Below, piece by piece: positions 1-64,000 of a stretch of DNA of 64,000 bases. Each line of letters starts with the position of its first letter. Positions within the stretch are counted from its first letter, which is position 1. The notes under the pieces were generated by a model. That model was not told the origin of the DNA. It made no database searches and saw nothing but the letters and a program-made list of their open reading frames with translations. The position numbers and the translations under genes were made by a program. The stretch spans positions 1 to 64,000 of the forward strand of contig NZ_LPWG01000012.1 in assembly GCF_001723285.1 (NCBI RefSeq), written 5' to 3'. This stretch comes from Methyloceanibacter methanicus. Lineage in GTDB: Bacteria; Pseudomonadota; Alphaproteobacteria; Rhizobiales; Methyloligellaceae.

Positions 1-1
1 G

Positions 2-487
2 GCCGAGGCCAAAGCCGCCGCCGAGCGAGCCGCCAAGGAACGCGCTGAGGCGGAAGCCAGAGCCGCAGCCGAGGCGAAAGCCGCGGCGGAGGCAAAAGCG
101 GCGGCCGAGCAGGCTGCCAAGGAGCGCGCGGCCGCGGAGGCGCGTGCCGCAGCGGAGCATGCGGAGCGTCAGCGCATCGAGGCCGAGGCGAAAGCCGCCG
201 CGGAACGCGGGGCTTCGGAAGCCAATGCCACCGCCTCGGTTCCCGACGAGCTGCTGCCGCCGCTGCCGACCCATGCGCCCGCCAACGACAATGCCGCGTC
301 AGACGATCCGATTGCGGAGCTTCTCGACGGCGAGACCGCAACGGCGGAAGCCGAGACGGACGCGGCGGACGCCGAACCGGCCGCCGCGCCGCCGGCGCGC
401 AAACGCCGCCGTGTCTTGCGCCGGTCCCAGCGCGACGACTGGAAGCGGAACTACGGCATCTTTGGCGGCATGTTCGGGGGCCGCTAG
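2..487 (+). CDS. C-terminal part of an Ala/Glu/Lys-rich coiled-coil protein (5' end outside window)
   Basis: An open frame enters from the left edge and ends at TAG 485-487, giving 161 residues without a start. The first ~80 residues are a low-complexity helix built from repeats such as AEAKAAAE and AAKERA, as in TolA-like or other long coiled-coil stalks. An acidic Ala/Asp/Glu/Pro linker follows, then a basic stretch (KRRRVLRRS) and a short Gly/Phe-rich tail (GIFGGMFGGR). I do not recognise the family. The repetitive helix suggests a structural or envelope-spanning role, but the domain that would define function lies outside the window. It converges on the RHH gene with about 10 bp between the stops. 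Confidence 0.6.
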   Translation, partial: AEAKAAAERAAKERAEAEARAAAEAKAAAEAKAAAEQAAKERAAAEARAAAEHAERQRIEAEAKAAAERGASEANATASVPDELLPPLPTHAPANDNAASDDPIAELLDGETATAEAETDAADAEPAAAPPARKRRRVLRRSQRDDWKRNYGIFGGMFGGR

Positions 488-497
488 GCGGAGCCCC

Positions 498-740
498 TCA
501 GGAGTTGCCGGTCTGTCCGCGCTTCATGCGCTCCAGCACATAAAGACGAAGCGCGGCCGACAGGCTGGTCCCGTCGCCCTTGTCCGTCCGTGCCTGATCG
601 ATTTCGCTGACAAGGCCCGCGATCGACTTGCCGTCGTCCCGCGCCATGCCGGTCAACGCATCCCAGAACGGTTCCTCGAGGGAAATGCTGGTCCGATGCC
701 GGGCAATGGTGACGGAGCGTTTGTTGCGGGCCTTTGCCAT
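498..740 (-). CDS. Ribbon-helix-helix domain protein (RHH_4-like)
   Basis: 80 residues. The segment RKRSVTIARHRTSISLEE-type beta strand followed by FWDALTGMARDDGKSIAGLVSEID and a C-terminal AALRLYVLERM helix matches the alphaproteobacterial RHH_4 family (here the N-terminus reads MAKARNKRSVTIARHRTSIS). These small proteins are predicted DNA-binding dimers; targets are generally unknown. The start lies 11 bp after the fumC stop on the same strand, so the two genes are probably co-transcribed. Size and motif fit the family well; the physiological role is not known. Confidence 0.8.
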   Translation of the reverse strand: MAKARNKRSVTIARHRTSISLEEPFWDALTGMARDDGKSIAGLVSEIDQARTDKGDGTSLSAALRLYVLERMKRGQTGNS

Positions 741-751
741 GGTTGCGGGGG

Positions 752-2173
752 CTATTTCTTCGGGGCCACCATCTCCTCGGGACGGACGATCCGGTCGAAC
801 TCGTCGGCCGCCACATGGCCGAGCCGCACGGCCTCTTCCTTCAGCGTGCTCCCGCGCTTATGCGCGGTCTTGGCAATCTCGCTGGCCTTGTCGTAGCCGA
901 TATGGGGCGCGAGCGCCGTCACCAGCATCAAGGAGCGCTCCATGTGTTCGGTGATGCGTTCCCGGTTGGCCTTGATGCCGACCACGCAGTTTTTTGTAAA
1001 ACTGTCGGCCACATCCGCAAGAAGCCGCACCGACTGGAGCAGGGCGTAAGCCAGGACCGGCTTGAACACGTTGAGTTCGAAATGCCCTTGGCTGCCGGCG
1101 AAGCTCACCGTGGTCTCGTTCCCCATCACGCGCGCACAGACCATGGTCACCGCCTCGCATTGGGTGGGGTTCACCTTGCCCGGCATGATCGACGAGCCGG
1201 GCTCGTTTTCCGGAAGCAGCAATTCGCCAAGGCCCGAACGCGGGCCGGAGCCCAGCAGGCGAATGTCGTTGGCGATCTTGAACATGGAGGCGGCGACGGT
1301 GGTCAGCGCGCCATGCGCGAACACATAGGCATCGTTCCCGGCCAGCGCCTCGAACTTGTTCTCCGCCGAAACGAAGGGAAGCTTCGTCAGTTCGGCCATC
1401 TTGCGCGCGAAGACGTCCCCGAAGTCCGGGTGGCTGTTCAGCCCCGTGCCAACGGCCGTTCCGCCTTGCGCCAGGGCGTACAGGCCCGGGAGGGTCATCT
1501 TGAGCCGCTTGATGCCGAGATCGATCTGGGCCGCATAACCGCCGAACTCCTGGCCGAGGGTCAAGGGCGTCGCGTCCTGCATATGCGTCCGGCCGATCTT
1601 GAGGATGTCCTGGAAGGCTTCGGCCTTCTCCTTGAGGGCCGCATACAGGCGGGACAGGGACGGGTCGAGCCGGTAGGCGATCTCCTCGGCGGCGGCGACA
1701 TGCATGGCCGTCGGGAAGGTATCGTTCGAGGACTGACCCATATTGACGTGGTCGTTCGGATGTACGGGCTCTTTGCTGCCCAGCTCTCCGCCTAGGATCT
1801 CGCTGGCCCGGTTCGCGATCACCTCGTTGAGGTTCATATTGGTCTGGGTGCCCGACCCGGTCTGCCAGACCACGAGGGGGAAATGATCGTCCAGCTTCCC
1901 GTCGATGATCTCGGTGGCCGCGGTGGCAATGGCCTCGGCGAGCCCCTGGTCGAGGCGTCCGAGCTCCAGGTTGGTGAGCGCCGCGGCCTTCTTGACGAGC
2001 GCCATCGCCCGGATCATGGGCTGCGGCATCCGCTCGTCGCCGATCTGGAAGTTTTGGCGCGAACGCTGGGTCTGCGCGCCCCAATAGCGGTCGCCAGGCA
2101 CTTTGATCGGCCCGAACGCGTCCGTCTCCGTACGCGGGCCAGAGGAGGATTTTGGGGCGTCGGCTACGGACAT
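752..2173 (-). CDS. fumC: Class II fumarate hydratase
   Basis: 473 residues, the usual size of the iron-free class II fumarase, which interconverts fumarate and malate in the TCA cycle in the cytoplasm. The signature [15 protein letters not shown], carrying the catalytic-loop serine, is intact, as are the [13 protein letters not shown] and [14 protein letters not shown] substrate-site blocks. I chose the ATG at 2173 ([11 protein letters not shown]) because the open frame upstream runs into the tandem repeat at 2303-2407 and has no family similarity. The RHH gene follows on the same strand. The gene is divergent from the histidine kinase, with 280 bp between starts. Confidence 0.96.
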
Positions 2174-2302
2174 GGGCGCGATTTCCTTTTTGTAACTTGG
2201 AGATTGGTCACGGTGAGAGTTTCTGGAATCCTTTGCGCGGCCGCGACCGGACAATCGGAGCCTAAGGCTATACCATTGCGGCGAGGGATGAGAGAACCTG
2301 GG

Positions 2303-2407
2303 ATATGGCCGAGGATTTATGGCCGAGGATTTGCGGCCAAGGATCTCTGGCCGAGGATCTCTGGCCAAGGATCTCTGGCCGAGTCTTTGTGGCCAAGTCT
2401 TTCATGG
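2303..2407. repeat. 14-bp tandem repeat, about seven copies
   Basis: Consecutive units of consensus ATCTCTGGCCRAGG fill the space between the divergent fumC and histidine kinase genes. The copies read ATTTATGGCCGAGG, ATTTGCGGCCAAGG, ATCTCTGGCCGAGG, ATCTCTGGCCAAGG, a 13-base copy, then TCTTTGTGGCCAAG. The purine in GCCRAG largely alternates between G and A, so a 28-bp higher-order unit is possible. Function unknown: it could be a minisatellite or clustered binding sites. Confidence 0.85.
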
Positions 2408-2453
2408 CGGTTGCGATGGCGCTCCATGCCAGGCGGCCTGACGAGGAGGGAGT

Positions 2454-4423
2454 GTGACGGCGGCGTCTAGCAAGATTGTGCTGCCTCAGTCGAAGACGGC
2501 GCAAGCCTGCGAAGCCTATGCCCGGTTCGCGGCCGTGGCGGCGTGCGTCATCGGCGAGGTCGTTCTTGCCATTTGGATCGGAATCTTTCCCGAAAGCGCC
2601 ATGCCGAGCGTGTCCGGCGTGCCGCCCCTTGCCGCGCTTGGCGTCATCCTCGCCGGTCTCGGCCTCGTCTGCTTCACCTTCCGCCGCATCCGCTTCGTCG
2701 CCAGGACGATCGGCGTGGTGCTGACCTTGTTCGGTTTTCTGATGTTCGGAGAGGGAGCGCTGGGCGACCTCGGCTTCGACACGTTTCTGATTCCGGACGA
2801 TTTGCCCCCGCAGGCCGGGTCCTTCGAGGAGGACCTCTTCCTGGCGCAAGCGGCATCGCCGCCCCCGATCCCGGTCCTTGATGGGACATCGCCCGGCATC
2901 TTGGTGGCGCTCATCCTGTTCGGGGTCGCGCTGTTCTATGCCGAGCATGCCCGCGTGGCGCCCGCGGTTCTGAGCCAAGTTCTCACACTCGTCCTGCTGG
3001 CCCAAGTGCTGCTCGTGGTGACGGGGGCAGCCTATGGCGTCGACACGACCGGCGACCCGTTTCCATTCATGCGCCTGACCGCCTATGGCGTTGTCGCCAT
3101 CGTCCTGCTCGCCACCGGGCTGATCGCGGCTTCGCCGGAACGGGGAATCGCGTCGGCGATTTTCGAGAAGTCTCCCGCCGGCGAGATGTTGCGGCGGCTG
3201 CTGCCTGGTATCCTGGCGGTCCCACCCATTCTTGGATGGTTCGCGCGGCAGGCCGAGGTCCATGCGCTTTACGACAGCGCCGCAACGCTGGTGATCTTCG
3301 CAGTCGCCAGTATCGTCGTCCTCGGCGTGTTCGCCTGGACGGCACTGGGGGCCGTGCGGCGGGCGGACAGCGGCCGGCAAGTGGCGCTCATGGACTTGCG
3401 TGGACAGCGCGAATGGCTCTCCACGACGCTAGGGTCGATCGGCGATGGCGTGATCGCCACCGATCCGAGCGGGAGCGTGCTCCTGCTGAACAGGGTTGCC
3501 GAAGACCTCACGGGCTGGTCGGCGGCGGAGGCGCGGGGCCGGCCGATTTGGGTCGTGTTCCGGGTGGTGGACGAGGAGACGCGCAAGCCCGTCGACGATC
3601 CCGCGCTGAGAGCCTTGCGCGAACGCGAGGTCTCGCGCATGGAATCCGGCGCGATGCTGATCACCCGGGACGACAAGGAGTTGCCGGTCGAGCATTCCGG
3701 CGCGCCGATCATCGGCCAGGACGGCACGCTCGCCGGCGCGGTCCTCGTGTTCCGGGACGTCACCGAGCGGCGGCGCGTGGCGCAGCGTCAGACCATGCTC
3801 GTGGGCGAGTTGAATCACCGGGTCAAGAACGCACTGGCGATCGTGCAGTCGCTCGTGCAGGCCAGTCTGCGCCAGGCCAAGGATCCGACGACGCAGACCA
3901 TGGCCCGCACCTTGGCCGAGCGCCTGCGGGCGCTGCACCGTGCCCACGACCTGCTGCTGGAATCCCAGTGGTCCGGCGCAAGCCTGAAGGCGATGGTCGA
4001 ACGGGAACTGGAACCCTACAAGCGCGAGGGCGGGCCCAAGATCGTGATCAAGGGATCGGACGTGTTGCTGCCGCCGCAATGCACCTCGATCCTCGCCATG
4101 ACCTTGCATGAGCTCGCGACCAACGCGGTCAAATACGGCGCGCTGTCGCAGAATACGGGCCAGTTGACGGTCGCCTGGAAGACCCAGCGCCGGAATCGTC
4201 TCCACTTGGTGTGGGAGGAGAAAGGGGCGCCGTCGGCGCCCAAGCCCACGGCCCGGAAGGGCTTCGGGTCCCAGCTCATCGATCAGGCATCCGCCATAAT
4301 CTCGGCGGCGAAACCAAGACCGAGTTCCGCAAGGCCGGGCTCTATGTCGAGCTCAACGTGCCCTTGAACCCGTCCAATGAGCCGCGGGCCACTGCGGAGA
4401 ACGTCCACGCGCCCGCCGCGTAA
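2454..4423 (+). CDS. Membrane-anchored PAS-HWE sensor histidine kinase (one frameshift)
   Basis: Starts at GTG 2454 behind GAGGAGGG. The N-terminal ~310 residues hold about eight hydrophobic segments with one periplasmic-type loop and match no sensor domain I know. A PAS domain follows (SIGDGVIATDPSGSVLLLN to VFRDVTERR), then an HWE-type phosphoacceptor region with His455 in ELNHRVKNALAIVQSL, the ATPase region (LHELATNAVKYGAL) and the WEE motif. Near 4288 the frame breaks. LIDQ is followed in the assembly by an unrelated tail ending at 4367, whereas the +1 frame continues RHNLGGETKTEFRKAGLYVELNV to TAA 4423. Restoring one base (GGC-ATC) gives 656 residues. HWE kinases of this order often act in light, general stress or cell-surface signalling; no response regulator is adjacent. 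Its stop lies 9 bp from that of the convergent glutaminase gene. Confidence 0.85.
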
Positions 4424-4432
4424 GGGGACGGT

Positions 4433-6307
4433 CTATTCCAAGACGCTGAGTTCCTCGTTGGCGTGCCGGAGGCGTCGGAGAATTCGCGCGTCAGATTGCC
4501 GAGGATGGTGATCATGACATTAGGATGCTCTTCGGCCAGCTCGTGCAGTTCCTCGACGCCGAGCCCGTAGCAGATCACTTTCTCGTTCGCGATCACGTCC
4601 GCCGACCGTTTGCCGCCGTCGAGGAGCGCCATCTCGCCGAAGGTGAGACCGGGTCCGATGGAGGCGACGCGCTTATGCTTGCCGGGCTTGTCGTGGACTT
4701 GGATTTCCACGCTGACCGTGCGCGCGCGAGGACGAAGAACAGCTTGGCCGGATCGCCCTCGCGCATGATGACGTCGCCCTTGTCGAAGAGAGAGGGCGCA
4801 CGATCCCTTCCACCAGCCGGCATTCGTCGGGCGTGAGTCCGTCGAACAGGTTGATCTGATTCAGCGAGAATTTGGTTCCGACGCTGGAGCCGTCGCTCGC
4901 AAGGACCTGGTCCTCGCACCACTCCAGCGCCGCGTCCACGTCGCGGAACTGGCGCACCGCGTGGCCCTCTTCGGACTCGGCCAGCGCGCGCGTCAAACGA
5001 TCGAGCGCGCCCTCGTCGTCTATGGACGCAAAGACCAGTTCGGTGCCGCTCGCCGCCATGGCCCGCACCGCGCGGACGATCAGCTTGCATGCAGCCCGGT
5101 CCGCATGGTGCACGCGCTTGAAATCGACGATCAGATATTTGGAGTCCCGCGCGAGGACGGTGAGACGGCGCAAGAGCTGCTCGGTCGATCCGAAGAAGAG
5201 GGCGCCTTGCGCTTCGAGCACGGAGATCGAGTGCCCGGCCTCCGCCAGCAGGGTCCGTTCTTCCAACGTGCGCAAACGGTTCGAGCGGACGATGTCGGCG
5301 CGGTAATCGCGCCGCAGAACGCTGCGAACGTTGGTGTGATTGTAGAAGGCATGGAGCTGGAATTCGCGCGATATGTCCTGGCAAACGGCGATGCCGCGCA
5401 CACTGTTGCCTTGCTTGTCGATCGGGGGCGCGTAAACGCAGATCCCGATCTGCCCCGGGATCGCGGCAATGATGCAGCCCGACACGCCGCTCTTGGCCGG
5501 CATGCCGACCTCGTAGGCCCATTCGCCGGCATAGTCGTACATGCCGCACGAGTTCATCACGCTGAGAACGTCGCGCACATATTGCGTGTCGAAGATCTTG
5601 TGGTCGGTAACGGGGTTGGTGCCGTCGTTGGCGAGCGTGGCCGCCATGATCGCGAGGTCGCAGGCGGTGACCTTCAGGGCGCATTGACGGAAATACAGAT
5701 CGAGCACGTCCTCGGGGTCGCGTTCGATCATGGCGGTGTTCAGCATCATATAGGCGATGGCACGGTTGCGATGGCCCGTAGCCAGCTCCGACTTGTACAC
5801 CGCCTCGTCGACCTCGATCTTCCGTCCCGCGAGGCTCGAAAAAAGCTCCAGCATGTTGTTGATGCGCTGGTCCAGCGTGCCGCCCTGCATCATCTCGGCG
5901 ATGGCGATCGCGCCGGCGTTCACCATCGGATTGAAGGGGCGGTTGGCGACCTCGTCCAGCACGATGGAGTTGAAGGCTTCGCCCGTCGGCTCCACGCCGA
6001 CCTGCTCCAGGACGCGCGGTCGCCCATGGTGCTGTAGTGCGTAGCCGTACATGAACGGTTTGGACACGGATTGGATCGTGAACGGGACGCGGGCATCGCC
6101 CACGGTGTAGAGCTGTCCATCGACCGTGGCGATGGCGATGCCGAACAGGTTGGGGTCGACCTTGCCAAGCTCCGGGATGTAGTCCGCGGGCGCGCCCCCC
6201 TCGATCTTCGAGACCCGTGCGTGGATCTCGTTCAGATAGTCCTGGATAGGCGCAAGGGCCCCCGTTTCCGCCAGTGGCGCGGGGCGGACAGGATCAAGCT
6301 TGTTCAA
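4433..6307 (-). CDS. glsA: Glutaminase fused to STAS and cyclic-nucleotide-binding domains (three frameshifts)
   Basis: Residues 1-310 are a serine-dependent glutaminase of the beta-lactamase fold, with the SxxK motif at S80-V-S-K83 (QSVSKPF) and conserved NPMVNAGAI and YxxELATGHRNRAIAY-type blocks. It converts glutamine to glutamate and ammonia. A STAS-like domain follows (ISVLEAQGALFFGS to ELVFASIDDEGAL), then a cNMP-binding domain (LFDGLTPDEC, FDKGDVIMREGDPAKLFFV, GLTFGEMALLDGGKRSADV). The cNMP part is spread over three frames. Breaks near 4793, 4727 and 4475 are each repaired by one added base, giving 625 residues ending LRHANEELSVLE at the stop 4433-4435. The three-domain layout occurs in other alphaproteobacteria. 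The C-terminal domains suggest regulation by a nucleotide ligand, which is inference. Confidence 0.85.
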
Positions 6308-6469
6308 CGACGCGTCTCCCCAAGGTAGTGCGTGGCCCGCACCCGGGAAGCATCAATCAGAAATCGTGCCATGTCGACAGGCGCGGCGATCCGGTCTGTA
6401 CGGACGAAAGCGCGACCGAAACTGATCACGGCCCAGGCATCGGTCCGGCCGGAACGCCCAAGAAAACGG

Positions 6470-7013
6470 CTACTTCTTGCGGAAGCTGTCCAACTGAACG
6501 ACCTCGGCCGGCGGCCGGGACATCACCACCTCGACGCTTTCGATTTCGCCGGGCTCGTCCGGGGGGGGATTCGGCGTTCGCTCTGTCGTCGGACGGGTCG
6601 CCCACCACGTCCGGCAAGGCGGATGCCATATGCTGGCGCGCCGAATCGTTGGCGGCGCCGGGCTTCCCGAACTGGAGACCGAATTGAGCCGATGGGTCGT
6701 AGAAGGCCTTCACGGCGTTGAAGGGGATCACCAGCCGCTCGGGCACGTTGGCGAAGGAAAGCTTCACCTCGAAGCGCTCGTCCCAAACGAACAGATCCCA
6801 GAACTGATACTGGAGGACGACGGTCATCTCCTCGGGATATTGTTCCTTCAATCGCTTGGAGATGGACACGCCCTCGGCACAGGTGTCGAAGGCGATATAG
6901 AGATGGTGCTCTCCTGGAAGCCCGTCGCGCTGGACTTGCGTGAGAACCTCGCGAACCACGCCACGCAGCGCGTTCTGCGTCAGTAGATCGTATCGAATTC
7001 CATCGTCTGCCAT
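6470..7013 (-). CDS. sspB: SspB-family adaptor for ClpXP (frameshift in a G8 run)
   Basis: Start chosen at MADDGIRYDLLTQ, which fits alphaproteobacterial SspB better than the ATG 18 bp upstream. The core (HLYIAFDTCAEGVSISKRLKEQYPEEMTVVLQYQFWDLFVWDERFEVKLSFANVPERLVIPFNAVKAF region) is the SspB ssrA-tag-binding fold, followed by an acidic flexible linker. At the run of eight G (6561-6568) the reading frame shifts. The neighbouring frame gives PPDEPGEIESVEVVMSRPP and ends VVQLDSFRKK, the conserved ClpX-binding tail, at the stop 6470-6472. SspB hands ssrA-tagged proteins to ClpXP. The tmRNA gene that makes those tags starts just upstream on the same strand. Confidence 0.9.
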
Positions 7014-7056
7014 GTAATGGCGCCGCTCCATTGTTGGCGACGTAGGCAGTCACCCC

Positions 7057-7093
7057 GTCAAAAGTGGAGGGCTTCTGTTGCCCGGTGCCCTCC
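7057..7093 (-). terminator. Hairpin plus short T run at the 3' end of the tmRNA gene
   Basis: On the minus strand GGAGGGC pairs with GCCCTCC (7093-7087 and 7072-7066) and is followed by ACTTTTGAC. It can serve as the coding-piece terminal helix and as a weak intrinsic terminator before sspB, 44 bp downstream. Confidence 0.5.
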
Positions 7094-7440
7094 GAAACCG
7101 CGCCTAACTTCTGCGAGGAAGCTAGGGCTTTAATTTAGGCTATCGCGCCGCATTACGCAGCGAGACGTGCCTCCGCATAGTTGTCATTGGCAACTATAAG
7201 GTTCGGCCCGATAACGGCGGATACCATGCCGAGCGAAAGTACGACCTTTACACCCTCGTCGATCCTGTTTCGGCCCCGCCACGTTTCAGTCCGTGCCGGT
7301 ACTTTTCGCAAGTCTCATGCCATGCACGTCAGGGACTAGAATGGCTGAAACCTGGTGGAGCCGCCGGGTACCGCCCCCGGGTCCGAATGGTTTATTACGT
7401 CAACCGTTTATCGCCATAGTCGGCCGAAGCCGACACCACA
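7057..7440 (-). ncRNA. ssrA: Circularly permuted two-piece tmRNA
   Basis: On the minus strand the tag frame reads ANDNYAEARLAA then TAA (7191 down to 7153), a typical alphaproteobacterial proteolysis tag. The acceptor piece lies 5' of the coding piece, as in permuted genes. It ends CGGCTCCACCA at 7353, preceded by a 5-bp T-arm-like stem (CCGGG/CCCGG). The coding piece begins GGGGCCG at 7277 and can form a 7-bp acceptor stem with CGGCTCC (one G-U pair). About 75 nt between them (7278-7352) would be removed. The 3' end is close to a 7-bp GGAGGGC/GCCCTCC hairpin. Outer ends are approximate. Confidence 0.92.
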
Positions 7441-7550
7441 TATATAAGCCTCCCACGCGTTAAATGAAAGGTTGGGAGGTGGATAACTCCCAATCTTCAC
7501 TGCATGAATAGGCTTCTCTGCCAGTGGGTTGGCCGGGCCGGCCGGAGAGG

Positions 7551-7811
7551 CTAGTCGCGTTCCATCTTGAGAACGCGGCCCGTGGTGGCGTCCACGTGCA
7601 TCTCGATGTCGTTGCCGCGGGCATCCTCGCCCTCGACTTCCCAGATATTCCGCCGGCGCTTGTATTCGATCTCTTCCAGCCGGACGATGCCACGGTCGAA
7701 GGCCATCTGCCGGACGCGCTCGATGCCAATGCTTTGGGCAAAAGCCGCGCCGGAGGCGAGAGCGAGGGTGGAACAGGCCGCGAGGCCGAGGAGAACTGTC
7801 AGAACACGCAT
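7551..7811 (-). CDS. Secreted PepSY-domain protein
   Basis: 86 residues with a clear signal peptide ([26 protein letters not shown], cleavage after AFA). The mature part is one PepSY domain: an N-terminal helix ([22 protein letters not shown]), then [30 protein letters not shown]. Such single PepSY proteins are periplasmic and are thought to inhibit proteases or modulate two-component systems. No partner gene is adjacent. It is divergent from thyA with 94 bp between starts. Confidence 0.85.
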
Positions 7812-7905
7812 TGAACGCTCCTTCTACAAGTCTATCGACAAAGTAGCGAGCCCGGCCCTGAGTCTCGGCGTTCCGGACTGCGGTCAATATAGGGACACAC
7901 TGACG

Positions 7906-8700
7906 TTGCGCCAATATCTCGATCTTCTCTCCCAAGTCCGCGGCGCGGGCCTGCGCAAGGAGGACCGGACGGGCACCGGGACGCTCAGCCTGTTCGGGGC
8001 GCAGATGCGCTTCGACTTGAGCGAGGGGTTCCCGCTCATGACCACCAAGAAGCTGCACGTGAAGTCGATCGTCCATGAACTGCTATGGTTTCTGCAGGGC
8101 TCGACCAATACCCGCTATCTCAAGGAGCACGGGATCACCATCTGGGACGAATGGGCCGATGAAAGCGGGGATCTGGGGCCCGTCTACGGCAAGCAATGGC
8201 GCTCCTGGCCGACCGCTTCCGGCGGCGAGGTCGACCAGATCAAGGCCCTGGTCGAGGGGATCAAGCACAATCCCGATTCGCGCCGGCACATCGTGAGTGC
8301 CTGGAATGTCGGTGAAATCCCGAAAATGGCGCTCCCGCCGTGCCACTGCCTGTTCCAGTTCTATGTGGGCGACGGGCGGCTTTCCTGTCAGCTCTATCAG
8401 CGCTCCGCCGACATCTTCCTCGGCGTGCCGTTCAACATCGCCTCCTATGCGCTGCTCACTCATATGGTCGCGCAGGTGACGGGGCTGGAGGCCGGCGACT
8501 TCGTGCACACGTTCGGGGACGTGCATCTGTACCTGAACCATTTGGAGCAGGCGGACGAGCAGCTTGCGCGCGAGCCGCGGCTGCGGCCGCGCCTTGAGAT
8601 CAATCCCGAGGTGACGTCGCTGTTCGACTTTGTCTACGACGACTTCGAGATCGTCGGCTACGATCCCCATCCGGCCATCCGGGCCGAGGTGGCTGTGTGA
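7906..8700 (+). CDS. thyA: Thymidylate synthase
   Basis: Converts dUMP to dTMP using methylene-tetrahydrofolate. I chose TTG 7906 ([10 protein letters not shown]) as start. It gives 264 residues and puts the nucleophile Cys at position 146 ([11 protein letters not shown]), as in E. coli ThyA; the longer open frame upstream has no similarity. Other conserved blocks: [45 protein letters not shown] and the C-terminal AVAV-type end. The stop overlaps the folA start by 4 bp, so the two folate-cycle genes are translationally coupled. Confidence 0.96.
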
Positions 8701-9230
8701 CCAAGGATCGTGCGGCCGAGCCGCCCAAGATCGCCCTGGTCGTGGCGATGGGGCAGAACCGGGCCATCGGCCTCGACGGAGGGCTGCCCTGGCACTTGCG
8801 CTCGGACATGAAGTTCTTCCGCAAGGTGACCATGGGCAATCCCGTGATCATGGGGCGCCGGACCTTCAGATCGCTGCCGCGGGTACTGGACGGCCGGCTC
8901 AATATCGTGCTGACCCGCGAGGACGGTTTCGACGTGCCGCCGGGGGTCGTCGTGGCCCATACCCTGGAGGAGGGGCTTGCGGCCGCCCGGTCCGCCTGCG
9001 CCGAGACCGGGGCCGGCGAGATCATGATCATCGGCGGCGAAGACGTCTTTCGCGAGGTCATGCCGCAAGCCGACCGCATCTACCTGACCGAGGTCAACGC
9101 GAGCCCCGAGGCCGATACCTGGTTCCCGGAACTGGATCCGACCGTCTGGACGGAGGTCTGCCGCGAGGCCCATGAGGCCGGCCCAAAGGACGACCACGAC
9201 TTCAGCATCGTGATCCTGGAGAGGCTCTGA
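8697..9230 (+). CDS. folA: Dihydrofolate reductase
   Basis: 177 residues starting at GTG 8697, overlapping the thyA stop. It reduces dihydrofolate made by ThyA to tetrahydrofolate with NADPH. Recognisable blocks are [36 protein letters not shown] (substrate loop and Met20-like region), [12 protein letters not shown] (NADPH site) and [25 protein letters not shown]. In methylotrophs the pair also supports the high folate flux of C1 metabolism, which is inference here. Confidence 0.96.
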
Positions 9231-9396
9231 GCTCCGGCCACCGCCTTCGATTGCGTGGCCCCTGGTCCTGGCCTATAACCTCTCGGATTCTTGTCGCGGT
9301 TCCGCCACTTGGTGCGCCTAGTGTCCCTGCGCTGGGCGCGGCCCAAATCCGGCGGCTTCGCGCGCAGCCCCCTCAGAAATCAGGACGAGAGACAAT

Positions 9397-10521
9397 ATGC
9401 CTTGGAGCAATCAGAGCGGCGGTGGCGGCAATAACGGGCCCTGGGGCCCGAGGCCCGGCGGTCCCGGCGGCGGCCAACAGCCCGATCTGGAAGACATTCT
9501 ACGCAAGAGCCAGGATCGGCTGCGCCAGGCCATGCCCGGTGGCGGTGGCGGCTGGCTGATTCCGGGCCTGATCGCCCTGGTCGTAGCCGGAGTGGTCGGC
9601 TGGTTCGGCTTCCTCGTCACGGTGAGGGCCGACGAGGTCGGCATCGTCATGCGTTTCGGCGAATATGTGCGCCAGTTGCCCCCGGGTCTGCATTTCCGCC
9701 TGCCTTACCCGATCGAAGAGGTCGAGCTTCCCAAGGTCACCCGTCTCAACCGGATCGAGATCGGCATGCGCTCATCGGAAGGCAGCGGCCTTTCGGTGCG
9801 GGACGTGCCGGAAGAGAGCCTGATGCTCACGGGCGACGAGAACATCGTCGATATCGACTTCGTGGTGGTGTGGAAGATCAGCGACGCGCCCGACTACCTG
9901 TTCAAGATCCAAAACCCTCAGGGCTCGGTGAAGGACGTCTCCGAGAGTTCCATGCGCGAGATCATCGGCCAGAGCGACATCGAGCCGATCCTGACCTCCT
10001 CGCGCGCCGAGACCGAGGGCAAGGTGCAGCAGCTCATTCAACGCATTCTCGACGGCTATCAGGCCGGCATCCAGGTCGTGGAGGTTCAGCTCCAGAAGGT
10101 CGATCCGCCGGCACAGGTGATTGACGCCTTCCGCGACGTCCAGGCGGCCCGGGCCGACGAGGAGCGTCTCCAGAACGAGGCGCAAGCCTATGCCAACCGG
10201 ATCGTTCCGGAGGCGCGCGGCGAGGCGGAGCGCATTCTCCAAAGCGCGCAAGGCTACCGCGACCGCGTGATCGCCGAAGCCAAGGGTGAGGCCGAGCGCT
10301 TCGAAAAGGTTCTTGAAGAATACGCGAAGGCGCCTGAGGTGACGCGGCAACGGATTTTCATCGACACGATGCAGGAAGTGCTGTCGAACACCGACAAGAT
10401 CATTATCGATAAGGATGGCGGCGGCGTGGTGCCCTATCTGCCCTTATCGGAGTTGCAGAGGAAGGCGCCGGCCGCGACGGCCCCGACGGCTCCCTCGGTT
10501 CAGAGCGGAGGGCAGCAGTAA
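9397..10521 (+). CDS. hflK: FtsH-associated SPFH membrane protein HflK
   Basis: 374 residues: a Gly/Pro-rich N-terminus, one transmembrane segment (about residues 48-70, WLIPGLIALVVAGVVGWFGF), then an SPFH/prohibitin domain (ADEVGIVMRFGEYVRQLPPGLHFRLPYPIEEV) and a long charged coiled coil (ARADEERLQNEAQAYANRIVPEARGEAERI). With HflC it forms a periplasmic-facing cage that modulates the FtsH protease. The stop overlaps the hflC start by one base, a standard hflKC operon. Confidence 0.94.
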   Translation: MPWSNQSGGGGNNGPWGPRPGGPGGGQQPDLEDILRKSQDRLRQAMPGGGGGWLIPGLIALVVAGVVGWFGFLVTVRADEVGIVMRFGEYVRQLPPGLHFRLPYPIEEVELPKVTRLNRIEIGMRSSEGSGLSVRDVPEESLMLTGDENIVDIDFVVVWKISDAPDYLFKIQNPQGSVKDVSESSMREIIGQSDIEPILTSSRAETEGKVQQLIQRILDGYQAGIQVVEVQLQKVDPPAQVIDAFRDVQAARADEERLQNEAQAYANRIVPEARGEAERILQSAQGYRDRVIAEAKGEAERFEKVLEEYAKAPEVTRQRIFIDTMQEVLSNTDKIIIDKDGGGVVPYLPLSELQRKAPAATAPTAPSVQSGGQQ

Positions 10522-11510
10522 TGAAACGCGTCGCCCTCACTCTCATTCTCCTGCTGGTCGGCATTCTCGCGATCGGCGCCTACTTGACGCTGTTCACGGT
10601 CTACCAGACGCAGCAGGCGCTGGTTCTGGAGTTCGGTAAGGCCAAGCGGGTCATCGAAAACCCTGGGTTGAACTACAAGATCCCGTTCATTCAGAACGTG
10701 GTGTTCTTCGACAAGCGGCTTCTTGATCTGGACTCCGCGCCACAAGAAGTCATCGCTTCCGATCAGAAGCGTCTTGTCGTCGATGCCTTTGCCCGCTGGC
10801 GGATCACCAACCCGCTGCTGTTCTACCAACGGGTGAACAACGAGTTCAACGCACGCACGCGGCTCAGCGACTTCCTCGAAGCCGCGCTCCGCCGGGTCCT
10901 GGGTTCGGCGAGCTTCGAAGCCGTCGTCCGGGACGACCGGAACGAGCTGATGCGGAAGATTACCGATGAGATGAACGCCAAGTCCAAGGCCCTCGGCATT
11001 ACGGTCGTCGACGTCCGCATCAAGAGAGCCGATCTGCCGGAGGCGAACAGCCTCGCCGTCTATCGCCGGATGCAGACGGAACGCGAGCGCGAGGCATCGG
11101 AGATCCGCGCCGAAGGCGAGGAAGCCTCCCGCCGCATTCGCGCCAATGCCGAGCGGCAGGTCACGGTCCTGAAGGCCGAGGCAACCGGCGAGTCGGAGCG
11201 TATTCGCGGTGCGGGCGATGCGGAGAAGAACCGTGTCTTCGCCGAAGCTTTCGGCAAGGATCCCGACTTCTTTGCCTTCTACCGCTCCATGCAGGCCTAT
11301 GAAGGCGCCTTGCAGTCCGGCGATACGCGGATGCTGCTCAGTCCCGATTCCCAGTTCTTCCAGTATTTCAACAACGCGGGCGGGCGTGCGAGCGGCGCTT
11401 CCACCAGCCTGCCGAAAGGGGACAAGAGCGCGATCCGCGAGCCCTTGAGCACAGGAACGGAGCCGGCCCGCGCGGCCGAGTCGTCTGAACCTGCCACCGA
11501 TACGCCTTAG
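10521..11510 (+). CDS. hflC: FtsH-associated SPFH membrane protein HflC
   Basis: 329 residues. One N-terminal transmembrane segment (LTLILLLVGILAIGAYLTLF) is followed by an SPFH domain (QQALVLEFGKAKRVIENPGLNYKIPFIQNVVFFDKRLLDLD) and a charged helical region with EREREASEIRAEGEEASRRI. The C-terminal ~50 residues are Ser/Thr/Ala/Pro-rich and poorly conserved. It partners HflK, encoded immediately upstream, in regulating FtsH in the inner membrane. Confidence 0.94.
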   Translation: MKRVALTLILLLVGILAIGAYLTLFTVYQTQQALVLEFGKAKRVIENPGLNYKIPFIQNVVFFDKRLLDLDSAPQEVIASDQKRLVVDAFARWRITNPLLFYQRVNNEFNARTRLSDFLEAALRRVLGSASFEAVVRDDRNELMRKITDEMNAKSKALGITVVDVRIKRADLPEANSLAVYRRMQTEREREASEIRAEGEEASRRIRANAERQVTVLKAEATGESERIRGAGDAEKNRVFAEAFGKDPDFFAFYRSMQAYEGALQSGDTRMLLSPDSQFFQYFNNAGGRASGASTSLPKGDKSAIREPLSTGTEPARAAESSEPATDTP

Positions 11511-11524
11511 CGGGTCTGGCGGAC

Positions 11525-11710
11525 ATGGACGACCTCGGTGTCGCCATCGGCCTCGTCTTGGTCATCGAGGGTCTCGTTTGGGCCCTCGCGCCCCGGTTTG
11601 GACGCCGGCTCCTCGAAGCGGCGTCCGAGACCCCGGAATCGACCTTGCGGCTGGCGGGGATCCTAGCGGTCACGGCCGGGGTGCTCCTTGTTTGGCTGAT
11701 ACGGGGGTGA
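11525..11710 (+). CDS. DUF2065 small membrane protein
   Basis: 61 residues with two hydrophobic segments (VAIGLVLVIEGLVWALAP and LRLAGILAVTAGVLLVWLI), matching the DUF2065 (YjeT-like) family. The gene lies 14 bp after hflC on the same strand, its usual place in alpha- and gammaproteobacterial hfl operons. Function unknown. Confidence 0.85.
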   Translation: MDDLGVAIGLVLVIEGLVWALAPRFGRRLLEAASETPESTLRLAGILAVTAGVLLVWLIRG

Positions 11711-11825
11711 CGATGGTTCGGGCACGGATCAAGCGCGCCGGTTTCTTGTCTGCCAAGTCGCGAAAGCTTGCTTCCTCTGGGCCCGCCGTTTTCGCTAGAG
11801 TGGCGTCCGCGCCCAATGGTTCGGC

Positions 11826-13322
11826 GTGATGATGGGAGTGCCCGAAAAGATGTCTGGACGAACAGGCCGGAGCTGGGCTCGGCACCTTCGGGGCATCGTA
11901 ACCGCGATTGCCGTTGGGACGGGGCTCTGCATCGCGGCGCCTCATGGGCCCGGAACGGCCTTTGCCCGGGGGCCGGTCTCCGTGGCCGACATTGCCGAAG
12001 GCCTTCAGGAGGCCGTCGTCAATATCTCGACCACCCAGACGATCGACGAACGGGAAGAAGGGGCCCCTCCGGTTCGCAAAGGACCGAAGAGTTCTCCCTT
12101 CGAAGAGTTCTTCGACGACTTTTTCGACGACAAGGGCCCCGACGGGAAACCGCGGAAGGTCAGCTCGCTCGGGTCCGGGTTCGTGATCGACCCGTCGGGA
12201 CTGATCGTGACGAACAACCACGTGATCGAGGGCGCCGATGAGATCATCGTCAACTTCACGGACGGGTCCAAGCTGAAGGTGATCAAGATCCTCGGACACG
12301 ATCCCAAAACGGACCTCGCACTCCTAAAGGTCGAGCCGCGCAAGCCCCTCAAAGCCGTGTCGTTCGGCGACTCCTCCGTGCTGCGCGTCGGCGACTGGGT
12401 GATGGCGATCGGCAACCCGTTCGGGCTCGGCGGCAGTCTAACCATCGGCGTCGTCTCGGCCACGAAGCGCGACATCAACGCGGGGCCCTATGACGATTTC
12501 ATTCAAACCGACGCCGCGATCAACCGGGGCAACTCCGGCGGTCCGTTGTTCAATATGGATGGCCAGGTCATCGGCGTGAATACGGCGATCATCTCGCCGA
12601 CCGGCGGATCGATCGGGATCGGCTTTGCCGTGCCGTCCAACACGGCCGTCACGGTCCTGAACCAGTTGAAGGAATTCGGCGAGACCCGCAGGGGATGGTT
12701 GGGCGTCCATGTCCAGAACGTCACCGACGAGATGGCGGCCACGCTGGGGCTGGATTCGCCGAAGGGCGCGCTTGTTGCTTCGGTGACGCCAAGCGGCCCC
12801 GCGGCAACCGTGGGGATCAAACCGCGGGACGTCATCCTCGACTTCGGCGGGCAGACAATACGCACGATGCGCGATCTGCCGCGTGCGGTCGCCGCTGGCA
12901 CGGTCGGCATGGAAGTGCCGGTCAAGCTCCTGCGTGACGGCGAGACCGTCGACCTCGTCGTGACACTTGGCCGGCTGCCCGAAGAAGACGAGGAGGAGCC
13001 GGAGCTCGATGAAGGACTCGGCGGCGGCGACCTCCTTGGCCTGACCATCGAGCCGCTGACTTCCGAGCTGCGCGACAAGTACCGCATCAGCGGAAAGGTC
13101 GAAGGGGTCGTGGTCACGGGTGTCGAACCGGGAAGCGCTGCCGCGAAGAAGCAGATCAAGGCCGGCGACGTGATCGTGGAGGTCACCCAGGAAGCCGTGC
13201 GCCAGCCGGAAGAGGTTGTCACCCGGCTGCGTGCGGTCCGGAAATCGGGCCGCCGCCGCGTCCTGTTCCTGCTCGCCGATGCCGAGGGCGAACTCCGCTT
13301 CGTCGCCGTTCCGATCATCTGA
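11826..13322 (+). CDS. degP: Do-family periplasmic serine protease/chaperone
   Basis: 498 residues from ATG 11826; an ATG at 11850 is also possible. A signal-anchor or signal peptide (ARHLRGIVTAIAVGTGLCIAAPHGPGTAFA) is followed by a trypsin-like domain with catalytic His132 (NNHVIEGAD), Asp163 (KTDLALLKV) and Ser237 (GNSGGPLF). Two PDZ domains follow (GWLGVHVQNVTDEMAATLGL and the C-terminal GVVVTGVEPGSAAAKKQIKAGD). It degrades or refolds damaged periplasmic proteins. The location after hflKC/DUF2065 is the usual alphaproteobacterial order. An acidic linker (PEEDEEEPELDEG) separates the PDZ domains. Confidence 0.94.
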   Translation: MMMGVPEKMSGRTGRSWARHLRGIVTAIAVGTGLCIAAPHGPGTAFARGPVSVADIAEGLQEAVVNISTTQTIDEREEGAPPVRKGPKSSPFEEFFDDFFDDKGPDGKPRKVSSLGSGFVIDPSGLIVTNNHVIEGADEIIVNFTDGSKLKVIKILGHDPKTDLALLKVEPRKPLKAVSFGDSSVLRVGDWVMAIGNPFGLGGSLTIGVVSATKRDINAGPYDDFIQTDAAINRGNSGGPLFNMDGQVIGVNTAIISPTGGSIGIGFAVPSNTAVTVLNQLKEFGETRRGWLGVHVQNVTDEMAATLGLDSPKGALVASVTPSGPAATVGIKPRDVILDFGGQTIRTMRDLPRAVAAGTVGMEVPVKLLRDGETVDLVVTLGRLPEEDEEEPELDEGLGGGDLLGLTIEPLTSELRDKYRISGKVEGVVVTGVEPGSAAAKKQIKAGDVIVEVTQEAVRQPEEVVTRLRAVRKSGRRRVLFLLADAEGELRFVAVPII

Positions 13323-13365
13323 CGCGGCTCGGCACCGGCATTGCGAGGTCCAACGGTGGTCCGTC

Positions 13366-14274
13366 GTGTTTGAAGCCGTTCTCATTGCCGGTCCCACCGC
13401 CAGCGGCAAGTCGGCCGCGGCACTTGCGCTCGCAGAGCGCCTGGGCGGGACGATCGTCAATGCCGATTCCATGCAGGTCTATCGGGAGCTTCAGGTACTG
13501 ACCGCGCGCCCCAGTGCCGCGGAAATGGAGATCGTTCCCCACCGGCTCTATGGCACGGTGTCGGGGCGGGAGGCCTATTCGGTGGGGCGCTGGGTCGAAG
13601 ACGCCGCCGCTGCGATCGAAGAAACGCGCAAGCGCGGGCAGGTGCCGATTTTCGTCGGCGGGACCGGTCTCTACTTCATGGCTCTGCTTCAGGGGCTGTC
13701 GCCCGTTCCCGACATTCCCGAAGACATCCGCCGGCACTGGCGGGAGCGTGCGGCGACGACCTCCGGGTCGGATCTCCACGCGGCGTTGTCAGCGCGGGAT
13801 CCGGTCATGGCCGCGCGTCTTGGGCCGACGGACACGCAGCGCCTTGTGCGGGCCCTGGAGGTCATCGACGCCACTGACGTCTCGCTCGCCGATTGGCAGG
13901 AGACGACCGGAACACCGCTCCTGAAGGACGAGGCCGTTCTGAAGATCCTGGTCGCGCCGGAACGCGAGGCGGTCTACGCGGCCATCGATGCGCGGTTCGA
14001 CGCCATGCTGCGGGAGGGTGCCTTGGCGGAAGCGGAGTCGCTGGCGGCGCTGGACCTCGATCCAGGGCTCCCGGTCATGCGAGCCCTCGGCGTGCCCGAA
14101 CTCCTGTCCCATCTCTCGGGGGCCATAAGCCTGGAAGACGCGGCCACGAAGGCCAAGACCGCGTCCCGCCGCTACGCCAAGCGCCAGATGACCTGGGCAC
14201 GGCGCTTCATGGCCGACTGGACGCAGGTCCCCAGCGGAGAAGCGGCTGCCGCGGCGATCGGGGAGCGATCGTAG
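13366..14274 (+). CDS. miaA: tRNA dimethylallyltransferase
   Basis: 302 residues from GTG 13366 (MFEAVLIAGPTASGKS); the longer frame upstream overlaps degP and lacks similarity. MiaA prenylates A37 of tRNAs that read UNN codons. Seen: P-loop GPTASGKS, the NADSMQVYRELQVLTARPS block, PIFVGGTGLYFMALLQGLSP and the C-terminal KAKTASRRYAKRQMTWARRFMADW signature. It converges on kup with 49 bp between the stops. Confidence 0.95.
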   Translation: MFEAVLIAGPTASGKSAAALALAERLGGTIVNADSMQVYRELQVLTARPSAAEMEIVPHRLYGTVSGREAYSVGRWVEDAAAAIEETRKRGQVPIFVGGTGLYFMALLQGLSPVPDIPEDIRRHWRERAATTSGSDLHAALSARDPVMAARLGPTDTQRLVRALEVIDATDVSLADWQETTGTPLLKDEAVLKILVAPEREAVYAAIDARFDAMLREGALAEAESLAALDLDPGLPVMRALGVPELLSHLSGAISLEDAATKAKTASRRYAKRQMTWARRFMADWTQVPSGEAAAAAIGERS

Positions 14275-14323
14275 GGCCTCGTTCGCCAGACCAGGCTTCG
14301 ACCCGCAAAGGAGCGCCGCCGGA

Positions 14324-16273
14324 TCAGACCGTGACCTGGGTCCCGATGGCCACGACCCGGTCCGTCGGCAATTGGAAGTAGTTCGAGGCGTCATCCGCGT
14401 TGTGCGCGAGATAGACGAAGAGCCGGTCCTGCCATTGGGGCATTCCGGACCGCGCATCCGGCCGCACGGTCCGCTGCGACAGGAAGAACGACGTCGACAT
14501 GATGTCGAATTGCCAGCCTTTCTTGCGGGCGATGGCGAGCGCCTTGGGCACGTTGGGCCGTTCCACGAAACCGAAATGCAGGGTCATCCGCATGAACTTG
14601 TCGCTGACCGGTGCCAACTGGACCCGGTCGGCGGGCGCGACACGCGGAATGTCCTCGTTCTTGATCGTGAGGATGACGTTGTGCTCGTGCAGAACCTTGT
14701 TGTGCTTGAGATTATGCAAGAGCGCGGTCGGCGCGAATTCGGGATCGGCGCTCAAGAAGACGGCGGTGCCGGGAACGAGATGAGGCGGCTTGCTCTCGAG
14801 GCTCTTGATCAAGGGTTCGAAGGGAACCTCGATGCGGCGTGTCTTCTGCGCCAGGAGCTTGGTTCCGCGCATCCAGGTGAGCATCACGAGGATCAGCATC
14901 ATGCCGACGAGCACCGGCAGCCAGGCCCCTTCGACCAGCTTGAGCATGGCGGCCATCACGAACGCGACGTCGACGAACAGCAGCGGCGCCATGACGGCAA
15001 TGGTCCAGCCCAGCGACCAGTGCCAGAGCCGCCAAATGACGATGAAGCCCAGAAGGCCGGCCACCAGCACCGTCGCCGCCACGGCCAGCACATAGGCCGA
15101 GGCCAACTCGCTCGACGAGCGGAACATGAAGACGAGAAGCAGGACGCCGGTCAGGAGCAGCCAGTTGACGCGGGGCATGTAGATCTGGCCCGCCTGGGAT
15201 TCCGAGGTGTGGCGGACTTCCATGCGCGGCAGGAAGCCGAGTTGCATGGCCTGGCGGGTGATGGAGTAGGCACCTGTGATCACAGCCTGACTGGCGATCG
15301 CCGTCGCCATGGTCGCGAGCGCCACCATGGGGTAGAGCGCCCAGTCTGGAAACAGCAGATAGAATGGATTCGAAATCTTCTCCGGCTGGGCCAGGACCAA
15401 TGCCCCTTGACCGAAATAGTTCAGAAGTAGCGCGGGCAGAACGAGATAAAGCCACGCCGTCTGGATCGGACGCCGGCCGAAGTGGCCGAGATCGTTGTAG
15501 AGCGCCTCGGACCCGGTCACGACCAGGAACACCGCGCCGAGCGTGACGAGGCCGACCATGCCGTGCGTGAGCAGGAAGTTGAGCCCGTAATAGGGATTGA
15601 GGGCCATGAGGACGCGAGGGTTTCCGGCGATCTCCGCCGCGCCCGCAAACGCAAGCACCAGAAACCAGACCGTGGTGATCGGTGCGAACAGCGTCGAGAC
15701 GCGGGCGGTTCCGTGCGACTGGACCGAGAACAGCGCTATCAGGATGACGACCGTAATCGGCAGGACATAGGGCTCGAACGCATCCGTGGCGACGTTGAGG
15801 CCCTCGACCGCCGAGAGCACAGACAGGGCCGGGGTGATGAGCGTGGACCCGTAGAACATCGCCGCGCCGACAATACCGAGGCCGAGTACGAGCGGCGTGC
15901 GTCTGCCGAGCGCGGTGAAGGCCAGCGCGGTCAACGCCAGCGTGCCGCCTTCGCCGTTATTGTCCGCCCGGAGCAGCAGCACCACGTATTTGAGCGTGAC
16001 GACCACGATCAGCGCCCAAAAGATCAACGACAGGACGCCGAGCACGGCCGCCTGGGTGACGACGCCGTGCGATCCGCCGGTGGCGAGAACGGCTTCGCGC
16101 AGCGCGTAGAGCGGGCTCGTTCCGATATCGCCATAGACGACGCCGATCGAGCCGAAAGTGAGGGCCCAGAACGCGCGGCTGGTCATGGGCAGATCCGCCG
16201 TCCCATGGCCGTGTCCGGTTTCATTGCCGTTAGCGTCGGCACCGGCCGGTTCTGAAGTTGCAGAGTGCTGCAT
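14324..16273 (-). CDS. kup: KUP-family potassium transporter
   Basis: 649 residues. The signature [23 protein letters not shown] starts the first membrane segment after a ~30-residue polar N-terminus. About twelve hydrophobic segments follow, then a ~150-residue cytoplasmic C-terminal domain. The family mediates proton-coupled K+ uptake across the inner membrane. No kdp or trk genes are nearby. The gene is divergent from ilvB, with a ~410-bp intergenic region. Confidence 0.95.
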
Positions 16274-16630
16274 TCAGGCTGTGACTAAATGGACTAGATG
16301 GAAATGTGTTTTCAGATACGACCCGCCAGAGCACCGAGGCGCCGGCGCGGCTTGGTCCCTCATTTCGAGGCTGCCCCAACAAGCGTATGAGGCTTAGGCG
16401 CATCGCGCGTCATTGTCTAGAACGCTTGTGGGTAAAAGATTGGGCTCCCCGTCATCATCTTTCCAAGGCATGAAATTTTCTGCATAGATTCGCCCTAATC
16501 TGGATAACTTATGCAAAGATAGCAGCAAAAAATGTTGTCATTCATTCGCATTTCCCGTTGACCCTGTGACATAGAGGCCCTAGGGTGCGCGGCCTAATCC
16601 GGCGTTTTTGCCATTACCAATCGAGTTCTA
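16274..16630. other. Intergenic region between kup and ilvB
   Basis: No gene of convincing size. It is AT-rich between about 16480 and 16560 and should hold the divergent kup and ilvB promoters. A 9-codon frame MLSFIRISR (16532-16561) has only one Leu and two Ile and no good ribosome-binding site, so I do not call it a leader peptide. Confidence 0.5.
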
Positions 16631-16668
16631 CCGGGCAGCGGCTGGTCCAGCCGCTGGGGCCCGGTTTT
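16631..16668 (+). terminator. Terminator-like hairpin just upstream of ilvB (attenuator candidate)
   Basis: CAGCGGCTG (16636-16644) and CAGCCGCTG (16648-16656) form a perfect 9-bp stem around a GTC loop. An outer CCGGGC/GCCCGG stem encloses it, and TTTT follows at 16665-16668. It ends only about 17 bases before the ilvB ATG, so it most likely controls entry into the ilv operon rather than ending an upstream gene, since none on this strand precedes it closely. Confidence 0.65.
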
Positions 16669-16684
16669 GTCAGTGGAAAGAGAC

Positions 16685-18469
16685 ATGTCAGCCACCGAGA
16701 ACGGCTCAGTCAAAATGACCGGCGCGCAGATCGTGCTTCAGGCGCTCGCCGATCAAGGCGTGGATCACATCTTCGGCTATCCGGGCGGGGCCGTGCTGCC
16801 GATCTACGACGAGCTATTCCAGCAGGACCGGCTCCAGCACGTGCTGGTCCGCCACGAGCAGGGCGCGGTCCACGCGGCCGAAGGCTATGCGCGCTCGACC
16901 GGCAAGGTCGGCGTCGTGCTCGTGACGTCGGGCCCAGGTGCGACCAACGCAGTCACGGGGCTCACGGACGCGCTGATGGATTCGATCCCGGTGGTTTGCA
17001 TCACGGGTCAGGTGCCGACGCATCTCATCGGGAACGATGCCTTTCAGGAATGCGACACGGTCGGCATCACGCGCCCCTGCACGAAGCACAACTATCTTGT
17101 GAAGGACGTCGACCAGCTCGCCGAGGTCTTGCACGAGGCATTTTACGTCGCGCGCTCGGGGCGCCCGGGTCCTGTCGTGGTGGATATCCCCAAGGACATC
17201 CAGTTCATGACCGGGACTTACAAGGGCGTCTCGAACTCGCAGCATAAGAGCTACGTTCCCCCGCGGCAGGGCGACCCAGCCGCCATCGAAGCGGCCGTAA
17301 GCGCGATGGCCAATGCCAAGCGGCCGATCTTCTATACCGGCGGCGGCGTCATCAATGCGGGGCCGGCGGCCAGTGAGAGTCTGCGCGAGCTCGTGCGCAT
17401 GACCGGCTATCCGATCACCTCGACCCTGATGGGACTCGGCAGTTATCCGGCCTCGGACAAGCAATGGCTCGGCATGCTCGGCATGCACGGTACGTTTGAG
17501 GCCAACAACGCCATGCACGACTGCGATGTCATGGTCTGCATCGGCGCGCGCTTCGACGACCGTATCACTGGCCGGCTCGATGCGTTTTCGCCCGGCTCCA
17601 CCAAGATCCACGTGGACGTCGATCCGTCCTCGATCAACAAGAACGTTCATGTCGACATCCCGATCGTCGGCGATTGCGCGTACGTGATCGATCAGATGAT
17701 CGCGGCGTGGAAAGCGCAGAACCCGTCGGTCGACAAAGAGGCGCATGCGCGCTGGTGGGAGCAGATCGAGACCTGGCGCAAGCGCAAATGCCTGCACTAC
17801 CGGAAGAAGAGCGACGTGATCATGCCGCAATACGCCATCGAGCGGCTCTTCGCGCTGACCCGCGATCGCGACACCTACATCACCACGGAAGTGGGCCAGC
17901 ATCAGATGTGGGCGGCGCAGTACTTCCATTTCGACGAGCCGAACCGGTGGATGACGTCCGGCGGGCTCGGCACGATGGGCTACGGCATTCCGGCCGCGGT
18001 CGGCGTGCAGATGGCGCATCGGGATTCGCTCGTCGTCGACATTGCAGGCGAAGCTCGGGTGCTGATGACCATGCAGGAGATTTCGACGGCGGTTCAATAC
18101 GACCTGCCCATCAAGATCTTCATCCTGAACAACGAGTACATGGGCATGGTCCGCCAATGGCAGGAACTGCTCCATGGCGGCCGCTATTCGCACTCCTACA
18201 GCGAGGCGCTGCCGGACTTCGTGAAGCTGGCGGAGGCCTATCACGCCGTCGGCATTCGCGCGGAGAAACCCGGCGAGCTCGACGACGCGATCCTGGAGAT
18301 GATCAAGACGCCGAAGCCGGTCATCTTCGACTGCAGGGTCGACAAGCACGCCAATTGCTTCCCGATGATTCCGAGCGGCGAGGCGCACAACAACATGCTG
18401 ATGGGCGACGACCTGACGGAAGAGGACATCGAGAACGCCATCTCCGAAGAAGGCAAGGTAATGGTCTGA
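16685..18469 (+). CDS. ilvB: Acetolactate synthase, large (catalytic) subunit
   Basis: 594 residues from ATG 16685, preceded by GGAAAGAG. It makes acetolactate and acetohydroxybutyrate for valine, leucine and isoleucine synthesis, using TPP, Mg and FAD. Seen: GAQIVLQALADQGVDHIFGYPGGAVLPIYD, the catalytic Glu in HEQGAVHAAEGYAR, and GARFDDRITG. In the TPP/Mg motif the usual GDASxxM reads GEARVLM (Glu456 instead of Asp, Arg in place of Ser), which may be two compensating indels. It is followed by ilvN with a 1-base stop/start overlap (TGATG). Confidence 0.94.
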   Translation: MSATENGSVKMTGAQIVLQALADQGVDHIFGYPGGAVLPIYDELFQQDRLQHVLVRHEQGAVHAAEGYARSTGKVGVVLVTSGPGATNAVTGLTDALMDSIPVVCITGQVPTHLIGNDAFQECDTVGITRPCTKHNYLVKDVDQLAEVLHEAFYVARSGRPGPVVVDIPKDIQFMTGTYKGVSNSQHKSYVPPRQGDPAAIEAAVSAMANAKRPIFYTGGGVINAGPAASESLRELVRMTGYPITSTLMGLGSYPASDKQWLGMLGMHGTFEANNAMHDCDVMVCIGARFDDRITGRLDAFSPGSTKIHVDVDPSSINKNVHVDIPIVGDCAYVIDQMIAAWKAQNPSVDKEAHARWWEQIETWRKRKCLHYRKKSDVIMPQYAIERLFALTRDRDTYITTEVGQHQMWAAQYFHFDEPNRWMTSGGLGTMGYGIPAAVGVQMAHRDSLVVDIAGEARVLMTMQEISTAVQYDLPIKIFILNNEYMGMVRQWQELLHGGRYSHSYSEALPDFVKLAEAYHAVGIRAEKPGELDDAILEMIKTPKPVIFDCRVDKHANCFPMIPSGEAHNNMLMGDDLTEEDIENAISEEGKVMV

Positions 18470-19011
18470 TGGGGCAGCCCGGTTCCGCCTATTCGCTCGA
18501 GAAGCCTGAACAGAGCCTCGAGACACACACGATCAGCGTGCTCGTGGACAACGAGCCCGGCGTGCTCGCGCGCGTCATCGGCCTGTTCTCGGGCCGGGGC
18601 TACAATATCGAGTCGCTGACCGTGTCCGAGACCGAGCACGAGGCGCATCTGTCGCGCATCACCATCGTCACGACGGGCACGCCCATGGTCATCGAGCAGA
18701 TCAAGAATCAGCTCGACCGGCTGGTGCCGATCCACTCGGTCACGGACCTCACCGTTTGCGGCGAGACCATCGAGCGGGAGCTGGCGCTGGTGAAGGTGGC
18801 GGGCGTCGGCGAGAAGCGGGTGGAGGCGTTGCGGCTGGCCGAAGCGTTCCGCGCCACGGCCATCGATGCCTCGCTCGAGCATTTCGTGTTCCAGATCACC
18901 GGGCGCCAATCGAAGATCGAGCAGTTCGTCGCGCTGATGCAGCCCCTCGGCCTGGTCGAAGTCTGCCGCACCGGCGTCGCGGCCATCGCCCGCGGGGCGG
19001 AGCGGATGTAA
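18469..19011 (+). CDS. ilvN: Acetolactate synthase, small (regulatory) subunit
   Basis: 180 residues. An N-terminal ACT domain (THTISVLVDNEPGVLARVIGLFSGRGYNIESLTV) binds branched-chain amino acids for feedback control. The C-terminal ALS_ss_C domain (EKRVEALRLAEAFRATAIDASLEHFVFQITG) follows. It activates the IlvB subunit encoded immediately upstream, whose stop it overlaps. Confidence 0.96.
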   Translation: MGQPGSAYSLEKPEQSLETHTISVLVDNEPGVLARVIGLFSGRGYNIESLTVSETEHEAHLSRITIVTTGTPMVIEQIKNQLDRLVPIHSVTDLTVCGETIERELALVKVAGVGEKRVEALRLAEAFRATAIDASLEHFVFQITGRQSKIEQFVALMQPLGLVEVCRTGVAAIARGAERM

Positions 19012-19064
19012 TCCGTCGCTTGCGTTTTCGCCGGTCCGGCGGCACAACCCGGACCCAATGGTGA

Positions 19065-20132
<1,068 letters not shown>

Positions 20133-20162
20133 TCGCGTCGCGACCCTCTTTGGAAGATACCG

Positions 20163-20192
20163 AAATGGCCGGGTTCGTCCCGGCCATTTTCT
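20163..20192 (+). terminator. Intrinsic terminator after ilvC
   Basis: AAATGGCCGGG (20163-20173) and CCCGGCCATTT (20179-20189) form a perfect 11-bp stem with a TTCGT loop, followed by TCTTTT. Positioned 30 bp after the ilvC stop. Confidence 0.9.
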
Positions 20193-20310
20193 TTTGTGCC
20201 GGCGGCGCGAACCGGAGCCCCTTGGTCTAAGCTGACGCCATCGTCACACGGGCGCAGAAGTTCCAGGACACGATGCCCAAGTTTTGAGGGCCGCAAGGGC
20301 AGGGGACCCC

Positions 20311-21000
20311 ATGTACATCACCCGGATCGCCAAGATCGTCATGGTCGCGTGTCTCGCAGTCTTCTGTCTGCTGGTCGTGTTCGGCAATCTCACCGACTAC
20401 CAAGCCAATTTTCTGTTCGTGAAGCATGTGATGAGCATGGACACGACCTACCCGGGCAATACGCTGATGTACCGGGCCATCACCAGTCCCGAACTTTGGC
20501 ATGCGGCCTATGCGCTGATCATCGCCGGCGAAGCGCTGGCAGGCGTCCTGTTCCTGGCCGGCGCCATCCGCCTGTTTCAGGTCCGGCGGGACCCGGGCGC
20601 CGTCTTCGACAGCGCGAAGGGCTGGACGATCGCAGGCGGGCTGGTCGCGTTCCTGGTTTGGTTCTTCGGTTTCATGGTCGTTGCCGGCGAGTGGTTCCTG
20701 ATGTGGCAGTCTGAAACCTGGAACGGTCAGCCGGCGGCGTTCCGCTTCTATCTCACGGCTCTTGCGGTCCTCGTGTTCGTCAATCAGCCTGATGGCGACT
20801 TGCCCGAGACGGTCACGGCGGATGCCGGGTCCAAACCGGCCCGGGCGCCCGCAAAGAAGAAGGCGCCGGCCGGCAAACGGGCAACGGCCAAGACACGTGC
20901 AACGGCCAAGACCCGCGCATCGGCCAAGAACAAGAAGAAGACGGCACCGAAGACAAGTACGACTTCGCGGGGCGCGCGGGCTGCAGCGAACGAGGCATAA
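20311..21000 (+). CDS. DUF2165-like membrane protein with a Lys/Ala-rich histone-like tail
   Basis: 229 residues. Residues 1-155 carry four hydrophobic segments with the NLTDYQANFLFVKHVMSMDTT loop and the ...WHAAYALIIAGEALAG... and WNGQPAAFRFY blocks typical of DUF2165 small integral membrane proteins. Beyond residue ~165 the protein has an unusual basic tail with repeats such as KRATAKTRATAKTRASAK and KKKTAPKTST, like the C-terminus of histone H1 or HupS-type nucleoid proteins. Function unknown; the tail would face the cytoplasm if it binds nucleic acid. Confidence 0.75.
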   Translation: MYITRIAKIVMVACLAVFCLLVVFGNLTDYQANFLFVKHVMSMDTTYPGNTLMYRAITSPELWHAAYALIIAGEALAGVLFLAGAIRLFQVRRDPGAVFDSAKGWTIAGGLVAFLVWFFGFMVVAGEWFLMWQSETWNGQPAAFRFYLTALAVLVFVNQPDGDLPETVTADAGSKPARAPAKKKAPAGKRATAKTRATAKTRASAKNKKKTAPKTSTTSRGARAAANEA

Positions 21001-21013
21001 GGGGAGTGAAGCG

Positions 21014-21403
21014 ATGGACAGCAGCGAGTTCGAGGCGTTTCTCAAGAGCTTCTACGCCGCCCGCATCCAAGGGGAGGTCGAGGCGCTGGGGGCCATGTTC
21101 GCCGACGACGCCCAGTTCCGGATCGTCGGATCGCCCGAGTTCAGCATGTTGGCGACCTCGGTTCAGGGACGCGAGGGCATCACGGGGCTGTTCGGGACCA
21201 TCGCCGACAGTTTCGGCCTGGACGAATTCGCCATCGAAGATCTGCTGATGGATGGGAACAAGGCGGCGGTCCGCTGGAGCGCCCGTGTCCAAAATATCAC
21301 ATCCGGCGACACGTTCACGACGGAGCTGGCCGACTTCATTGAAATCGACGGCGGAAAAATTATATCGCTCAGCGAGTTCCTCGATACGGCCTTGGCCGGA
21401 TAG
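21014..21403 (+). CDS. SnoaL/NTF2-like small protein
   Basis: 129 residues with the SnoaL-like pattern: helices (FEAFLKSFYAARIQGEVEALGAMFADDAQFRIVG), then beta strands ending ELADFIEIDGGKIISLSEFLDT. These alpha+beta barrel proteins bind small ligands or act as isomerase-like enzymes; substrates cannot be predicted. The start ATG follows GGGGAGTGAAGCG, 13 bp after the DUF2165-like gene, so they are probably co-transcribed. Confidence 0.75.
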   Translation: MDSSEFEAFLKSFYAARIQGEVEALGAMFADDAQFRIVGSPEFSMLATSVQGREGITGLFGTIADSFGLDEFAIEDLLMDGNKAAVRWSARVQNITSGDTFTTELADFIEIDGGKIISLSEFLDTALAG

Positions 21404-21592
21404 AGGTTATCCCCGGCCGACACTTTCCCGTGAGCTCTGCCATGTCAGAGCCGGAATTCGGTGGTCGAATGCGATTTTGATGCGCATAATCGGGCAATTC
21501 GACCGGAATCCAAGGGATTCGGGCCGGATGTGCGGGGAGAAGGAGCTGTAGGCTTGGGGACGATGGACCAGGGGTCCAGAGGGAGCTATCGA

Positions 21593-23404
21593 ATGACAGC
21601 AGCCGGCTTGAGATCAGCCGCCATCGGGGTTGCTTTCGCGGTCTCGTTCGGCGCCCCAGCCGTTGCGGCGGAGCCCGACGGTCCCGCCGAGCTCGTGACC
21701 CGGTCCGAAGCCGTCCGCGTCTCCGTACAGGATCAGGTCGGCGCCGTGACGATGAAGGACGCGGCCGAGCAGATCGCCCTTGCCGAGTATTACTCCGTCC
21801 CGGACCGGAAGCTGCTGTGGGTTGGCGAAAACGGCCTGAATGCCCGCGGCAAGGCCGTCCTCAAGGAAATCGCCAAGGCCGACGATTACGGGCTCCGCGC
21901 CGCGGACTACAAATTGCCGAACCTTGCGGGTTTTGATGCGAGCGCCCCCGGTGCGGTGGCCAAGCTCGCCGATGCCGAACTCAAGATCAGCGCGGCGGTC
22001 ATCGAATATGCGCGCGATGCGCGGGGCGGCCGGATCAAGCCGCAGGATCTGAGCGAGAGCCTCGACCCCAGCATGTATTTGCCGGACCCGGCCGAGGTCA
22101 TCGGCTTCATCGCCATCCGGTCCGACCCGGCGGCCTATTTGCGGAGTTTTCAGCCCACGCATCCTCAGTTCGAGGCGTTGCGCCGGCAGCTGATCGCCGA
22201 GCGCCGCGGGACAGCGGCGCCCAAGCCGGTCGCCGACACGCCCGAAGACGTGGAGATCCCCGCCGGGCCAACCCTCAAGCTCGGCGTCAAGCACGGCCAA
22301 GTGGCTCTGTTGCGGAAGCGCCTCGAGACCCCGGCCAAGGAAGGCGCCGACGAGTATCTCTTCGACAACGACTTGCACCAGGCCGTGCTCGCGTTTCAGA
22401 AAGCCCAAGGCGGCAACGCCGACGGCATGGTCGGATCCGGCACGCGGCGCATGTTGAACGGGCAGGGCTCGGGGGCGGCGCCGGCCGTGACGGGGCAGCA
22501 GAAGATCGATCTGCTGCTCGTGAACATGGAGCGTTACCGCTGGCTCCCGCAGGACATGGGCGCGTTCTACGTCAACGTGAACATTCCCGAATTCAAGGTG
22601 CGGGTGTTCAAGGAAGAGAACCCCGTTCACGAGACGCGCGTGATCGTCGGCAAGACGCATACGCAGACGCCGGTCTTCAGCGACGAGATGGAAGAGATCG
22701 TGTTCCGCCCGAATTGGTATGTGCCGAACTCGATCAAGCAGAATGAAATCGCGCCCTATCTGCGCCGGGGCAGCGGGTTCTTCTCCAGCGGCTGGGATAC
22801 GTCCGTCCTGCGGCGGCAGGGCCTGCGCATCCGCGGCGCGAACGGCCGCGACATCGACCCCGACCGGGTCGACTGGAGTCGCAACGATATTCGCCGGTAT
22901 GAGCTTTATCAGCCGCCGGGACCGCGCAACGTGCTGGGGCTCGTGAAATTCCGCTTCCCCAATTCGCACGATGTCTATTTGCACGACACCACCCAGAAGA
23001 ACCTGTTCTCCAACTCGGTGCGTGCCTTCAGCCACGGCTGCGTGCGGGTCCAAAATCCGGACAGGCTGGCGACCGTCCTGCTCGGCCACGACCAGGACTG
23101 GACGGCGGCGCGGGTCTCGTCGGCCATGCATAGCGGGGCCGATGCGAACAAGATCGCGATCAGGAACCGGATTCCCGTCTACATTACCTATTTCACGGCG
23201 ATCGTGGGCGAGGATGGAGAACTGGAGCGGTACAAGGACGTGTACGGGCACGACAGGCGGATGGTCGCCGCGCTGAAGGGCCAGCCGATCCCGGGGGGCC
23301 TGCCGAGCAATGTCACGGTGACGCACAATCCGGGCGAGCGCAGGGCGACCCGGCGCGCCTCCCGGCGTGGCAACAACCCGTTTGCGGCGATCTTCGATTT
23401 CTAG
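21593..23404 (+). CDS. Periplasmic L,D-transpeptidase (YcbB/LdtD type)
   Basis: 603 residues from ATG 21593, which directly precedes a signal peptide (LRSAAIGVAFAVSFGAPAVAA); an in-frame ATG lies 30 bp upstream. The order is the large N-terminal domain of YcbB proteins, a peptidoglycan-binding-like segment (KHGQVALLRKRLETP to DGMVGSGTRRMLN), then the YkuD catalytic domain with S480-H-G-C483-V-R. Such enzymes make 3-3 crosslinks in peptidoglycan. E. coli LdtD has 615 residues, so the length fits. The C-terminus is Arg-rich. Confidence 0.9.
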   Translation: MTAAGLRSAAIGVAFAVSFGAPAVAAEPDGPAELVTRSEAVRVSVQDQVGAVTMKDAAEQIALAEYYSVPDRKLLWVGENGLNARGKAVLKEIAKADDYGLRAADYKLPNLAGFDASAPGAVAKLADAELKISAAVIEYARDARGGRIKPQDLSESLDPSMYLPDPAEVIGFIAIRSDPAAYLRSFQPTHPQFEALRRQLIAERRGTAAPKPVADTPEDVEIPAGPTLKLGVKHGQVALLRKRLETPAKEGADEYLFDNDLHQAVLAFQKAQGGNADGMVGSGTRRMLNGQGSGAAPAVTGQQKIDLLLVNMERYRWLPQDMGAFYVNVNIPEFKVRVFKEENPVHETRVIVGKTHTQTPVFSDEMEEIVFRPNWYVPNSIKQNEIAPYLRRGSGFFSSGWDTSVLRRQGLRIRGANGRDIDPDRVDWSRNDIRRYELYQPPGPRNVLGLVKFRFPNSHDVYLHDTTQKNLFSNSVRAFSHGCVRVQNPDRLATVLLGHDQDWTAARVSSAMHSGADANKIAIRNRIPVYITYFTAIVGEDGELERYKDVYGHDRRMVAALKGQPIPGGLPSNVTVTHNPGERRATRRASRRGNNPFAAIFDF

Positions 23405-23437
23405 GCGATCTTCGATGTCTGAAGAACGCTCGCGCGC

Positions 23438-25219
23438 TCACTTCGAGAGCGGCATGAACAAGGCGATCGCCAAGCAAGTGGCGGCGCCGACAATGATGTT
23501 CATCGGGACGCCAATGCGCAGGAAATCGCTGAAGCGGTAGTTGCCCGAGGCATAGACCATCGTGTTGGTTTGATAACCGATGGGCGTGGCGAAGCTGGCG
23601 CTCGCGCCCATCATGATGGCGACGAGGAACGGCCTCGAGTCGAGGCCAAGACTTTCGGCCAAACCGATAGCGATGGGGGTCAGCACCACGGCCACGGCGT
23701 TGTTGGTGATAAGCTCGGTCAGAACCGCAGCCAGGAAGTAGACGACCGCGAGCAGCACATAGCCCGAGTTCCGGCCCAATACCGGTTCGATCGCGCCCAC
23801 GATGGCCTCCACCGCGCCCGTCTTGTCCAAGCCGACGCCGATCGCGAGCATGGCGAAGATCAAGACCAGGATGCCGCCATTGATCGACTCCCAGGCCTCC
23901 TCGGCATCGATGCATCGCAGCAGCAGAATGGCGGCCACGCCGAGCACGGCCAGGCCTCCGATGGGCATGAACTTCAAGGCGGCCAGCAAGACGACGGTGA
24001 CGAGGGTAATGATCGCGACGGGGGCCTTCTTACGCCGGAAGCTCCGGGAGCGGGGTTGGGACATGTTGATGAAATCCGCTTCGTCGGCGGCCGCGGCCAG
24101 CCCCTCGGGCGTGCCTTCCAGGAGAATCCGGTCGGCGGCGCGCAGTTGAACCGACTCGAGGTCGATGCCGGGCAGGTAGCGATGACGGCTGATGCCGAGG
24201 AGGCGGACTCCAAATCGCCCGAGCCGCATGGCTGTCACCGTGTGGTGCGTCCCGCGGCCCGGTGCCAGCACCGCTTCGACGATGATGTGATCCCGGTCGG
24301 TCTCGCCACCGCCAACGCCAAGGATGTCGAATCCGCGTTCGCCGTGCAGCGTGAGCACCTCGGGCATGGTGGCTTGGATGACGATGCGGTCGCCGGCCTC
24401 GAGAACATGGTCGGCGAGCGTATCGCGGCTCGCCTTGCCGTTACGGTACACGGCCAGGAGCTGGATCCCATCGCGGTTCAACTCCTTGATTTCGCCCAGG
24501 GTCTTTCCGGAAAAGCGGGAGCCGTCGCACACCGTCAGCTCGGTCAGGAAATGCACTTTGCCTTCTTCGTCCATCAGGTCCGCCGCGCTCATGCGCGCGG
24601 GCAAGAGCACGCGCGCCAGGAGCAGCATCGTGCTGCATCCCACCACCGCCGCCACGAGACCGACCGGCGTGATTTCGAAGATGGAGAAGGCGGGAAGCCC
24701 TTGCTGCCGCGCGACGCCGTCGACCAGCAGGTTGGTCGAGGTTCCAATCAGCGTGCAGGTGCCTCCGAGGATCGCGGCGTAGGAGAGGGGGATCAGGAGC
24801 TGCGTCGGTGCCATATTTACCGTGCGCGCGAGCCGCACGGCGATAGGGATGAGCACCATGACCACCGGCGTGTTGTTCATGAAGGCCGAGGCGGCCATCG
24901 TGCCGAGGAGAAACAGCACCAGGACCGTCTTCGGGCGCTCTTCGGCATGGGACGTGACCCACGAGGCGGCCGCTTCCAGGGTGCCGGTCCTGACCAGCGC
25001 GCCCGACAGGATGAACATGGCAGCGATCGTGATCGGCGCGCTGTTCGAGAACACGCCCATCAGATCCTTCGTGTCGATCAAGCCGAGCACGAGGAAAGCG
25101 GCCGCACCGGCCGTCGCCACCACGGACGGCGGGTAACGTTCGAAAAGGAAAGCGAAAAACGTCGCGGCCAGGATGGTGAGCGCGATGCCGGTTTGATACT
25201 GGTCGATGAACTGTGCCAA
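23438..25219 (-). CDS. SLC13/DASS-family permease with two RCK_C domains
   Basis: 593 residues. Hydrophobic N-terminal half (about residues 1-200) and C-terminal half (about 400-593) flank two soluble RCK_C (TrkA-C) domains (SGKTLGEIKELNRDGIQLLAVYRNGK and MRLGRFGVRLLGISRHRYLPG). The motifs FMNNTPVVMVLIPIA and TNNAVAVVLTPIAIGLA are the paired NTxxV-type helix-hairpin elements of the sodium:dicarboxylate/sulfate superfamily. Substrate could be sulfate, a dicarboxylate or an inorganic anion. It stands alone, convergent with the L,D-transpeptidase gene. Confidence 0.88.
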   Translation of the reverse strand: MAQFIDQYQTGIALTILAATFFAFLFERYPPSVVATAGAAAFLVLGLIDTKDLMGVFSNSAPITIAAMFILSGALVRTGTLEAAASWVTSHAEERPKTVLVLFLLGTMAASAFMNNTPVVMVLIPIAVRLARTVNMAPTQLLIPLSYAAILGGTCTLIGTSTNLLVDGVARQQGLPAFSIFEITPVGLVAAVVGCSTMLLLARVLLPARMSAADLMDEEGKVHFLTELTVCDGSRFSGKTLGEIKELNRDGIQLLAVYRNGKASRDTLADHVLEAGDRIVIQATMPEVLTLHGERGFDILGVGGGETDRDHIIVEAVLAPGRGTHHTVTAMRLGRFGVRLLGISRHRYLPGIDLESVQLRAADRILLEGTPEGLAAAADEADFINMSQPRSRSFRRKKAPVAIITLVTVVLLAALKFMPIGGLAVLGVAAILLLRCIDAEEAWESINGGILVLIFAMLAIGVGLDKTGAVEAIVGAIEPVLGRNSGYVLLAVVYFLAAVLTELITNNAVAVVLTPIAIGLAESLGLDSRPFLVAIMMGASASFATPIGYQTNTMVYASGNYRFSDFLRIGVPMNIIVGAATCLAIALFMPLSK

Positions 25220-25536
25220 GTGGTGTTTGCCGCCCTGTTGCCGCGATTGCGCGGACTTTGATCAATGTTGCATCGCCTGTCTACGAGACTGTCCCGCCGC
25301 CGCATACCATGGTGCCGGGTCCTTGTGCGAGTTCTCTCCATGGAAGAGAGGCTTGGCGGGCCTGGCGTTTTCGGGCCCGGTTGACGAGGGGGCAAATTTG
25401 CCAAACTTGCCGTCCGCCGGACATTCCCGATCATGCCGGTTGGGTCAATGCGGCGTCTTGCTCTTGCTCTTCTTGGCGGTTCACCTTATTTTCCGCTCAT
25501 CGCAGGCTTCCGTAGGGCCTTCGCGGAGAAGGGTTC

Positions 25537-25644
25537 ATGACGCAGCGCTTTGAGAAGCAGAATCGTGACGGGCTGGGTGGCATTGCGCTACCGCGGCCGT
25601 CTCTGCGCGCGCGCGCCCTTCCGCTCCTCCTTATGTGCCCCTGA
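25537..25644 (+). CDS. Leucine-rich leader peptide upstream of leuA
   Basis: A 35-codon frame starts at ATG 25537, eight bases after GGAG (25525-25528). It ends ...RARALPLLLMCP and a stop at 25642-25644. Four Leu codons (CTT, CTC, CTC, CTT) lie within five codons near the end, and seven of 35 residues are Leu. The stop codon is inside the 5' arm of a hairpin (25638-25684), and leuA begins 118 bp downstream. This is the classic arrangement for ribosome-mediated attenuation by leucyl-tRNA supply. The coding assignment rests on the SD, Leu codons and hairpin, not on homology. Confidence 0.7.
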   Translation: MTQRFEKQNRDGLGGIALPRPSLRARALPLLLMCP

Positions 25645-25684
25645 GCACCGGCAGTCTCGGGTCGACCGAGGCGGGCGTCAGGGG
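25638..25684 (+). promoter_or_regulatory. Hairpin of the leuA leader (attenuator candidate)
   Basis: CCCCTGA (25638-25644) pairs with TCAGGGG (25678-25684), and inside it CTCGG (25656-25660) pairs with CCGAG (25666-25670). The 5' arm overlaps the leader-peptide stop codon, so a ribosome paused on the Leu codons or at the stop would change folding. No clear T run follows, so the switch may act through Rho, translation or an alternative fold. Confidence 0.6.
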
Positions 25685-25762
25685 ACAGCGAAACGAACCC
25701 ACGAAGTCAAAGGCTCATCCGGTCACAATTGACCGAGCGCCATTCGTTTTAAGGACGAGCAC

Positions 25763-27331
25763 ATGAATACGGACACCAAAGCGCGCGACGAAAAGGACCG
25801 CGTCATTATTTTCGACACCACGCTGCGCGATGGGGAACAATGCCCCGGCGCCACGATGACCTTCGAGGAAAAGCTGGAGGTCGCCGAGCTCCTCGACGAG
25901 ATGGGCGTGGATGTCATCGAGGCGGGTTTCCCGATCGCCTCCCAGGGTGACTTCGAAAGCGTGCAGGAGATTGCGCGGCGGGCCAAAAACGCCGTCATCT
26001 GCGGTCTGGCGCGTGCTCAGCCGGGCGACATCGACCGCTGCGCCGAGGCCGTCCGGCCTGCCGCGCGCGGTCGCATCCACACCTTCATCGGCACCTCGCC
26101 GCTTCATCGCAAATACCAGATGGATATCGATGAGGCGGAGTGCCTGTCTCGGGTGACGGCCTCGGTGAGCCGTGCGCGCGGCCTGACCGACGATGTCGAA
26201 TGGTCGGCGATGGACGCAACGCGCACGGAAGAAGACTTCCTGTGCCGCTGCGTGGAGGCCGCGATCAAGGCGGGCGCCACGACCGTGAACATCCCGGACA
26301 CGGTCGGCTACGCCTACCACGACGAGTTCGGCGATCTCATCCGTATGCTGCGGGAGCGGGTTCCCGGCGCGGACGAAATCGTCTTCTCCACCCATTGCCA
26401 CAACGATCTGGGCCTGGCCGTCGCCAACTCCCTCTCGGGCGTGAGCGCCGGCGCGCGCCAGGTCGAATGCGCCGTCAACGGGCTGGGCGAACGCGCGGGC
26501 AATGCGGCGCTGGAAGAGGTTGTCATGGCGATCCACACCCGGTCGGATGTGATGTCCGTGTGGACCGGCGTCGACACGACTCTTCTGACCCGGGCCTCGA
26601 AGCTCGTGTCGCGGGTGACGGCATTCCCGGTCCAGTACAACAAGGCCATCGTCGGCCGGAACGCGTTTGCCCATGAGAGCGGCATCCATCAGGACGGCGT
26701 GCTGAAACATGCGGGCACGTTCGAGATCATGACGCCCGAGAGTGTCGGGGTGAAGGAATCCTCCCTGGTAATGGGCAAGCATTCCGGACGCCACGCCTTC
26801 CGCGAGAAGCTGAAGGAACTGGGCTACGAGCTCGGCGACAATGCCTTCGAGGACGCTTCGGTGCGCTTCAAGGGCTTGGCCGACGTCAAGAAGCATGTCT
26901 ACGACGAGGACATCGAAGCCTTGGTCGACCAGGAGATCGCCTCGGCGCAGGACCGCATCCGGGTCACCTCGCTGACTGTGATTGCCGGAACGGGCGGCCC
27001 GCAGAAGGCGACGATCACGCTCCACATCGACGACAAGCAGCATATGTACGAGGCGGTCGGCGACGGCCCGGTAGACGCGACGTTCCAGGCCATTCGCGCG
27101 CTCGTACCGCACGAGGCGCGGCTGGCCCTCTATCAGGTGAGTGCCGTGACCGAGGGCACGGACGCGCAAGCCGAGGTGACGGTGCGTTTGGAGGCCGACG
27201 GCAAGATCGCCACGGGCCGGGGGTCCGACACGGACACGATGGTCGCTTCGGCCCGGGCCTATGTCAGCGCTCTGAACAAATTGCTGGCGCGCGAGGCACG
27301 GCGGAAGCCGGAGACCATGCTCGCCTCTTAG
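25763..27331 (+). CDS. leuA: 2-isopropylmalate synthase
   Basis: 522 residues. First committed step of leucine synthesis: acetyl-CoA plus ketoisovalerate gives isopropylmalate. The DRE-TIM barrel starts IIFDTTLRDGEQCPGATM (catalytic Arg, metal Asp). The metal-binding HCHNDLGLAVAN and the AVNGLGERAGNAALEEVVMA block follow. The C-terminal ~140 residues form the leucine-binding LeuA dimer domain (VTSLTVIAGTGGPQKATITLHI). The leader peptide and hairpin upstream suggest control by leucine in addition to feedback inhibition. Confidence 0.96.
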   Translation: MNTDTKARDEKDRVIIFDTTLRDGEQCPGATMTFEEKLEVAELLDEMGVDVIEAGFPIASQGDFESVQEIARRAKNAVICGLARAQPGDIDRCAEAVRPAARGRIHTFIGTSPLHRKYQMDIDEAECLSRVTASVSRARGLTDDVEWSAMDATRTEEDFLCRCVEAAIKAGATTVNIPDTVGYAYHDEFGDLIRMLRERVPGADEIVFSTHCHNDLGLAVANSLSGVSAGARQVECAVNGLGERAGNAALEEVVMAIHTRSDVMSVWTGVDTTLLTRASKLVSRVTAFPVQYNKAIVGRNAFAHESGIHQDGVLKHAGTFEIMTPESVGVKESSLVMGKHSGRHAFREKLKELGYELGDNAFEDASVRFKGLADVKKHVYDEDIEALVDQEIASAQDRIRVTSLTVIAGTGGPQKATITLHIDDKQHMYEAVGDGPVDATFQAIRALVPHEARLALYQVSAVTEGTDAQAEVTVRLEADGKIATGRGSDTDTMVASARAYVSALNKLLAREARRKPETMLAS

Positions 27332-27722
27332 GGCGCCTGCCTCGTTTTCGAGCGTGTCCCACGACGGCAACCGGCCGCGGCGGATCCCGTCGCGGCCGAC
27401 CGGGGCGGTCCAACGTCCCGCTGCTCAGCATGTGGGCATTTTCGGACGGGCGGCGCTCTAAGGTGGCGCGTGCGGACGCGCCTCTGCCACCGGTCCGTGC
27501 GCGGTGTAAAAAGTTTTTGCGAAAGAACCAGCTCACGCATTGCCCATGGGACCGATTTGACGCAACATATTACGCGTTGCGGCGGAGTGCGAACCCCTTG
27601 ATTGGGGGCGTTTTCTGTCGTTCGGGATGTCTTCGTCCGTCACGGGCGGCCGGGTCGGCGGCCCAGAGCGGATATCAGTAGCGTTTGAGGCTCGCCGTCG
27701 GGGCGAGCGAGTGGGGCGGTGT
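27332..27722. other. Intergenic region leuA-mreB
   Basis: No gene seen. A GC-rich hairpin (GGCCGCG/CGCGGCC within 27372-27398) follows leuA but lacks a T run. The stretch around 27510-27600 is less GC-rich and is the likely site of the mreB promoter; I cannot fix its boxes. Confidence 0.4.
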
Positions 27723-28754
27723 ATGTTCTCGTGGTTGGGCTCTTCCGCGGACATGGCCATTGACTTGGGCACGGCGAACACAGTCGTCTATGTGCCGGGA
27801 CGCGGGATTGTCTTGGACGAGCCCTCCGTGGTCGCCATCGAGCAGCGCGGCGACGTTCAGAAAGTCATCGCCGCTGGCCACGAGGCCAAGACGATGCTCG
27901 GCAAGACCCCCACCAAGATCGAAACCGTTCAGCCGCTCCGCGATGGGGTGATCGCGGACTTCAACGCGGCTGAGGAGATGATCAAGTACTTCATTCGCCG
28001 TGGGAACAAGCGGCGCCTGTTCGGCAGCCCCCGGGTCATGATTTGCGTTCCGGCGAGTGCCACCTCCGTCGAGCGCCGCGCGGTCCACGAGGCCGGGCTC
28101 TCGGCGGGCGCCCGGCGCGTCTACCTGATCTCCGAGCCCGTGGCCGGCGCGATCGGGGCGGGCCTTCCGATCCATGAGCCACGCGGGTCCATGGTGGTGG
28201 ACATTGGCGGCGGCACGACCGACATCGCCGTCATGTCCATGGGCAGCGTGATCTACTCGAAGTCGATCCGCACCGCGGGCAACGCCATGGACGAGGCCAT
28301 CGTCAACTATGCGCGTTTCAAGCATCACCTGATGATCGGGGTCCCCAACGCCGAGGTTGTCAAAAAAGAGTCCGGCTCGGCCGTGGCGAAGGCGAACGGC
28401 ACGCATGCGGCCATCCGGCTGAAGGGCAGGGACCTGCAGCGCGGCTTCCCGGCGGAGATCACGCTTGGGCCCCATGAGATCGCGGACGCGCTGACGCTGC
28501 CCATCCAGCAGATCGTGGGAGGTATTCGTCAGGCGCTCGCCGACGTGCCGCCGGAGCTGACGGCGGACATCGCCGAATCCGGCATCTATCTGACAGGGGG
28601 CGGCGCGCTGCTCGAGAAGCTCGACGTGCGCCTCCAGCAAGAAACCGGTGTGAAATTCAAGATCGCGGAGGATCCGTTGCGGAGCGTTGTCCGGGGAACA
28701 GGCATCGCGCTCGAGCGGCTGGATGAGATGGCCGATCTCCTGATTAAACCGTAG
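27723..28754 (+). CDS. mreB: Rod-shape actin homologue MreB
   Basis: 343 residues from ATG 27723 (MFSWLGSSADMAIDLGTANT). Actin-fold phosphate motifs are present: AIDLGTANTVVYV (phosphate 1), VVDIGGGTTDIAVMSMG (phosphate 2) and ESGIYLTGGGALLEKLD (adenosine). MreB filaments under the inner membrane guide the elongasome. It is the first gene of mreBCD-mrdA-rodA, which shows the cell is rod-shaped or at least elongates laterally. Confidence 0.97.
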   Translation: MFSWLGSSADMAIDLGTANTVVYVPGRGIVLDEPSVVAIEQRGDVQKVIAAGHEAKTMLGKTPTKIETVQPLRDGVIADFNAAEEMIKYFIRRGNKRRLFGSPRVMICVPASATSVERRAVHEAGLSAGARRVYLISEPVAGAIGAGLPIHEPRGSMVVDIGGGTTDIAVMSMGSVIYSKSIRTAGNAMDEAIVNYARFKHHLMIGVPNAEVVKKESGSAVAKANGTHAAIRLKGRDLQRGFPAEITLGPHEIADALTLPIQQIVGGIRQALADVPPELTADIAESGIYLTGGGALLEKLDVRLQQETGVKFKIAEDPLRSVVRGTGIALERLDEMADLLIKP

Positions 28755-28764
28755 CCGGATGTGT

Positions 28765-28830
28765 TATAATGGCTTCGTCTAGTCGCGAGGCCTCTTAGGT
28801 GAGGACAAGGCACCCCTTGAGGGTGCTTCA
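28765..28830 (+). other. mreB-mreC spacer with TATAAT and a short hairpin
   Basis: A perfect TATAAT lies at 28765-28770 but without a convincing -35 box. GCACCC/GGGTGC (around 28811-28827) forms a 6-bp hairpin followed by TTCAG. Possibly partial termination or an internal promoter; weak evidence. Confidence 0.3.
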
Positions 28831-28845
28831 GTAGACTGAACGCCA

Positions 28846-29898
28846 ATGCCCAAGCGCAGCCCATCTCTGTTCCAAAGACACCGGCCTTCCTGGACGGCCC
28901 CGGTCGAATTGCTCAGTTTTGGCCTTTATTTTCTCTGCGCGGTGCTCCTGGTTCTGAGCCGGATCGGTCATGGAGCCCTGGCGGATGCGCGCGACGAGCT
29001 GGTCGACTTGTCCGCGCCGTTGCTGGAGCTGGCTTCAGTGCCGGCCATCGAAGCGCGCCGCGCCATCGATCGCGTCCGTCTGCACGTCCGTGTTCACCAG
29101 AACGGGGTCGAGGAAATCGACCGGCTGACCAAGGAGAACGACGAACTCAAGCAGTGGCGATGGCGGACGCAGCTCCTGGAGCGCAAGGTGGCACACCTGC
29201 GGAAGCTCCTGCACGCGGCCGAGGACCCCGCGCTCGTCTATGCCTCGGGCCGTGTCATCGCCGATGCACGCGGCCCGTTTGTCCGCAGCGCTTTGGTCAA
29301 TCTCGGGCGGCAGGATGGCGTGCGGATCGGTTACGCCGTGATCAACGGCGACGGGCTCGTGGGGCGGACGGTGGAGGCGGGCGACAACGTCGCGCGCGTC
29401 CTCCTGTTGAACGACCTAAACAGCGTATCCCCGTTCTTGTGGGGCCAAGAGGCGCCCGCGCCATGGCGCTCGGAGACAATGGCGCCGAGTTGCAGCTTGG
29501 CTTCCTGGAAGCGGGCGCGGAAATCGAGCTGGGCGATGAGGTCTACACCTCGGGCAGCGACGGCGTCCTGCCGCGGGGCCTTGGGGGTGGGCGTGGTCGC
29601 CGGCAAACCCGGCGCCTACACGGTCCGCCCATTCGCCGAGCTCAATTCGCTCGATGTCGTCAGTGTTCTGTTCTTCGACGCGCCGGCCCTCAAACGCACA
29701 GATCCTGCGGTCGTGGCCGACAAGGGCGGGGCCTTGTCCGCTGCGCCGCGACCGGAGCCGGAGGACGATCGGACCGCGGCCGGTCCAGCCGTGCCGTTGC
29801 CGCCCGTCGCCTCCATGGCGGCCCCTGCCGCTTCCGTGTCTCCACCTGTGGCTTCCATATCCCCACCTGTCGTGGGACAGGCGCAAGCTGAGCGATGA
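28846..29898 (+). CDS. mreC: Rod-shape protein MreC (two compensating indels)
   Basis: 350 residues as read. An N-terminal transmembrane helix (ELLSFGLYFLCAVLLVLSRIG), a coiled coil (EEIDRLTKENDELKQWRWRTQLLERKVAHL) and the beta-rich MreC core follow. Between about 29425 and 29583 the reading frame is wrong. The neighbouring frame reads [31 protein letters not shown] and on to SGSDGVLPRG, the expected core, then the original frame resumes at GVGVVAGKPGAY. The C-terminus is Pro/Ala/Ser-rich. MreC links MreB to PBP2 and RodA. Its end overlaps mreD. Confidence 0.92.
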   Translation: MPKRSPSLFQRHRPSWTAPVELLSFGLYFLCAVLLVLSRIGHGALADARDELVDLSAPLLELASVPAIEARRAIDRVRLHVRVHQNGVEEIDRLTKENDELKQWRWRTQLLERKVAHLRKLLHAAEDPALVYASGRVIADARGPFVRSALVNLGRQDGVRIGYAVINGDGLVGRTVEAGDNVARVLLLNDLNSVSPFLWGQEAPAPWRSETMAPSCSLASWKRARKSSWAMRSTPRAATASCRGALGVGVVAGKPGAYTVRPFAELNSLDVVSVLFFDAPALKRTDPAVVADKGGALSAAPRPEPEDDRTAAGPAVPLPPVASMAAPAASVSPPVASISPPVVGQAQAER

Positions 29899-30404
29899 CG
29901 CGGTTCCTCCCGGCGTTCTCCGTGTTGATAGCGGTGATCGCCACCGCCGTGCCTTGGGGATTGCCGGCCGACGCGACATTCGTTCTGCCGCTGCTGGTGG
30001 TCATGATGGTGTTCTGCTGGCGCGCGATTCCGGATACGGAGCTTCATCCGGCGGCCGCGGCGGTCCTGGGGCTGCTAGCCGATCTTCTCAGCGGCGGCCC
30101 CTTGGGCTTCTGGGCGCTGATGTGCCTGATCGCCGCGACGGTCGGATTGAGGCCCGGCGCCTTCCGCGAGCGCCGTGATCTCTGGCTTCAGTGGCTCGCG
30201 TGGACGGCCCTCATCTGCACGCTCGGCCTGTTCGGCTGGCTCCTGGCAAGTCTCTATTATCTCCGCTGGATCGATTGGTGGCCGATCGCATTTGGCGTCG
30301 CGGCCTCGATCGTCTTCTTCCCGCTCGTGCTCTATGGCCTGCTTTGGGTCGAAACCGGGCGCATCGGCCATACGCGCCACCGAATCTTCCGGAGCGCGTC
30401 ATGA
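29895..30404 (+). CDS. mreD: Rod-shape-determining membrane protein MreD
   Basis: 169 residues with about five hydrophobic segments (VLIAVIATAVPW, TFVLPLLVVMMVFCW, AAVLGLLADLLSGGPLGFWALMCLIAA, LICTLGLFGWLLASLYYL, IVFFPLVLYGLLW). The start overlaps the mreC stop (ATGA) and its stop overlaps the mrdA start. Family recognition rests on position, size and the LADLLSGGPLGFWAL motif. Confidence 0.92.
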   Translation: MTRFLPAFSVLIAVIATAVPWGLPADATFVLPLLVVMMVFCWRAIPDTELHPAAAAVLGLLADLLSGGPLGFWALMCLIAATVGLRPGAFRERRDLWLQWLAWTALICTLGLFGWLLASLYYLRWIDWWPIAFGVAASIVFFPLVLYGLLWVETGRIGHTRHRIFRSAS

Positions 30405-32296
30405 GCAAGTCGAGGGCGCTTCACTACGGCGCGAAAAAGAAGCCCGACTACGCCCGCAGGCAAAGCTACCGCTTCTCGCGGCGCGCGCTTCTGGTCGGCG
30501 GCGCGCAGGCCGGTCTGTTTGGTTTGCTGGGCTGGCGCCTGCATCAGCTCCAGATCAAGGACGCGTCCGACTACCGGCTCCTCTCCGACGAGAACCGCCT
30601 GATGGTCCAGCTCGTGGCGCCGTCGCGCGGATCGATCCGCGACCGCACCGGGGCTCTCCTGGCCGAGGACAAGGAGAACCTGCGCCTCCTCGTCTTGCCG
30701 GCGTTCTGCAAGAGTCTGCCCGAAACGCTCGACAGGCTCTCGCGGATCGTCCCGATCTCCCGGGCCACGCGCGACCGAGTCAAGCGGGCAGCCGTTCGCC
30801 AGAGCGGTTACTATCCCGTGCTCGTGGCCGAAGGGCTGACCTGGCGTCAATTCGCGTTGCTCAACGTGCTGGCACCGCAAATTCCCGGACTGCAGACCGA
30901 CCGCTCAGCCTACCGCAAATATTATCACGCGCGGCCCATGGCGCACCTGGTGGGCTATGTGGGCATGGCCGGCAAGGGGGAGGTCGATCTCGACCCCGTC
31001 ATGCGGCTTCCCGGATTCCGCGCGGGGCCGGTCGGGCGCGAGAGGACGTTCGACGAAGAGCTGCGCGGCACGCCGGGGACCCAGAAGTTCGAGGTGGATT
31101 CGCGCGGGCGCGTCGTGCGCGAACTGGGGGCGACACCGAGCACGCCGGGCAAGGATCTGGTGCTCAGCATCGACCATCATCTGCAGACCATGGCCCAGGA
31201 GCGTCTGAAGGAGCATCGGGTGGCCTCCGTGGTCGTGCTCGATGTCGAGACGGGCGGCATCCTCGCACTGGCATCGACGCCTACGTTCGATCCCAATGAC
31301 GTGGTCTTCAAAGTCGATCCCAAGGCGTGGGCCCGAATCGCGCGCGCCCAGGATCAGCCGCTCCAGAACCGGGCCATTCGCGGTCAGTATCCGCCGGGCT
31401 CCACCTTCAAGGTCGTGACGGCCCTGGCCGGGCTTCATGCCGGCGTGATCGACGCGCGTGAGACCATGCGCTGCCCCGGCGTCTACAGGCTCGGCCGCGC
31501 CCGGTTCCGCTGTTGGAAGGCCCATGGCGGCGGCATCAATGTGCACCAGGCCATCAAGCAGTCCTGCGACGTGTATTTCTACGAGACCGCGAAGCGCATG
31601 GGGATCGACCACCTCGCGGCCGTCGCCCGTCACCTCGGCATGGGCCGGGTCTACGATTGCGGTCTGCCGGGCCAGAAGCAGGGGATCATTCCGGACGTGG
31701 CCTGGAAGAGGGCGCACCTCATGGAGCCCTGGTATGGCGGCGAAACGGTCATCGCCGGAATCGGCCAGGGCTTCGTCTCGTCCACGCCGCTCCAGCTCGC
31801 CGTCATGGCGCGCGGGTCGCCACCGGCCGCGCCGTACTGCCGAAGCTCGTCCTGTCTCCGGACGACCCCGGACCCCGAATGGCCGCTGCTGCAACTCGAT
31901 CCGGGACACCTCGAGATCGTGCGGCGCGGGATGATCGGCGTCGTCAACGAGCCGGGAGGGACCGCCCGCCGTTCGGCGCTGGAGATTCCCGACGTGCTGA
32001 TGGCCGGAAAGACCGGAACCTCGCAGGTCGTGAACGCCCGCAACGAACACAAGCTCTCGCCCTATGAGCGCGAGACCCACGCGCTCTTCGTCGCCTACGC
32101 GCCGGCCGACAAGCCGCGCTATGCGGCCGCGTGCGTGGTGGAACATGGCGGCGGCGGTTCGCGTGCCGCGGCCCCCATCGTCAAGGACGTCATGACCGAA
32201 GCGCTTCTGCGCGACGCGGCGAAGCGCCCGGTCTTTGCAGCCGCGAGCACCGGGACGGGCTCCGGCCGGATCGCCGTCGTGGAGGATGGCGGATGA
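30401..32296 (+). CDS. mrdA: Penicillin-binding protein 2 (elongasome transpeptidase; two compensating indels)
   Basis: 631 residues. A signal anchor (RALLVGGAQAGLFGLLGWRLHQLQ) is followed by the dimerisation domain (SRGSIRDRTGALLAEDKENLRL) and the transpeptidase domain with catalytic Ser334 in GSTFK, the SCD element (QSCDVYFYETAKRMG) and KTGT (AGKTGTSQVV). Between about 31811 and 31870 the frame is off: the neighbouring frame reads ARVATGRAVLPKLVLSPDD, the expected conserved block. It crosslinks lateral-wall peptidoglycan with RodA, encoded next. Confidence 0.94.
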   Translation: MSKSRALHYGAKKKPDYARRQSYRFSRRALLVGGAQAGLFGLLGWRLHQLQIKDASDYRLLSDENRLMVQLVAPSRGSIRDRTGALLAEDKENLRLLVLPAFCKSLPETLDRLSRIVPISRATRDRVKRAAVRQSGYYPVLVAEGLTWRQFALLNVLAPQIPGLQTDRSAYRKYYHARPMAHLVGYVGMAGKGEVDLDPVMRLPGFRAGPVGRERTFDEELRGTPGTQKFEVDSRGRVVRELGATPSTPGKDLVLSIDHHLQTMAQERLKEHRVASVVVLDVETGGILALASTPTFDPNDVVFKVDPKAWARIARAQDQPLQNRAIRGQYPPGSTFKVVTALAGLHAGVIDARETMRCPGVYRLGRARFRCWKAHGGGINVHQAIKQSCDVYFYETAKRMGIDHLAAVARHLGMGRVYDCGLPGQKQGIIPDVAWKRAHLMEPWYGGETVIAGIGQGFVSSTPLQLAVMARGSPPAAPYCRSSSCLRTTPDPEWPLLQLDPGHLEIVRRGMIGVVNEPGGTARRSALEIPDVLMAGKTGTSQVVNARNEHKLSPYERETHALFVAYAPADKPRYAAACVVEHGGGGSRAAAPIVKDVMTEALLRDAAKRPVFAAASTGTGSGRIAVVEDGG

Positions 32297-33447
32297 GGAT
32301 GCTGTTCGCGCAAGCCCCGGCCGTGAAGCTGGATCTCGCCAAGAAGCTTCTGCTGCTGAACTGGCCCTTCCTGGCGTTGGTGACAGCGATCGTGCTCGTG
32401 GGGATCGCCGCACTCTATTCGGTGGCCGGCGGCTCGTTCGATCCTTGGGCTTCACGCCAGGTCCTGCGCTATTGCTTCGGCCTGGCGCTGCTCTTCGCCA
32501 TCGCCTTTTCGGACATACGGTGGTGGCTGAAAGGGGCCTATCCCCTGTTCCTACTTGCGCTGGCGCTCATGGCGCTGGTGCCGCTCATCGGTGTCGAGAG
32601 CGGGGGCGCGCGGCGCTGGCTGGGCGTAGGCGAAGCGAGCTTTCAGCCCTCCGAGATGATGAAGATCGCCTTGGTCCTCGCGATCGCGCGCTACTATCAG
32701 TGGCTCCCGCCGGAAAAGATCTGGCGTCCTGACGCCTTGATTCCGCCGCTCCTGATGATTGGCGTGCCGGCTCTTCTCGCGCTCTCCCAGCCCGATCTCG
32801 GCACTGCCGCGCTGTTCGCGATCATCGGCGCGGGCATGATGTTTCTGGCCGGTGTCAGCTGGTTCTATTTCGCGGGGGCGATTGCGGGTGTGATCGTGGC
32901 TCTGCCCCATGCCTGGGAGATGCTGCACGACTACCAGAAGGAGCGCGTGCTGACCTTCTTCGATCCCGAACGCGATCCGTTGGGATCGGGCTATCACATT
33001 CTCCAGTCCAAGATCGCTATCGGCTCGGGCGGATTGAGCGGCAAGGGCTTCATGAACGGCACCCAGGCCCAGCTCAACTTCCTGCCGGAGAAGCACACCG
33101 ACTTCATCTTCACGATGTTCTCCGAGGAAATGGGGTTCGTCGGCGCCGTCGTGCTGCTGGCGCTCTATCTGCTGGCGTTGGCGTTCATCACCTTCATGGC
33201 GCTCAGGTGCCGCAGCATGTTCGCCAAGCTCGTTGCGGGCGGCATGGGGCTGACGCTGTTCGCCTATGTCTTCATCAACGTGGCCATGGTCACGGGGCTC
33301 GTGCCGGTGGTGGGCGTGCCCCTGCCGCTCGTGTCCTACGGCGGCACCTCGATGCTGACCATGATGATCGGCTTGGGTTTCGTGCTCAACGCGCATGTCA
33401 ATCGAAGGGTCACGTTCCGCCAATCCGAGCTCGGCGGGCTCTGGTAG
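32293..33447 (+). CDS. rodA: Elongasome glycosyltransferase RodA
   Basis: 384 residues from ATG 32293, overlapping the mrdA stop. SEDS family, about ten transmembrane segments. Conserved blocks: GARRWLGVGEASFQPSEMMKIALVLAIARY, LSQPDLGTAALFAIIGAGMMFLAGVSW, NFLPEKHTDFIFTMFSEEMGFVG and GVPLPLVSYGGTSMLTMMIGLGFV. It polymerises lipid II in partnership with PBP2. Confidence 0.96.
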   Translation: MRMLFAQAPAVKLDLAKKLLLLNWPFLALVTAIVLVGIAALYSVAGGSFDPWASRQVLRYCFGLALLFAIAFSDIRWWLKGAYPLFLLALALMALVPLIGVESGGARRWLGVGEASFQPSEMMKIALVLAIARYYQWLPPEKIWRPDALIPPLLMIGVPALLALSQPDLGTAALFAIIGAGMMFLAGVSWFYFAGAIAGVIVALPHAWEMLHDYQKERVLTFFDPERDPLGSGYHILQSKIAIGSGGLSGKGFMNGTQAQLNFLPEKHTDFIFTMFSEEMGFVGAVVLLALYLLALAFITFMALRCRSMFAKLVAGGMGLTLFAYVFINVAMVTGLVPVVGVPLPLVSYGGTSMLTMMIGLGFVLNAHVNRRVTFRQSELGGLW

Positions 33448-33564
33448 CCCGAACCGCAAATTTTTGGCTCGCGCGACCTGGACAGGCGGCCCGCCGGAGT
33501 GCTAAAGGCACCTCCCTTGGCGCTTCCGAAGCGCCGGGCCGCGTCGCACGACGACAGGCTCTGA

Positions 33565-33640
<76 letters not shown>

Positions 33641-33943
33641 CTCTTGTGGGGAACACACGTCCCCAGGAAACCGTAGCAGCGATACGTCGTCCCCTTGGGC
33701 GAACGCTGATTGCTACTGTCGCAGCGGGGCACTTCTGCTGCCGTCATCCGGGCAGGCCTTGTGTTTCGTGCGCGATATGCGCCCTTCGCGCCAAAGCCAG
33801 AGGCTCGACCCACTCAGAAAGCTCATTCCACCTTCTCTATGTCTCCAGGCTCACGATTTCCGTCCAGCGCGATCCGTGCGGCGGCGTAGAGGCGCAAAGG
33901 TGCGATCATTGTGGTCGGTGCTCAGCAACCCCGCTGTCCTTGT
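33641..33943. other. Region downstream of tRNA-Lys without a recognisable gene
   Basis: About 300 bp. Short open frames here resemble no family and look like noise. GC content appears lower than in the mre cluster. I see no integrase gene or repeat of the tRNA 3' end, although this is the junction with the accessory region. Confidence 0.4.
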
Positions 33944-34126
33944 CTAAGACAGAAGGTAGTAGAGCAGCGGCAACCAAACTACGGTTGTCGTTATGATGCC
34001 CTTGACGGTCTGATAGCCAATCCAAAGCCAGAAGACTGTGGACGCCGTGCGCGTAACGCTGTCGCCGGCAGCGCCTCTGTTCGAGAGAGACTTCGCGCGG
34101 ATGGATACGCCAAATGGCCAGTGCAT
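33944..34126 (-). CDS. Small one-helix membrane protein, last gene of the bd-like oxidase operon
   Basis: 60 residues: a polar basic N-terminus (~28 residues), then one long hydrophobic segment containing FWLWIGYQTVKGIITTTVVW and PLLYYLL at the C-terminus. It starts 30 bp after the PCu(A)C gene on the same strand. I do not recognise the family. Size, topology and position recall the small accessory subunits of cytochrome bd oxidases (CydX type), but there is no clear sequence match. It could also be spurious. Confidence 0.45.
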   Translation of the reverse strand: MHWPFGVSIRAKSLSNRGAAGDSVTRTASTVFWLWIGYQTVKGIITTTVVWLPLLYYLLS

Positions 34127-34156
34127 ACGGATGCTCCGTTGGTCGAAAGCTACGTG

Positions 34157-34672
34157 TCAGTGATGGTTGTGAGCACCGTCGGTCGACGCTGCTCCCAATC
34201 CCATAACGCTGAAGATCACGTTCACAGCACCCGCATTCTCGAAAGTAAGAACACCAGAGAACTGATCCCCCTCCGTAAGCGGTTGCTTCAGATCCATCAG
34301 CATCAGGTGATAGCCCCCGGGCTTGAGGAGGACTTCGCCGTCCGCCGGCACCATCAGCCCATCCGGTATCCGGCGCATTTTCATCACGCCGCCTTCCATG
34401 GTCATCTCATGGATCTCGGTCTTGCCAGCCACATCGGTGGTCGCCGATACCAGTCGATCGTCCTGTTCGGAGCGGTTCCTTATCGTAGCGAAACCGACGC
34501 CGACTTTGACGCCACCTGGCGTGGCGCGCGACCACGCATTCTCAACCGAGATTGGCGCCGCGCCTGAGTGAGAAAATGCATAGAGTGGAAATATCGAGAG
34601 CACGCATAGTTGCACCAGAAAGGCCAGACGCCACGCCGGCTTGCGCTCTCGATGTCTACTTGGTCGAGCCAT
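34157..34672 (-). CDS. PCu(A)C-type periplasmic copper chaperone
   Basis: 171 residues. A membrane anchor or signal peptide (LAFLVQLCVLSIFPLYAFSHSGA) precedes a cupredoxin-like domain. The copper motif is H-E-M (EIHEMTMEGGVMKMRRIP) with the downstream partner in GGYHLMLMDLK, matching the H(M)X10MX21HXM pattern. The C-terminus ends AHNHH. These proteins deliver Cu(I) to the CuA or CuB site of respiratory oxidases. Here the gene sits in an operon for a cytochrome bd-like complex, which is unusual because ordinary bd oxidases contain no copper. Confidence 0.9.
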   Translation of the reverse strand: MARPSRHRERKPAWRLAFLVQLCVLSIFPLYAFSHSGAAPISVENAWSRATPGGVKVGVGFATIRNRSEQDDRLVSATTDVAGKTEIHEMTMEGGVMKMRRIPDGLMVPADGEVLLKPGGYHLMLMDLKQPLTEGDQFSGVLTFENAGAVNVIFSVMGLGAASTDGAHNHH

Positions 34673-34703
34673 GGTTTCACTCCCTTGTGGGCTTCCTCAG
34701 TTT

Positions 34704-35038
34704 CTATTTTTCACGACGGGGCAAGCCGCTGAAATACGCGGCTATGTTGGCGATGTCCCTGTCCGATAAAGGCTTGGCCATGGACGTCATAGTCGGATCT
34801 TGGCGAACTTGGCCGCCCTTGTAGGCAGTCAGAGACCTTTCAAGGTATACGCGATCCTGCCCCGCGAGATGCGGAACGCCGGGCGCCTTGGAGACGCCGT
34901 TCTGGCCATGGCACGCAAAGCAAACAGCCGCGCGCTTTTGCCCTGCACCGCGTCGGCCATTTGCGCCTTGGCGGAACCTGAAACGAGCGCCATCGCGGCA
35001 ATCACAAGTCCGGTTTTCAGGTGTGTGGTGAAATTCAT
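34704..35038 (-). CDS. Small periplasmic c-type cytochrome (one frameshift)
   Basis: Start at ATG 35038 (MNFTTHLKTGLVIAAMALVSGSAKA, a signal peptide) behind GGGAGG. Near 34934 one base is missing. The start frame reads SARLFALRAMA, while the next frame reads AVCFACHGQNGVS, which holds the heme c motif CFACH. The rest (GVPHLAGQDRVYLERSLTAYKGGQVRQDPTMTSMAKPLSDRDIANIAAYF) has the axial Met region of class I cytochromes c. Restored length is 111 residues. It probably passes electrons between periplasmic donors and the neighbouring membrane complex. Confidence 0.85.
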
Positions 35039-35052
35039 CAGACTGCCTCCCA

Positions 35053-36276
35053 TTAATAGGCGAATGTGTTTTCGATGAAGATTGCGATGCCGTAGAGAAA
35101 GAACACAGCGATCCAAACAGCCAGCACCGCCACCGCTCCTGTTCCCATTGCGGCGATCGAGCGATCGGCCTGATAGACGCCTTGCACGCGGCCGGCCCGG
35201 TATAGAAGCGACAGATAAAACCCTCCGACAAGGCCTCCGACGCCGGCAAGCGTGAGGAAGAACAGAGCCAAGGACGGCCAATCCGCGTTTATTTTCTGGT
35301 CCACGATCGAGTATCCGTAGGCACTGAGGTAAGTGGCGCGGACAACCTCCCGCCAAATTGCCAGGAGCAACAGAACGACCAATCCTCCGCACAACAGCAG
35401 ATAGCCGTGCAGCTTGTCCGCGAAGAACGTCACTTCGAACCACAGCACGAGGAGAGCCGCACCCACGGCCCATCCGCCCGGCTGTACGATGAGATTGGAA
35501 TCGGATGGATTGTCGAACTGCCACCAGACGAACAGAATGAGAGCGAACAAGCTGCCGCTGGCGCCGAGTTTCCGGCCCAACGGCCTCACAAAGCCGAGAT
35601 AGCCCTCCGGCAGGTCCGGACGGCTTTTCAGATAGTCGTCATACGCGAGAAGGTAGAGACCGATCGCCGGGACCGAGAGCGATATGATGAAGAAATAGCG
35701 CGGCCACTGTATGGCATGGAGATAAGCGCCGCGGGTATCGACGACCCCATCGGGCGCATACCAGTCCATCCATTGTCCGGGCAGCAGAGCCTGATAGGAC
35801 AATGCATGCATGATCAGCCCATCGAGCAAGAAGAGCAGAAGGGCAATTACCGCGAATATGCCGATATGGCGCTTGGCGCCCTCCTTGTTGCTGAAGTAGA
35901 AGGCAAACCACAGGCAATAAGCGATAATCAGTGTAAAAATGAACCCTATGGCCCACCCCGCCGACAGCACGTTCGAGGCGTACCATTGTGGGTCGTAGAT
36001 GACCTGGGTAAAGAGAAGTGGCGCCACGCCAAGTACGATCAATAGCGATACGCCAACCTTTGCGACCTTGGTCATGGCAATTGACAGACGCGTCCAATAT
36101 GGACCCGTGTCACGCCGCCAAAACGCGTAGATGGCGAGACTCGCCGCGCCCAGCGTGAGAGTCACAAAGGCAATATGAAAGACCCAGGTCACGATCATCA
36201 AGATCCGGAACAGCTCCGGATGAGCGGGAATCCCGGCGGGATCCCGCATGACATTCATTACGGTTCCAATATCCAT
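35053..36276 (-). CDS. Second membrane subunit of a cytochrome bd-like oxidase
   Basis: 407 residues with about ten hydrophobic segments. It starts 2 bp after the upstream gene's stop, behind GAGGGG. Candidate heme-ligand histidines lie in membrane segments (LMIVTWVFHIAFVTLTLG, LLDGLIMHALSYQALL and YLHAIQWPRYFFIISL). The N-terminal segments resemble the CydA-like partner gene, so the two may be distant paralogues. It is not a normal CydB by eye. Function inferred from context: membrane part of a terminal oxidase or other b-type cytochrome complex. Confidence 0.65.
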   Translation of the reverse strand: MDIGTVMNVMRDPAGIPAHPELFRILMIVTWVFHIAFVTLTLGAASLAIYAFWRRDTGPYWTRLSIAMTKVAKVGVSLLIVLGVAPLLFTQVIYDPQWYASNVLSAGWAIGFIFTLIIAYCLWFAFYFSNKEGAKRHIGIFAVIALLLFLLDGLIMHALSYQALLPGQWMDWYAPDGVVDTRGAYLHAIQWPRYFFIISLSVPAIGLYLLAYDDYLKSRPDLPEGYLGFVRPLGRKLGASGSLFALILFVWWQFDNPSDSNLIVQPGGWAVGAALLVLWFEVTFFADKLHGYLLLCGGLVVLLLLAIWREVVRATYLSAYGYSIVDQKINADWPSLALFFLTLAGVGGLVGGFYLSLLYRAGRVQGVYQADRSIAAMGTGAVAVLAVWIAVFFLYGIAIFIENTFAY

Positions 36277-36278
36277 TG

Positions 36279-37685
36279 CTATTTCCCCTCGCGCTCTATC
36301 AATGCCGTGATGGGCGCCGATGTGTGGCTTGCAGCACTTTTCTCAAGCGTGCCTGCGTTCACCGACGCCAAATAGGCGGCGATAGCATCGACTTCTTGGT
36401 CCGGTAGATCGATTCGCGGCATGTAGGGCGCCGCTCCATGCTTGAGCGGACCGCGAAGGAAGGCTGCAATCATGTCCTTGTCCGGCGAGCCGTAGAGCTT
36501 GTCGGGGATGCTGCGAAGCGGCGCTCCAGGTTCCAACGCATGGCAGTTCGCGCAGGCGATCTTCGCTAGAAGCTCTCCCACTTCGAGCCGGTTGTCGTCC
36601 GTGACTTCACGGAGCCGGTCGGGGATGAAGGGATGCAGCTTGAGAAGCCCCTTTTCGGCAATGAGATCCACCTCCCCACGGATGGACTTGCCGGGTACGT
36701 CGCGGGCAATGACTTGGTTGGAGTAGATGTATTGCCCTGCCACATACGGCTTGCGCATGCTCTCGCGCATCCGCTCCTCGGGCCAGACACCCAGCACCGC
36801 AATCGCCAGAAACATCGGGACCGCGATATAGAGTTTGAGCCGGTGCGGCTTCCACCACACGAAGACGAGATACGCCGTGGTCGCCACGAAGATGCCGATC
36901 ATCGTGTTTGCATAGGCCGGGATCAGGTAGGCCTGCAGCATGACTTTGGCGTTCGTGGGCAGGGTTTGCAGGTAGTACAAAAACATCATCACCGAGAAGA
37001 GCCCGCCAAGCAGACCAATCGGCGCGATAACCCGGATGACGCCCCGCTTCAGATCTTCGTCCTTGATCCCCGCTGCGACCATAAAGCCTACGACAGCGGC
37101 CATGACGAACATGGAGCCGGTGCGGACTCCAAGATGGGCGAAGAAGTTGATGTTGTAGAAGGCGTCGTTGGTGGACCCCGTCAGGTACCAGCCTTCATTT
37201 CCCGGCCACATCATGAAGGAGAGGATGCCGACAATGAGCAGCATCGTGGCCCATGAAGCCAAGGCAAACGACCAAGTGAGCTTGAGATGGGTAAGCCGGT
37301 CGACCTTGCCGATAAGATAGACGAGCGCGTAGACGCCAATGACCTCGACGGTGAAGTAGACCCATTCGGCCGCCCATACCCAGACGAAATTGTGAATGAG
37401 CCCGCTTACGCCGCGCGGGCTTGCGACGGTGATCGCGTACCAGATGCCCGGACCGGTGATGGAGCCGATGATGTACGAGAAAACGAGTAGAAACACCCCG
37501 TAGCGTTTGATGAATCCCATGATCTCGGGTTGATCGTCGCGGTAGGCTTTCGTCTCCAAGACCGCGAACAGAAACGCGGCGCCGACCGACGTATGAGACG
37601 CAACCACGTGGATCACGCCAATGATGCCCATGACCCACGCGGAGCCGATATAGGGCACATAGAAGGTTGGATACATGCCAAGCAT
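36279..37685 (-). CDS. CydA-like membrane cytochrome fused to a C-terminal cytochrome c domain
   Basis: 468 residues from ATG 37685 (MLGMYPTFYVPYIGSAWVMG). About nine transmembrane segments carry candidate heme histidines, with His26 and His31 in the first helix (VIHVVASHTSVG), plus LIHNFVWVWAAEWVYFTVEV and NFFAHLGVRTGSMF. The SITGPGIWYAI motif resembles the CydA core. After about residue 360 a class I cytochrome c domain follows with C378-A-N-C381-H382 and a PYMPRIDLP axial-Met region. Ordinary CydA lacks heme c. Related bd-like oxidases are known from Nitrospira and some other autotrophs or methylotrophs (from memory). First gene of a five-gene operon. Confidence 0.7.
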   Translation of the reverse strand: MLGMYPTFYVPYIGSAWVMGIIGVIHVVASHTSVGAAFLFAVLETKAYRDDQPEIMGFIKRYGVFLLVFSYIIGSITGPGIWYAITVASPRGVSGLIHNFVWVWAAEWVYFTVEVIGVYALVYLIGKVDRLTHLKLTWSFALASWATMLLIVGILSFMMWPGNEGWYLTGSTNDAFYNINFFAHLGVRTGSMFVMAAVVGFMVAAGIKDEDLKRGVIRVIAPIGLLGGLFSVMMFLYYLQTLPTNAKVMLQAYLIPAYANTMIGIFVATTAYLVFVWWKPHRLKLYIAVPMFLAIAVLGVWPEERMRESMRKPYVAGQYIYSNQVIARDVPGKSIRGEVDLIAEKGLLKLHPFIPDRLREVTDDNRLEVGELLAKIACANCHALEPGAPLRSIPDKLYGSPDKDMIAAFLRGPLKHGAAPYMPRIDLPDQEVDAIAAYLASVNAGTLEKSAASHTSAPITALIEREGK

Positions 37686-37966
37686 GCTTGTTTTTCCCCA
37701 GCTAAGAACTTGAGTTCGGTTGTGATTCGGTCTCGCACCGCAGTGCTGCCGCTCCGACTGCGCCAAGCCACTCGCGATGCCGTGCTTGCAACCCAGGAGG
37801 ACGGCCCAAGAGGACAGCCCTGAAGGGCAGACCGATGGGTCAGCTCAAGAGCCGCGCCCAAGCGGTCAAACCAAGGGAACTTGGAGCAAGCGATGCTGCG
37901 GCATGCCGGGGCACGAGCGTGTGCCGGCAGCCAAACACGATTGATTTGTGGAGACGCAGAAGCCGA

Positions 37967-38386
37967 CTAGGTCCGAGGTGGACCGCGGGATTGTCCGTCG
38001 TAGGGGAAGTCGCTGTTCTCGGGAGCCCGGGCGAGGGCCCAATAGCGGACCGTGGTGGCCACGGACGATCGCAGGGCAATGGGGATCGCTGGAACCGACC
38101 CGAGGCCCGGGGCGGCCGTCAACCGGCAGGCATCGCAGACCTTGGGGCACTTATCCGTCGCCGGGGTGGATGTATCCGACGATCCAGCGGTACGGCCGCT
38201 ACGACAGATGACGGGCACCGTTCCGTCCGGCAACGCGTAGACGACGAGATCATTGGGGGAAGAGGGCGCCGCGACCGTACGGTGTGAGAACGGCAGCAGA
38301 AGCATCCCCGCCGCATACGCGATGGCAACGGCGACTCGGATCCATGACGTCTTCCGCACTCCCAACATGGCGGGACCATAAGCCAC
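37967..38386 (-). CDS. Secreted Cys-containing protein, DUF2946-like
   Basis: 139 residues (or 133 from the second Met at 38368). A signal peptide or anchor (VAVAIAYAAGMLLLPFSH) is followed by a segment with ALPDGTVPVICRSG and KCPKVCDACRL, the pattern of DUF2946 proteins with paired cysteines before the C-terminal region. DUF2946 genes often sit near copper or TonB functions. It is upstream of and co-oriented with the bd-like oxidase operon, with a 280-bp gap that should hold the operon promoter. Family call is tentative. Confidence 0.5.
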   Translation of the reverse strand: MAYGPAMLGVRKTSWIRVAVAIAYAAGMLLLPFSHRTVAAPSSPNDLVVYALPDGTVPVICRSGRTAGSSDTSTPATDKCPKVCDACRLTAAPGLGSVPAIPIALRSSVATTVRYWALARAPENSDFPYDGQSRGPPRT

Positions 38387-38992
38387 GTTGGCGCCTCCGC
38401 GCGCTGCGACAAATTACGTCAGCAATGAGAATTGGGAAGACTTCCTGTTGCGGCGCAGAAATATCTTCTGGATCCAATGCGGCGATGCAGCACCCAACCG
38501 TTCGTTTGCATTCGCCATCGCTTTTTTCGATATCGACGGCCTGCCTCCAGCGGAGAGCTGGGCACCACTCGATCCGAGCGTCGACTGAGCCCTATCCGAC
38601 CGTCTCACCGTAGGCGTTTCCGACACAGGGACGTATACGGACGACGTTTCCGATAACATGTCCGCTTTGGGTCATGAGCAGGCATCTGGCCGGCCGAACG
38701 GTCGGGAGGTATCGCGCGGAAACCGGATGGGATCATCGTTGTCCCTCGCGATCGCTAGGGGATGGGACCGGCGAAACCGCTTCGAGAGCTTGGTTCCACT
38801 TTGCCAGCGCGTCGAGCAAGCGGTTCGCCATTTCTCCGCTTGGCTCCGCCAAGCCTCAACATAGTCGACGGGTAGGGGCCGGACGTCTTCGCCAACGCTC
38901 GGCGAACATGTCGGCTCTCATCTGTATTTCGGACAAGGATTGCGCACTGAGCCTGAGCTAGCTATCGGCCTATGCAGAATGTCTCGTGAGCC
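38387..38992. other. Region without a recognisable gene
   Basis: About 600 bp. Short frames on both strands (for example 38388-38588 and 38674-38961) show no family features or ribosome-binding sites. This may be a degraded remnant or spacer in the accessory block. Confidence 0.4.
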
Positions 38993-39358
38993 CTAGTCTG
39001 AATCAGGCGACATCTTGCCACCACGCTTGGGGCGGTGTTGTTTGAGAACGTCTTGCAGAGCGTCGAGGCGTTCGGACCAAAATCCTTGATAGGCGTCCAG
39101 CCACTCATGGGCCTCACTGAGGGCATCCGCGTTCAACCGACAAATATGTTCGCGACCATTGACCTCGCGGTCTACGATTCCGGCTCTTTCCAGAGCCTGA
39201 ACGTGCTTGGATACGGCCGCAAGGGACATGTCGAATTTCGGTGCAAGCTCGGTGATCCTGTAAGGTTTCTTGGACAGCATCCTGACGATGTTCCGCCGCG
39301 AAACGTTCGCCAGCGCATGGAACACGTCGTCCAATCGGTTGCGGTGATACTGAACCAT
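38993..39358 (-). CDS. ArsR-family transcriptional regulator
   Basis: 121 residues with a winged helix-turn-helix: DVFHALANVSRRNIVRMLSKKPYRITELAPKFDMSLAAVSKHVQALERAGIVDREVNGREHICRL. It lacks the metal-binding ELCVCDL cysteine box, so it is of the non-metal type that usually accompanies SRPBCC (AHSA1) genes. The start lies 27 bp after the stop of the SRPBCC fusion gene on the same strand. The 24-bp palindrome at 40735-40758 is a candidate operator. Confidence 0.88.
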   Translation of the reverse strand: MVQYHRNRLDDVFHALANVSRRNIVRMLSKKPYRITELAPKFDMSLAAVSKHVQALERAGIVDREVNGREHICRLNADALSEAHEWLDAYQGFWSERLDALQDVLKQHRPKRGGKMSPDSD

Positions 39359-39385
39359 CGCCTTATGCGCCTGCCGATCGATATC

Positions 39386-40510
39386 CTAGCTGTCTCGGTT
39401 CATTGCTTTTTCTCCATCCGTGTCGGTGCCCGCCGCGTCGGCGTCCGACTCAGGGAGAGCGTCGGCGACGGCAAGCAAACGCTTCCAGTCTGGGGTCGGC
39501 GAGTTGCTGGCCTCGCCTGGAATAAACGCCGATTCCTCAACGAGCTGCATCTTGTGCACATACCGCGGGCAGTTGGAAAAGACGGACTCGACGTGGACAC
39601 GCACGATCATCTGTGCGCCCGGGTACCGTTCGATCAAGCTGTCCGCCGTTGAGACTTCCGCTCGTCCCAAGACGCGAAGGCGAGCCTGCCGTTCAAAGTC
39701 GATGAAAAGCAGTCCGACCTTGGATGTCTCGCTGATGTTGCCCGTCGTGAGGTGCATGCCGTTGCCGTTGTAGTCGGGGAAGGCCAATGTTTGTTCGTCG
39801 ACGACCGTCACGAAGCCGCGTGCGCCTCCCTTGTACGAACAGTTGGGCTGCCCGTAAGGATCGTTGCTCGCAATGAAGAACATATTCTGTCTGGCTATGA
39901 AGGCAGCGTCGGCCGCTTTCAATTCATCATGAACTGACAATGAGCCGAGGCGGTCTGCAAGTCGGCGCGTGCCGAAATGATCCTGTATCTTTCTGTGCCC
40001 TTCGCTGAAGAAATCCTTCGGGGTTTCGTCTAGCGCGGGCTTGTCTCGAATCGACTGACTCGCGGCCTCGAGTTTCGCAAGGCATGACTTCCAGTTGGCC
40101 CTGTTGAGTCCCGCAGCCTCTCGGCTGGGGTTCTTCTCGTGCGTGAGGGTAAGCTCTGTCAGCATCGGGCTGATCTCGCGGAGGTCTGCGGTTACAAGCG
40201 TTGCCTTTGTGCGCAATGCCGCGACCGGCCCATCGTAGTTCCACGAAAGTACGATGCGCTCGCCATCTACGAGCTCAAGATATGTGCCAGAAATCGAATA
40301 GGGCCGGTTGTCGGAGTCGAGCGCTTCGACGCGGTACCTGCCACCCTCCCGGATGTCCGCTTCAACGTCCGTGACCACATTCTCGCCAGGTGCAAACCAG
40401 CGAACAAGCAGCGCCGGCTGCGTCCATGCCGCAAACACCATCTGGCGGGACGACTCGATCTTACGTACGAGCGTAACCGCGACTGCGGGATTTTGCTTCC
40501 TAGTTGGCAC
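39386..40510 (-). CDS. Fusion of an SRPBCC (AHSA1-type) domain with a pyridoxamine-phosphate-oxidase-like split barrel
   Basis: Start most likely GTG 40510, six bases after GGGAG; open frame extends to 40576. Residues ~8-145 are an AHSA1/SRPBCC domain (VRKIESSRQMVFAAWTQPALLVRWFAP, DIREGGRYRVE, SWNYDGP). Residues ~165-350 are a flavin-binding split barrel (HDELKAADAAFIARQNMFFIASNDPYGQPNCSYKGGARGFV, ISETSKVGLLFIDF, RLRVLGRAEV). The C-terminus is acidic and low complexity. The two domains are normally separate proteins. Ligand and reaction unknown. It precedes the ArsR gene, a common SRPBCC-ArsR pairing with the order reversed. Confidence 0.8.
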   Translation of the reverse strand: MPTRKQNPAVAVTLVRKIESSRQMVFAAWTQPALLVRWFAPGENVVTDVEADIREGGRYRVEALDSDNRPYSISGTYLELVDGERIVLSWNYDGPVAALRTKATLVTADLREISPMLTELTLTHEKNPSREAAGLNRANWKSCLAKLEAASQSIRDKPALDETPKDFFSEGHRKIQDHFGTRRLADRLGSLSVHDELKAADAAFIARQNMFFIASNDPYGQPNCSYKGGARGFVTVVDEQTLAFPDYNGNGMHLTTGNISETSKVGLLFIDFERQARLRVLGRAEVSTADSLIERYPGAQMIVRVHVESVFSNCPRYVHKMQLVEESAFIPGEASNSPTPDWKRLLAVADALPESDADAAGTDTDGEKAMNRDS

Positions 40511-40728
40511 CACACACTCCCGCCAAATGACGCCCATTGGGCCGTGAGCCGTTCCTCTTTCGGCACGCCAAATCATGCCGCCTGCAGGGTACTCGCCAGC
40601 ACCTTAAACGTTCAACCGCTAAATATAATATCTCGTTGCGGCGGCAGTCTGTCGAACTGCAATGAGGCAAAATTACATTCAAACACAGTCAGTTGTGGCA
40701 AGATTCCTGGGAATCCTGCCGATACCCA

Positions 40729-40758
40729 TTGACATTATTCAACTGATCAGTTGAATAA
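40729..40758 (+). promoter_or_regulatory. Promoter with a 24-bp perfect palindromic operator upstream of xoxF
   Basis: TTGACA (40729-40734), a perfect -35 box, is followed 16 bp later by TTGAAT (40751-40756). The space between is filled by a perfect 24-bp palindrome at 40735-40758, with half-site TTATTCAACT around GATC. A regulator bound there would block RNA polymerase. It lies 120 bp before the xoxF start and 225 bp from the start of the divergent SRPBCC-ArsR operon. Confidence 0.75.
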
Positions 40759-40877
40759 GTACGTGAGCTTGGTCGTGGGTCTGTTGAAACAGGTCGGGCT
40801 GCCGGGCTCCGAAAGATTGGGTCAGAAACAGCGCTATTCGGCTCAATGAACTGAGTAGCTAGGGAAGGAACGAGCTA

Positions 40878-42767
40878 ATGAGACTGCAGTACGGCATTCT
40901 GGCCGGAACCATCGTCGCGGTGACGATGGCGTTGGCAGGCCAGGCATCGGCATTGGATACGGACAAGGAGCAGCTAGCTCGCATGGCCGATCCCGATCAA
41001 TGGCCTGCTCCCGGTCGTGATTTCGCTCTGACGCGCCATAGCACGTTGTCGGACATTAACACGAACAATGTGAACAAGATGCAGATGATCTGGCTCCAGA
41101 GCCAGGGTGCCCTCAGAGGGCAAGAAGGTCAGCCGCTTGTGATCAAGGACGTCGGCGGCAAGACCATGCTGTTCATGATCTCTGGTTGCCCGACGACTGC
41201 ACAGTGCAACATCGTGCAGGCTCTGGATCTGACGGATCCCGACAATCCGAAGCAGATTTGGAATTACGTCAAGAAGACCGACCGTGACGAGTCCGCCATT
41301 CCGCGCGCTTGCTGCGACACCGTCAACCGTGGCGGCTCCTATGCCGATGGCAAGTTCGTGTTCGGCACGCTCGACGGATACTTGATCGCTTTGGAAGCGA
41401 CGACGGGCAAGGAGCTCTGGGTCGTCAAATACGCCTATCCCGACCATGGCGAGACCATGACCCCGGCGCCGTTGATCGCCGACAACAAAGTGTTCATGGG
41501 CTTTGGTGGGAACGAGTTCGCCGCGCGTGGCCGTGTTGCCGCCTTTGATCTAAACGACGGCTCCGAGGTCTGGGTGTGCCACAGCACGGGTTCCGACAAG
41601 GACGTGTGCCTGACGCCTGAGACCAACAAGGCCAACCCCCAATTCGGTCAGGCTGGTGAGGATCTTGGCATCAAGACCTTCCCCGGTGAGGACTACAAGA
41701 TTGGCGGCGGCACGGCGTGGGGTTGGTATTCCTACGATCCTGAGCTGAAGATGGTCTACTACTCGACCGGCAACCCCGGCCTGTGGAGCCCGCAATATCG
41801 TTGCCCCGATAAGACCCATGAGGAGTGCAACACTGGTGCGTTCGACAACAAATGGTCCATGACCATTTTTGGCCGCAAGATCGAAAACGGCGAGGCTGTC
41901 TTCGCTTATCAGATGACGCCCTTCGACCAGTGGGACTATGACGGCATCAACGAGAACATTCTTTCCGACATGGATATCGACGGAAAGAAGGTGAAGGCTC
42001 TCACTCACTTTGACCGTAACGGTTTTGCCTATGTGCTCGACCGCACCGACGGCTCCCTTCTGCGCGCCACGAAGTACGTGACCGTGGACTGGGCCGAGAA
42101 GGTCGACATGAAGACCGGCCGTCCGATCAAGGTTCGTGACCACTCGCCGCTCGAAGTTGGCCGCAACGTCTCTGCCTGCCCGTCTGCTATGGGTGGCAAG
42201 GACCAGCAGCCTGGTTCGGTCGATCCGAAGGAGCCGAACATCTTCTACATGCCCACCAACAACTGGTGCATGGAGGATGAGCCTCAGGAGCGCACGCACA
42301 CGAACCAGGGCACGGTCTATGTGTTCGCGAACGTGTACATGTATCCTGAGAAGCCTGGCACCACCGGCAAGATCAAGAAGTACGACGTCCTGACCGGCAA
42401 GACGGTCTGGGAGATCCCGGATCCGTATCCGAACTGGGGTGGTACGATGGTCACCGACGGTGGTCTGATGTTCTACGGCTCGCTTGGTGGCGACTTCCGC
42501 GCGGTCGACCGGAGTTCCGGTAAGGTCCTGTGGAGCCGCAAGCTGGGTTCGGGCATCATCGGCAACCCGGTCACGTACAAGGTCGGTGGCAAGCAGTATG
42601 TCGGCGTGTACTCCGGCATCGGCGGGTGGATCGGTCTTCCGGTCACCGCGGGTCTCGACCTGAACGACAAGTTCGGTGCCATCGGCTCCACCGCCATGAC
42701 CAAGGCCGCCGGCCTGCAGTTCATCCCGCAGGGCGGTACGCTGAACGTCTTTAGAGTCATGGAATAG
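40878..42767 (+). CDS. xoxF: Lanthanide-type PQQ methanol dehydrogenase (XoxF)
   Basis: 629 residues with a signal peptide (GILAGTIVAVTMALAGQASA). An eight-bladed quinoprotein: vicinal Cys145-Cys146 (RACCDTVNRGG), catalytic Asp353 and the extra Asp355 in QWDYDGINE. That second Asp marks lanthanide-dependent XoxF; calcium MxaF has Ala there. PQQ contacts include GGGTAWGWYSYD and THFDRNGFAYVLDR. It oxidises methanol in the periplasm. A Cys-containing insertion (YRCPDKTHEECNTGAFDNKW) distinguishes it from XoxF5 of Methylobacterium as I remember it, so the clade may be XoxF1 or another. No xoxG or xoxJ adjoins it. Base composition is slightly less GC-rich than in the flanks, consistent with high expression. 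Confidence 0.92.
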   Translation: MRLQYGILAGTIVAVTMALAGQASALDTDKEQLARMADPDQWPAPGRDFALTRHSTLSDINTNNVNKMQMIWLQSQGALRGQEGQPLVIKDVGGKTMLFMISGCPTTAQCNIVQALDLTDPDNPKQIWNYVKKTDRDESAIPRACCDTVNRGGSYADGKFVFGTLDGYLIALEATTGKELWVVKYAYPDHGETMTPAPLIADNKVFMGFGGNEFAARGRVAAFDLNDGSEVWVCHSTGSDKDVCLTPETNKANPQFGQAGEDLGIKTFPGEDYKIGGGTAWGWYSYDPELKMVYYSTGNPGLWSPQYRCPDKTHEECNTGAFDNKWSMTIFGRKIENGEAVFAYQMTPFDQWDYDGINENILSDMDIDGKKVKALTHFDRNGFAYVLDRTDGSLLRATKYVTVDWAEKVDMKTGRPIKVRDHSPLEVGRNVSACPSAMGGKDQQPGSVDPKEPNIFYMPTNNWCMEDEPQERTHTNQGTVYVFANVYMYPEKPGTTGKIKKYDVLTGKTVWEIPDPYPNWGGTMVTDGGLMFYGSLGGDFRAVDRSSGKVLWSRKLGSGIIGNPVTYKVGGKQYVGVYSGIGGWIGLPVTAGLDLNDKFGAIGSTAMTKAAGLQFIPQGGTLNVFRVME

Positions 42768-43005
42768 CTTCACCACGCATGGAGTAGCTTCTCCACCAGT
42801 TGCGCTCGGTGTTCACGAGGTACCGCGCGCAGCTGGCTCCCTGGCGCCCGGTGCCATACGGTATCCGGGCGCTTTCAATTCTCGGGCCGCCGTTGTGCTC
42901 CGCGGCCACGGCAATCCCGAGAGACTGACTGAGGCTCGTGCTAAAAAGGCCGCGGGCGAGGTCACGCCCATCCAAAAGCGGACATTTGCTCTTATGCTCT
43001 ACGGC
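42768..43005. other. Spacer between xoxF and the arylsulfatase gene
   Basis: No gene recognised in the ~240 bp before the terminator. A 91-codon frame on the minus strand (42757-43032) runs through the terminator hairpin and the xoxF end and is unlikely to be real. Confidence 0.4.
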
Positions 43006-43050
43006 GAAAAAAGAAGGACCGCGCCGTGACAAGCAGCGCGGTCTTGTTGT
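43006..43050 (-). terminator. Intrinsic terminator between the convergent arylsulfatase and xoxF genes
   Basis: GACCGCGC (43017-43024) and GCGCGGTC (43036-43043) form an 8-bp stem. On the minus strand it is followed by CTTCTTTTTT, a good terminator for the sulfatase gene. On the plus strand TTGTTGTG follows, so it may act weakly for xoxF too. Confidence 0.85.
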
Positions 43051-43067
43051 GTTAGTTCGGAAGGACC

Positions 43068-44831
43068 TTACGGATTGGCCCGTCCGAGGCCCCGCTCTTC
43101 GAACACCTTTTGCATCGCCTTACGCGCTTCGGGTGCCAGGTTGTACATCGGCGGATTGTTGCTCAAGAAGCCGATCTTGAACTGCGGCGGATACTTCATG
43201 AGTTCCTTCATGTAGTCGGCGGCAGCACTCATCACCGGCACCATCATCGGGATGTGACGCACGCCGATGCTCACGTCCTCCTGCGGGCTGGCGTAGAGGT
43301 TGAACATGATCGCGCCGCCCGTGTCCGTGAAGAGCGAGCCGCTGAAGCCGCCCCAGTCGCCCTTCTGAACGACGCTGTTCTGCAACTCGCCCGTCCAGAT
43401 GTACTTGAACTCGTCCACCCGGATGCCGGCGAAATACTGGTTCAAGGTATAGGGGCGGCTACGCCGGTTCGACTGCCCATCGTCCGCGATCAGGAAAGAG
43501 GCCTGATCCACGCCGTCGACGTACCGGTCCTTGGGGAACTTGTCCGCAAGCTGCGCACCGGGGACACCCGCAAGATGAAGCACCGTCGGCAGGATGTCCG
43601 CGTAGTCGAACAGCCCATCCGACTTGCGCGGCTCGATCATGCCTTTCCAATAGGCGAAGGCCGACGAGCGCACGCCACCTTCCCACGCCGAACCCTTGCA
43701 GCCACGGAACATCGTGCGCCCGTGCGGCGGGACTTCGCATTCGGGACCGTTGTCGCCGCCAAGGAAGAGAACCAGCGTGTTGTCGAGCTTTCCGGTTTCC
43801 TCCAGCTTTTTCATGATCGCACCGAAGATGTCGTCCATCTCCACCATGCAATCGCTGAACACCGTCCGCGCCGCGGATTTCCCCGCATATTCGTCCGGAG
43901 GATAGTTGTCGAAGTGGCATCCGCGCGTAGCGTGGTAGAGAAGGAATGGCTGGTCGTTGTCCTTTCTGCCGTCGAGGAAATCGAGGCTGACCTTGAGCCA
44001 GTGCTGGTCGAGGTCCTTGATGTAGTTGAGATCGATCAGCCTGCCGCTTTCGCAGTTGTCCTTATCGGCCGGCGTGCAATGCACCTCGTGGTGATTGAAG
44101 GCGTCCTCTTGCATCATCTTGAAGCGTGACGGAGACAGCGCGACCTCGGGATTGAAGTAGATGTCGCGCCATTCGGTGTACATGTCCGAGACGCCGAGGA
44201 AGCCGAGATAATCGTCGTAGCCGACGTTCTGCGGCATCGAACCCTTGTTCTCGCCCATATGCCACTTGCCCACGCCTTGGGTGAAGTAACCCTGCTCCTT
44301 GAGCAGCATCGGCATAGTGATGGCGCCGTCGAGACCACCTGACTCGCCATACATCGGCGGGCGCAGGATGCCGTGGTGCAGCGGGTTCTGACCCGTATGG
44401 ATGGTCGAACGGGTCGGCGAGCAGGACGGCGTCGAGTAGGCCGAGGTCAGGAACAGGCCTTCGTTGGCGTATTTATCCATGCTCGGCGTCGCGTTGCCGA
44501 CCACGACGCCCCCGCCGGTGAAGCCGGGGTCCGAAAAGCCCGTGTCATCCATCAGGAAAATGAAGATGTTGGGCTTCTTGCCGAGTTTCGAGAGCTTCTC
44601 GGCCGCCGCCTTGTCTTGCTCCGGGCGCTGAAGCACCGGGTACATATTATCGGCGGGTTTGACATCCTTGAGGTGGATGGTGTCCCAGGGATGGTCGAAG
44701 CCCGGGGCCGTGGTGGGGCCCGTGCTCGCACCGCGGATGTTCTCAGCGTCATTGTCCTGCGCGTGAGCAATGCCACCGCAGGCCATCAGCGCGGCAAGGG
44801 CCAATGCGCCGCTACATTTCCATAAGTACAT
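43068..44831 (-). CDS. Periplasmic arylsulfatase (type I, formylglycine-dependent)
   Basis: 587 residues from ATG 44831 behind GGAGGAG, with a signal peptide (MYLWKCSGALALAALMACGGIAHA). The N-terminal metal site reads PNIFIFLMDDTGFSDPGFTGG. The modification motif is C137-S-P-T-R in TPSCSPTRSTIHTGQNPLHHG, followed by GKWHMGE and LGGDNGPE. It hydrolyses sulfate esters, or possibly phosphonate or other esters, in the periplasm. Sulfatase activity needs a formylglycine-generating enzyme encoded elsewhere. The divergent AraC gene is the likely regulator. Confidence 0.92.
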   Translation of the reverse strand: MYLWKCSGALALAALMACGGIAHAQDNDAENIRGASTGPTTAPGFDHPWDTIHLKDVKPADNMYPVLQRPEQDKAAAEKLSKLGKKPNIFIFLMDDTGFSDPGFTGGGVVVGNATPSMDKYANEGLFLTSAYSTPSCSPTRSTIHTGQNPLHHGILRPPMYGESGGLDGAITMPMLLKEQGYFTQGVGKWHMGENKGSMPQNVGYDDYLGFLGVSDMYTEWRDIYFNPEVALSPSRFKMMQEDAFNHHEVHCTPADKDNCESGRLIDLNYIKDLDQHWLKVSLDFLDGRKDNDQPFLLYHATRGCHFDNYPPDEYAGKSAARTVFSDCMVEMDDIFGAIMKKLEETGKLDNTLVLFLGGDNGPECEVPPHGRTMFRGCKGSAWEGGVRSSAFAYWKGMIEPRKSDGLFDYADILPTVLHLAGVPGAQLADKFPKDRYVDGVDQASFLIADDGQSNRRSRPYTLNQYFAGIRVDEFKYIWTGELQNSVVQKGDWGGFSGSLFTDTGGAIMFNLYASPQEDVSIGVRHIPMMVPVMSAAADYMKELMKYPPQFKIGFLSNNPPMYNLAPEARKAMQKVFEERGLGRANP

Positions 44832-45030
44832 TGTATCTCCTCCAAAAATTACGCGATGGGCCATGCGCACGATCCCCCCGGACCCCGCTTGCTTCCGGCT
44901 GATCCCCTCGTCGATTGCGCCGCCCAGGCAGCTGCCGCCTGTCATTGGCCCTGGTGAAGGCTTCGCTCACCTACGACGCAACGTGTGCTAGAGTACGGAT
45001 CTGACGATTTGCTGATATCCACATTTCGAC

Positions 45031-46014
45031 ATGGCGCCACTTGCTTCTCAGAAACTGGCTGTTGATCTCATTGGTTTGGACTTCTTCGATCCAGAGGCGA
45101 TGGAGGAGGCCGTCCAAGGGAGCCAATTCGAGCATTCTCTAGATGTGCCTGGCCAGTTCCACGGGACGGTGGTGCAGGCGCGAAATGAGCGCACACGGCT
45201 CGATTGGGGCCGATACGATCTTCCTGTAATTGCCCGAGGGCCGTTTGCGCCGGATCGCATGACATTTGGTGCCCTGCTGAACGAGCAAGGGAATTCACTC
45301 GTCAATGGCCTTGTCTTGCCGCCGGGGAGCATGCTGCTTTTTAGGGAGGGTGAGGAACTCAATACGCGCCTGTCGCCAAACTCGAATTGGCTGACAATCC
45401 AGCTTGATCGTCAAAGCTTGGCACAGATTGGTCTTGAGCCTTCCAACCGAGGTGTTGACGCTTGGAGACCCGACGTTGAGAGCGACAGGGTGCTGAGGAA
45501 AAAAATTCTCAAGAACGCGCGTTTCATCGAGTCGACAACCCATCGCGCCCGTGAGGCGGGCTTGCTCGCTGCAAACCAGTCCATAAATGATATCGAGGAC
45601 GACGTGCTTGTCGTGTTGACCCGGCTCCTAGGAGCCAGACGGGTCTTGCCGGTTATCGCATCGCATCAAGGCAAAGAGGAAGCTCTTCGGATCGTCCGAG
45701 ATGCGATCAATTACATGGAAGCAAACATCGACAGTCCAATTACGATCGCGGAGATTTGCGCGGCGCTCCCGACCAACATCAAGTCGCTGGAAAGAGCCTT
45801 TCTGCATACCTATGGCATAGGGCCAAAGCAGTATCTCTCGAGATTTAGACTGTCGAATTTGCGTCGTATGCTGTTGCGCGCATCCGGCGGAGAGAGAGTC
45901 TTGACCGAGGCTTACTTGGCCTGCGGCCTTCCTCACTTCAGCCGGGCAGCCCAGGGATACAAACACCTTTTTGGCGAGCTGCCGTCGCTGACACTGTCCC
46001 GGGCGCAGTCCTGA
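45031..46014 (+). CDS. AraC-family transcriptional regulator
   Basis: 327 residues. A ~200-residue N-terminal sensor part (DFFDPEAMEEAVQGSQFEHSLDVPGQFHGTVVQARNERTRLDWGRYDLPVIARG) is followed by a C-terminal AraC DNA-binding domain (AINYMEANIDSPITIAEICAALPTNIKSLERAFLHTYGIGPKQYLSRFRLSNLRRMLL and LPHFSRAAQGYKHLFGELPS). It is divergent from the sulfatase gene with ~200 bp between starts and probably controls it. The inducer is unknown. Confidence 0.9.
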   Translation: MAPLASQKLAVDLIGLDFFDPEAMEEAVQGSQFEHSLDVPGQFHGTVVQARNERTRLDWGRYDLPVIARGPFAPDRMTFGALLNEQGNSLVNGLVLPPGSMLLFREGEELNTRLSPNSNWLTIQLDRQSLAQIGLEPSNRGVDAWRPDVESDRVLRKKILKNARFIESTTHRAREAGLLAANQSINDIEDDVLVVLTRLLGARRVLPVIASHQGKEEALRIVRDAINYMEANIDSPITIAEICAALPTNIKSLERAFLHTYGIGPKQYLSRFRLSNLRRMLLRASGGERVLTEAYLACGLPHFSRAAQGYKHLFGELPSLTLSRAQS

Positions 46015-46097
46015 CGAAGGGCGTTGCGTTCGGGCCCGAAGCTAGAACTCAGACTCGGTCTCTGATGTCGCGTGCACGCCGCGTAGCCCGCACGAGG

Positions 46098-46640
46098 TCA
46101 GTCGCTGCGCCACCGCACAAACGCGAGATATCCCACATAGAACAGCGTGGCGAGCAGGGCCGCCAGGAGGTCGAACTGGTACCAGATGGGGCCTTCCGGA
46201 TCGGACCATTCGTAGATCGCGCCCGTGATCGGGCCGTAGAACATGATCGCCAAGCCCAGCAGGAGGCAGATCACCCGAACCGCCAATCCTTGTTTGAAAT
46301 AGGCCGACGTCGTGCCCCCGAAAATGCGCCACCACACGATGCAGAGAATGACGAAGACGCCCGTCGCCAGCGAGGCATAAACAAGGTGGAGGGCCGGGGT
46401 CGACTCGATATCCCATGATGCCTTGACGGCCAGTTGGACTTCGACGAAATCCGCAACAAGCGTGCTGACGGCCGCGAGAATGAAATAGACGAGGGCGTTC
46501 CGGGACAGGCTCGGCTGGCGGGCCCCCGATCGCGCGTCATCCGTCAGCTCAAGTGAGGCGTCAACCTCCGTGCCGCACGCGCTGCAGAATTTGTCGTCCG
46601 GACCCAAGGTCGCACCACAGTTTCGGCAGTTCTGAACCAT
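46098..46640 (-). CDS. Zinc-ribbon membrane protein of unknown function
   Basis: 180 residues. An N-terminal zinc ribbon (NCRNCGATLGPDDKFCSACGTEV, two CxxC pairs) precedes four hydrophobic segments (NALVYFILAAVSTLVADFVE, LVYASLATGVFVILCIVWW, RVICLLLGLAIMFYG, LLAALLATLFYVGYLAF). The pattern is common in uncharacterised inner-membrane proteins with a zinc_ribbon_2 domain. No functional partner is adjacent. Confidence 0.75.
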   Translation of the reverse strand: MVQNCRNCGATLGPDDKFCSACGTEVDASLELTDDARSGARQPSLSRNALVYFILAAVSTLVADFVEVQLAVKASWDIESTPALHLVYASLATGVFVILCIVWWRIFGGTTSAYFKQGLAVRVICLLLGLAIMFYGPITGAIYEWSDPEGPIWYQFDLLAALLATLFYVGYLAFVRWRSD

Positions 46641-46912
46641 TGGCTGTCGGTGCCCCCCTGTGCGCCTGCATCACCCAGCATGCATGGATCTGCGCCCTGA
46701 TGGCGTTCGCGTTCGCGGCACTGCGGCGGCGCTCAAGGCTGGCGCTGCCGTGTGCTGCTCCATGCTGCGGCCCGTCCCATCATCGGGACATTGGCTTGGC
46801 CCGTCAATGAGCTGTGCGCGGTGATATCCACTCCCCTGGTGTACACCGCGAGGCAGCGCCGCGTCCCCGGCAAAACCTTGTGCGGCCACCGCTTCTCGGT
46901 CAGAGTGCCGGC

Positions 46913-47221
46913 ATGAAAACGCCCGGAGCTGTGATCCTGCTTGCCGTTGCGGCCGTGCTCGTGCTCGGGGCGGGGGCCCCGGCCTTGCAGGCAGCGAGCG
47001 GGGAGGAGCCTGCGTTCGGCGGCGACTGCGTCATGGGACTTGCGCTCGGCAAGGACATCCACACCGACTGCTCGGTCAACACCGTCTACAACGGCACGAA
47101 ATACTGCTTCGGCAACGAGACCGCGAAGATGCTGTTTCTCAAGCGGCCCGACGACTTCCTGCTGCAGGCGCATATCTATTATTCGAGCCGGGAAGGGGCT
47201 GCCGAGGCCGAACGACAATAG
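46913..47221 (+). CDS. Secreted YHS-domain protein
   Basis: 102 residues with a signal peptide (VILLAVAAVLVLGAGAPALQAAS). The YHS-like part reads FGGDCVMGLALGKDIHTDCSVNTVYNGTKYCFGNETAKMLFLKRPDDFLLQA, with three Cys and the YCFGNETAKMLF signature. YHS domains are proposed to bind metals, often near copper or heme proteins. It converges on the SoxYZ-like gene with 6 bp between stops and lies about 4 kb from xoxF. Confidence 0.8.
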   Translation: MKTPGAVILLAVAAVLVLGAGAPALQAASGEEPAFGGDCVMGLALGKDIHTDCSVNTVYNGTKYCFGNETAKMLFLKRPDDFLLQAHIYYSSREGAAEAERQ

Positions 47222-47227
47222 TCGGCC

Positions 47228-48054
47228 TCAGGAGTCTTGCGCGTCTTTCGGACCTGTCCGGCCCTCGAACGTCTCTCCGTCCGTGTCCACGATCGTGACG
47301 TCCAGATCGTTGTTGGTGCCATTTGCGAACGAGAAACGGAAGTTCGGGTTCGTCGAGATCGAGAACGTCGCGTCGAGATCGAAGACCCGCTCGCCGTCGC
47401 GCGTGACAGCGACCGCCTTGACGTAGCGCTTCGGGATATAGCCGCCCGTGTCGATGTCGAGCTGCATGCCGTTGCTGTTGGGGTGCTTGATCATCACCTG
47501 ACCGGTCCAGATCGGATCGCCGGCCCGGTCCGGCGCAATGGCCTTCACCTGCATGCGGCCGAGTCCCTTCCGCTCCTCGTCTGCGTCCTTCGCGTTCATC
47601 GCCGCGCAGCCGCCCGCGGCCTGCACGTATTTCGTCGCCATGTGCAGCGACCCGTCTTCGGTCTCGAGGACGGCCCGCACATGCGTGAAGCGTTCGATCC
47701 TGACGCGGGTGTGAAGAAGCGCGCGCCGCCATCGCCGACGGCCGGCCCGAATGTCAGGGTCGCGACCCTGGGATCGGGGTTCTGGTCGATGAAGAGGGTC
47801 AGCGATTTGGGCCGGCCCTTGACCGAGGAGGGAATATGCACAGTGAGCGGGACGACCGCCGCGTCCAGCGCGGTCACGGGCGCATCGAGTGTCACCGTGC
47901 CGTCGTCCTCCGTGATCGGCCGGTCGCCGAAGGTCTGGGCCCGCAAGGCCGTCCAGACATCCGGTAGATCGTCTTCGCCGGCCGTGGCGGCGGAGGGCCA
48001 GGACAGGAGTACCGCCGTTGCGAGCACGGCGGCAAGGCGAGCGGTAGCGCGCAT
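47228..48054 (-). CDS. Quinoprotein-dehydrogenase-associated SoxYZ-like carrier protein (one frameshift)
   Basis: A signal peptide (RLAAVLATAVLLSWPSAATA) is followed by a SoxY-like domain (WTALRAQTFGDRPITEDDGTVTLDAP, VKGRPKSLTLFIDQNPDPRVATLTF) ending in the carrier-type Gly-Gly-Cys (YVQAAGGCAAMNAK), then a SoxZ-like domain (MQVKAIAPDRAGDPIWTGQVMIKHPNSNGMQLD). The frame breaks near 47710, where ARFFTPASGS in the first frame continues as RIERFTHVRAVLETEDGSLHMATKY in the next. This one-chain SoxYZ fusion is found with PQQ alcohol dehydrogenases in methylotrophs. Its exact role there is not settled. Confidence 0.85.
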
Positions 48055-48283
48055 GGCGTGTCTCCTTGGGGCGCCCCCAAGCCGGGGCGGACCCGCATTT
48101 TGGATGTGACCCCAAGATTATCACGCGTGCTCGCGCTCACACCGGCACAACGCAGGTCAGGAATCCCGTGTGCCAGATGAAACGTCCCATGCGCCGGTTC
48201 CCAATCGTCCCGGAAGGTGTCGCCTGCGTCTTCTGATCCGCGCCCGGCCGTTATAGGCTGACCCGCGCGGGAGGGACCGTCCA

Positions 48284-48478
48284 ATGCGGATTCTGCTTTT
48301 GTTGATCGTGATCATCGCGGTCGCGGCGCTGATCCAGAGCAAGCGTCACGGCTGCAAATGGGGCGACGACGACTGGCTCTCGTGCGTCATCGACAATACG
48401 AAGAAGGAGTACTACTCGGCGTTGCCGCCGGACGCGCGGCGCGTTCAGGCGGAGGCCGCGCGCGCCGCGGCGATGTAG
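48284..48478 (+). CDS. Small membrane-anchored hypothetical protein
   Basis: 64 residues: a strongly hydrophobic N-terminus (MRILLLLIVIIAVAALIQ), then SKRHGCKWGDDDWLSCVIDNTKKEYYSALPPDARRVQ and an Ala-rich end. It lies behind GGGAGGG and overlaps the 3' end of the convergent aminotransferase gene by 34 bp. No family recognised; a secreted or anchored two-cysteine peptide is plausible. Confidence 0.55.
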   Translation: MRILLLLIVIIAVAALIQSKRHGCKWGDDDWLSCVIDNTKKEYYSALPPDARRVQAEAARAAAM

Positions 48479-49298
48479 TGCGCCCGGAAGGCGCGGGCGA
48501 TCGGACCCGGTTCGCCCGTTCCGATACGGCGCCCGTCGACCGTCACGATCGGCAGAACGAAGGCCGAGGCGGCCGTCATGAAGGCCTCGCGGGCCTCGTA
48601 GGCTTCCTCGACGCTGAACGGGCGTTCCTCCACGGGCACGCCGTCTTCCTGGGCCAGACGCAACACCGCCAGGCGGGTCACGCCGGGCAGGATGTGCGAC
48701 CCGAGAGGCTGGGTGCGGAGGACGCCGTCCCGGTCCACGATGAAGGCCGACGACGAGGTTCCCTCGGTCACGGCGCCGTCCTCCACCATCCAGGCCTCGT
48801 AGGCGCCGCGGGTCTTCGCTTCCTGCTTGCCCATGACTTGGGGCAGCATGGAGGTCGATTTGATATCGCGGCGCTTCCAGCGGATATCGGGAATGGTGAT
48901 GACGGCGACGCCCGTGTCCGCCTGCGGATGGTCGACCAGGGGGCGCGCCTGCGTGAAGGCTACGACGGTCGGGGTCGGCATGGGCGGATGGGCGAAGTCG
49001 CGCTCGGCCGGACCGCGGCTGACTTCCAGATAGACGATCCCTTCCTTGAGGCCGTTCTCGGCGATAAGGGTCTCATGCACCTCCCGAAAACCCTCGTCGG
49101 GCATGGGCCGGGGCATCTCGATTTCCCGCAAGGAGCGGTCGAGGCGGGCCAAATGGCCTTCGAAATCCACCAGCCGTCCGTCGAGCACGGCGGTCACCTC
49201 GTACACGGCGTCGCCGAACAGGAAGCCCGATCGAAGATGGAGATCTTCGCGTCTTCTTCCGGTTCGAAGACGCCGTTCACATAGACGATGCGGGACAT
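48445..49298 (-). CDS. dat: D-amino-acid (class IV PLP) aminotransferase (one frameshift)
   Basis: The start region MSRIVYVNGVFEPEEDAKISIFDR is in one frame. The next frame continues from VYEVTAVLDGRLVDFEGHLARLDRSLREIEMP to the stop at 48445. One G is missing near 49228 (GATCGGG-CTTC), which restores the canonical DRGFLFGDAVYE block and gives 284 residues. The PLP Lys is in VTKDG-type position replaced here by the IVYLEVSRGPAERDF core, and GVTRLAVLRLAQEDGVPVEERPFSVEE is the cofactor-phosphate region. Likely makes D-alanine/D-glutamate for the cell wall. It follows bioB by 17 bp on the same strand. Confidence 0.82.
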
Positions 49299-49315
49299 AT
49301 CCGAGGCCGGTAGAT

Positions 49316-50368
49316 TCAAGAGGCGCAGGCCGGTTTGATCCGCAAGCCGGCCTCTTCGATCAAGGCCCGGTCGTCCGCCGCGTCGTTGTTGGCGGTGGTG
49401 AGGAGCTTTTCGCCGTAGAAGATCGAGTTGGCGCCGGCGAGGAAGCACAGGATCTGCGCTTCGCGGTTCAGGCTTTCGCGTCCGGCCGACAGGCGCACGA
49501 ATGCTGTCGGCATCAAGATGCGCGCGGTGGCGACCATGCGGACGAGCTCGAGCGGCTCGACCCTGGAGAGGCTCTCCAGGGGGGTTCCGGGGACGGGGAC
49601 CAGCGCGTTGATCGGTACGCTGTCCGGATGCGGATCGAGCGTGGCCAGTTCCTGAAGCAGGCGTGCCCGGTCCTCAATGGTTTCGCCCATGCCGATGATG
49701 CCGCCGCTGCACACTTCGACGCCGGCGCTGCGCACATTCGCGATCGTCTCCAGCCGGTCCTCGTAGGTCCGCGTGGTGATGATCTCCTTGTAGAACTCCG
49801 GCGAGGTATCGAGATTGTGGTTGTAGGCGGTGAGGCCGGCGTCCGCGAGACGGTCGGCCTGGTCCTTGGTCACCATGCCCAGCGTGACGCACGCTTCCAT
49901 TTCGAGGGCCCGCACGCCGCGCACCATATCCAGGACCTTGTCGAAGTCCCGGGCCGTCCTCCTGCCGCCAGGCGCGCCCATGCAAAAGCGCGTGGCGCCG
50001 GCGTCCCTGGCGAGCCGTGCCTTGGAGAGAACGTCGTCCACATCGAGCAGGGACTCGCGCTCGAGCCCCGTCTTCTTCGCGTAATGCGCCGACTGCGGAC
50101 AGTACTTGCAGTCTTCGGGGCAGGCGCCGGTCTTGATGGAAAGCAGGCTCGCGAGTTGAACCTGGCCGTCCGCGTGATGGCGGCGATGCACCGCGCGCGC
50201 TTGGTCAAGCAGGTCGAACAGCGGCGCCTCGAGCAGGTCCACGATCTCGGCGGTTTTCCAGTCATGGCGGATCGCGGTGTGCGGTTCGTCTTCGCGCTCC
50301 GCCTGACGAATGAGACCATTGAAAGGATTCAAGCTTTCCAACGTTTCTGTCACGGGACTCCAAGCCAT
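49316..50368 (-). CDS. bioB: Biotin synthase
   Basis: 350 residues from ATG 50368. Radical-SAM cluster C83-PED-C87-KY-C90 and the second-cluster region ([38 protein letters not shown]) are intact. It inserts sulfur into dethiobiotin. Around 49950-49980 the read [21 protein letters not shown] probably hides two compensating indels, because the other frame gives AWRQEDGP, like the usual MGAAWR block. It is divergent from bioF with only 38 bp between starts, so the promoters must overlap each other or the coding regions. Confidence 0.95.
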
Positions 50369-50406
50369 CGATTGCTGGGGATAAGAGCTAACGCTAATAC
50401 AGGAAC

Positions 50407-51585
50407 ATGGGTGGGAGCGAAAGCCGATACGAAGCCTTCCTGACGAAGCTGAGCCGGGACAGCCTGCGCCGGGACCTGACGGGCGTCGCCGCGAAGGACG
50501 CACGGACGCTGACCGTCGGTGGCGAGACATACGTGAATCTGGCCAGCAACGACTATCTGGGACTGCGCTTCCACGCGGCCCTGGCCGACCGGGCCTGCGA
50601 ATGGGCGAGGGCGTTCGGCACAGGCTCGGGCGCATCGCGCCTCGTGACGGGCAATCTCGAGCTGTTCGGGCCGATCGAGCGCAAGGTCGCGGCGAGAACA
50701 AGCCCGCCGCGCTCGTGGCCTCGGGCTTTCAAGCCAATGCCGGCGTGCAGGCCCTGTTCGACAAAACGGCCCCTTGGCTCCGATCCGCTGGTCTTCGCCG
50801 ACCGCCTGAACCACGCCAGCATGCATTTCGGCTGCCAGGCGGCCGGTGTCGCCCAGCTCCGCTACCGGCACTTGGATGTGGCCCATCTTGCCGAGCTCCT
50901 CGCCAAGCATGCGGGCGATACGCGCCCGAAATTCATTCTTACCGAAAGCGTGTTCTCCATGGATGGCGACGTCGCCCCCATAGCGGAGATCGCAGAACTT
51001 TCCCGCGAACACGACGCGATTCTTGTGGTGGACGATGCCCATGCGACGGGAATCCTGGGCGAGGGCGGCCGCGGCCTGTCGGAGGGGGCCGACATGGTGA
51101 TCGGCACCTTCTCGAAAGCGCTCGGCAGTTTCGGCGCCTATGTCGCCTGCTCCGACGTGATGCGCGATTATCTGGTCAACCGCTGCGGCGCCTTGATCTA
51201 CTCCACGGCCCTGCCGCCGCAGGTCCTGGGCGCCATCGATGCCGCGCTGGACCTCGTGCCGTCTCTCGATGCGGAGCGCGATCGCGTGGCGGCGCTGTCG
51301 GCGCGTTTCCGCCGCTTGGCCCATGGGCTCGGCTTCGATACAGGAGGCTCGTCCACGCAGATCGTTCCCGTGGTCGCGGGCACGGCCGATGCGGCACTGC
51401 GCCTCAGCGAAGCCTTGCGCGCGGCGGGGTTCTGGGCGACGGCGATCCGGCCCCCCACCGTGCCGCAAGGCACCTCTCGGGTCCGCTGCGTGTTCACGGC
51501 CGTGCATGTGCCGGAGGACGTGGACCGCTTGGCCGATGCCTTGCGGGCCTCGGCAAACCAAATGGCCAGGGCGGCGTCGGACTAA
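50407..51585 (+). CDS. bioF: 8-amino-7-oxononanoate synthase (two compensating indels)
   Basis: 392 residues. Condenses pimeloyl-ACP/CoA with alanine using PLP. Seen: [46 protein letters not shown] and the PLP Lys in [15 protein letters not shown]. Between about 50694 and 50770 the frame is wrong: the read gives [20 protein letters not shown], while the next frame gives [20 protein letters not shown], the expected conserved block. It is the first gene of bioF-bioH-bioC, and bioH starts one base after its stop. Confidence 0.93.
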
Positions 51586-51586
51586 C

Positions 51587-52226
51587 ATGCACGTCGTTCT
51601 CGTTCATGGTTGGGGATTCAACGCGTCCATCTGGACGCCCCTGATCGCGCAGCTCGGCAAAGCGACGTGACGTTGGTCGATCTCGGTTTCGTGGACGGGC
51701 CCCGAACGAAGCACTCTCGAGCGAGGCTGCGAGCTGGCCCGGCGATGCCATCGCCGTCGGCCATTCGCTTGGCGTGCTGTGGCTCCTGAAACAGGGCGCC
51801 GGGCGATTTCGCGGGCTGGTCTCATGCCAGGGCTTCGACCGCTATTGCCCGCACGTCCCCGAATCCCGCGTGACGGCGTTGAGGCGCGGGATCGATCGCG
51901 ATCCGGCCGCCACGATGGAAGCCTTCTGGCGCTCCTGCGGGGCGCCCGGCTTCGCGCCGGCATCGGCCTTGCAGGCGGATCGCTTGCGCGAAGGGCTGGA
52001 TTGGTTGATACAGTGGGACGCGGAGGACATTCGGAAAACCCTTAGATGTCCTGTCCTTAGCCTTGCAACCCGAGACGATGTCATCGTCCCGCCGGCGATG
52101 TCCGAAGCCATTTGGGGCAAGGAGAATTTGATCTGGCTGCCCGAGGGCGGGCATGTCCTGCCGCGCAGATTTCCGGAGCTGGTCGCCAAGCATGTCCTTG
52201 AATTCGCCAATTCTGTCTCGCCGTAG
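51587..52226 (+). CDS. bioH: Pimeloyl-ACP methyl ester esterase, BioH-like (two single-base deletions)
   Basis: ATG 51587. Starts MHVVLVHGWGFNASIWTPLIAQ, the BioH oxyanion-hole block. The assembled frame stops early near 51668. Adding one base near 51665 and one near 51702 joins DVTLVDLGFVDGP to an alpha/beta-hydrolase core with the nucleophile in GHSLGVLWLLKQGAG. The last frame (LVSCQGFDRYCPHVPESRV to LEFANSVSP, stop 52224-52226) carries the late Asp (TRDDVIVP) and His (EGGHVLP). Total about 213 residues. It removes the methyl group added by BioC. Its 3' end overlaps bioC by 35 bp. Confidence 0.82.
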
Positions 52227-52937
52227 CGCGGCCGTCGCCGCGCGTTTCGGCGCGAAGGCCGATGTGTACGAAGCGCACGCAGGGTTGCAGGCCGGCGTCG
52301 CCGCGCGCTTGGCAAAGCACCTACCTGACTTTGATGCACCGAAGGTGCTGGAGCTCGGTTGCGGCACCGGGCTGCTCAGCCGCCATCTGGTGGCGCGTTA
52401 CCCGGAAGGCGAGTTTCATCTGACCGATGCCGCGCCGGAGATGATCCGGGCCTGCCGCAACAACCTGGACGGTGCCCACGCGAATGTCTCCTTCGAGGTC
52501 CTGGATGCCGCCGCGCTATCGCCTACGACAATCTCGACCTGATCGTAACCAGTATGATGCTGCACTGGCTCCGCGATCCGCTGGCCGTGCTGACGCGGTT
52601 GCGGCGGCAACTTGCACCGGGCGGCGTGCTCTTGTTCGCGACCCTTGGCCCGGACTGCTTCGCCGAGTGGCGTACCGTGCTTTCGACGGAGGGGCTGCGA
52701 AGCGGTATGCCCCATCTGCCGGAGATGACGTGCGTGGTCGAAGAAGAGCACGTAACGCCCGATAAGGACTCGCTTTCCTTCCTGCGGCGCATGCAAGCGG
52801 TCGGCGGACTTCATCCGCGCGACGGCTATGTGCCGCTGACGGCGGGCGAATTGCGGCGGGCCATCCGCGCCACCAATTTCCGCTTTGGCGGCCGGGTGAC
52901 CTGGCACATCGTCTATGGGCGTCTACAGCGAGCCTGA
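52192..52937 (+). CDS. bioC: Malonyl-ACP O-methyltransferase, BioC-like (one frameshift)
   Basis: Start at ATG 52192 (MSLNSPILSRRSAAVAARFG). SAM-binding motif VLELGCGTGLLSRHLV. Near 52515 the frame breaks (DAAALSPTTIST in the first, AYDNLDLIVTSMMLHWLRDPL in the next). The second part (LAPGGVLLFATLGPDCFAEWR, LTAGELRRAIRATNFRFGG) matches the BioC C-terminal half. Restored length is about 248 residues. It caps malonyl-ACP so that fatty-acid synthesis can build the pimelate chain. Its end overlaps the convergent bioA end by 15 bp. Confidence 0.85.
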
Positions 52938-54272
52938 GGCAAGCCGGTCGAGCCCTTCGACCATGCCGGCATAGGCGCGGGCCAGTTCCTCGTCGGTGAT
53001 GCAGTAGGGCGGCATCAGATAGACCGTCGAGCCGATCGGGCGGATGTTGAACCCGTTGGCGAGGTACCAGGCGCGAAGTTTGCGGCTGGCCTCGGACTGA
53101 TAGGCGCCGCCCTCCGCGACTTCGAACGCAAGCACCGGTCCGAGGACGCGCTGCCGCGTCACATCGGACCGCGCGGCCAGCACGTCGAGCATGGTGCGAT
53201 GGCGGGCGTTGATCTCCGCGATCCGCGCCAGTGTCTGTTCTTCCTCGTAAAGACCGAGCGCGGCGAGCGCCACGGAACAGGCCAGCGGGTTCGCGGTGAA
53301 GGAATGCCCGTGCGGCAGGGCGCGATCGAAATTGTGGCCGAGAAACAGATCGAACAGCCGATCCCGCACCACCGTGGCGGCGAGCGGCATATACCCGCCC
53401 GTCAGGCCCTTGGAGAGGCAGACGAGGTCCGGCGTGACGCCTGCATGCTCCATGGCGAACAGCTTGCCCGTACGCCCGAAGCCAGTCGCCACCTCGTCGA
53501 AAATGACGAGCACCTTGGCCGCATGCGCCATCTCGACGAGGCGTTTGAGAAAGCTCGGGCGGCAGATGCGGATCCCCGCCGAGCCTTGCATCATCGGCTC
53601 GACGATCAGCGCGGCGATGGTCTCCTTATGGTCCGACAGCAAGGCTTCCATGGCCGACAGCGCGCCCGCCTCGCGTTCCTCCACCGCATCGTCTCCTTCG
53701 AACGTGGCGGGGTAGGGCAGGATGCGCACGTCGCACAATAAATCCTTGAAAGCGCCGAACATCTGCGAGGAGCGTCCGACGGACATCGCGCCCAGCGTGT
53801 CGCCATGATAGCCCCCATCGAAGGCAATCAGCGTGCGGCGGCGCGTCTCGCCGCGATTGACCCAGGACTGGTAGGCGATCTTGATCGCCACTTCCACGGA
53901 GGTGGACCCATCGTCCGAGTAGAACACCCGGTTGAGGTCGCCGGGCAGCAGGCCCGCGAGCGTTTCGGCGAGATCCACCGCCGGCGCGTGGGTGAAGCCC
54001 GCGAACATCACGTGCTCCATCGTCTCCGCCTGACGAGCGATTGCGGCGTTGATCTTGGGGTGCGCGTGACCATGGGTGCAGGTCCACCAGGACGAAATCA
54101 GGTCCAGGATCTCGTTGCCGTTCGTGTCGAACAGCGAAGCGCCCTTGGCCCGCGCGATCACCTGCGGATCGACCTCGGTGCCGTGCTGTGTGTAGGGGTG
54201 CCAGACATAGCGCTTGTCGCGCGCAACGATGTCTTTCGGGGACGTCCCTAACGGATTCGAATGGTCGTTCAC
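52923..54272 (-). CDS. bioA: Adenosylmethionine-8-amino-7-oxononanoate aminotransferase
   Basis: 449 residues. Class III PLP aminotransferase: KRYVWHPYTQHG, SSWWTCTHGHAHPKINAA, FYSDDGSTSVEVAIKIAYQSW, ALIVEPMMQGSAGIRI and the PLP Lys in CLSKGLTGGYMPLAATVV. The Trp-rich SSWWTCTHGH block separates BioA from ornithine aminotransferases. It converts KAPA to DAPA with SAM as amino donor. The start overlaps the bioD stop by 4 bp. Confidence 0.96.
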   Translation of the reverse strand: MNDHSNPLGTSPKDIVARDKRYVWHPYTQHGTEVDPQVIARAKGASLFDTNGNEILDLISSWWTCTHGHAHPKINAAIARQAETMEHVMFAGFTHAPAVDLAETLAGLLPGDLNRVFYSDDGSTSVEVAIKIAYQSWVNRGETRRRTLIAFDGGYHGDTLGAMSVGRSSQMFGAFKDLLCDVRILPYPATFEGDDAVEEREAGALSAMEALLSDHKETIAALIVEPMMQGSAGIRICRPSFLKRLVEMAHAAKVLVIFDEVATGFGRTGKLFAMEHAGVTPDLVCLSKGLTGGYMPLAATVVRDRLFDLFLGHNFDRALPHGHSFTANPLACSVALAALGLYEEEQTLARIAEINARHRTMLDVLAARSDVTRQRVLGPVLAFEVAEGGAYQSEASRKLRAWYLANGFNIRPIGSTVYLMPPYCITDEELARAYAGMVEGLDRLASGSL

Positions 54273-54901
54273 GGCCTTACCGTTGCAAGTTTGAGGAGAT
54301 CGAGCTCGGGCGGAATCGCTTTCAGCGTGTCGCGGCTGACGGTCTCGAGGAAGGGAATCTCGGCAATTACTTCGACCTGGCCGAAGCGCTCGATCGCGGC
54401 CCGGTTGTGCGGGGTTTCGGGTCCGCTGATGACGACACCGGCTAGCGGAAGCCCGCGGCGCCGGATGGCTTCCAGCGACAGAAGCGTGTGATTGATCGTG
54501 CCGAGCGTGGAGCGGGCCACGAGGATAATGGGCAGGTCGAGCGAGTCCGCAAGGTCGATCATGTAAGCGCCGCTCGCGATGGGCACCATGAGTCCGCCCG
54601 CGCCCTCGACTACCACCAGCCCGTCATGGGGCGGCAGTTGGAGCTTCTCCATGTCCAGCGCGATATTGGCCCGCCGCGCGGCCTCGTGGGGCGCCATGGG
54701 TTCGGGCAGGAGATAGGCCTCGGGCAGCACGCGGCTCACGGGGAGCTCCGCCAGACGCTGCACGGTGGCAGAGTCCGTGGTCGGAACGGTGCCCGCCTGG
54801 ATGGGCTTCCAATACGACCCGTCGAGCTGCGTCAGCAGCCAGGCCGACACGAGCGTCTTGCCGACCTCGGTGTCGGTGCCTGTAACGAAAAAGCCGGACA
54901 C
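54269..54901 (-). CDS. bioD: Dethiobiotin synthetase
   Basis: 210 residues. P-loop-like GTDTEVGKTLVSAWL at the N-terminus, KPIQAGT, VVEGAGGLMVPI and a GVVISGPETPHN segment near the nucleotide base. It carboxylates DAPA to dethiobiotin with ATP. First gene of the minus-strand bioD-bioA unit, overlapping bioA. With the neighbouring genes this gives a complete set from malonyl-ACP capping to biotin. Confidence 0.95.
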   Translation of the reverse strand: MSGFFVTGTDTEVGKTLVSAWLLTQLDGSYWKPIQAGTVPTTDSATVQRLAELPVSRVLPEAYLLPEPMAPHEAARRANIALDMEKLQLPPHDGLVVVEGAGGLMVPIASGAYMIDLADSLDLPIILVARSTLGTINHTLLSLEAIRRRGLPLAGVVISGPETPHNRAAIERFGQVEVIAEIPFLETVSRDTLKAIPPELDLLKLATVRP

Positions 54902-55054
54902 GAGGGCACTCCTGGCGTTGTTCGGGCGCGGGTGGGGACTTTATCGGGCAGGGCACAGGAGGCAAGGACGCGTGCGGCGGCCGGTGCGCGAAATGCGCGC
55001 GACGTGCGTTTGAGGCTGGACGGGACATCTGGTTTCGGGCCAAAAACCGCTTCT

Positions 55055-56609
55055 ATGATCCGATTTGTCCCGATCTTCGTCGCTGTGCTCCTGGCCTGCG
55101 CGTTCTCGGTTGCTGCCTCCGAGGGCAAGACGTTGCGCATGGCTTACGACGCGGATCCCACCTCGCTCGACCCTCATGAGCAGCTTGCCAGCGCGACGCT
55201 CCAACTCTCGCATCTCGTGTTCGATCCGCTGGTGCGGCGCCGCAAGGACAATTCCTTCGAGCCGCGTCTGGCGAAAAGGTGGGAGCAGGTCGACGACGTC
55301 ACCTTGCGCTTCCATTTGCGCGACGGCGTCACGTTTCACTCGGGCCGCGAGTTGACGGCGGACGACGTGGTCTGGACCTTCGAGCGCCTCAAGAAGAGTC
55401 CTGATTTCAAGGCCTTGTTCGAGCCTTTTGAATCGGCGAGCGCGGTCGACGAACGCACCGTCGACATCGTCACCAAGGCGCCGTATCCGCTCACGCTCAA
55501 TCTGGCCACCTACATCTTCCCCATGGACCGGGTGTTCTACTCAGGCACCGATGAGAACGGCCGGCCCAAGGATGCGGTGGTGAAACATGGCGCCTCGTTC
55601 GCCTCGTCCCATGTCGGCGGGACGGGGCCGTTCCGGGTGACGAAGCGCGAGCAGGGCATCCGGCTCGAATTGGAGCGCGTCCCCGACTATTGGGACAAAG
55701 CCTCGCCCGGCAATGTGCAGAAGATCGTGCTGACGCCGATCAAGGAGCCGGCGACGCGCGTCGCGGCATTGCTCGCGGGCGACGTCGACTTCATTGCGCC
55801 TGTTCCGCCCACGGACTTCAAGCGTGTGGATGCGGCACCCTGCTGCGACCTCATCACGATGCCGTCCACGCGGATCCTGACATTCGAATTGAATCAGGAT
55901 CGCGTCGAAGCGTTCAAGGACCCGCGCGTCCGCAAGGCCATGAGCTATGCCATCAACCGGGACGGCATCGCCAAGAAGATCATGCGCGGCTTCGCGACGC
56001 CCGCGGGCCAGCTCAGTCCGGAGGGCTATGCGGGCCACGATCCGGCGCTGACGCCGCCTTACGATCTCGAAAAGGCCAAGGCTCTCATGAAGGAGGCCGG
56101 CTACGAGGACGGTTTCTCGGTGACCATGATCGCGCCGAACAACCGCTATGTGGGCGATGCCCGTATTGCCGAGGCAGTTGCCGCCATGCTCGCCAAGATC
56201 AACATCAAGGTCGATCTGCAGACCATGCCGAAGGCGCAGTACTGGCAGCGCTTCGATGCGCGCGACGGCGACATCCTGATGATCGGCTGGCAATCCGACA
56301 CGCAAGACTCGGCGAACTTCTACGAGTTCCTGGCCATGACGCCGGACTCTGCGACCGGCTACGGACAATACAATGCGGGCGGATATTCGAATCCCGAAGT
56401 CGATCGGCTGACGCTGCAAGCGCAGACAATGACGGACGAGACGCGCGCGCGAGGTCCTGAAGAGGATCGAGCGGATCCTCAGCGAGGAGGCCGCGCTGCT
56501 GCCGATTCAGTGGCAGCACCTGGCCTGGGCCGCGCGTGAAAATGTGAACATCGAGCCCGTCGTGAATGCCATAGACATGCCCTATCTTGCCGACCTCGTG
56601 ATCGACTAG
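55055..56609 (+). CDS. ABC transporter substrate-binding protein, dipeptide/oligopeptide family (one frameshift)
   Basis: Start at ATG 55055 (MIRFVPIFVAVLLACAFSVAASEGKTLRMAYDADPTSLDPH, with a signal peptide). SBP_bac_5 features: LAKRWEQVDDVTLRFHLRDGVTFHSGRELTADDVVWTFERL, GTGPFRVTKREQGIRLELERVPDYW, DPRVRKAMSYAINRDGI. Near 56445 the frame changes within a GC repeat. The other frame continues EVLKRIERILSEEAALLPIQWQH to VVNAIDMPYLADLVID and TAG 56607-56609. About 518 residues. Ligand unknown (peptide, nickel or other solute). The matching permeases are at 58000-59907, with two unrelated genes between. Confidence 0.88.
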
Positions 56610-56635
56610 ATCGCGTCACCTCGGAGGGATCCGTC

Positions 56636-57166
56636 ATGTTCAAGAAAATTCTGCTTGTGCTCCTGGCGCTCATCGCCGCCTTCGTCATCTACGTCGCGCT
56701 CCAGCCCGACGCGTACAAAGTCGAACGTTCGGTCACGGTGGCCGCGCCGGCCGCCAAGGTCTTCGAGAACGTCAATAATCTGCGCAAATGGGAGGCCTGG
56801 TCGCCTTGGGCCAAGCTCGATCCGAACGCCAAGGTGATGTTCCAAGGCCCGGAAGCGGGCAACGGCGCGGCGATGAGCTGGGACGGCAACGACAATGTCG
56901 GCGCCGGTAAGATGACCATCGTCGAGAGCGACCCGGACAAGGCCGTCAACATCAAGGTGACCTTCACCCGGCCCTTCGAAGGCGGGACCAATTCCGATTT
57001 CAGCTTCACACCCAAGGGTGATCAAACCGAGGTCGCCTGGGCCATGCACGGCACGCACAGTTTCGTGGAGAAGGCGTTCTGTGTCGTCTTTGGCGGCCTC
57101 GGCATGATGGGCAAGGACATCGATAAAGGTCTGTCCCAGCTGAAAGCGGTCGCGGAGCAGTCCTGA
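56636..57166 (+). CDS. Membrane-anchored SRPBCC-family protein
   Basis: 176 residues. One N-terminal membrane segment (ILLVLLALIAAFVIYVALQ), then a polyketide-cyclase/START-like fold (KVERSVTVAAPAAKVFENVNNLRKWEAWSPWAKLDP, TEVAWAMHGTHSFVEKAFCVVFG). Such proteins bind hydrophobic ligands or have unknown function. It lies 26 bp after the binding-protein gene on the same strand. Confidence 0.85.
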   Translation: MFKKILLVLLALIAAFVIYVALQPDAYKVERSVTVAAPAAKVFENVNNLRKWEAWSPWAKLDPNAKVMFQGPEAGNGAAMSWDGNDNVGAGKMTIVESDPDKAVNIKVTFTRPFEGGTNSDFSFTPKGDQTEVAWAMHGTHSFVEKAFCVVFGGLGMMGKDIDKGLSQLKAVAEQS

Positions 57167-57339
57167 TCGAGCTCGCACTGGTTCCAGGCCAATTGGTTTG
57201 AGCCCGGCGCCTGCGCTATACTCGCGTCCTGCGATGGGCGTTCCCGTCCGTCGTGTAGGGCGCGCCCGTGCGGCGGCAGCCGGGACAGAGCAACGGCGAG
57301 AGGGGGCGGCGGCGAGATTGGCATTGCCCGCTATCGGTA

Positions 57340-57969
57340 ATGGTTTGGGACTTCCTGAAGGACGATGCCGAGCCGCGGTTGCCAGATCGCGTTCGCATCG
57401 TCTTGGCCATGGCCGCGGTCGGTGTCTTGACCGGACTGATCTCCAGTCTTCCCACGCCATTGCCCTCGATCCGCCTCGAGGACGATGGGCTCATCATCAA
57501 CGCGGCGAGCAGTCCGCTTCACGCCGGTCTTGCCTTCGCGGCGGGCATCGCACTTTGCATGTGGGTCTGGGTGACGCGCGAGGTGGGCAAGTGCCTGCTC
57601 ACGCTCGTGCTGGTCTTTCTCGGCTGGTTGGCTGCGGTGAATACGGCCAACGATCTCTACCAGGCGCTGGTGGGTTCGACCGTTTTCGGCACCGAAACCG
57701 GGGCGAAGGAGGGTCGGGAGGCGATGGCGCTCATACTCGGGGGCGTGCTCGCCGGTGCGGTCGGCGCTGGTCTTGCCGCCTTTGGCGCGGGGATCCCGGC
57801 AAGAGCGATCCGCCGTCCCGAGAACTGGACGCTGGTCGTGCTCGCAGGCGTCGTGGCGGGCATCATGCTCTATCCCGCCGCGCAGCTCCGTCTGCCGTTT
57901 GTGATCTTCGTGCCGTGGCAGGCGCTGGTGGCGGCGGCGATCGGATTCGGTCTGACGCGGCGCCCCTGA
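57340..57969 (+). CDS. Hypothetical membrane protein
   Basis: 209 residues from ATG 57340. About six hydrophobic segments (VRIVLAMAAVGVLTGLISSL, LHAGLAFAAGIALCMWVW, CLLTLVLVFLGWLAAV, ALILGGVLAGAVGAGLAAF, WTLVVLAGVVAGIMLYPA, PWQALVAAAIGFGLT). No family recognised. It sits between the SRPBCC gene and the ABC permeases, same strand. Confidence 0.6.
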   Translation: MVWDFLKDDAEPRLPDRVRIVLAMAAVGVLTGLISSLPTPLPSIRLEDDGLIINAASSPLHAGLAFAAGIALCMWVWVTREVGKCLLTLVLVFLGWLAAVNTANDLYQALVGSTVFGTETGAKEGREAMALILGGVLAGAVGAGLAAFGAGIPARAIRRPENWTLVVLAGVVAGIMLYPAAQLRLPFVIFVPWQALVAAAIGFGLTRRP

Positions 57970-57999
57970 GGCAACGTCGCGCGCGGCAGGCCGATTGAG

Positions 58000-58990
58000 A
58001 TGCACGCAGCGCTGTCCGCTTTTGCCTTCCTCGCACGCCGCCTCGTTCAGGCTCTGCTGGTGATGCTTGCGATCCTCGTGATCGCCTTTGCCGTCCGCAC
58101 GAGCTGGCGATCCGATCCGCGAGTTCACCGGTCAGGCGGTCTCGGAGTCCGAGCGCGCCGACCTGCGCAAGGAGCTGGGCCTCGACCGGCCATGGCCGGT
58201 TCAGTTCGCCGATTATCTCGGCGGCGCGGCGCGCGGGGATCTCGGCACCTCGTTCATCTACAAGAAACCGACGGTCGACGTGGTGCTGGCGAAGTTTCCG
58301 GCGAGCTTCGAACTGGTGCTGGGCGCGAGCCTGATCGTGCTGCTGCTCTGCGTCCCCGCGGGCGTCTATTGCGCCGTCCGACCGGACCGTCTTGGCGCGC
58401 GGCTGATCCTGGGGCTCAGCGTGCTCGGGATTTCCGTGCCCGTGTTTCTCACCGGCATCGTCCTGATCACCGTCTTCTCCGTCTGGCTCGGCTGGCTGCC
58501 GGCGTTCGGGCGCGGGGAGACGGCGGCTCTCGGGCCCTGGACGACGGGATTATTGACGCGCGACGGGCTGGCGCATCTGCTGCTGCCGGCGCTCACGCTC
58601 TCCTCGATCATGCTGCCGCTGTTCGTCCGGCTGGTGCGCAGCGCAATGCTGGGCGAGCTGGACCACGACTATGTGCGGACCGCCTGGGCCAAAGGCGCAT
58701 CGCCCTTTCGCGTCTGGATCGTGCATGCGTTGCGCAACGCGCTTCTCCCGCTCGTGGCGGTCGGCGGTCTGCAGGCGGGCACGCTCGTGGCCTATACGCT
58801 CCTGACCGAGACCGTCTTCCAATGGCCCGGCATGGGCTTTCTGTTTCTCGAGGCGGTCACCCGTTCCGACATCCCGCTCATCACGACCTATCTCGTTCTG
58901 GTTGGGCTCCTGTTCGTCGTGGTCAACACGCTTGTGGACCTTGCGAGCCTGGCGCTCGACCCGCGTGTCAGCCTTGAGGGTGCACGATGA
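58000..58990 (+). CDS. ABC transporter permease, DppB/OppB type (two single-base deletions)
   Basis: Starts MHAALSAFAFLARRLVQALLVMLAILVIAFAVR. Around 58103-58113 two bases are missing (CGC-ACGAG and CTGG-CGAT); restoring them gives HELGDPIREFTGQAVSESERADLRKELGLDRPW, the typical DppB periplasmic loop. The rest has six membrane segments and the EAA-like loop (VRSAMLGELDHDYVRTAWAKGASPFRVWIVHALRNALLP). About 330 residues. It overlaps the next permease (ATGA). Confidence 0.88.
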
Positions 58991-59907
58991 GTGCGCCGGC
59001 AACCACAACGGCCATGCGCGGTGCGATCGCTTTCACGCGCGCACGGCCGGGGGCCTTGATCGCGCTTCTCGTCCTGAGTGTCATAGCCGTCGCGGCGGTC
59101 TTGGCTCCACTGATCGCGCCACAGGACCCGTTCGACCTTGCCAGCTTCGATATCCTGGACGCGGAGCTGCCACCGGCCTGGCAAGAGGGCGGCGAGGCCC
59201 GGTTTCCGCTGGGCACGGACGCGCAAGGACGCGATCTTCTCAGTGCCATGCTCTATGGCGCCCGCATCTCTCTTGTGATCGGCTTCCTGGCGGTTCTGAT
59301 CCAGGCCGCGATCGGCATCTCTTTGGGGCTGCTTGCGGGCTATTTCGGCGGGCGCCTCGACGGCTTCGTCACGCGCCTCGCCGATATCCAGCTGGCCCTG
59401 TCGACCTTGATGATGGCTATCGTCGCTATGGCCTTGGTCCGGGCCGGTCTCGGCGGGGAAGCGCTGAGCCTGTTTGCCATTCCCCTGCTGGTGATCGTGA
59501 TCGGCCTTGCCGAGTGGCCCATTTTCGCCCGCACGGCACGGGCCGCGGTGCTGGTCGAGGTGACGAAAGACTATGTGCGGGCGGCCCGCGCGCTCGGCGA
59601 CAGCGATTGGACCATCATGCGCCGCCATGTCCTTCCCAACGTTCTGTCGCCCCTGATCATCGTGGCCACCACACAGGTCGCCGGCGCCATCATGGCCGAG
59701 GCGGCCTTGTCCTTTCTCGGCCTTGGCATGCCGGTCACGAAGCCCTCGCTGGGCACGCTGATTCGCTCGGGCTACGACCTGATGTTCGCCGGAAGCTGGT
59801 GGGTGACGGTCCTGCCCGGCCTGATCCTCATCGCCGTCCTGATTTCCATCAATGTGCTTGGGGATGGCTTGCGCGATTGGTTGGGTCCCCGGCGCGGGGC
59901 CCGCTGA
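58987..59907 (+). CDS. ABC transporter permease, DppC/OppC type
   Basis: 306 residues. An N-terminal OppC_N helix (ALIALLVLSVIAVAAVLAPLIAPQDPF), the periplasmic HPLGTDAQGRD-like motif (RFPLGTDAQGRDLLSAMLYGARISL) and the EAA loop (VLVEVTKDYVRAARALGDSDWTIMRRHVLPNVLSPL). With the DppB-like partner it forms the membrane channel of a peptide- or nickel-type importer. No ATPase gene follows in the window. Confidence 0.93.
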   Translation: MSAPATTTAMRGAIAFTRARPGALIALLVLSVIAVAAVLAPLIAPQDPFDLASFDILDAELPPAWQEGGEARFPLGTDAQGRDLLSAMLYGARISLVIGFLAVLIQAAIGISLGLLAGYFGGRLDGFVTRLADIQLALSTLMMAIVAMALVRAGLGGEALSLFAIPLLVIVIGLAEWPIFARTARAAVLVEVTKDYVRAARALGDSDWTIMRRHVLPNVLSPLIIVATTQVAGAIMAEAALSFLGLGMPVTKPSLGTLIRSGYDLMFAGSWWVTVLPGLILIAVLISINVLGDGLRDWLGPRRGAR

Positions 59908-60103
59908 CAAAGCGCCAAATCGGTCGGCTAAGCGGCCAAACTTCTTGAAAATTTGGGCTCCGGCCACCCATAGGCTATACAAGGCGCGAGCTTATTGGCT
60001 TTGGGAGGGCGCCTTCGCAGGTGTGCCGGGATATGGTCCGGGTACGCTGCTAAGGACTTCATCCCACAGGCATGAGTGCCGAAGGCACCGCGGAGGAGAC
60101 GTC

Positions 60104-61098
60104 ATGAATACCCCGAGCCCGGTCAACCCGGATCTCATCTATGCCTTGCGTCGTGTCACCGAGCGGGCGGCGTGCGCGGCCTCAACTGGATCGGCCGCGG
60201 CGACGCGGGCGACGGCGGCAATGCCGCACTGGAAGCCATGCGGTCGGCACTGTCGGAGATCGATCTCGACGCGGTCGTGGTGATCGGCGAGGCAACGGCG
60301 GGCGAAGCGCCGCAGCCGCAGCGCGGCGAGCGCTTGGGCCGGCCCGGCGCCGCCTTCAAGGCCGATATCGCCGTGGACCCGGTCGAGGGGACGAGCTACC
60401 TCGTGCGTGGCCTGACGAACGCCTTGGCGGTCCTGGCAGTCGCACCCCGCGGGGCCATGATGGACCCGGGCCCGGCCTTCTACATGGAGAAATTCGTCGC
60501 CTCGGCCCCGGCCGCCGGCAAGATCGATCCGTCCTGGTCAACGGCGCAGAAGCTCGAGGAGCTCGCCAAGGTGTTGGGCAAGGACATTTTCGACCTCAAC
60601 GTCTTCGTCCTGGAAAAGCCCCGTCATCGCGACTTGGTCAACGAAATTTTGGCGGCCGGCGCGCGCGTGGCGATGTATCCGGCCGGCGACGTCGCCGGCG
60701 CGCTTATGGCGGCGGTTCCCGGTTCGTCGGTCGATGCGCTCATGGGGACGGGCGGAACGCCCGAAGGCATCATGTCCGCCTGCGCCGTGCGCGCGATCGG
60801 CGGCGAGTTCCTGGCGCGGTTCGACCCGCAGCTCCAAACGGAAAGCCAGGCCGTCCATGACGCCGGGATCGACACGTCGCGTTGGTACGGGCGCGACGAG
60901 CTCATCACGTCGGACGATGTCTTCTTTTGCGCGACGGGCATTACCACCGGGCTTATGCTCGAAGGCGTGGAGCGCGGACGAACGCACTACAAAGTGCAAA
61001 CGATGATGATAACCGGGGCGACGGGCGAACGGCAGATCATGACGAGCTATCTGCCGACCGACCGTCTTGAGAGCGTGGCGGCTCGCGATGTCGCCTAA
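60104..61098 (+). CDS. glpX: Class II fructose-1,6-bisphosphatase (one frameshift)
   Basis: Start ATG 60104 behind GGAGGAGAC. Near 60178 one G is missing (TGCGCG-CCTC), and restoring it joins YALRRVTERAACA to GLNWIGRGDAGDGGNAALEAM. About 331 residues. The catalytic acids expected for GlpX are present: Asp in GRGD, Glu in VVIGE, Asp in AVDPVEGT and Glu in GTGGTPEGIM. The usual DEAPML element reads GEAPQPQ, a local difference. It acts in gluconeogenesis, the Calvin cycle or sedoheptulose-bisphosphate hydrolysis. First gene of glpX-prk-tkt. Confidence 0.9.
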
Positions 61099-61134
61099 CA
61101 AGCCTCAGCGGTTGGAAACGCCTGGGAAAGGACC

Positions 61135-62073
61135 ATGCCCAAGCGAGTAGATCATCCGATCATCCTCGGAATCGTGGGTGATTCGGCGTCGGGAAAAACG
61201 ACCTTATCGGCCGGAGTCGCTCAGATTCTGGGCGAGGAGCACTGCTCGGTCTTCTGCACGGACGACTACCACAGCTTCAGCCGGAAGGAGCGCAACGACG
61301 CTGGCCTCTCCGCGCTCGACCCCCGCGCCAACTATATCGACATCCTGGAGCAACATTTGCGCCTGCTGCGCAAAGGCGAGCCGGTCTTGAAGCCGGTCTA
61401 CTGTCACACGGAAGGAACGCTGGGGCGTCCGCGCTATTTCAAGCCGACCGAGTTCGTGATCGTCGAGGGACTGCTCGGCTACAGCACGCGCGCCATGCGC
61501 GACTGCTACGACGTCAAGATCTACCTCGATCCGGTGGACGATCTGAGGATCAAGTGGAAGATCCATCGCGACACCACCAAGCGGAACTACAGGCTCGAGG
61601 AGGTCGTCGCCTCGCTTGAGCGCCGTAAGCGCGACAGCTCGAAATTCATCCATCCCCAGCGCACCTTCGCGGATATCGTCATCCGGTTTCAGCCGCCGGC
61701 AGAGGCCGACGGCTCCGACACCCACCTCTGCGTGCGGCATCTCCTGCGGCCCACATTGCCGCATCCCGATTTCTCCCCGCTCTTCGACGGCAGCAGCAAT
61801 GCGGGCCTCCATCTTGAGCTCGCGCGCGATCGGGATGGAAAACCGGTCGACGTACTTGAGATCAACGGCAATATCTCCGACAAGAGAGCCGAGCGGATCG
61901 AGGATCTGCTGTGGAATCTCATCCCGGAGGCGGGGCATCTGCGCGATCAGGTCGGTTGCATCGATGTCGCCAATGGTGCCAATGGCGCGAGTAAGAGCCA
62001 CCCGCTGGCGCTAACCCAGCTTCTCGTGGGCTATCACGCGGTCAAGGCGGCGATGGGCGTCCGCGCCTATTAG
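61135..62073 (+). CDS. prk: Phosphoribulokinase
   Basis: 312 residues. P-loop G15-DSASGK-T22, then CTDDYHSFSRKERNDAGLSALDPRANYIDILEQH and PVYCHTEGTLGRPRYF, EFVIVEGLLGYSTRAMRDCYDVKIYLDP and HRDTTKRNYRLEEVVASLERRK. The DDYHS and LDPRA blocks resemble the plant/cyanobacterial PRK line more than classic proteobacterial CbbP. It makes ribulose 1,5-bisphosphate. With no RuBisCO genes in view, a signalling role for RuBP is possible, as reported for Methylobacterium extorquens. It lies 36 bp after glpX. Confidence 0.9.
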   Translation: MPKRVDHPIILGIVGDSASGKTTLSAGVAQILGEEHCSVFCTDDYHSFSRKERNDAGLSALDPRANYIDILEQHLRLLRKGEPVLKPVYCHTEGTLGRPRYFKPTEFVIVEGLLGYSTRAMRDCYDVKIYLDPVDDLRIKWKIHRDTTKRNYRLEEVVASLERRKRDSSKFIHPQRTFADIVIRFQPPAEADGSDTHLCVRHLLRPTLPHPDFSPLFDGSSNAGLHLELARDRDGKPVDVLEINGNISDKRAERIEDLLWNLIPEAGHLRDQVGCIDVANGANGASKSHPLALTQLLVGYHAVKAAMGVRAY

Positions 62074-62113
62074 AGGCGGGCGCGTCAGGACAACACGAGG
62101 CTAGGGGCCATTG

Positions 62114-64000
62114 ATGCAGGACCAGGCGTTGGCGGATGTAACTCATAAGGACATGGCAAATGCGATTCGCGCGCTGGCCATGGATGCCGTGCAGAGGGCC
62201 AATTCCGGCCATCCCGGGATGCCCATGGGCATGGCCGACGTGGCGACGGTCCTGTTCACGCAGTTTCTCAAATTCGATGCCGCCCATCCGGATTGGCCCG
62301 ACCGGGATCGCTTCGTGCTGTCCGCGGGCCATGGCTCGATGCTGCTCTACGCCCTGCTGTACCTGACCGGCTACCCGGAGATGGATATCGGACAGATCGA
62401 GCGCTTTCGCCAGCTCGGCTCGGCCACGGCCGGGCACCCCGAATATGGCCATGCCCCCGGTATCGAGACGACCACGGGACCGCTGGGGCAGGGCGTCGGC
62501 AACGCCGTCGGCATGGCGCTCGCGGAGCGTTTGCTGAACGCCCGCTACGGCGATGACATCGTCAGCCATTTCACCTATTGCCTCGCCGGCGATGGCTGCC
62601 TGATGGAAGGGATCAGCCAGGAGGCGATTTCCCTGGCCGGACATCTGAAGCTCGGCCGGCTCATCGTCCTGTTCGACGACAATCAGATTTCGATCGACGG
62701 ATCGACGGACCTCGCCGTCAGCGACGATCAGCTTCAGCGCTTTTCGGCGTCCGGGTGGCATACGGCGGCCGTGGATGGACACGACCCTCAAGCCGTGGCG
62801 CTCGCGATCGAGAATGCGCGCAACGTCACCGACCGGCCGTCCCTCATCGCCTGCCGTACTGTGATCGGCTACGGCGCCCCCAATAAGGAAGGCACGTCCT
62901 CGACCCACGGCTCGCCTCTGGGCGAGGAGGAGGTTGCAGGCGCCCGGGAGAAGCTGGGCTGGTCCTACCCCCCGTTCGTCGTCCCCGATGAAATTCTCGC
63001 CGCCTGGCGCGAGGCCGGTGCGCAGAACCGGGCTGCCTTCGAGCGCTGGTCCGCGGCGGCCGCCAAGCTGGATGGGACGGCGCGCGACCATCTGGTCGAT
63101 CCCGTGGACGAAAAGGTGTCGGCGGCAATTTCCGAAGCGGTGGCCGGGATCAAGGCCGATTTCGCGGCGGAAGGCGCAAAGCTCGCCACGCGCCAATCGT
63201 CGCAGAAAGTGCTCGAACGCCTCGTTCCGGTCGTGCCGGGCCTGATCGGCGGCTCCGCGGATCTCACCGGCTCGGTCGGCACCCTGACCAAGCAGCACAG
63301 CACCGTGAAAGCAGGCGAGTTCACCGGAAACTACATTCATTACGGCGTCCGCGAGCACGCCATGGGCGCGGCCATGAACGGCATGGCGCTGCATGGCGGA
63401 ATCGTTCCCTATGCGGGGACGTTCCTCGTCTTCTCGGATTACTGCCGCCCGTCGATCCGGCTTTCGGCACTGATGGAACAGCGCGTCATCTATGTGATGA
63501 CCCACGATTCCATTGGCCTCGGCGAGGACGGCCCCACCCATCAGCCGGTCGAGCAATTGGCGGCCCTGCGCGCCGTCCCGGGCCTCAACGTGATGCGACC
63601 GGCGGACTCGATCGAGTGCGCCGAGTGCTGGGACATCGCGCTCAAGTCCAAGACCACGCCCACCATCATGACGCTGACCCGCCAGGGTCTACCGCTGCTG
63701 AGAACGGCACCGACCGGCGACAATCTCTGCGCCAAGGGCGCCTATGCGCTGATCGAGCCCGAGGGCGGCCGCGACGTCACGCTGCTCTCCACGGGATCGG
63801 AAGTGTCGTTGGCGGTGGATGCCGCCAAGGTCCTCGGCGGCGAGGGCATCAAGGCCGCGGTCGTGTCCATGCCCTGTTGGGAACTGTTCGACGCTCAGGA
63901 CGCGGCCTACCGGGATACGGTCCTCGGCTCGGGTCCCCGCGTGGCCGTAGAGGCCGCGGTCGAGTTCGGCTGGCGGAAATGGCTGGGGCCGAACGGCGTC
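62114..64000 (+). CDS. tkt: Transketolase (3' end outside window)
   Basis: 629 codons from ATG 62114 to the edge, about 95% of a normal transketolase. TPP-dependent: [28 protein letters not shown], the GDG motif in [26 protein letters not shown], and the pyrimidine domain with [20 protein letters not shown] and [20 protein letters not shown]. It exchanges two-carbon units in the pentose phosphate, Calvin or C1-assimilation pathways. It starts 40 bp after prk in the same operon. Confidence 0.95.

Follow-up and report, generated by a model that had tools for sequence, protein, structure and literature searches.

Heme-copper cytochrome c oxidases need copper, so the metal can limit aerobic life. 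Within the cytochrome bd superfamily, an OR-C family described by Murali, Gennis, and Hemp in 2021 reportedly lacks a quinol site and is marked by heme c. MCA1187 of Methylococcus capsulatus was found in membranes and was 28.3-fold up without copper, and copper-independent "cytochrome cbd" oxidases were postulated from that work; the parts of the report covered here describe no enzyme assay (PMC4831470). A sequence-only reading of the locus studied here knew of no biochemical description of such a gene set, a statement to be qualified in view of MCA1187, which is described with the same anatomy. OR-N CydAA' of Nitrospira and Nitrospinota has been proposed to oxidize cytochrome c (PMC10839748, PMC12342949). 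One bd-like protein of Nitrospira has been suggested to hold a copper site (PMC6606698), and a related one, in nitrite oxidizers, was assigned a possible role other than that of an oxidase (PMC3578206). Among leader peptides, CruR (BP2923) of Bordetella pertussis shuts its operon off with copper present (PMC9426467).

We analyzed a 64,000-nucleotide stretch of Methyloceanibacter methanicus DNA (the window). We conclude that an operon in it probably encodes a "cytochrome cbd": a member of the cytochrome bd superfamily that passes electrons from cytochrome c to O2 with heme alone, needs no copper, and is made when copper is scarce. The five co-oriented genes claimed by the sequence-only reading are present on the minus strand (37685-33944) and the operon is real, but a CruR-type open reading frame (ORF) upstream of it and a frame break in its cytochrome c gene had been overlooked (Table 1). 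Subunit B starts 2 nt downstream of the end of subunit A. The small one-helix protein, also as claimed, has tblastn homologs directly after B at locus L006 (76% over 25 aa, E 1e-10) and ∼0.6 kb upstream of A at L007 (69% over 29 aa, E 3e-10). A Pfam search gave no match for it, and NCBIfam provided no usable name for it or for A, B, or PCu(A)C.

Table 1. Features of the operon and its leader in the window
Feature	Position	Strand	Evidence
CruR/DUF2946-type leader (uORF), 133 aa	37967..38368	-	CDAC, 46 residues, RGPP, 2 residues, stop
Leader-to-A gap, 281 nt	37686..37966	-	
Subunit A, 468 aa, bd-superfamily membrane protein with C-terminal heme-c domain	36279..37685	-	Profile, fold, conservation
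Subunit B, 407 aa, multi-helix, A paralog, CydA/CydB-like fold	35053..36276	-	hhalign, Foldseek
Gene for soluble mono-heme cytochrome c, with a frame break in assembly near 34940	34704..35038	-	Pfam PF00034
PCu(A)C periplasmic copper chaperone	34157..34672	-	Pfam PF04314, E 2.1e-41
60-aa one-helix protein	33944..34126	-	Short tblastn homologs at two other loci

The locus was compared across 84 loci; L001 (the window itself), L002 (the genome of L061), and L003 (a lone cytochrome c match) were left out before counts were made. Three of four plasmid matches were fetched, the second Thermus plasmid being left out. The tree was built by a quick method without bootstrap and has very long branches for L005 and L006.

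Subunit A is a remote member of the cytochrome bd superfamily that lacks the quinol-site motif and carries a fused heme-c domain. The window copy scored 17.5 bits against Pfam PF01654 (cut-off, 26.2), and the same profile matched 22 of 57 aligned relatives at an E of ≤0.001 (best, 6.7e-11). Its AlphaFold2 model has 8 long helices, and all 10 PDB chains that Foldseek matched to it at an E of ≤0.001 were bd oxidases (TM, 0.38 to 0.63). The CydA-like assignment was therefore borne out, albeit as a distant one. The profile alignment of A with canonical CydA was weak (probability, 22.9%), and it is at this probability that H26 of A, which is present in 57/57 rows, pairs with the helix-1 heme-ligand His of CydA. 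E107, E114, R188, and H98 are likewise kept in every aligned row and H31, in helix 1, in 56 of the 57; H98 is replaced by Arg in an Agrobacterium homolog. The position nearest the b558 His is a His in just 30/57 rows. The GRQPW quinol-site motif was found in 0/57 A rows versus 4/4 canonical CydA proteins, and no long quinol loop was seen between the predicted membrane helices of the AlphaFold2 model. The claimed C-terminal cytochrome c domain was confirmed (CxxCH at residues 378 to 382, Met422), and CxxCH was found in all 84 A proteins. No match to the COX1 profile was listed for A or B at an E of ≤1, and the operon lies outside the three PF00115 matches of its own genome. In our view, an electron-transfer or nitric-oxide-handling role of the A:B complex, in place of O2 reduction, is extremely unlikely. 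The possible non-oxidase role of the nitrite-oxidizer protein (PMC3578206) and weak Foldseek matches of A to alternative complex III subunits would fit such a complex, whereas the retained helix-1 His and conserved Glu positions, together with best structural matches to bd oxidases, argue for an oxidase.

The second multi-helix membrane subunit that had been claimed lies beside A. Comparison by hhalign identified A and B as paralogs (94.5%; E 8.1e-8; 261 columns), and from their sequences the pair is predicted to be a paralogous heterodimer (A:A'). Foldseek returned two matches for B at an E of ≤0.001, both of them chains A of bd oxidases; its best structural matches were CydA-type chains, followed by CydB-type chains. 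The hhalign comparison of B with canonical CydA was not significant (E 0.31). We also considered B as a CydB and rejected this assignment: Pfam did not match the window protein, its matches among 52 relatives were weak and scattered, and the hhalign match to A was strong. B adjoins A in 83 of 84 loci (81 by script scan, with L068 and L006 settled separately), and the one exception (L086) is a contig ending inside A.

The soluble cytochrome c of the sequence-only reading exists as a gene but not as an intact reading frame. Its CxxCH (34922-34908) is out of frame with the start and signal peptide (35038 onward), with a one-base break near 34940; this break is in a short run of one base and may be an assembly error. 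The heme-bearing part alone matched PF00034 (E 6.8e-8), and the Methyloligella homolog (L061) is intact. Based on a simple scan, a cytochrome c ORF follows B in 13 of the 17 testable loci of the window's clade; the four misses are the window (frame break), L004 (which has an annotated c-type cytochrome), and L014 and L017, where a CxxCH ORF spans the expected place but falls outside the limits of the scan. Because A is bd-like, lacks the quinol-site motif, and carries heme c, the earlier proposal of a different electron donor is supported, and cytochrome c is the likely donor.

The frame break would also fit a copy that is decaying within a mobile island and has ceased to make a working complex. 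The operon stretch is low in GC (0.587 versus 0.648) and lies beside tRNA-Lys, and the spread of the gene set is patchy: of 30 genomes in the family (Methyloligellaceae), 2 carry it, this one included. A search for a tRNA-end attachment-site repeat turned up nothing beyond a 16-base match, mismatched at 2 positions, at 46876, which is too weak to claim. Decay is improbable in our view: the leader, A, B, and PCu(A)C frames are open and their conserved residues kept, the break sits in a one-base run where assembly may have erred, and another cytochrome c could donate.

The leader upstream of A looks like a known copper sensor and, by analogy, probably switches the gene set on when copper runs out. 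Its N terminus is hydrophobic and, judged by eye, signal-peptide-like. We defined a strict motif (CxxC, 44 to 48 residues, and R[AG]PP within 8 residues of the stop, in ORFs of 60 to 240 aa), framed after PMC9426467 and the window leader were known, and it matched 19 of 4,333 ORFs in the 84 loci versus a shuffled mean of 0.095 and maximum of 2 (200 shuffles). In 13 of these cases, the ORF immediately precedes A on the same strand, with CxxC-to-R[AG]PP spacings of 45 to 47 residues. Such leaders occur in 13/18 loci of the window's clade versus 0/66 elsewhere (Fisher, 1.4e-11, with loci treated as independent and shared descent ignored). Five of the 66 loci have <600 nt upstream of A, and with only loci that have at least 600 nt, the counts are 13/18 versus 0/61 (Fisher, 3e-11). 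The leader label is clustered on the tree (0/500 shuffles), a test of clustering only. Beyond the 84 loci, a genome with two such leaders upstream (L100) is the sole supporting locus, and L098, a distant homolog of alphaproteobacterial origin, lacks a leader; the leaders of L099 and L096, identical to the L007 and L010 leaders, were excluded from the independent cases. Pfam DUF2946 gave no match to the window leader, weak matches to 4 of 9 alpha-type leaders (E of ≤0.1; best, 9.5e-5), and matches to all 10 beta-type copies (E of ≤0.001), 8 of which are directly upstream of A. By profile, alpha leaders and beta DUF2946 copies align only over 13 residues around CxxC. C mildly exceeds G in the window's leader-A gap, and base composition across the leader-A gaps showed no clear Rho-site signature. 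No CruR leader on a bd-like oxidase was found in the literature listings and passages covered.

A leader that worked like CutF would instead let copper turn the operon on, and the oxidase would then cover respiration when excess copper poisons heme-copper enzymes or cytochrome assembly. CutF is of the same DUF2946-like group, and copper activates its downstream gene (PMC9973294); that this relative of the leader works the opposite way counts against a copper-starvation reading. We nevertheless consider CutF-like action quite unlikely, given that the motif and spacing (CxxC, 45 to 47 residues, R[AG]PP) match CruR and not the CxxxC of CutF, that the long gaps before A suit CruR, that MCA1187 rises without copper (PMC4831470), and that one clade member has methanobactin genes as neighbors.

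PCu(A)C was confirmed in the operon as claimed (the genome has one further PF04314 match), but its pairing with the membrane subunits is not conserved, so that the refuting condition set by the sequence-only reading went against the chaperone. It was found in the fetched DNA of only 5/84 loci, in a search by sequence similarity to found members that may miss divergent copies and in which some loci are short contigs, and only the window and L020 have it at most 1 kb from the genes of the pair. We read the copper context as copper-starvation control based on the CruR-type leader of the clade (13/18) and on a Methylosinus clade member that lies ∼3.3 kb from methanobactin genes. Besides its three COX1-family (PF00115) genes, the genome encodes a canonical CydA that could already serve copper-poor respiration, a point against this reading.

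The earlier copper claim is supported for a connection with copper but not for a copper center in the enzyme. H26, H31, and H98 of A could in principle form a His cluster loaded by the PCu(A)C encoded within the operon, and a copper site has been suggested for the Nitrospira bd-like protein (PMC6606698). However, the same His residues are kept in the clades of sulfur oxidizers and Campylobacterota, in which searches for the leader motif and for PCu(A)C came up empty, and the Agrobacterium homolog has Arg in place of H98. A CruR leader, if Bordetella-like, would moreover close the operon with copper available. Since PCu(A)C is near just 5/84 loci while the leader tracks the clade, we dropped a copper center as the leading reading and judge it very improbable.

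In a sister clade, a flavocytochrome c sulfide dehydrogenase cluster is nearby in 24/27 loci (one member Pfam-checked). Clustering of sigma-54 activators was seen at 10 loci, 7 of which have cysteine in an N-terminal stretch of the activator. These neighbors would suit a mainly sulfide-tolerant terminal oxidase tied to sulfide oxidation, with the copper genes incidental; this is unlikely, as the dehydrogenase cluster is in 0/18 loci of the window's clade, where the leader is the repeated partner instead. The scarcity of PCu(A)C and the sulfide dehydrogenase of the sister clade indicate that the copper link is clade specific. Different clades appear to use different signals for the same oxidase (copper leader, sulfide dehydrogenase neighbor, or local RegBA-like redox regulators), a pattern suggesting that clades have tied one oxidase to environmental cues of their own. 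Other observations counting against a copper-starvation reading are the weak A-CydA profile match, a window leader below Pfam detection, the broken cytochrome c, the lack of the leader motif outside the clade, the sulfide context of the sister clade, the low count of PCu(A)C, and the leaderless L098.

Under the copper-independent oxidase reading, the soluble cytochrome c would hand electrons to the fused heme-c domain of A, which would relay them to a bd-type heme site within A's membrane part for the reduction of O2, with B as the paralogous second subunit of an A:A' heterodimer. The CruR-type leader would sense copper in the nascent peptide: without copper, the ribosome would stall at RGPP and the operon would be read through, and with copper, transcription would end before A. 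The role of PCu(A)C would be to collect what copper remains for the heme-copper oxidases of the genome, and not to metallate this enzyme. We lean toward seeing the locus as a copper-sparing switch in which a CruR-type nascent-peptide sensor directly controls a terminal oxidase, so that one mRNA would carry the sensor and a copper-free bd-paralog cytochrome c oxidase together with its cytochrome c and a protein scavenging copper for the enzymes that the oxidase replaces, with clades wiring the oxidase to different signals. If true, some bacteria run a cytochrome c respiratory branch that needs no copper and is controlled by a leader peptide responding directly to the metal, with Hyphomicrobium zavarzinii, Beijerinckia mobilis, and Methyloligella sp. 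GL2 as named hosts, and the proposed oxidase family gains a motif-level prediction of expression and a defined partner subunit.

Compared with canonical CydAB, A shares the fold and the helix-1 heme-ligand His but has no GRQPW, no conserved b558 His, and, in the model, no long quinol loop; the A:B pair further differs in having heme c and in that B is a paralog of A. A is of the bd superfamily, with heme c and no quinol site, as the OR-C family reportedly is, and the oxidase of the operon probably belongs to this family. Like the A:B pair, OR-N CydAA' combines two paralogous bd-superfamily subunits but differs in context, which is largely nitrite oxidation, and in that the covered parts of its descriptions mention neither a fused heme c nor a CruR leader (PMC10839748, PMC12342949). 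The leader resembles CruR in its CxxC, its 45- to 46-residue spacing, its R[AG]PP near the stop, its first place in the operon, and the long gap to the next gene, and differs in having RGPP for RAPP and in preceding an oxidase and not a copper transporter (PMC9426467). Cytochrome cbd (MCA1185-MCA1187) is, by its description, like the gene set of the operon (PMC4831470). Its bd-family protein shares with A eight helices, a C-terminal CxxCH, the absence of a quinol loop, and unconserved b558 ligands, and the gene sets share a copper-starvation context as well as a neighboring cytochrome c and a third gene, for which a complex was proposed. Its partner is a diheme c4, unlike the mono-heme cytochrome c of the window, and neither a CruR leader nor PCu(A)C is mentioned in the covered parts of that source. 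The oxidase family had already been proposed; what is new here is the leader and the paralog pairing.

The gene order around the oxidase is given in the table. ORF calls and domain matches in the window bore out the five genes of the sequence-only reading and their coordinates, but that inventory missed a small leader ORF upstream of subunit A, the bd-superfamily membrane protein with a fused heme-c domain. The soluble cytochrome c gene it listed is present but frame-broken in this assembly, with the signal peptide and CxxCH in different frames, which had been overlooked; in the Methyloligella relative the gene is intact. Two relatives (L006, an Agrobacterium plasmid, and L007) encode short homologs of the one-helix protein close to the oxidase, and the protein is a possible small accessory subunit.

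Oxidase operon and neighboring features in the window
Feature	Position	Strand	Remarks
Leader ORF	38368-37967	minus	first in transcription order
Subunit A	37685-36279	minus	second
Subunit B	36276-35053	minus	third
Soluble cytochrome c gene	35038-34704	minus	fourth; frame broken by one base near 34940
PCu(A)C gene	34672-34157	minus	fifth
One-helix protein (60 aa)	34126-33944	minus	last
tRNA-Lys	33565-33640		beside operon
PQQ-dependent alcohol dehydrogenase	40878-42767		TIGR03075 above cut-off
Low-GC stretch	33641-46000		probable genomic island

Against Pfam, the window's subunit A matched PF01654 at 17.5 bits, under the cut-off, and its heme-c domain scored slightly under its own cut-offs; 22 of 57 aligned relatives matched PF01654 at E ≤ 0.001 (best, 6.7e-11). 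Searches of PDB sequences by phmmer and by profile returned no CydA match; their hits were limited to cytochromes c and weak matches to unrelated proteins. AlphaFold2 models A (mean pLDDT, 80.7; pTM, 0.78) with eight long helices ahead of the heme-c domain, and all 10 of the model's PDB hits at E ≤ 0.001 were bd oxidase chains, which we take to be CydA. A profile comparison with four canonical CydA sequences aligned H26 with the CydA helix-1 His (E 9e-4, with a probability of only 22.9%). All 57 aligned relatives conserve H26, H98, E107, E114, R188, E304, R307, and E308 as well as the heme-c residues C378/C381/H382, and H31 and Met422 are kept in 56 and 55 of them, respectively. The possible b558 ligand H184 is His in only 30/57, and GRQPW occurs in 0/57 relatives versus 4/4 canonical CydA proteins. 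By its sequence, A has lost the quinol site and gained heme c, and b558 has probably been lost too; because of these changes, we infer that the electron donor of A is a cytochrome c. Members of the OR-C group carry heme c.

Subunit B of the window had no Pfam match, and its relatives (n = 52) had only scattered weak ones. Its structural model (pLDDT, 91.2; pTM, 0.88) had two PDB hits at E ≤ 0.001, each of them chain A of a bd oxidase; CydB-type chains ranked slightly below. Aligned with the A profile over 261 columns (probability, 94.5%; E 8.1e-8), B scores at a level that marks the two subunits as paralogs. H34, H157, E310, and R313 of B are each conserved in 52/52 relatives, and its RExxR motif resembles that of A, suggesting that B may hold heme as well. 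The two genes are adjacent at 83 of 84 loci, the exception being one (L086) whose contig ends inside A.

These 84 loci comprise the best 80 of at least 509 relatives found in a scan of genome contigs (from at least 588 candidate stretches), three of four plasmid hits, and the window. In a quick maximum-likelihood tree of A, the window falls inside an 18-locus clade (SH-aLRT, 99). In a separate 27-locus clade, 24/27 loci lie near a flavocytochrome c sulfide dehydrogenase cluster (one member Pfam-checked), and a mostly Campylobacterota branch of 28 loci has neither this label nor the leader, nor a cytochrome c ORF straight after B at its 26 testable loci. At L059, L063, L069, L074, L079, L082, and L083, a sigma-54 activator with a cysteine-bearing N-terminal stretch lies near oxidase and sulfide dehydrogenase genes; these are 7/10 members of the activator cluster, and they resemble FisR-type sulfide sensors. 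RegB/RegA-like (ActSR/PrrBA) redox two-component genes, called from best NCBIfam models below curated cut-offs, lie directly downstream of the oxidase genes on the Methylosinus (L004:11044-12940) and Agrobacterium (L006:8751-10539) plasmids. A Zur-like regulator upstream of A (L022:7087-7548; best model, below cut-off) and a CobW-domain ORF near A (L024:11596-13053) possibly reflect a zinc context.

The sequence-only reading had suggested that the oxidase perhaps has a copper centre, and had named lack of conservation of PCu(A)C with the membrane pair as a refuting result. PCu(A)C lies within the window operon, immediately before A in L020, and 4.4 to 5.7 kb distant in L018, L021, and L022. 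Having been found in the fetched DNA of only 5/84 loci, it is not a conserved partner of the membrane pair.

The clade's upstream ORFs begin with a hydrophobic stretch that resembles a signal peptide (judged by eye) and share CxxC, a spacing of 45 to 47 residues, R[AG]PP, and 2 to 7 residues to the stop. Among 4333 ORFs of 60 to 240 aa, a strict form of the motif (spacing, 44 to 48) occurred in 19, versus an average of 0.095 and at most 2 in 200 shuffled rounds. All 19 were confined to the window's clade, and 13 were the ORF immediately preceding A on its strand (window, L007-L014, L017, L018, L021, and L061). This leader was thus present at 13/18 clade loci versus 0/66 elsewhere (Fisher, 1.4e-11), or 13/18 versus 0/61 with at least 600 nt upstream (3e-11), and 0/500 label shuffles on the tree were equally clustered. 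The leaderless clade members are L004, with methanobactin genes ∼3.3 kb from B and the RegBA-like regulators after the operon; L015 and L020, with under 1 kb upstream (occupied by PCu(A)C in L020); L016; and L019. A distant homolog (L098) had no leader. Two CruR-like leaders stand in series upstream of A in L007, L010, and L100 (L100:1-1500; genome G1142, outside the 84); in L100, a gene for a DUF2244 membrane protein separates the two. Pfam called DUF2946 in 10/10 beta-type copies, of which 8 immediately precede A, and weakly in 4/9 alpha-type leaders (best E 9.5e-5), the window's copy not among them. The alpha-beta profile alignment is limited to the CxxC surroundings, so kinship of the window leader rests on motif, spacing, position, and alpha relatives.

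The operon is patchily distributed, being carried, own genome included, by 2/30 genomes of the family, 3/397 of the order, 2/385 of the class (at E ≤ 1e-40), and 1/398 of the phylum. In another carrier's family, 3/103 genomes have it. The stretch holding it has a GC content of 0.587 versus 0.648 for the remainder of the window and starts at tRNA-Lys, whose end has only a weak partial match (16 bases, at 46876). Patchiness, lower GC, and the adjacent tRNA indicate that the operon was probably gained by transfer. The alcohol dehydrogenase in the same stretch possibly feeds cytochrome c.

A copper-free cytochrome c oxidase of copper starvation explains more of this evidence than a copper-containing one. 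Such a family was proposed previously: MCA1187 of Methylococcus capsulatus has eight helices and a C-terminal cytochrome c domain, lacks the quinol loop and conserved b558 ligands, is 28.3-fold upregulated and present in membranes in copper-limited cells, and is possibly complexed with MCA1185 (diheme c) and MCA1186, and its authors postulated copper-independent “cytochrome cbd” oxidases (PMC4831470). Other papers place members of the bd superfamily in qOR, OR-C, and OR-N. Our additions are the leader, the A-B paralog pairing, and the clade-specific wiring. The synteny passage on CruR names transporters, PepSY, ScoC, PcuAC, YcnI, CopC, MbnPH, and AhpC, with bd-like oxidases unnamed there, and a Bradyrhizobium cruR homolog heads a cytochrome oxidase biogenesis operon (PMC9426467). 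CutF, a relative of CruR, acts in the opposite sense and has CxxxC (PMC9973294). The 45-residue spacing of Bordetella CruR compares with 45 to 47 in clade leaders; the Bordetella operon is read without copper, whereas copper, when present, is detected by the nascent CxxC, the stall at RAPP is released, and Rho terminates transcription (PMC9426467). Bordetella requires its copper-independent bd oxidase for growth under copper limitation (PMC12914433).
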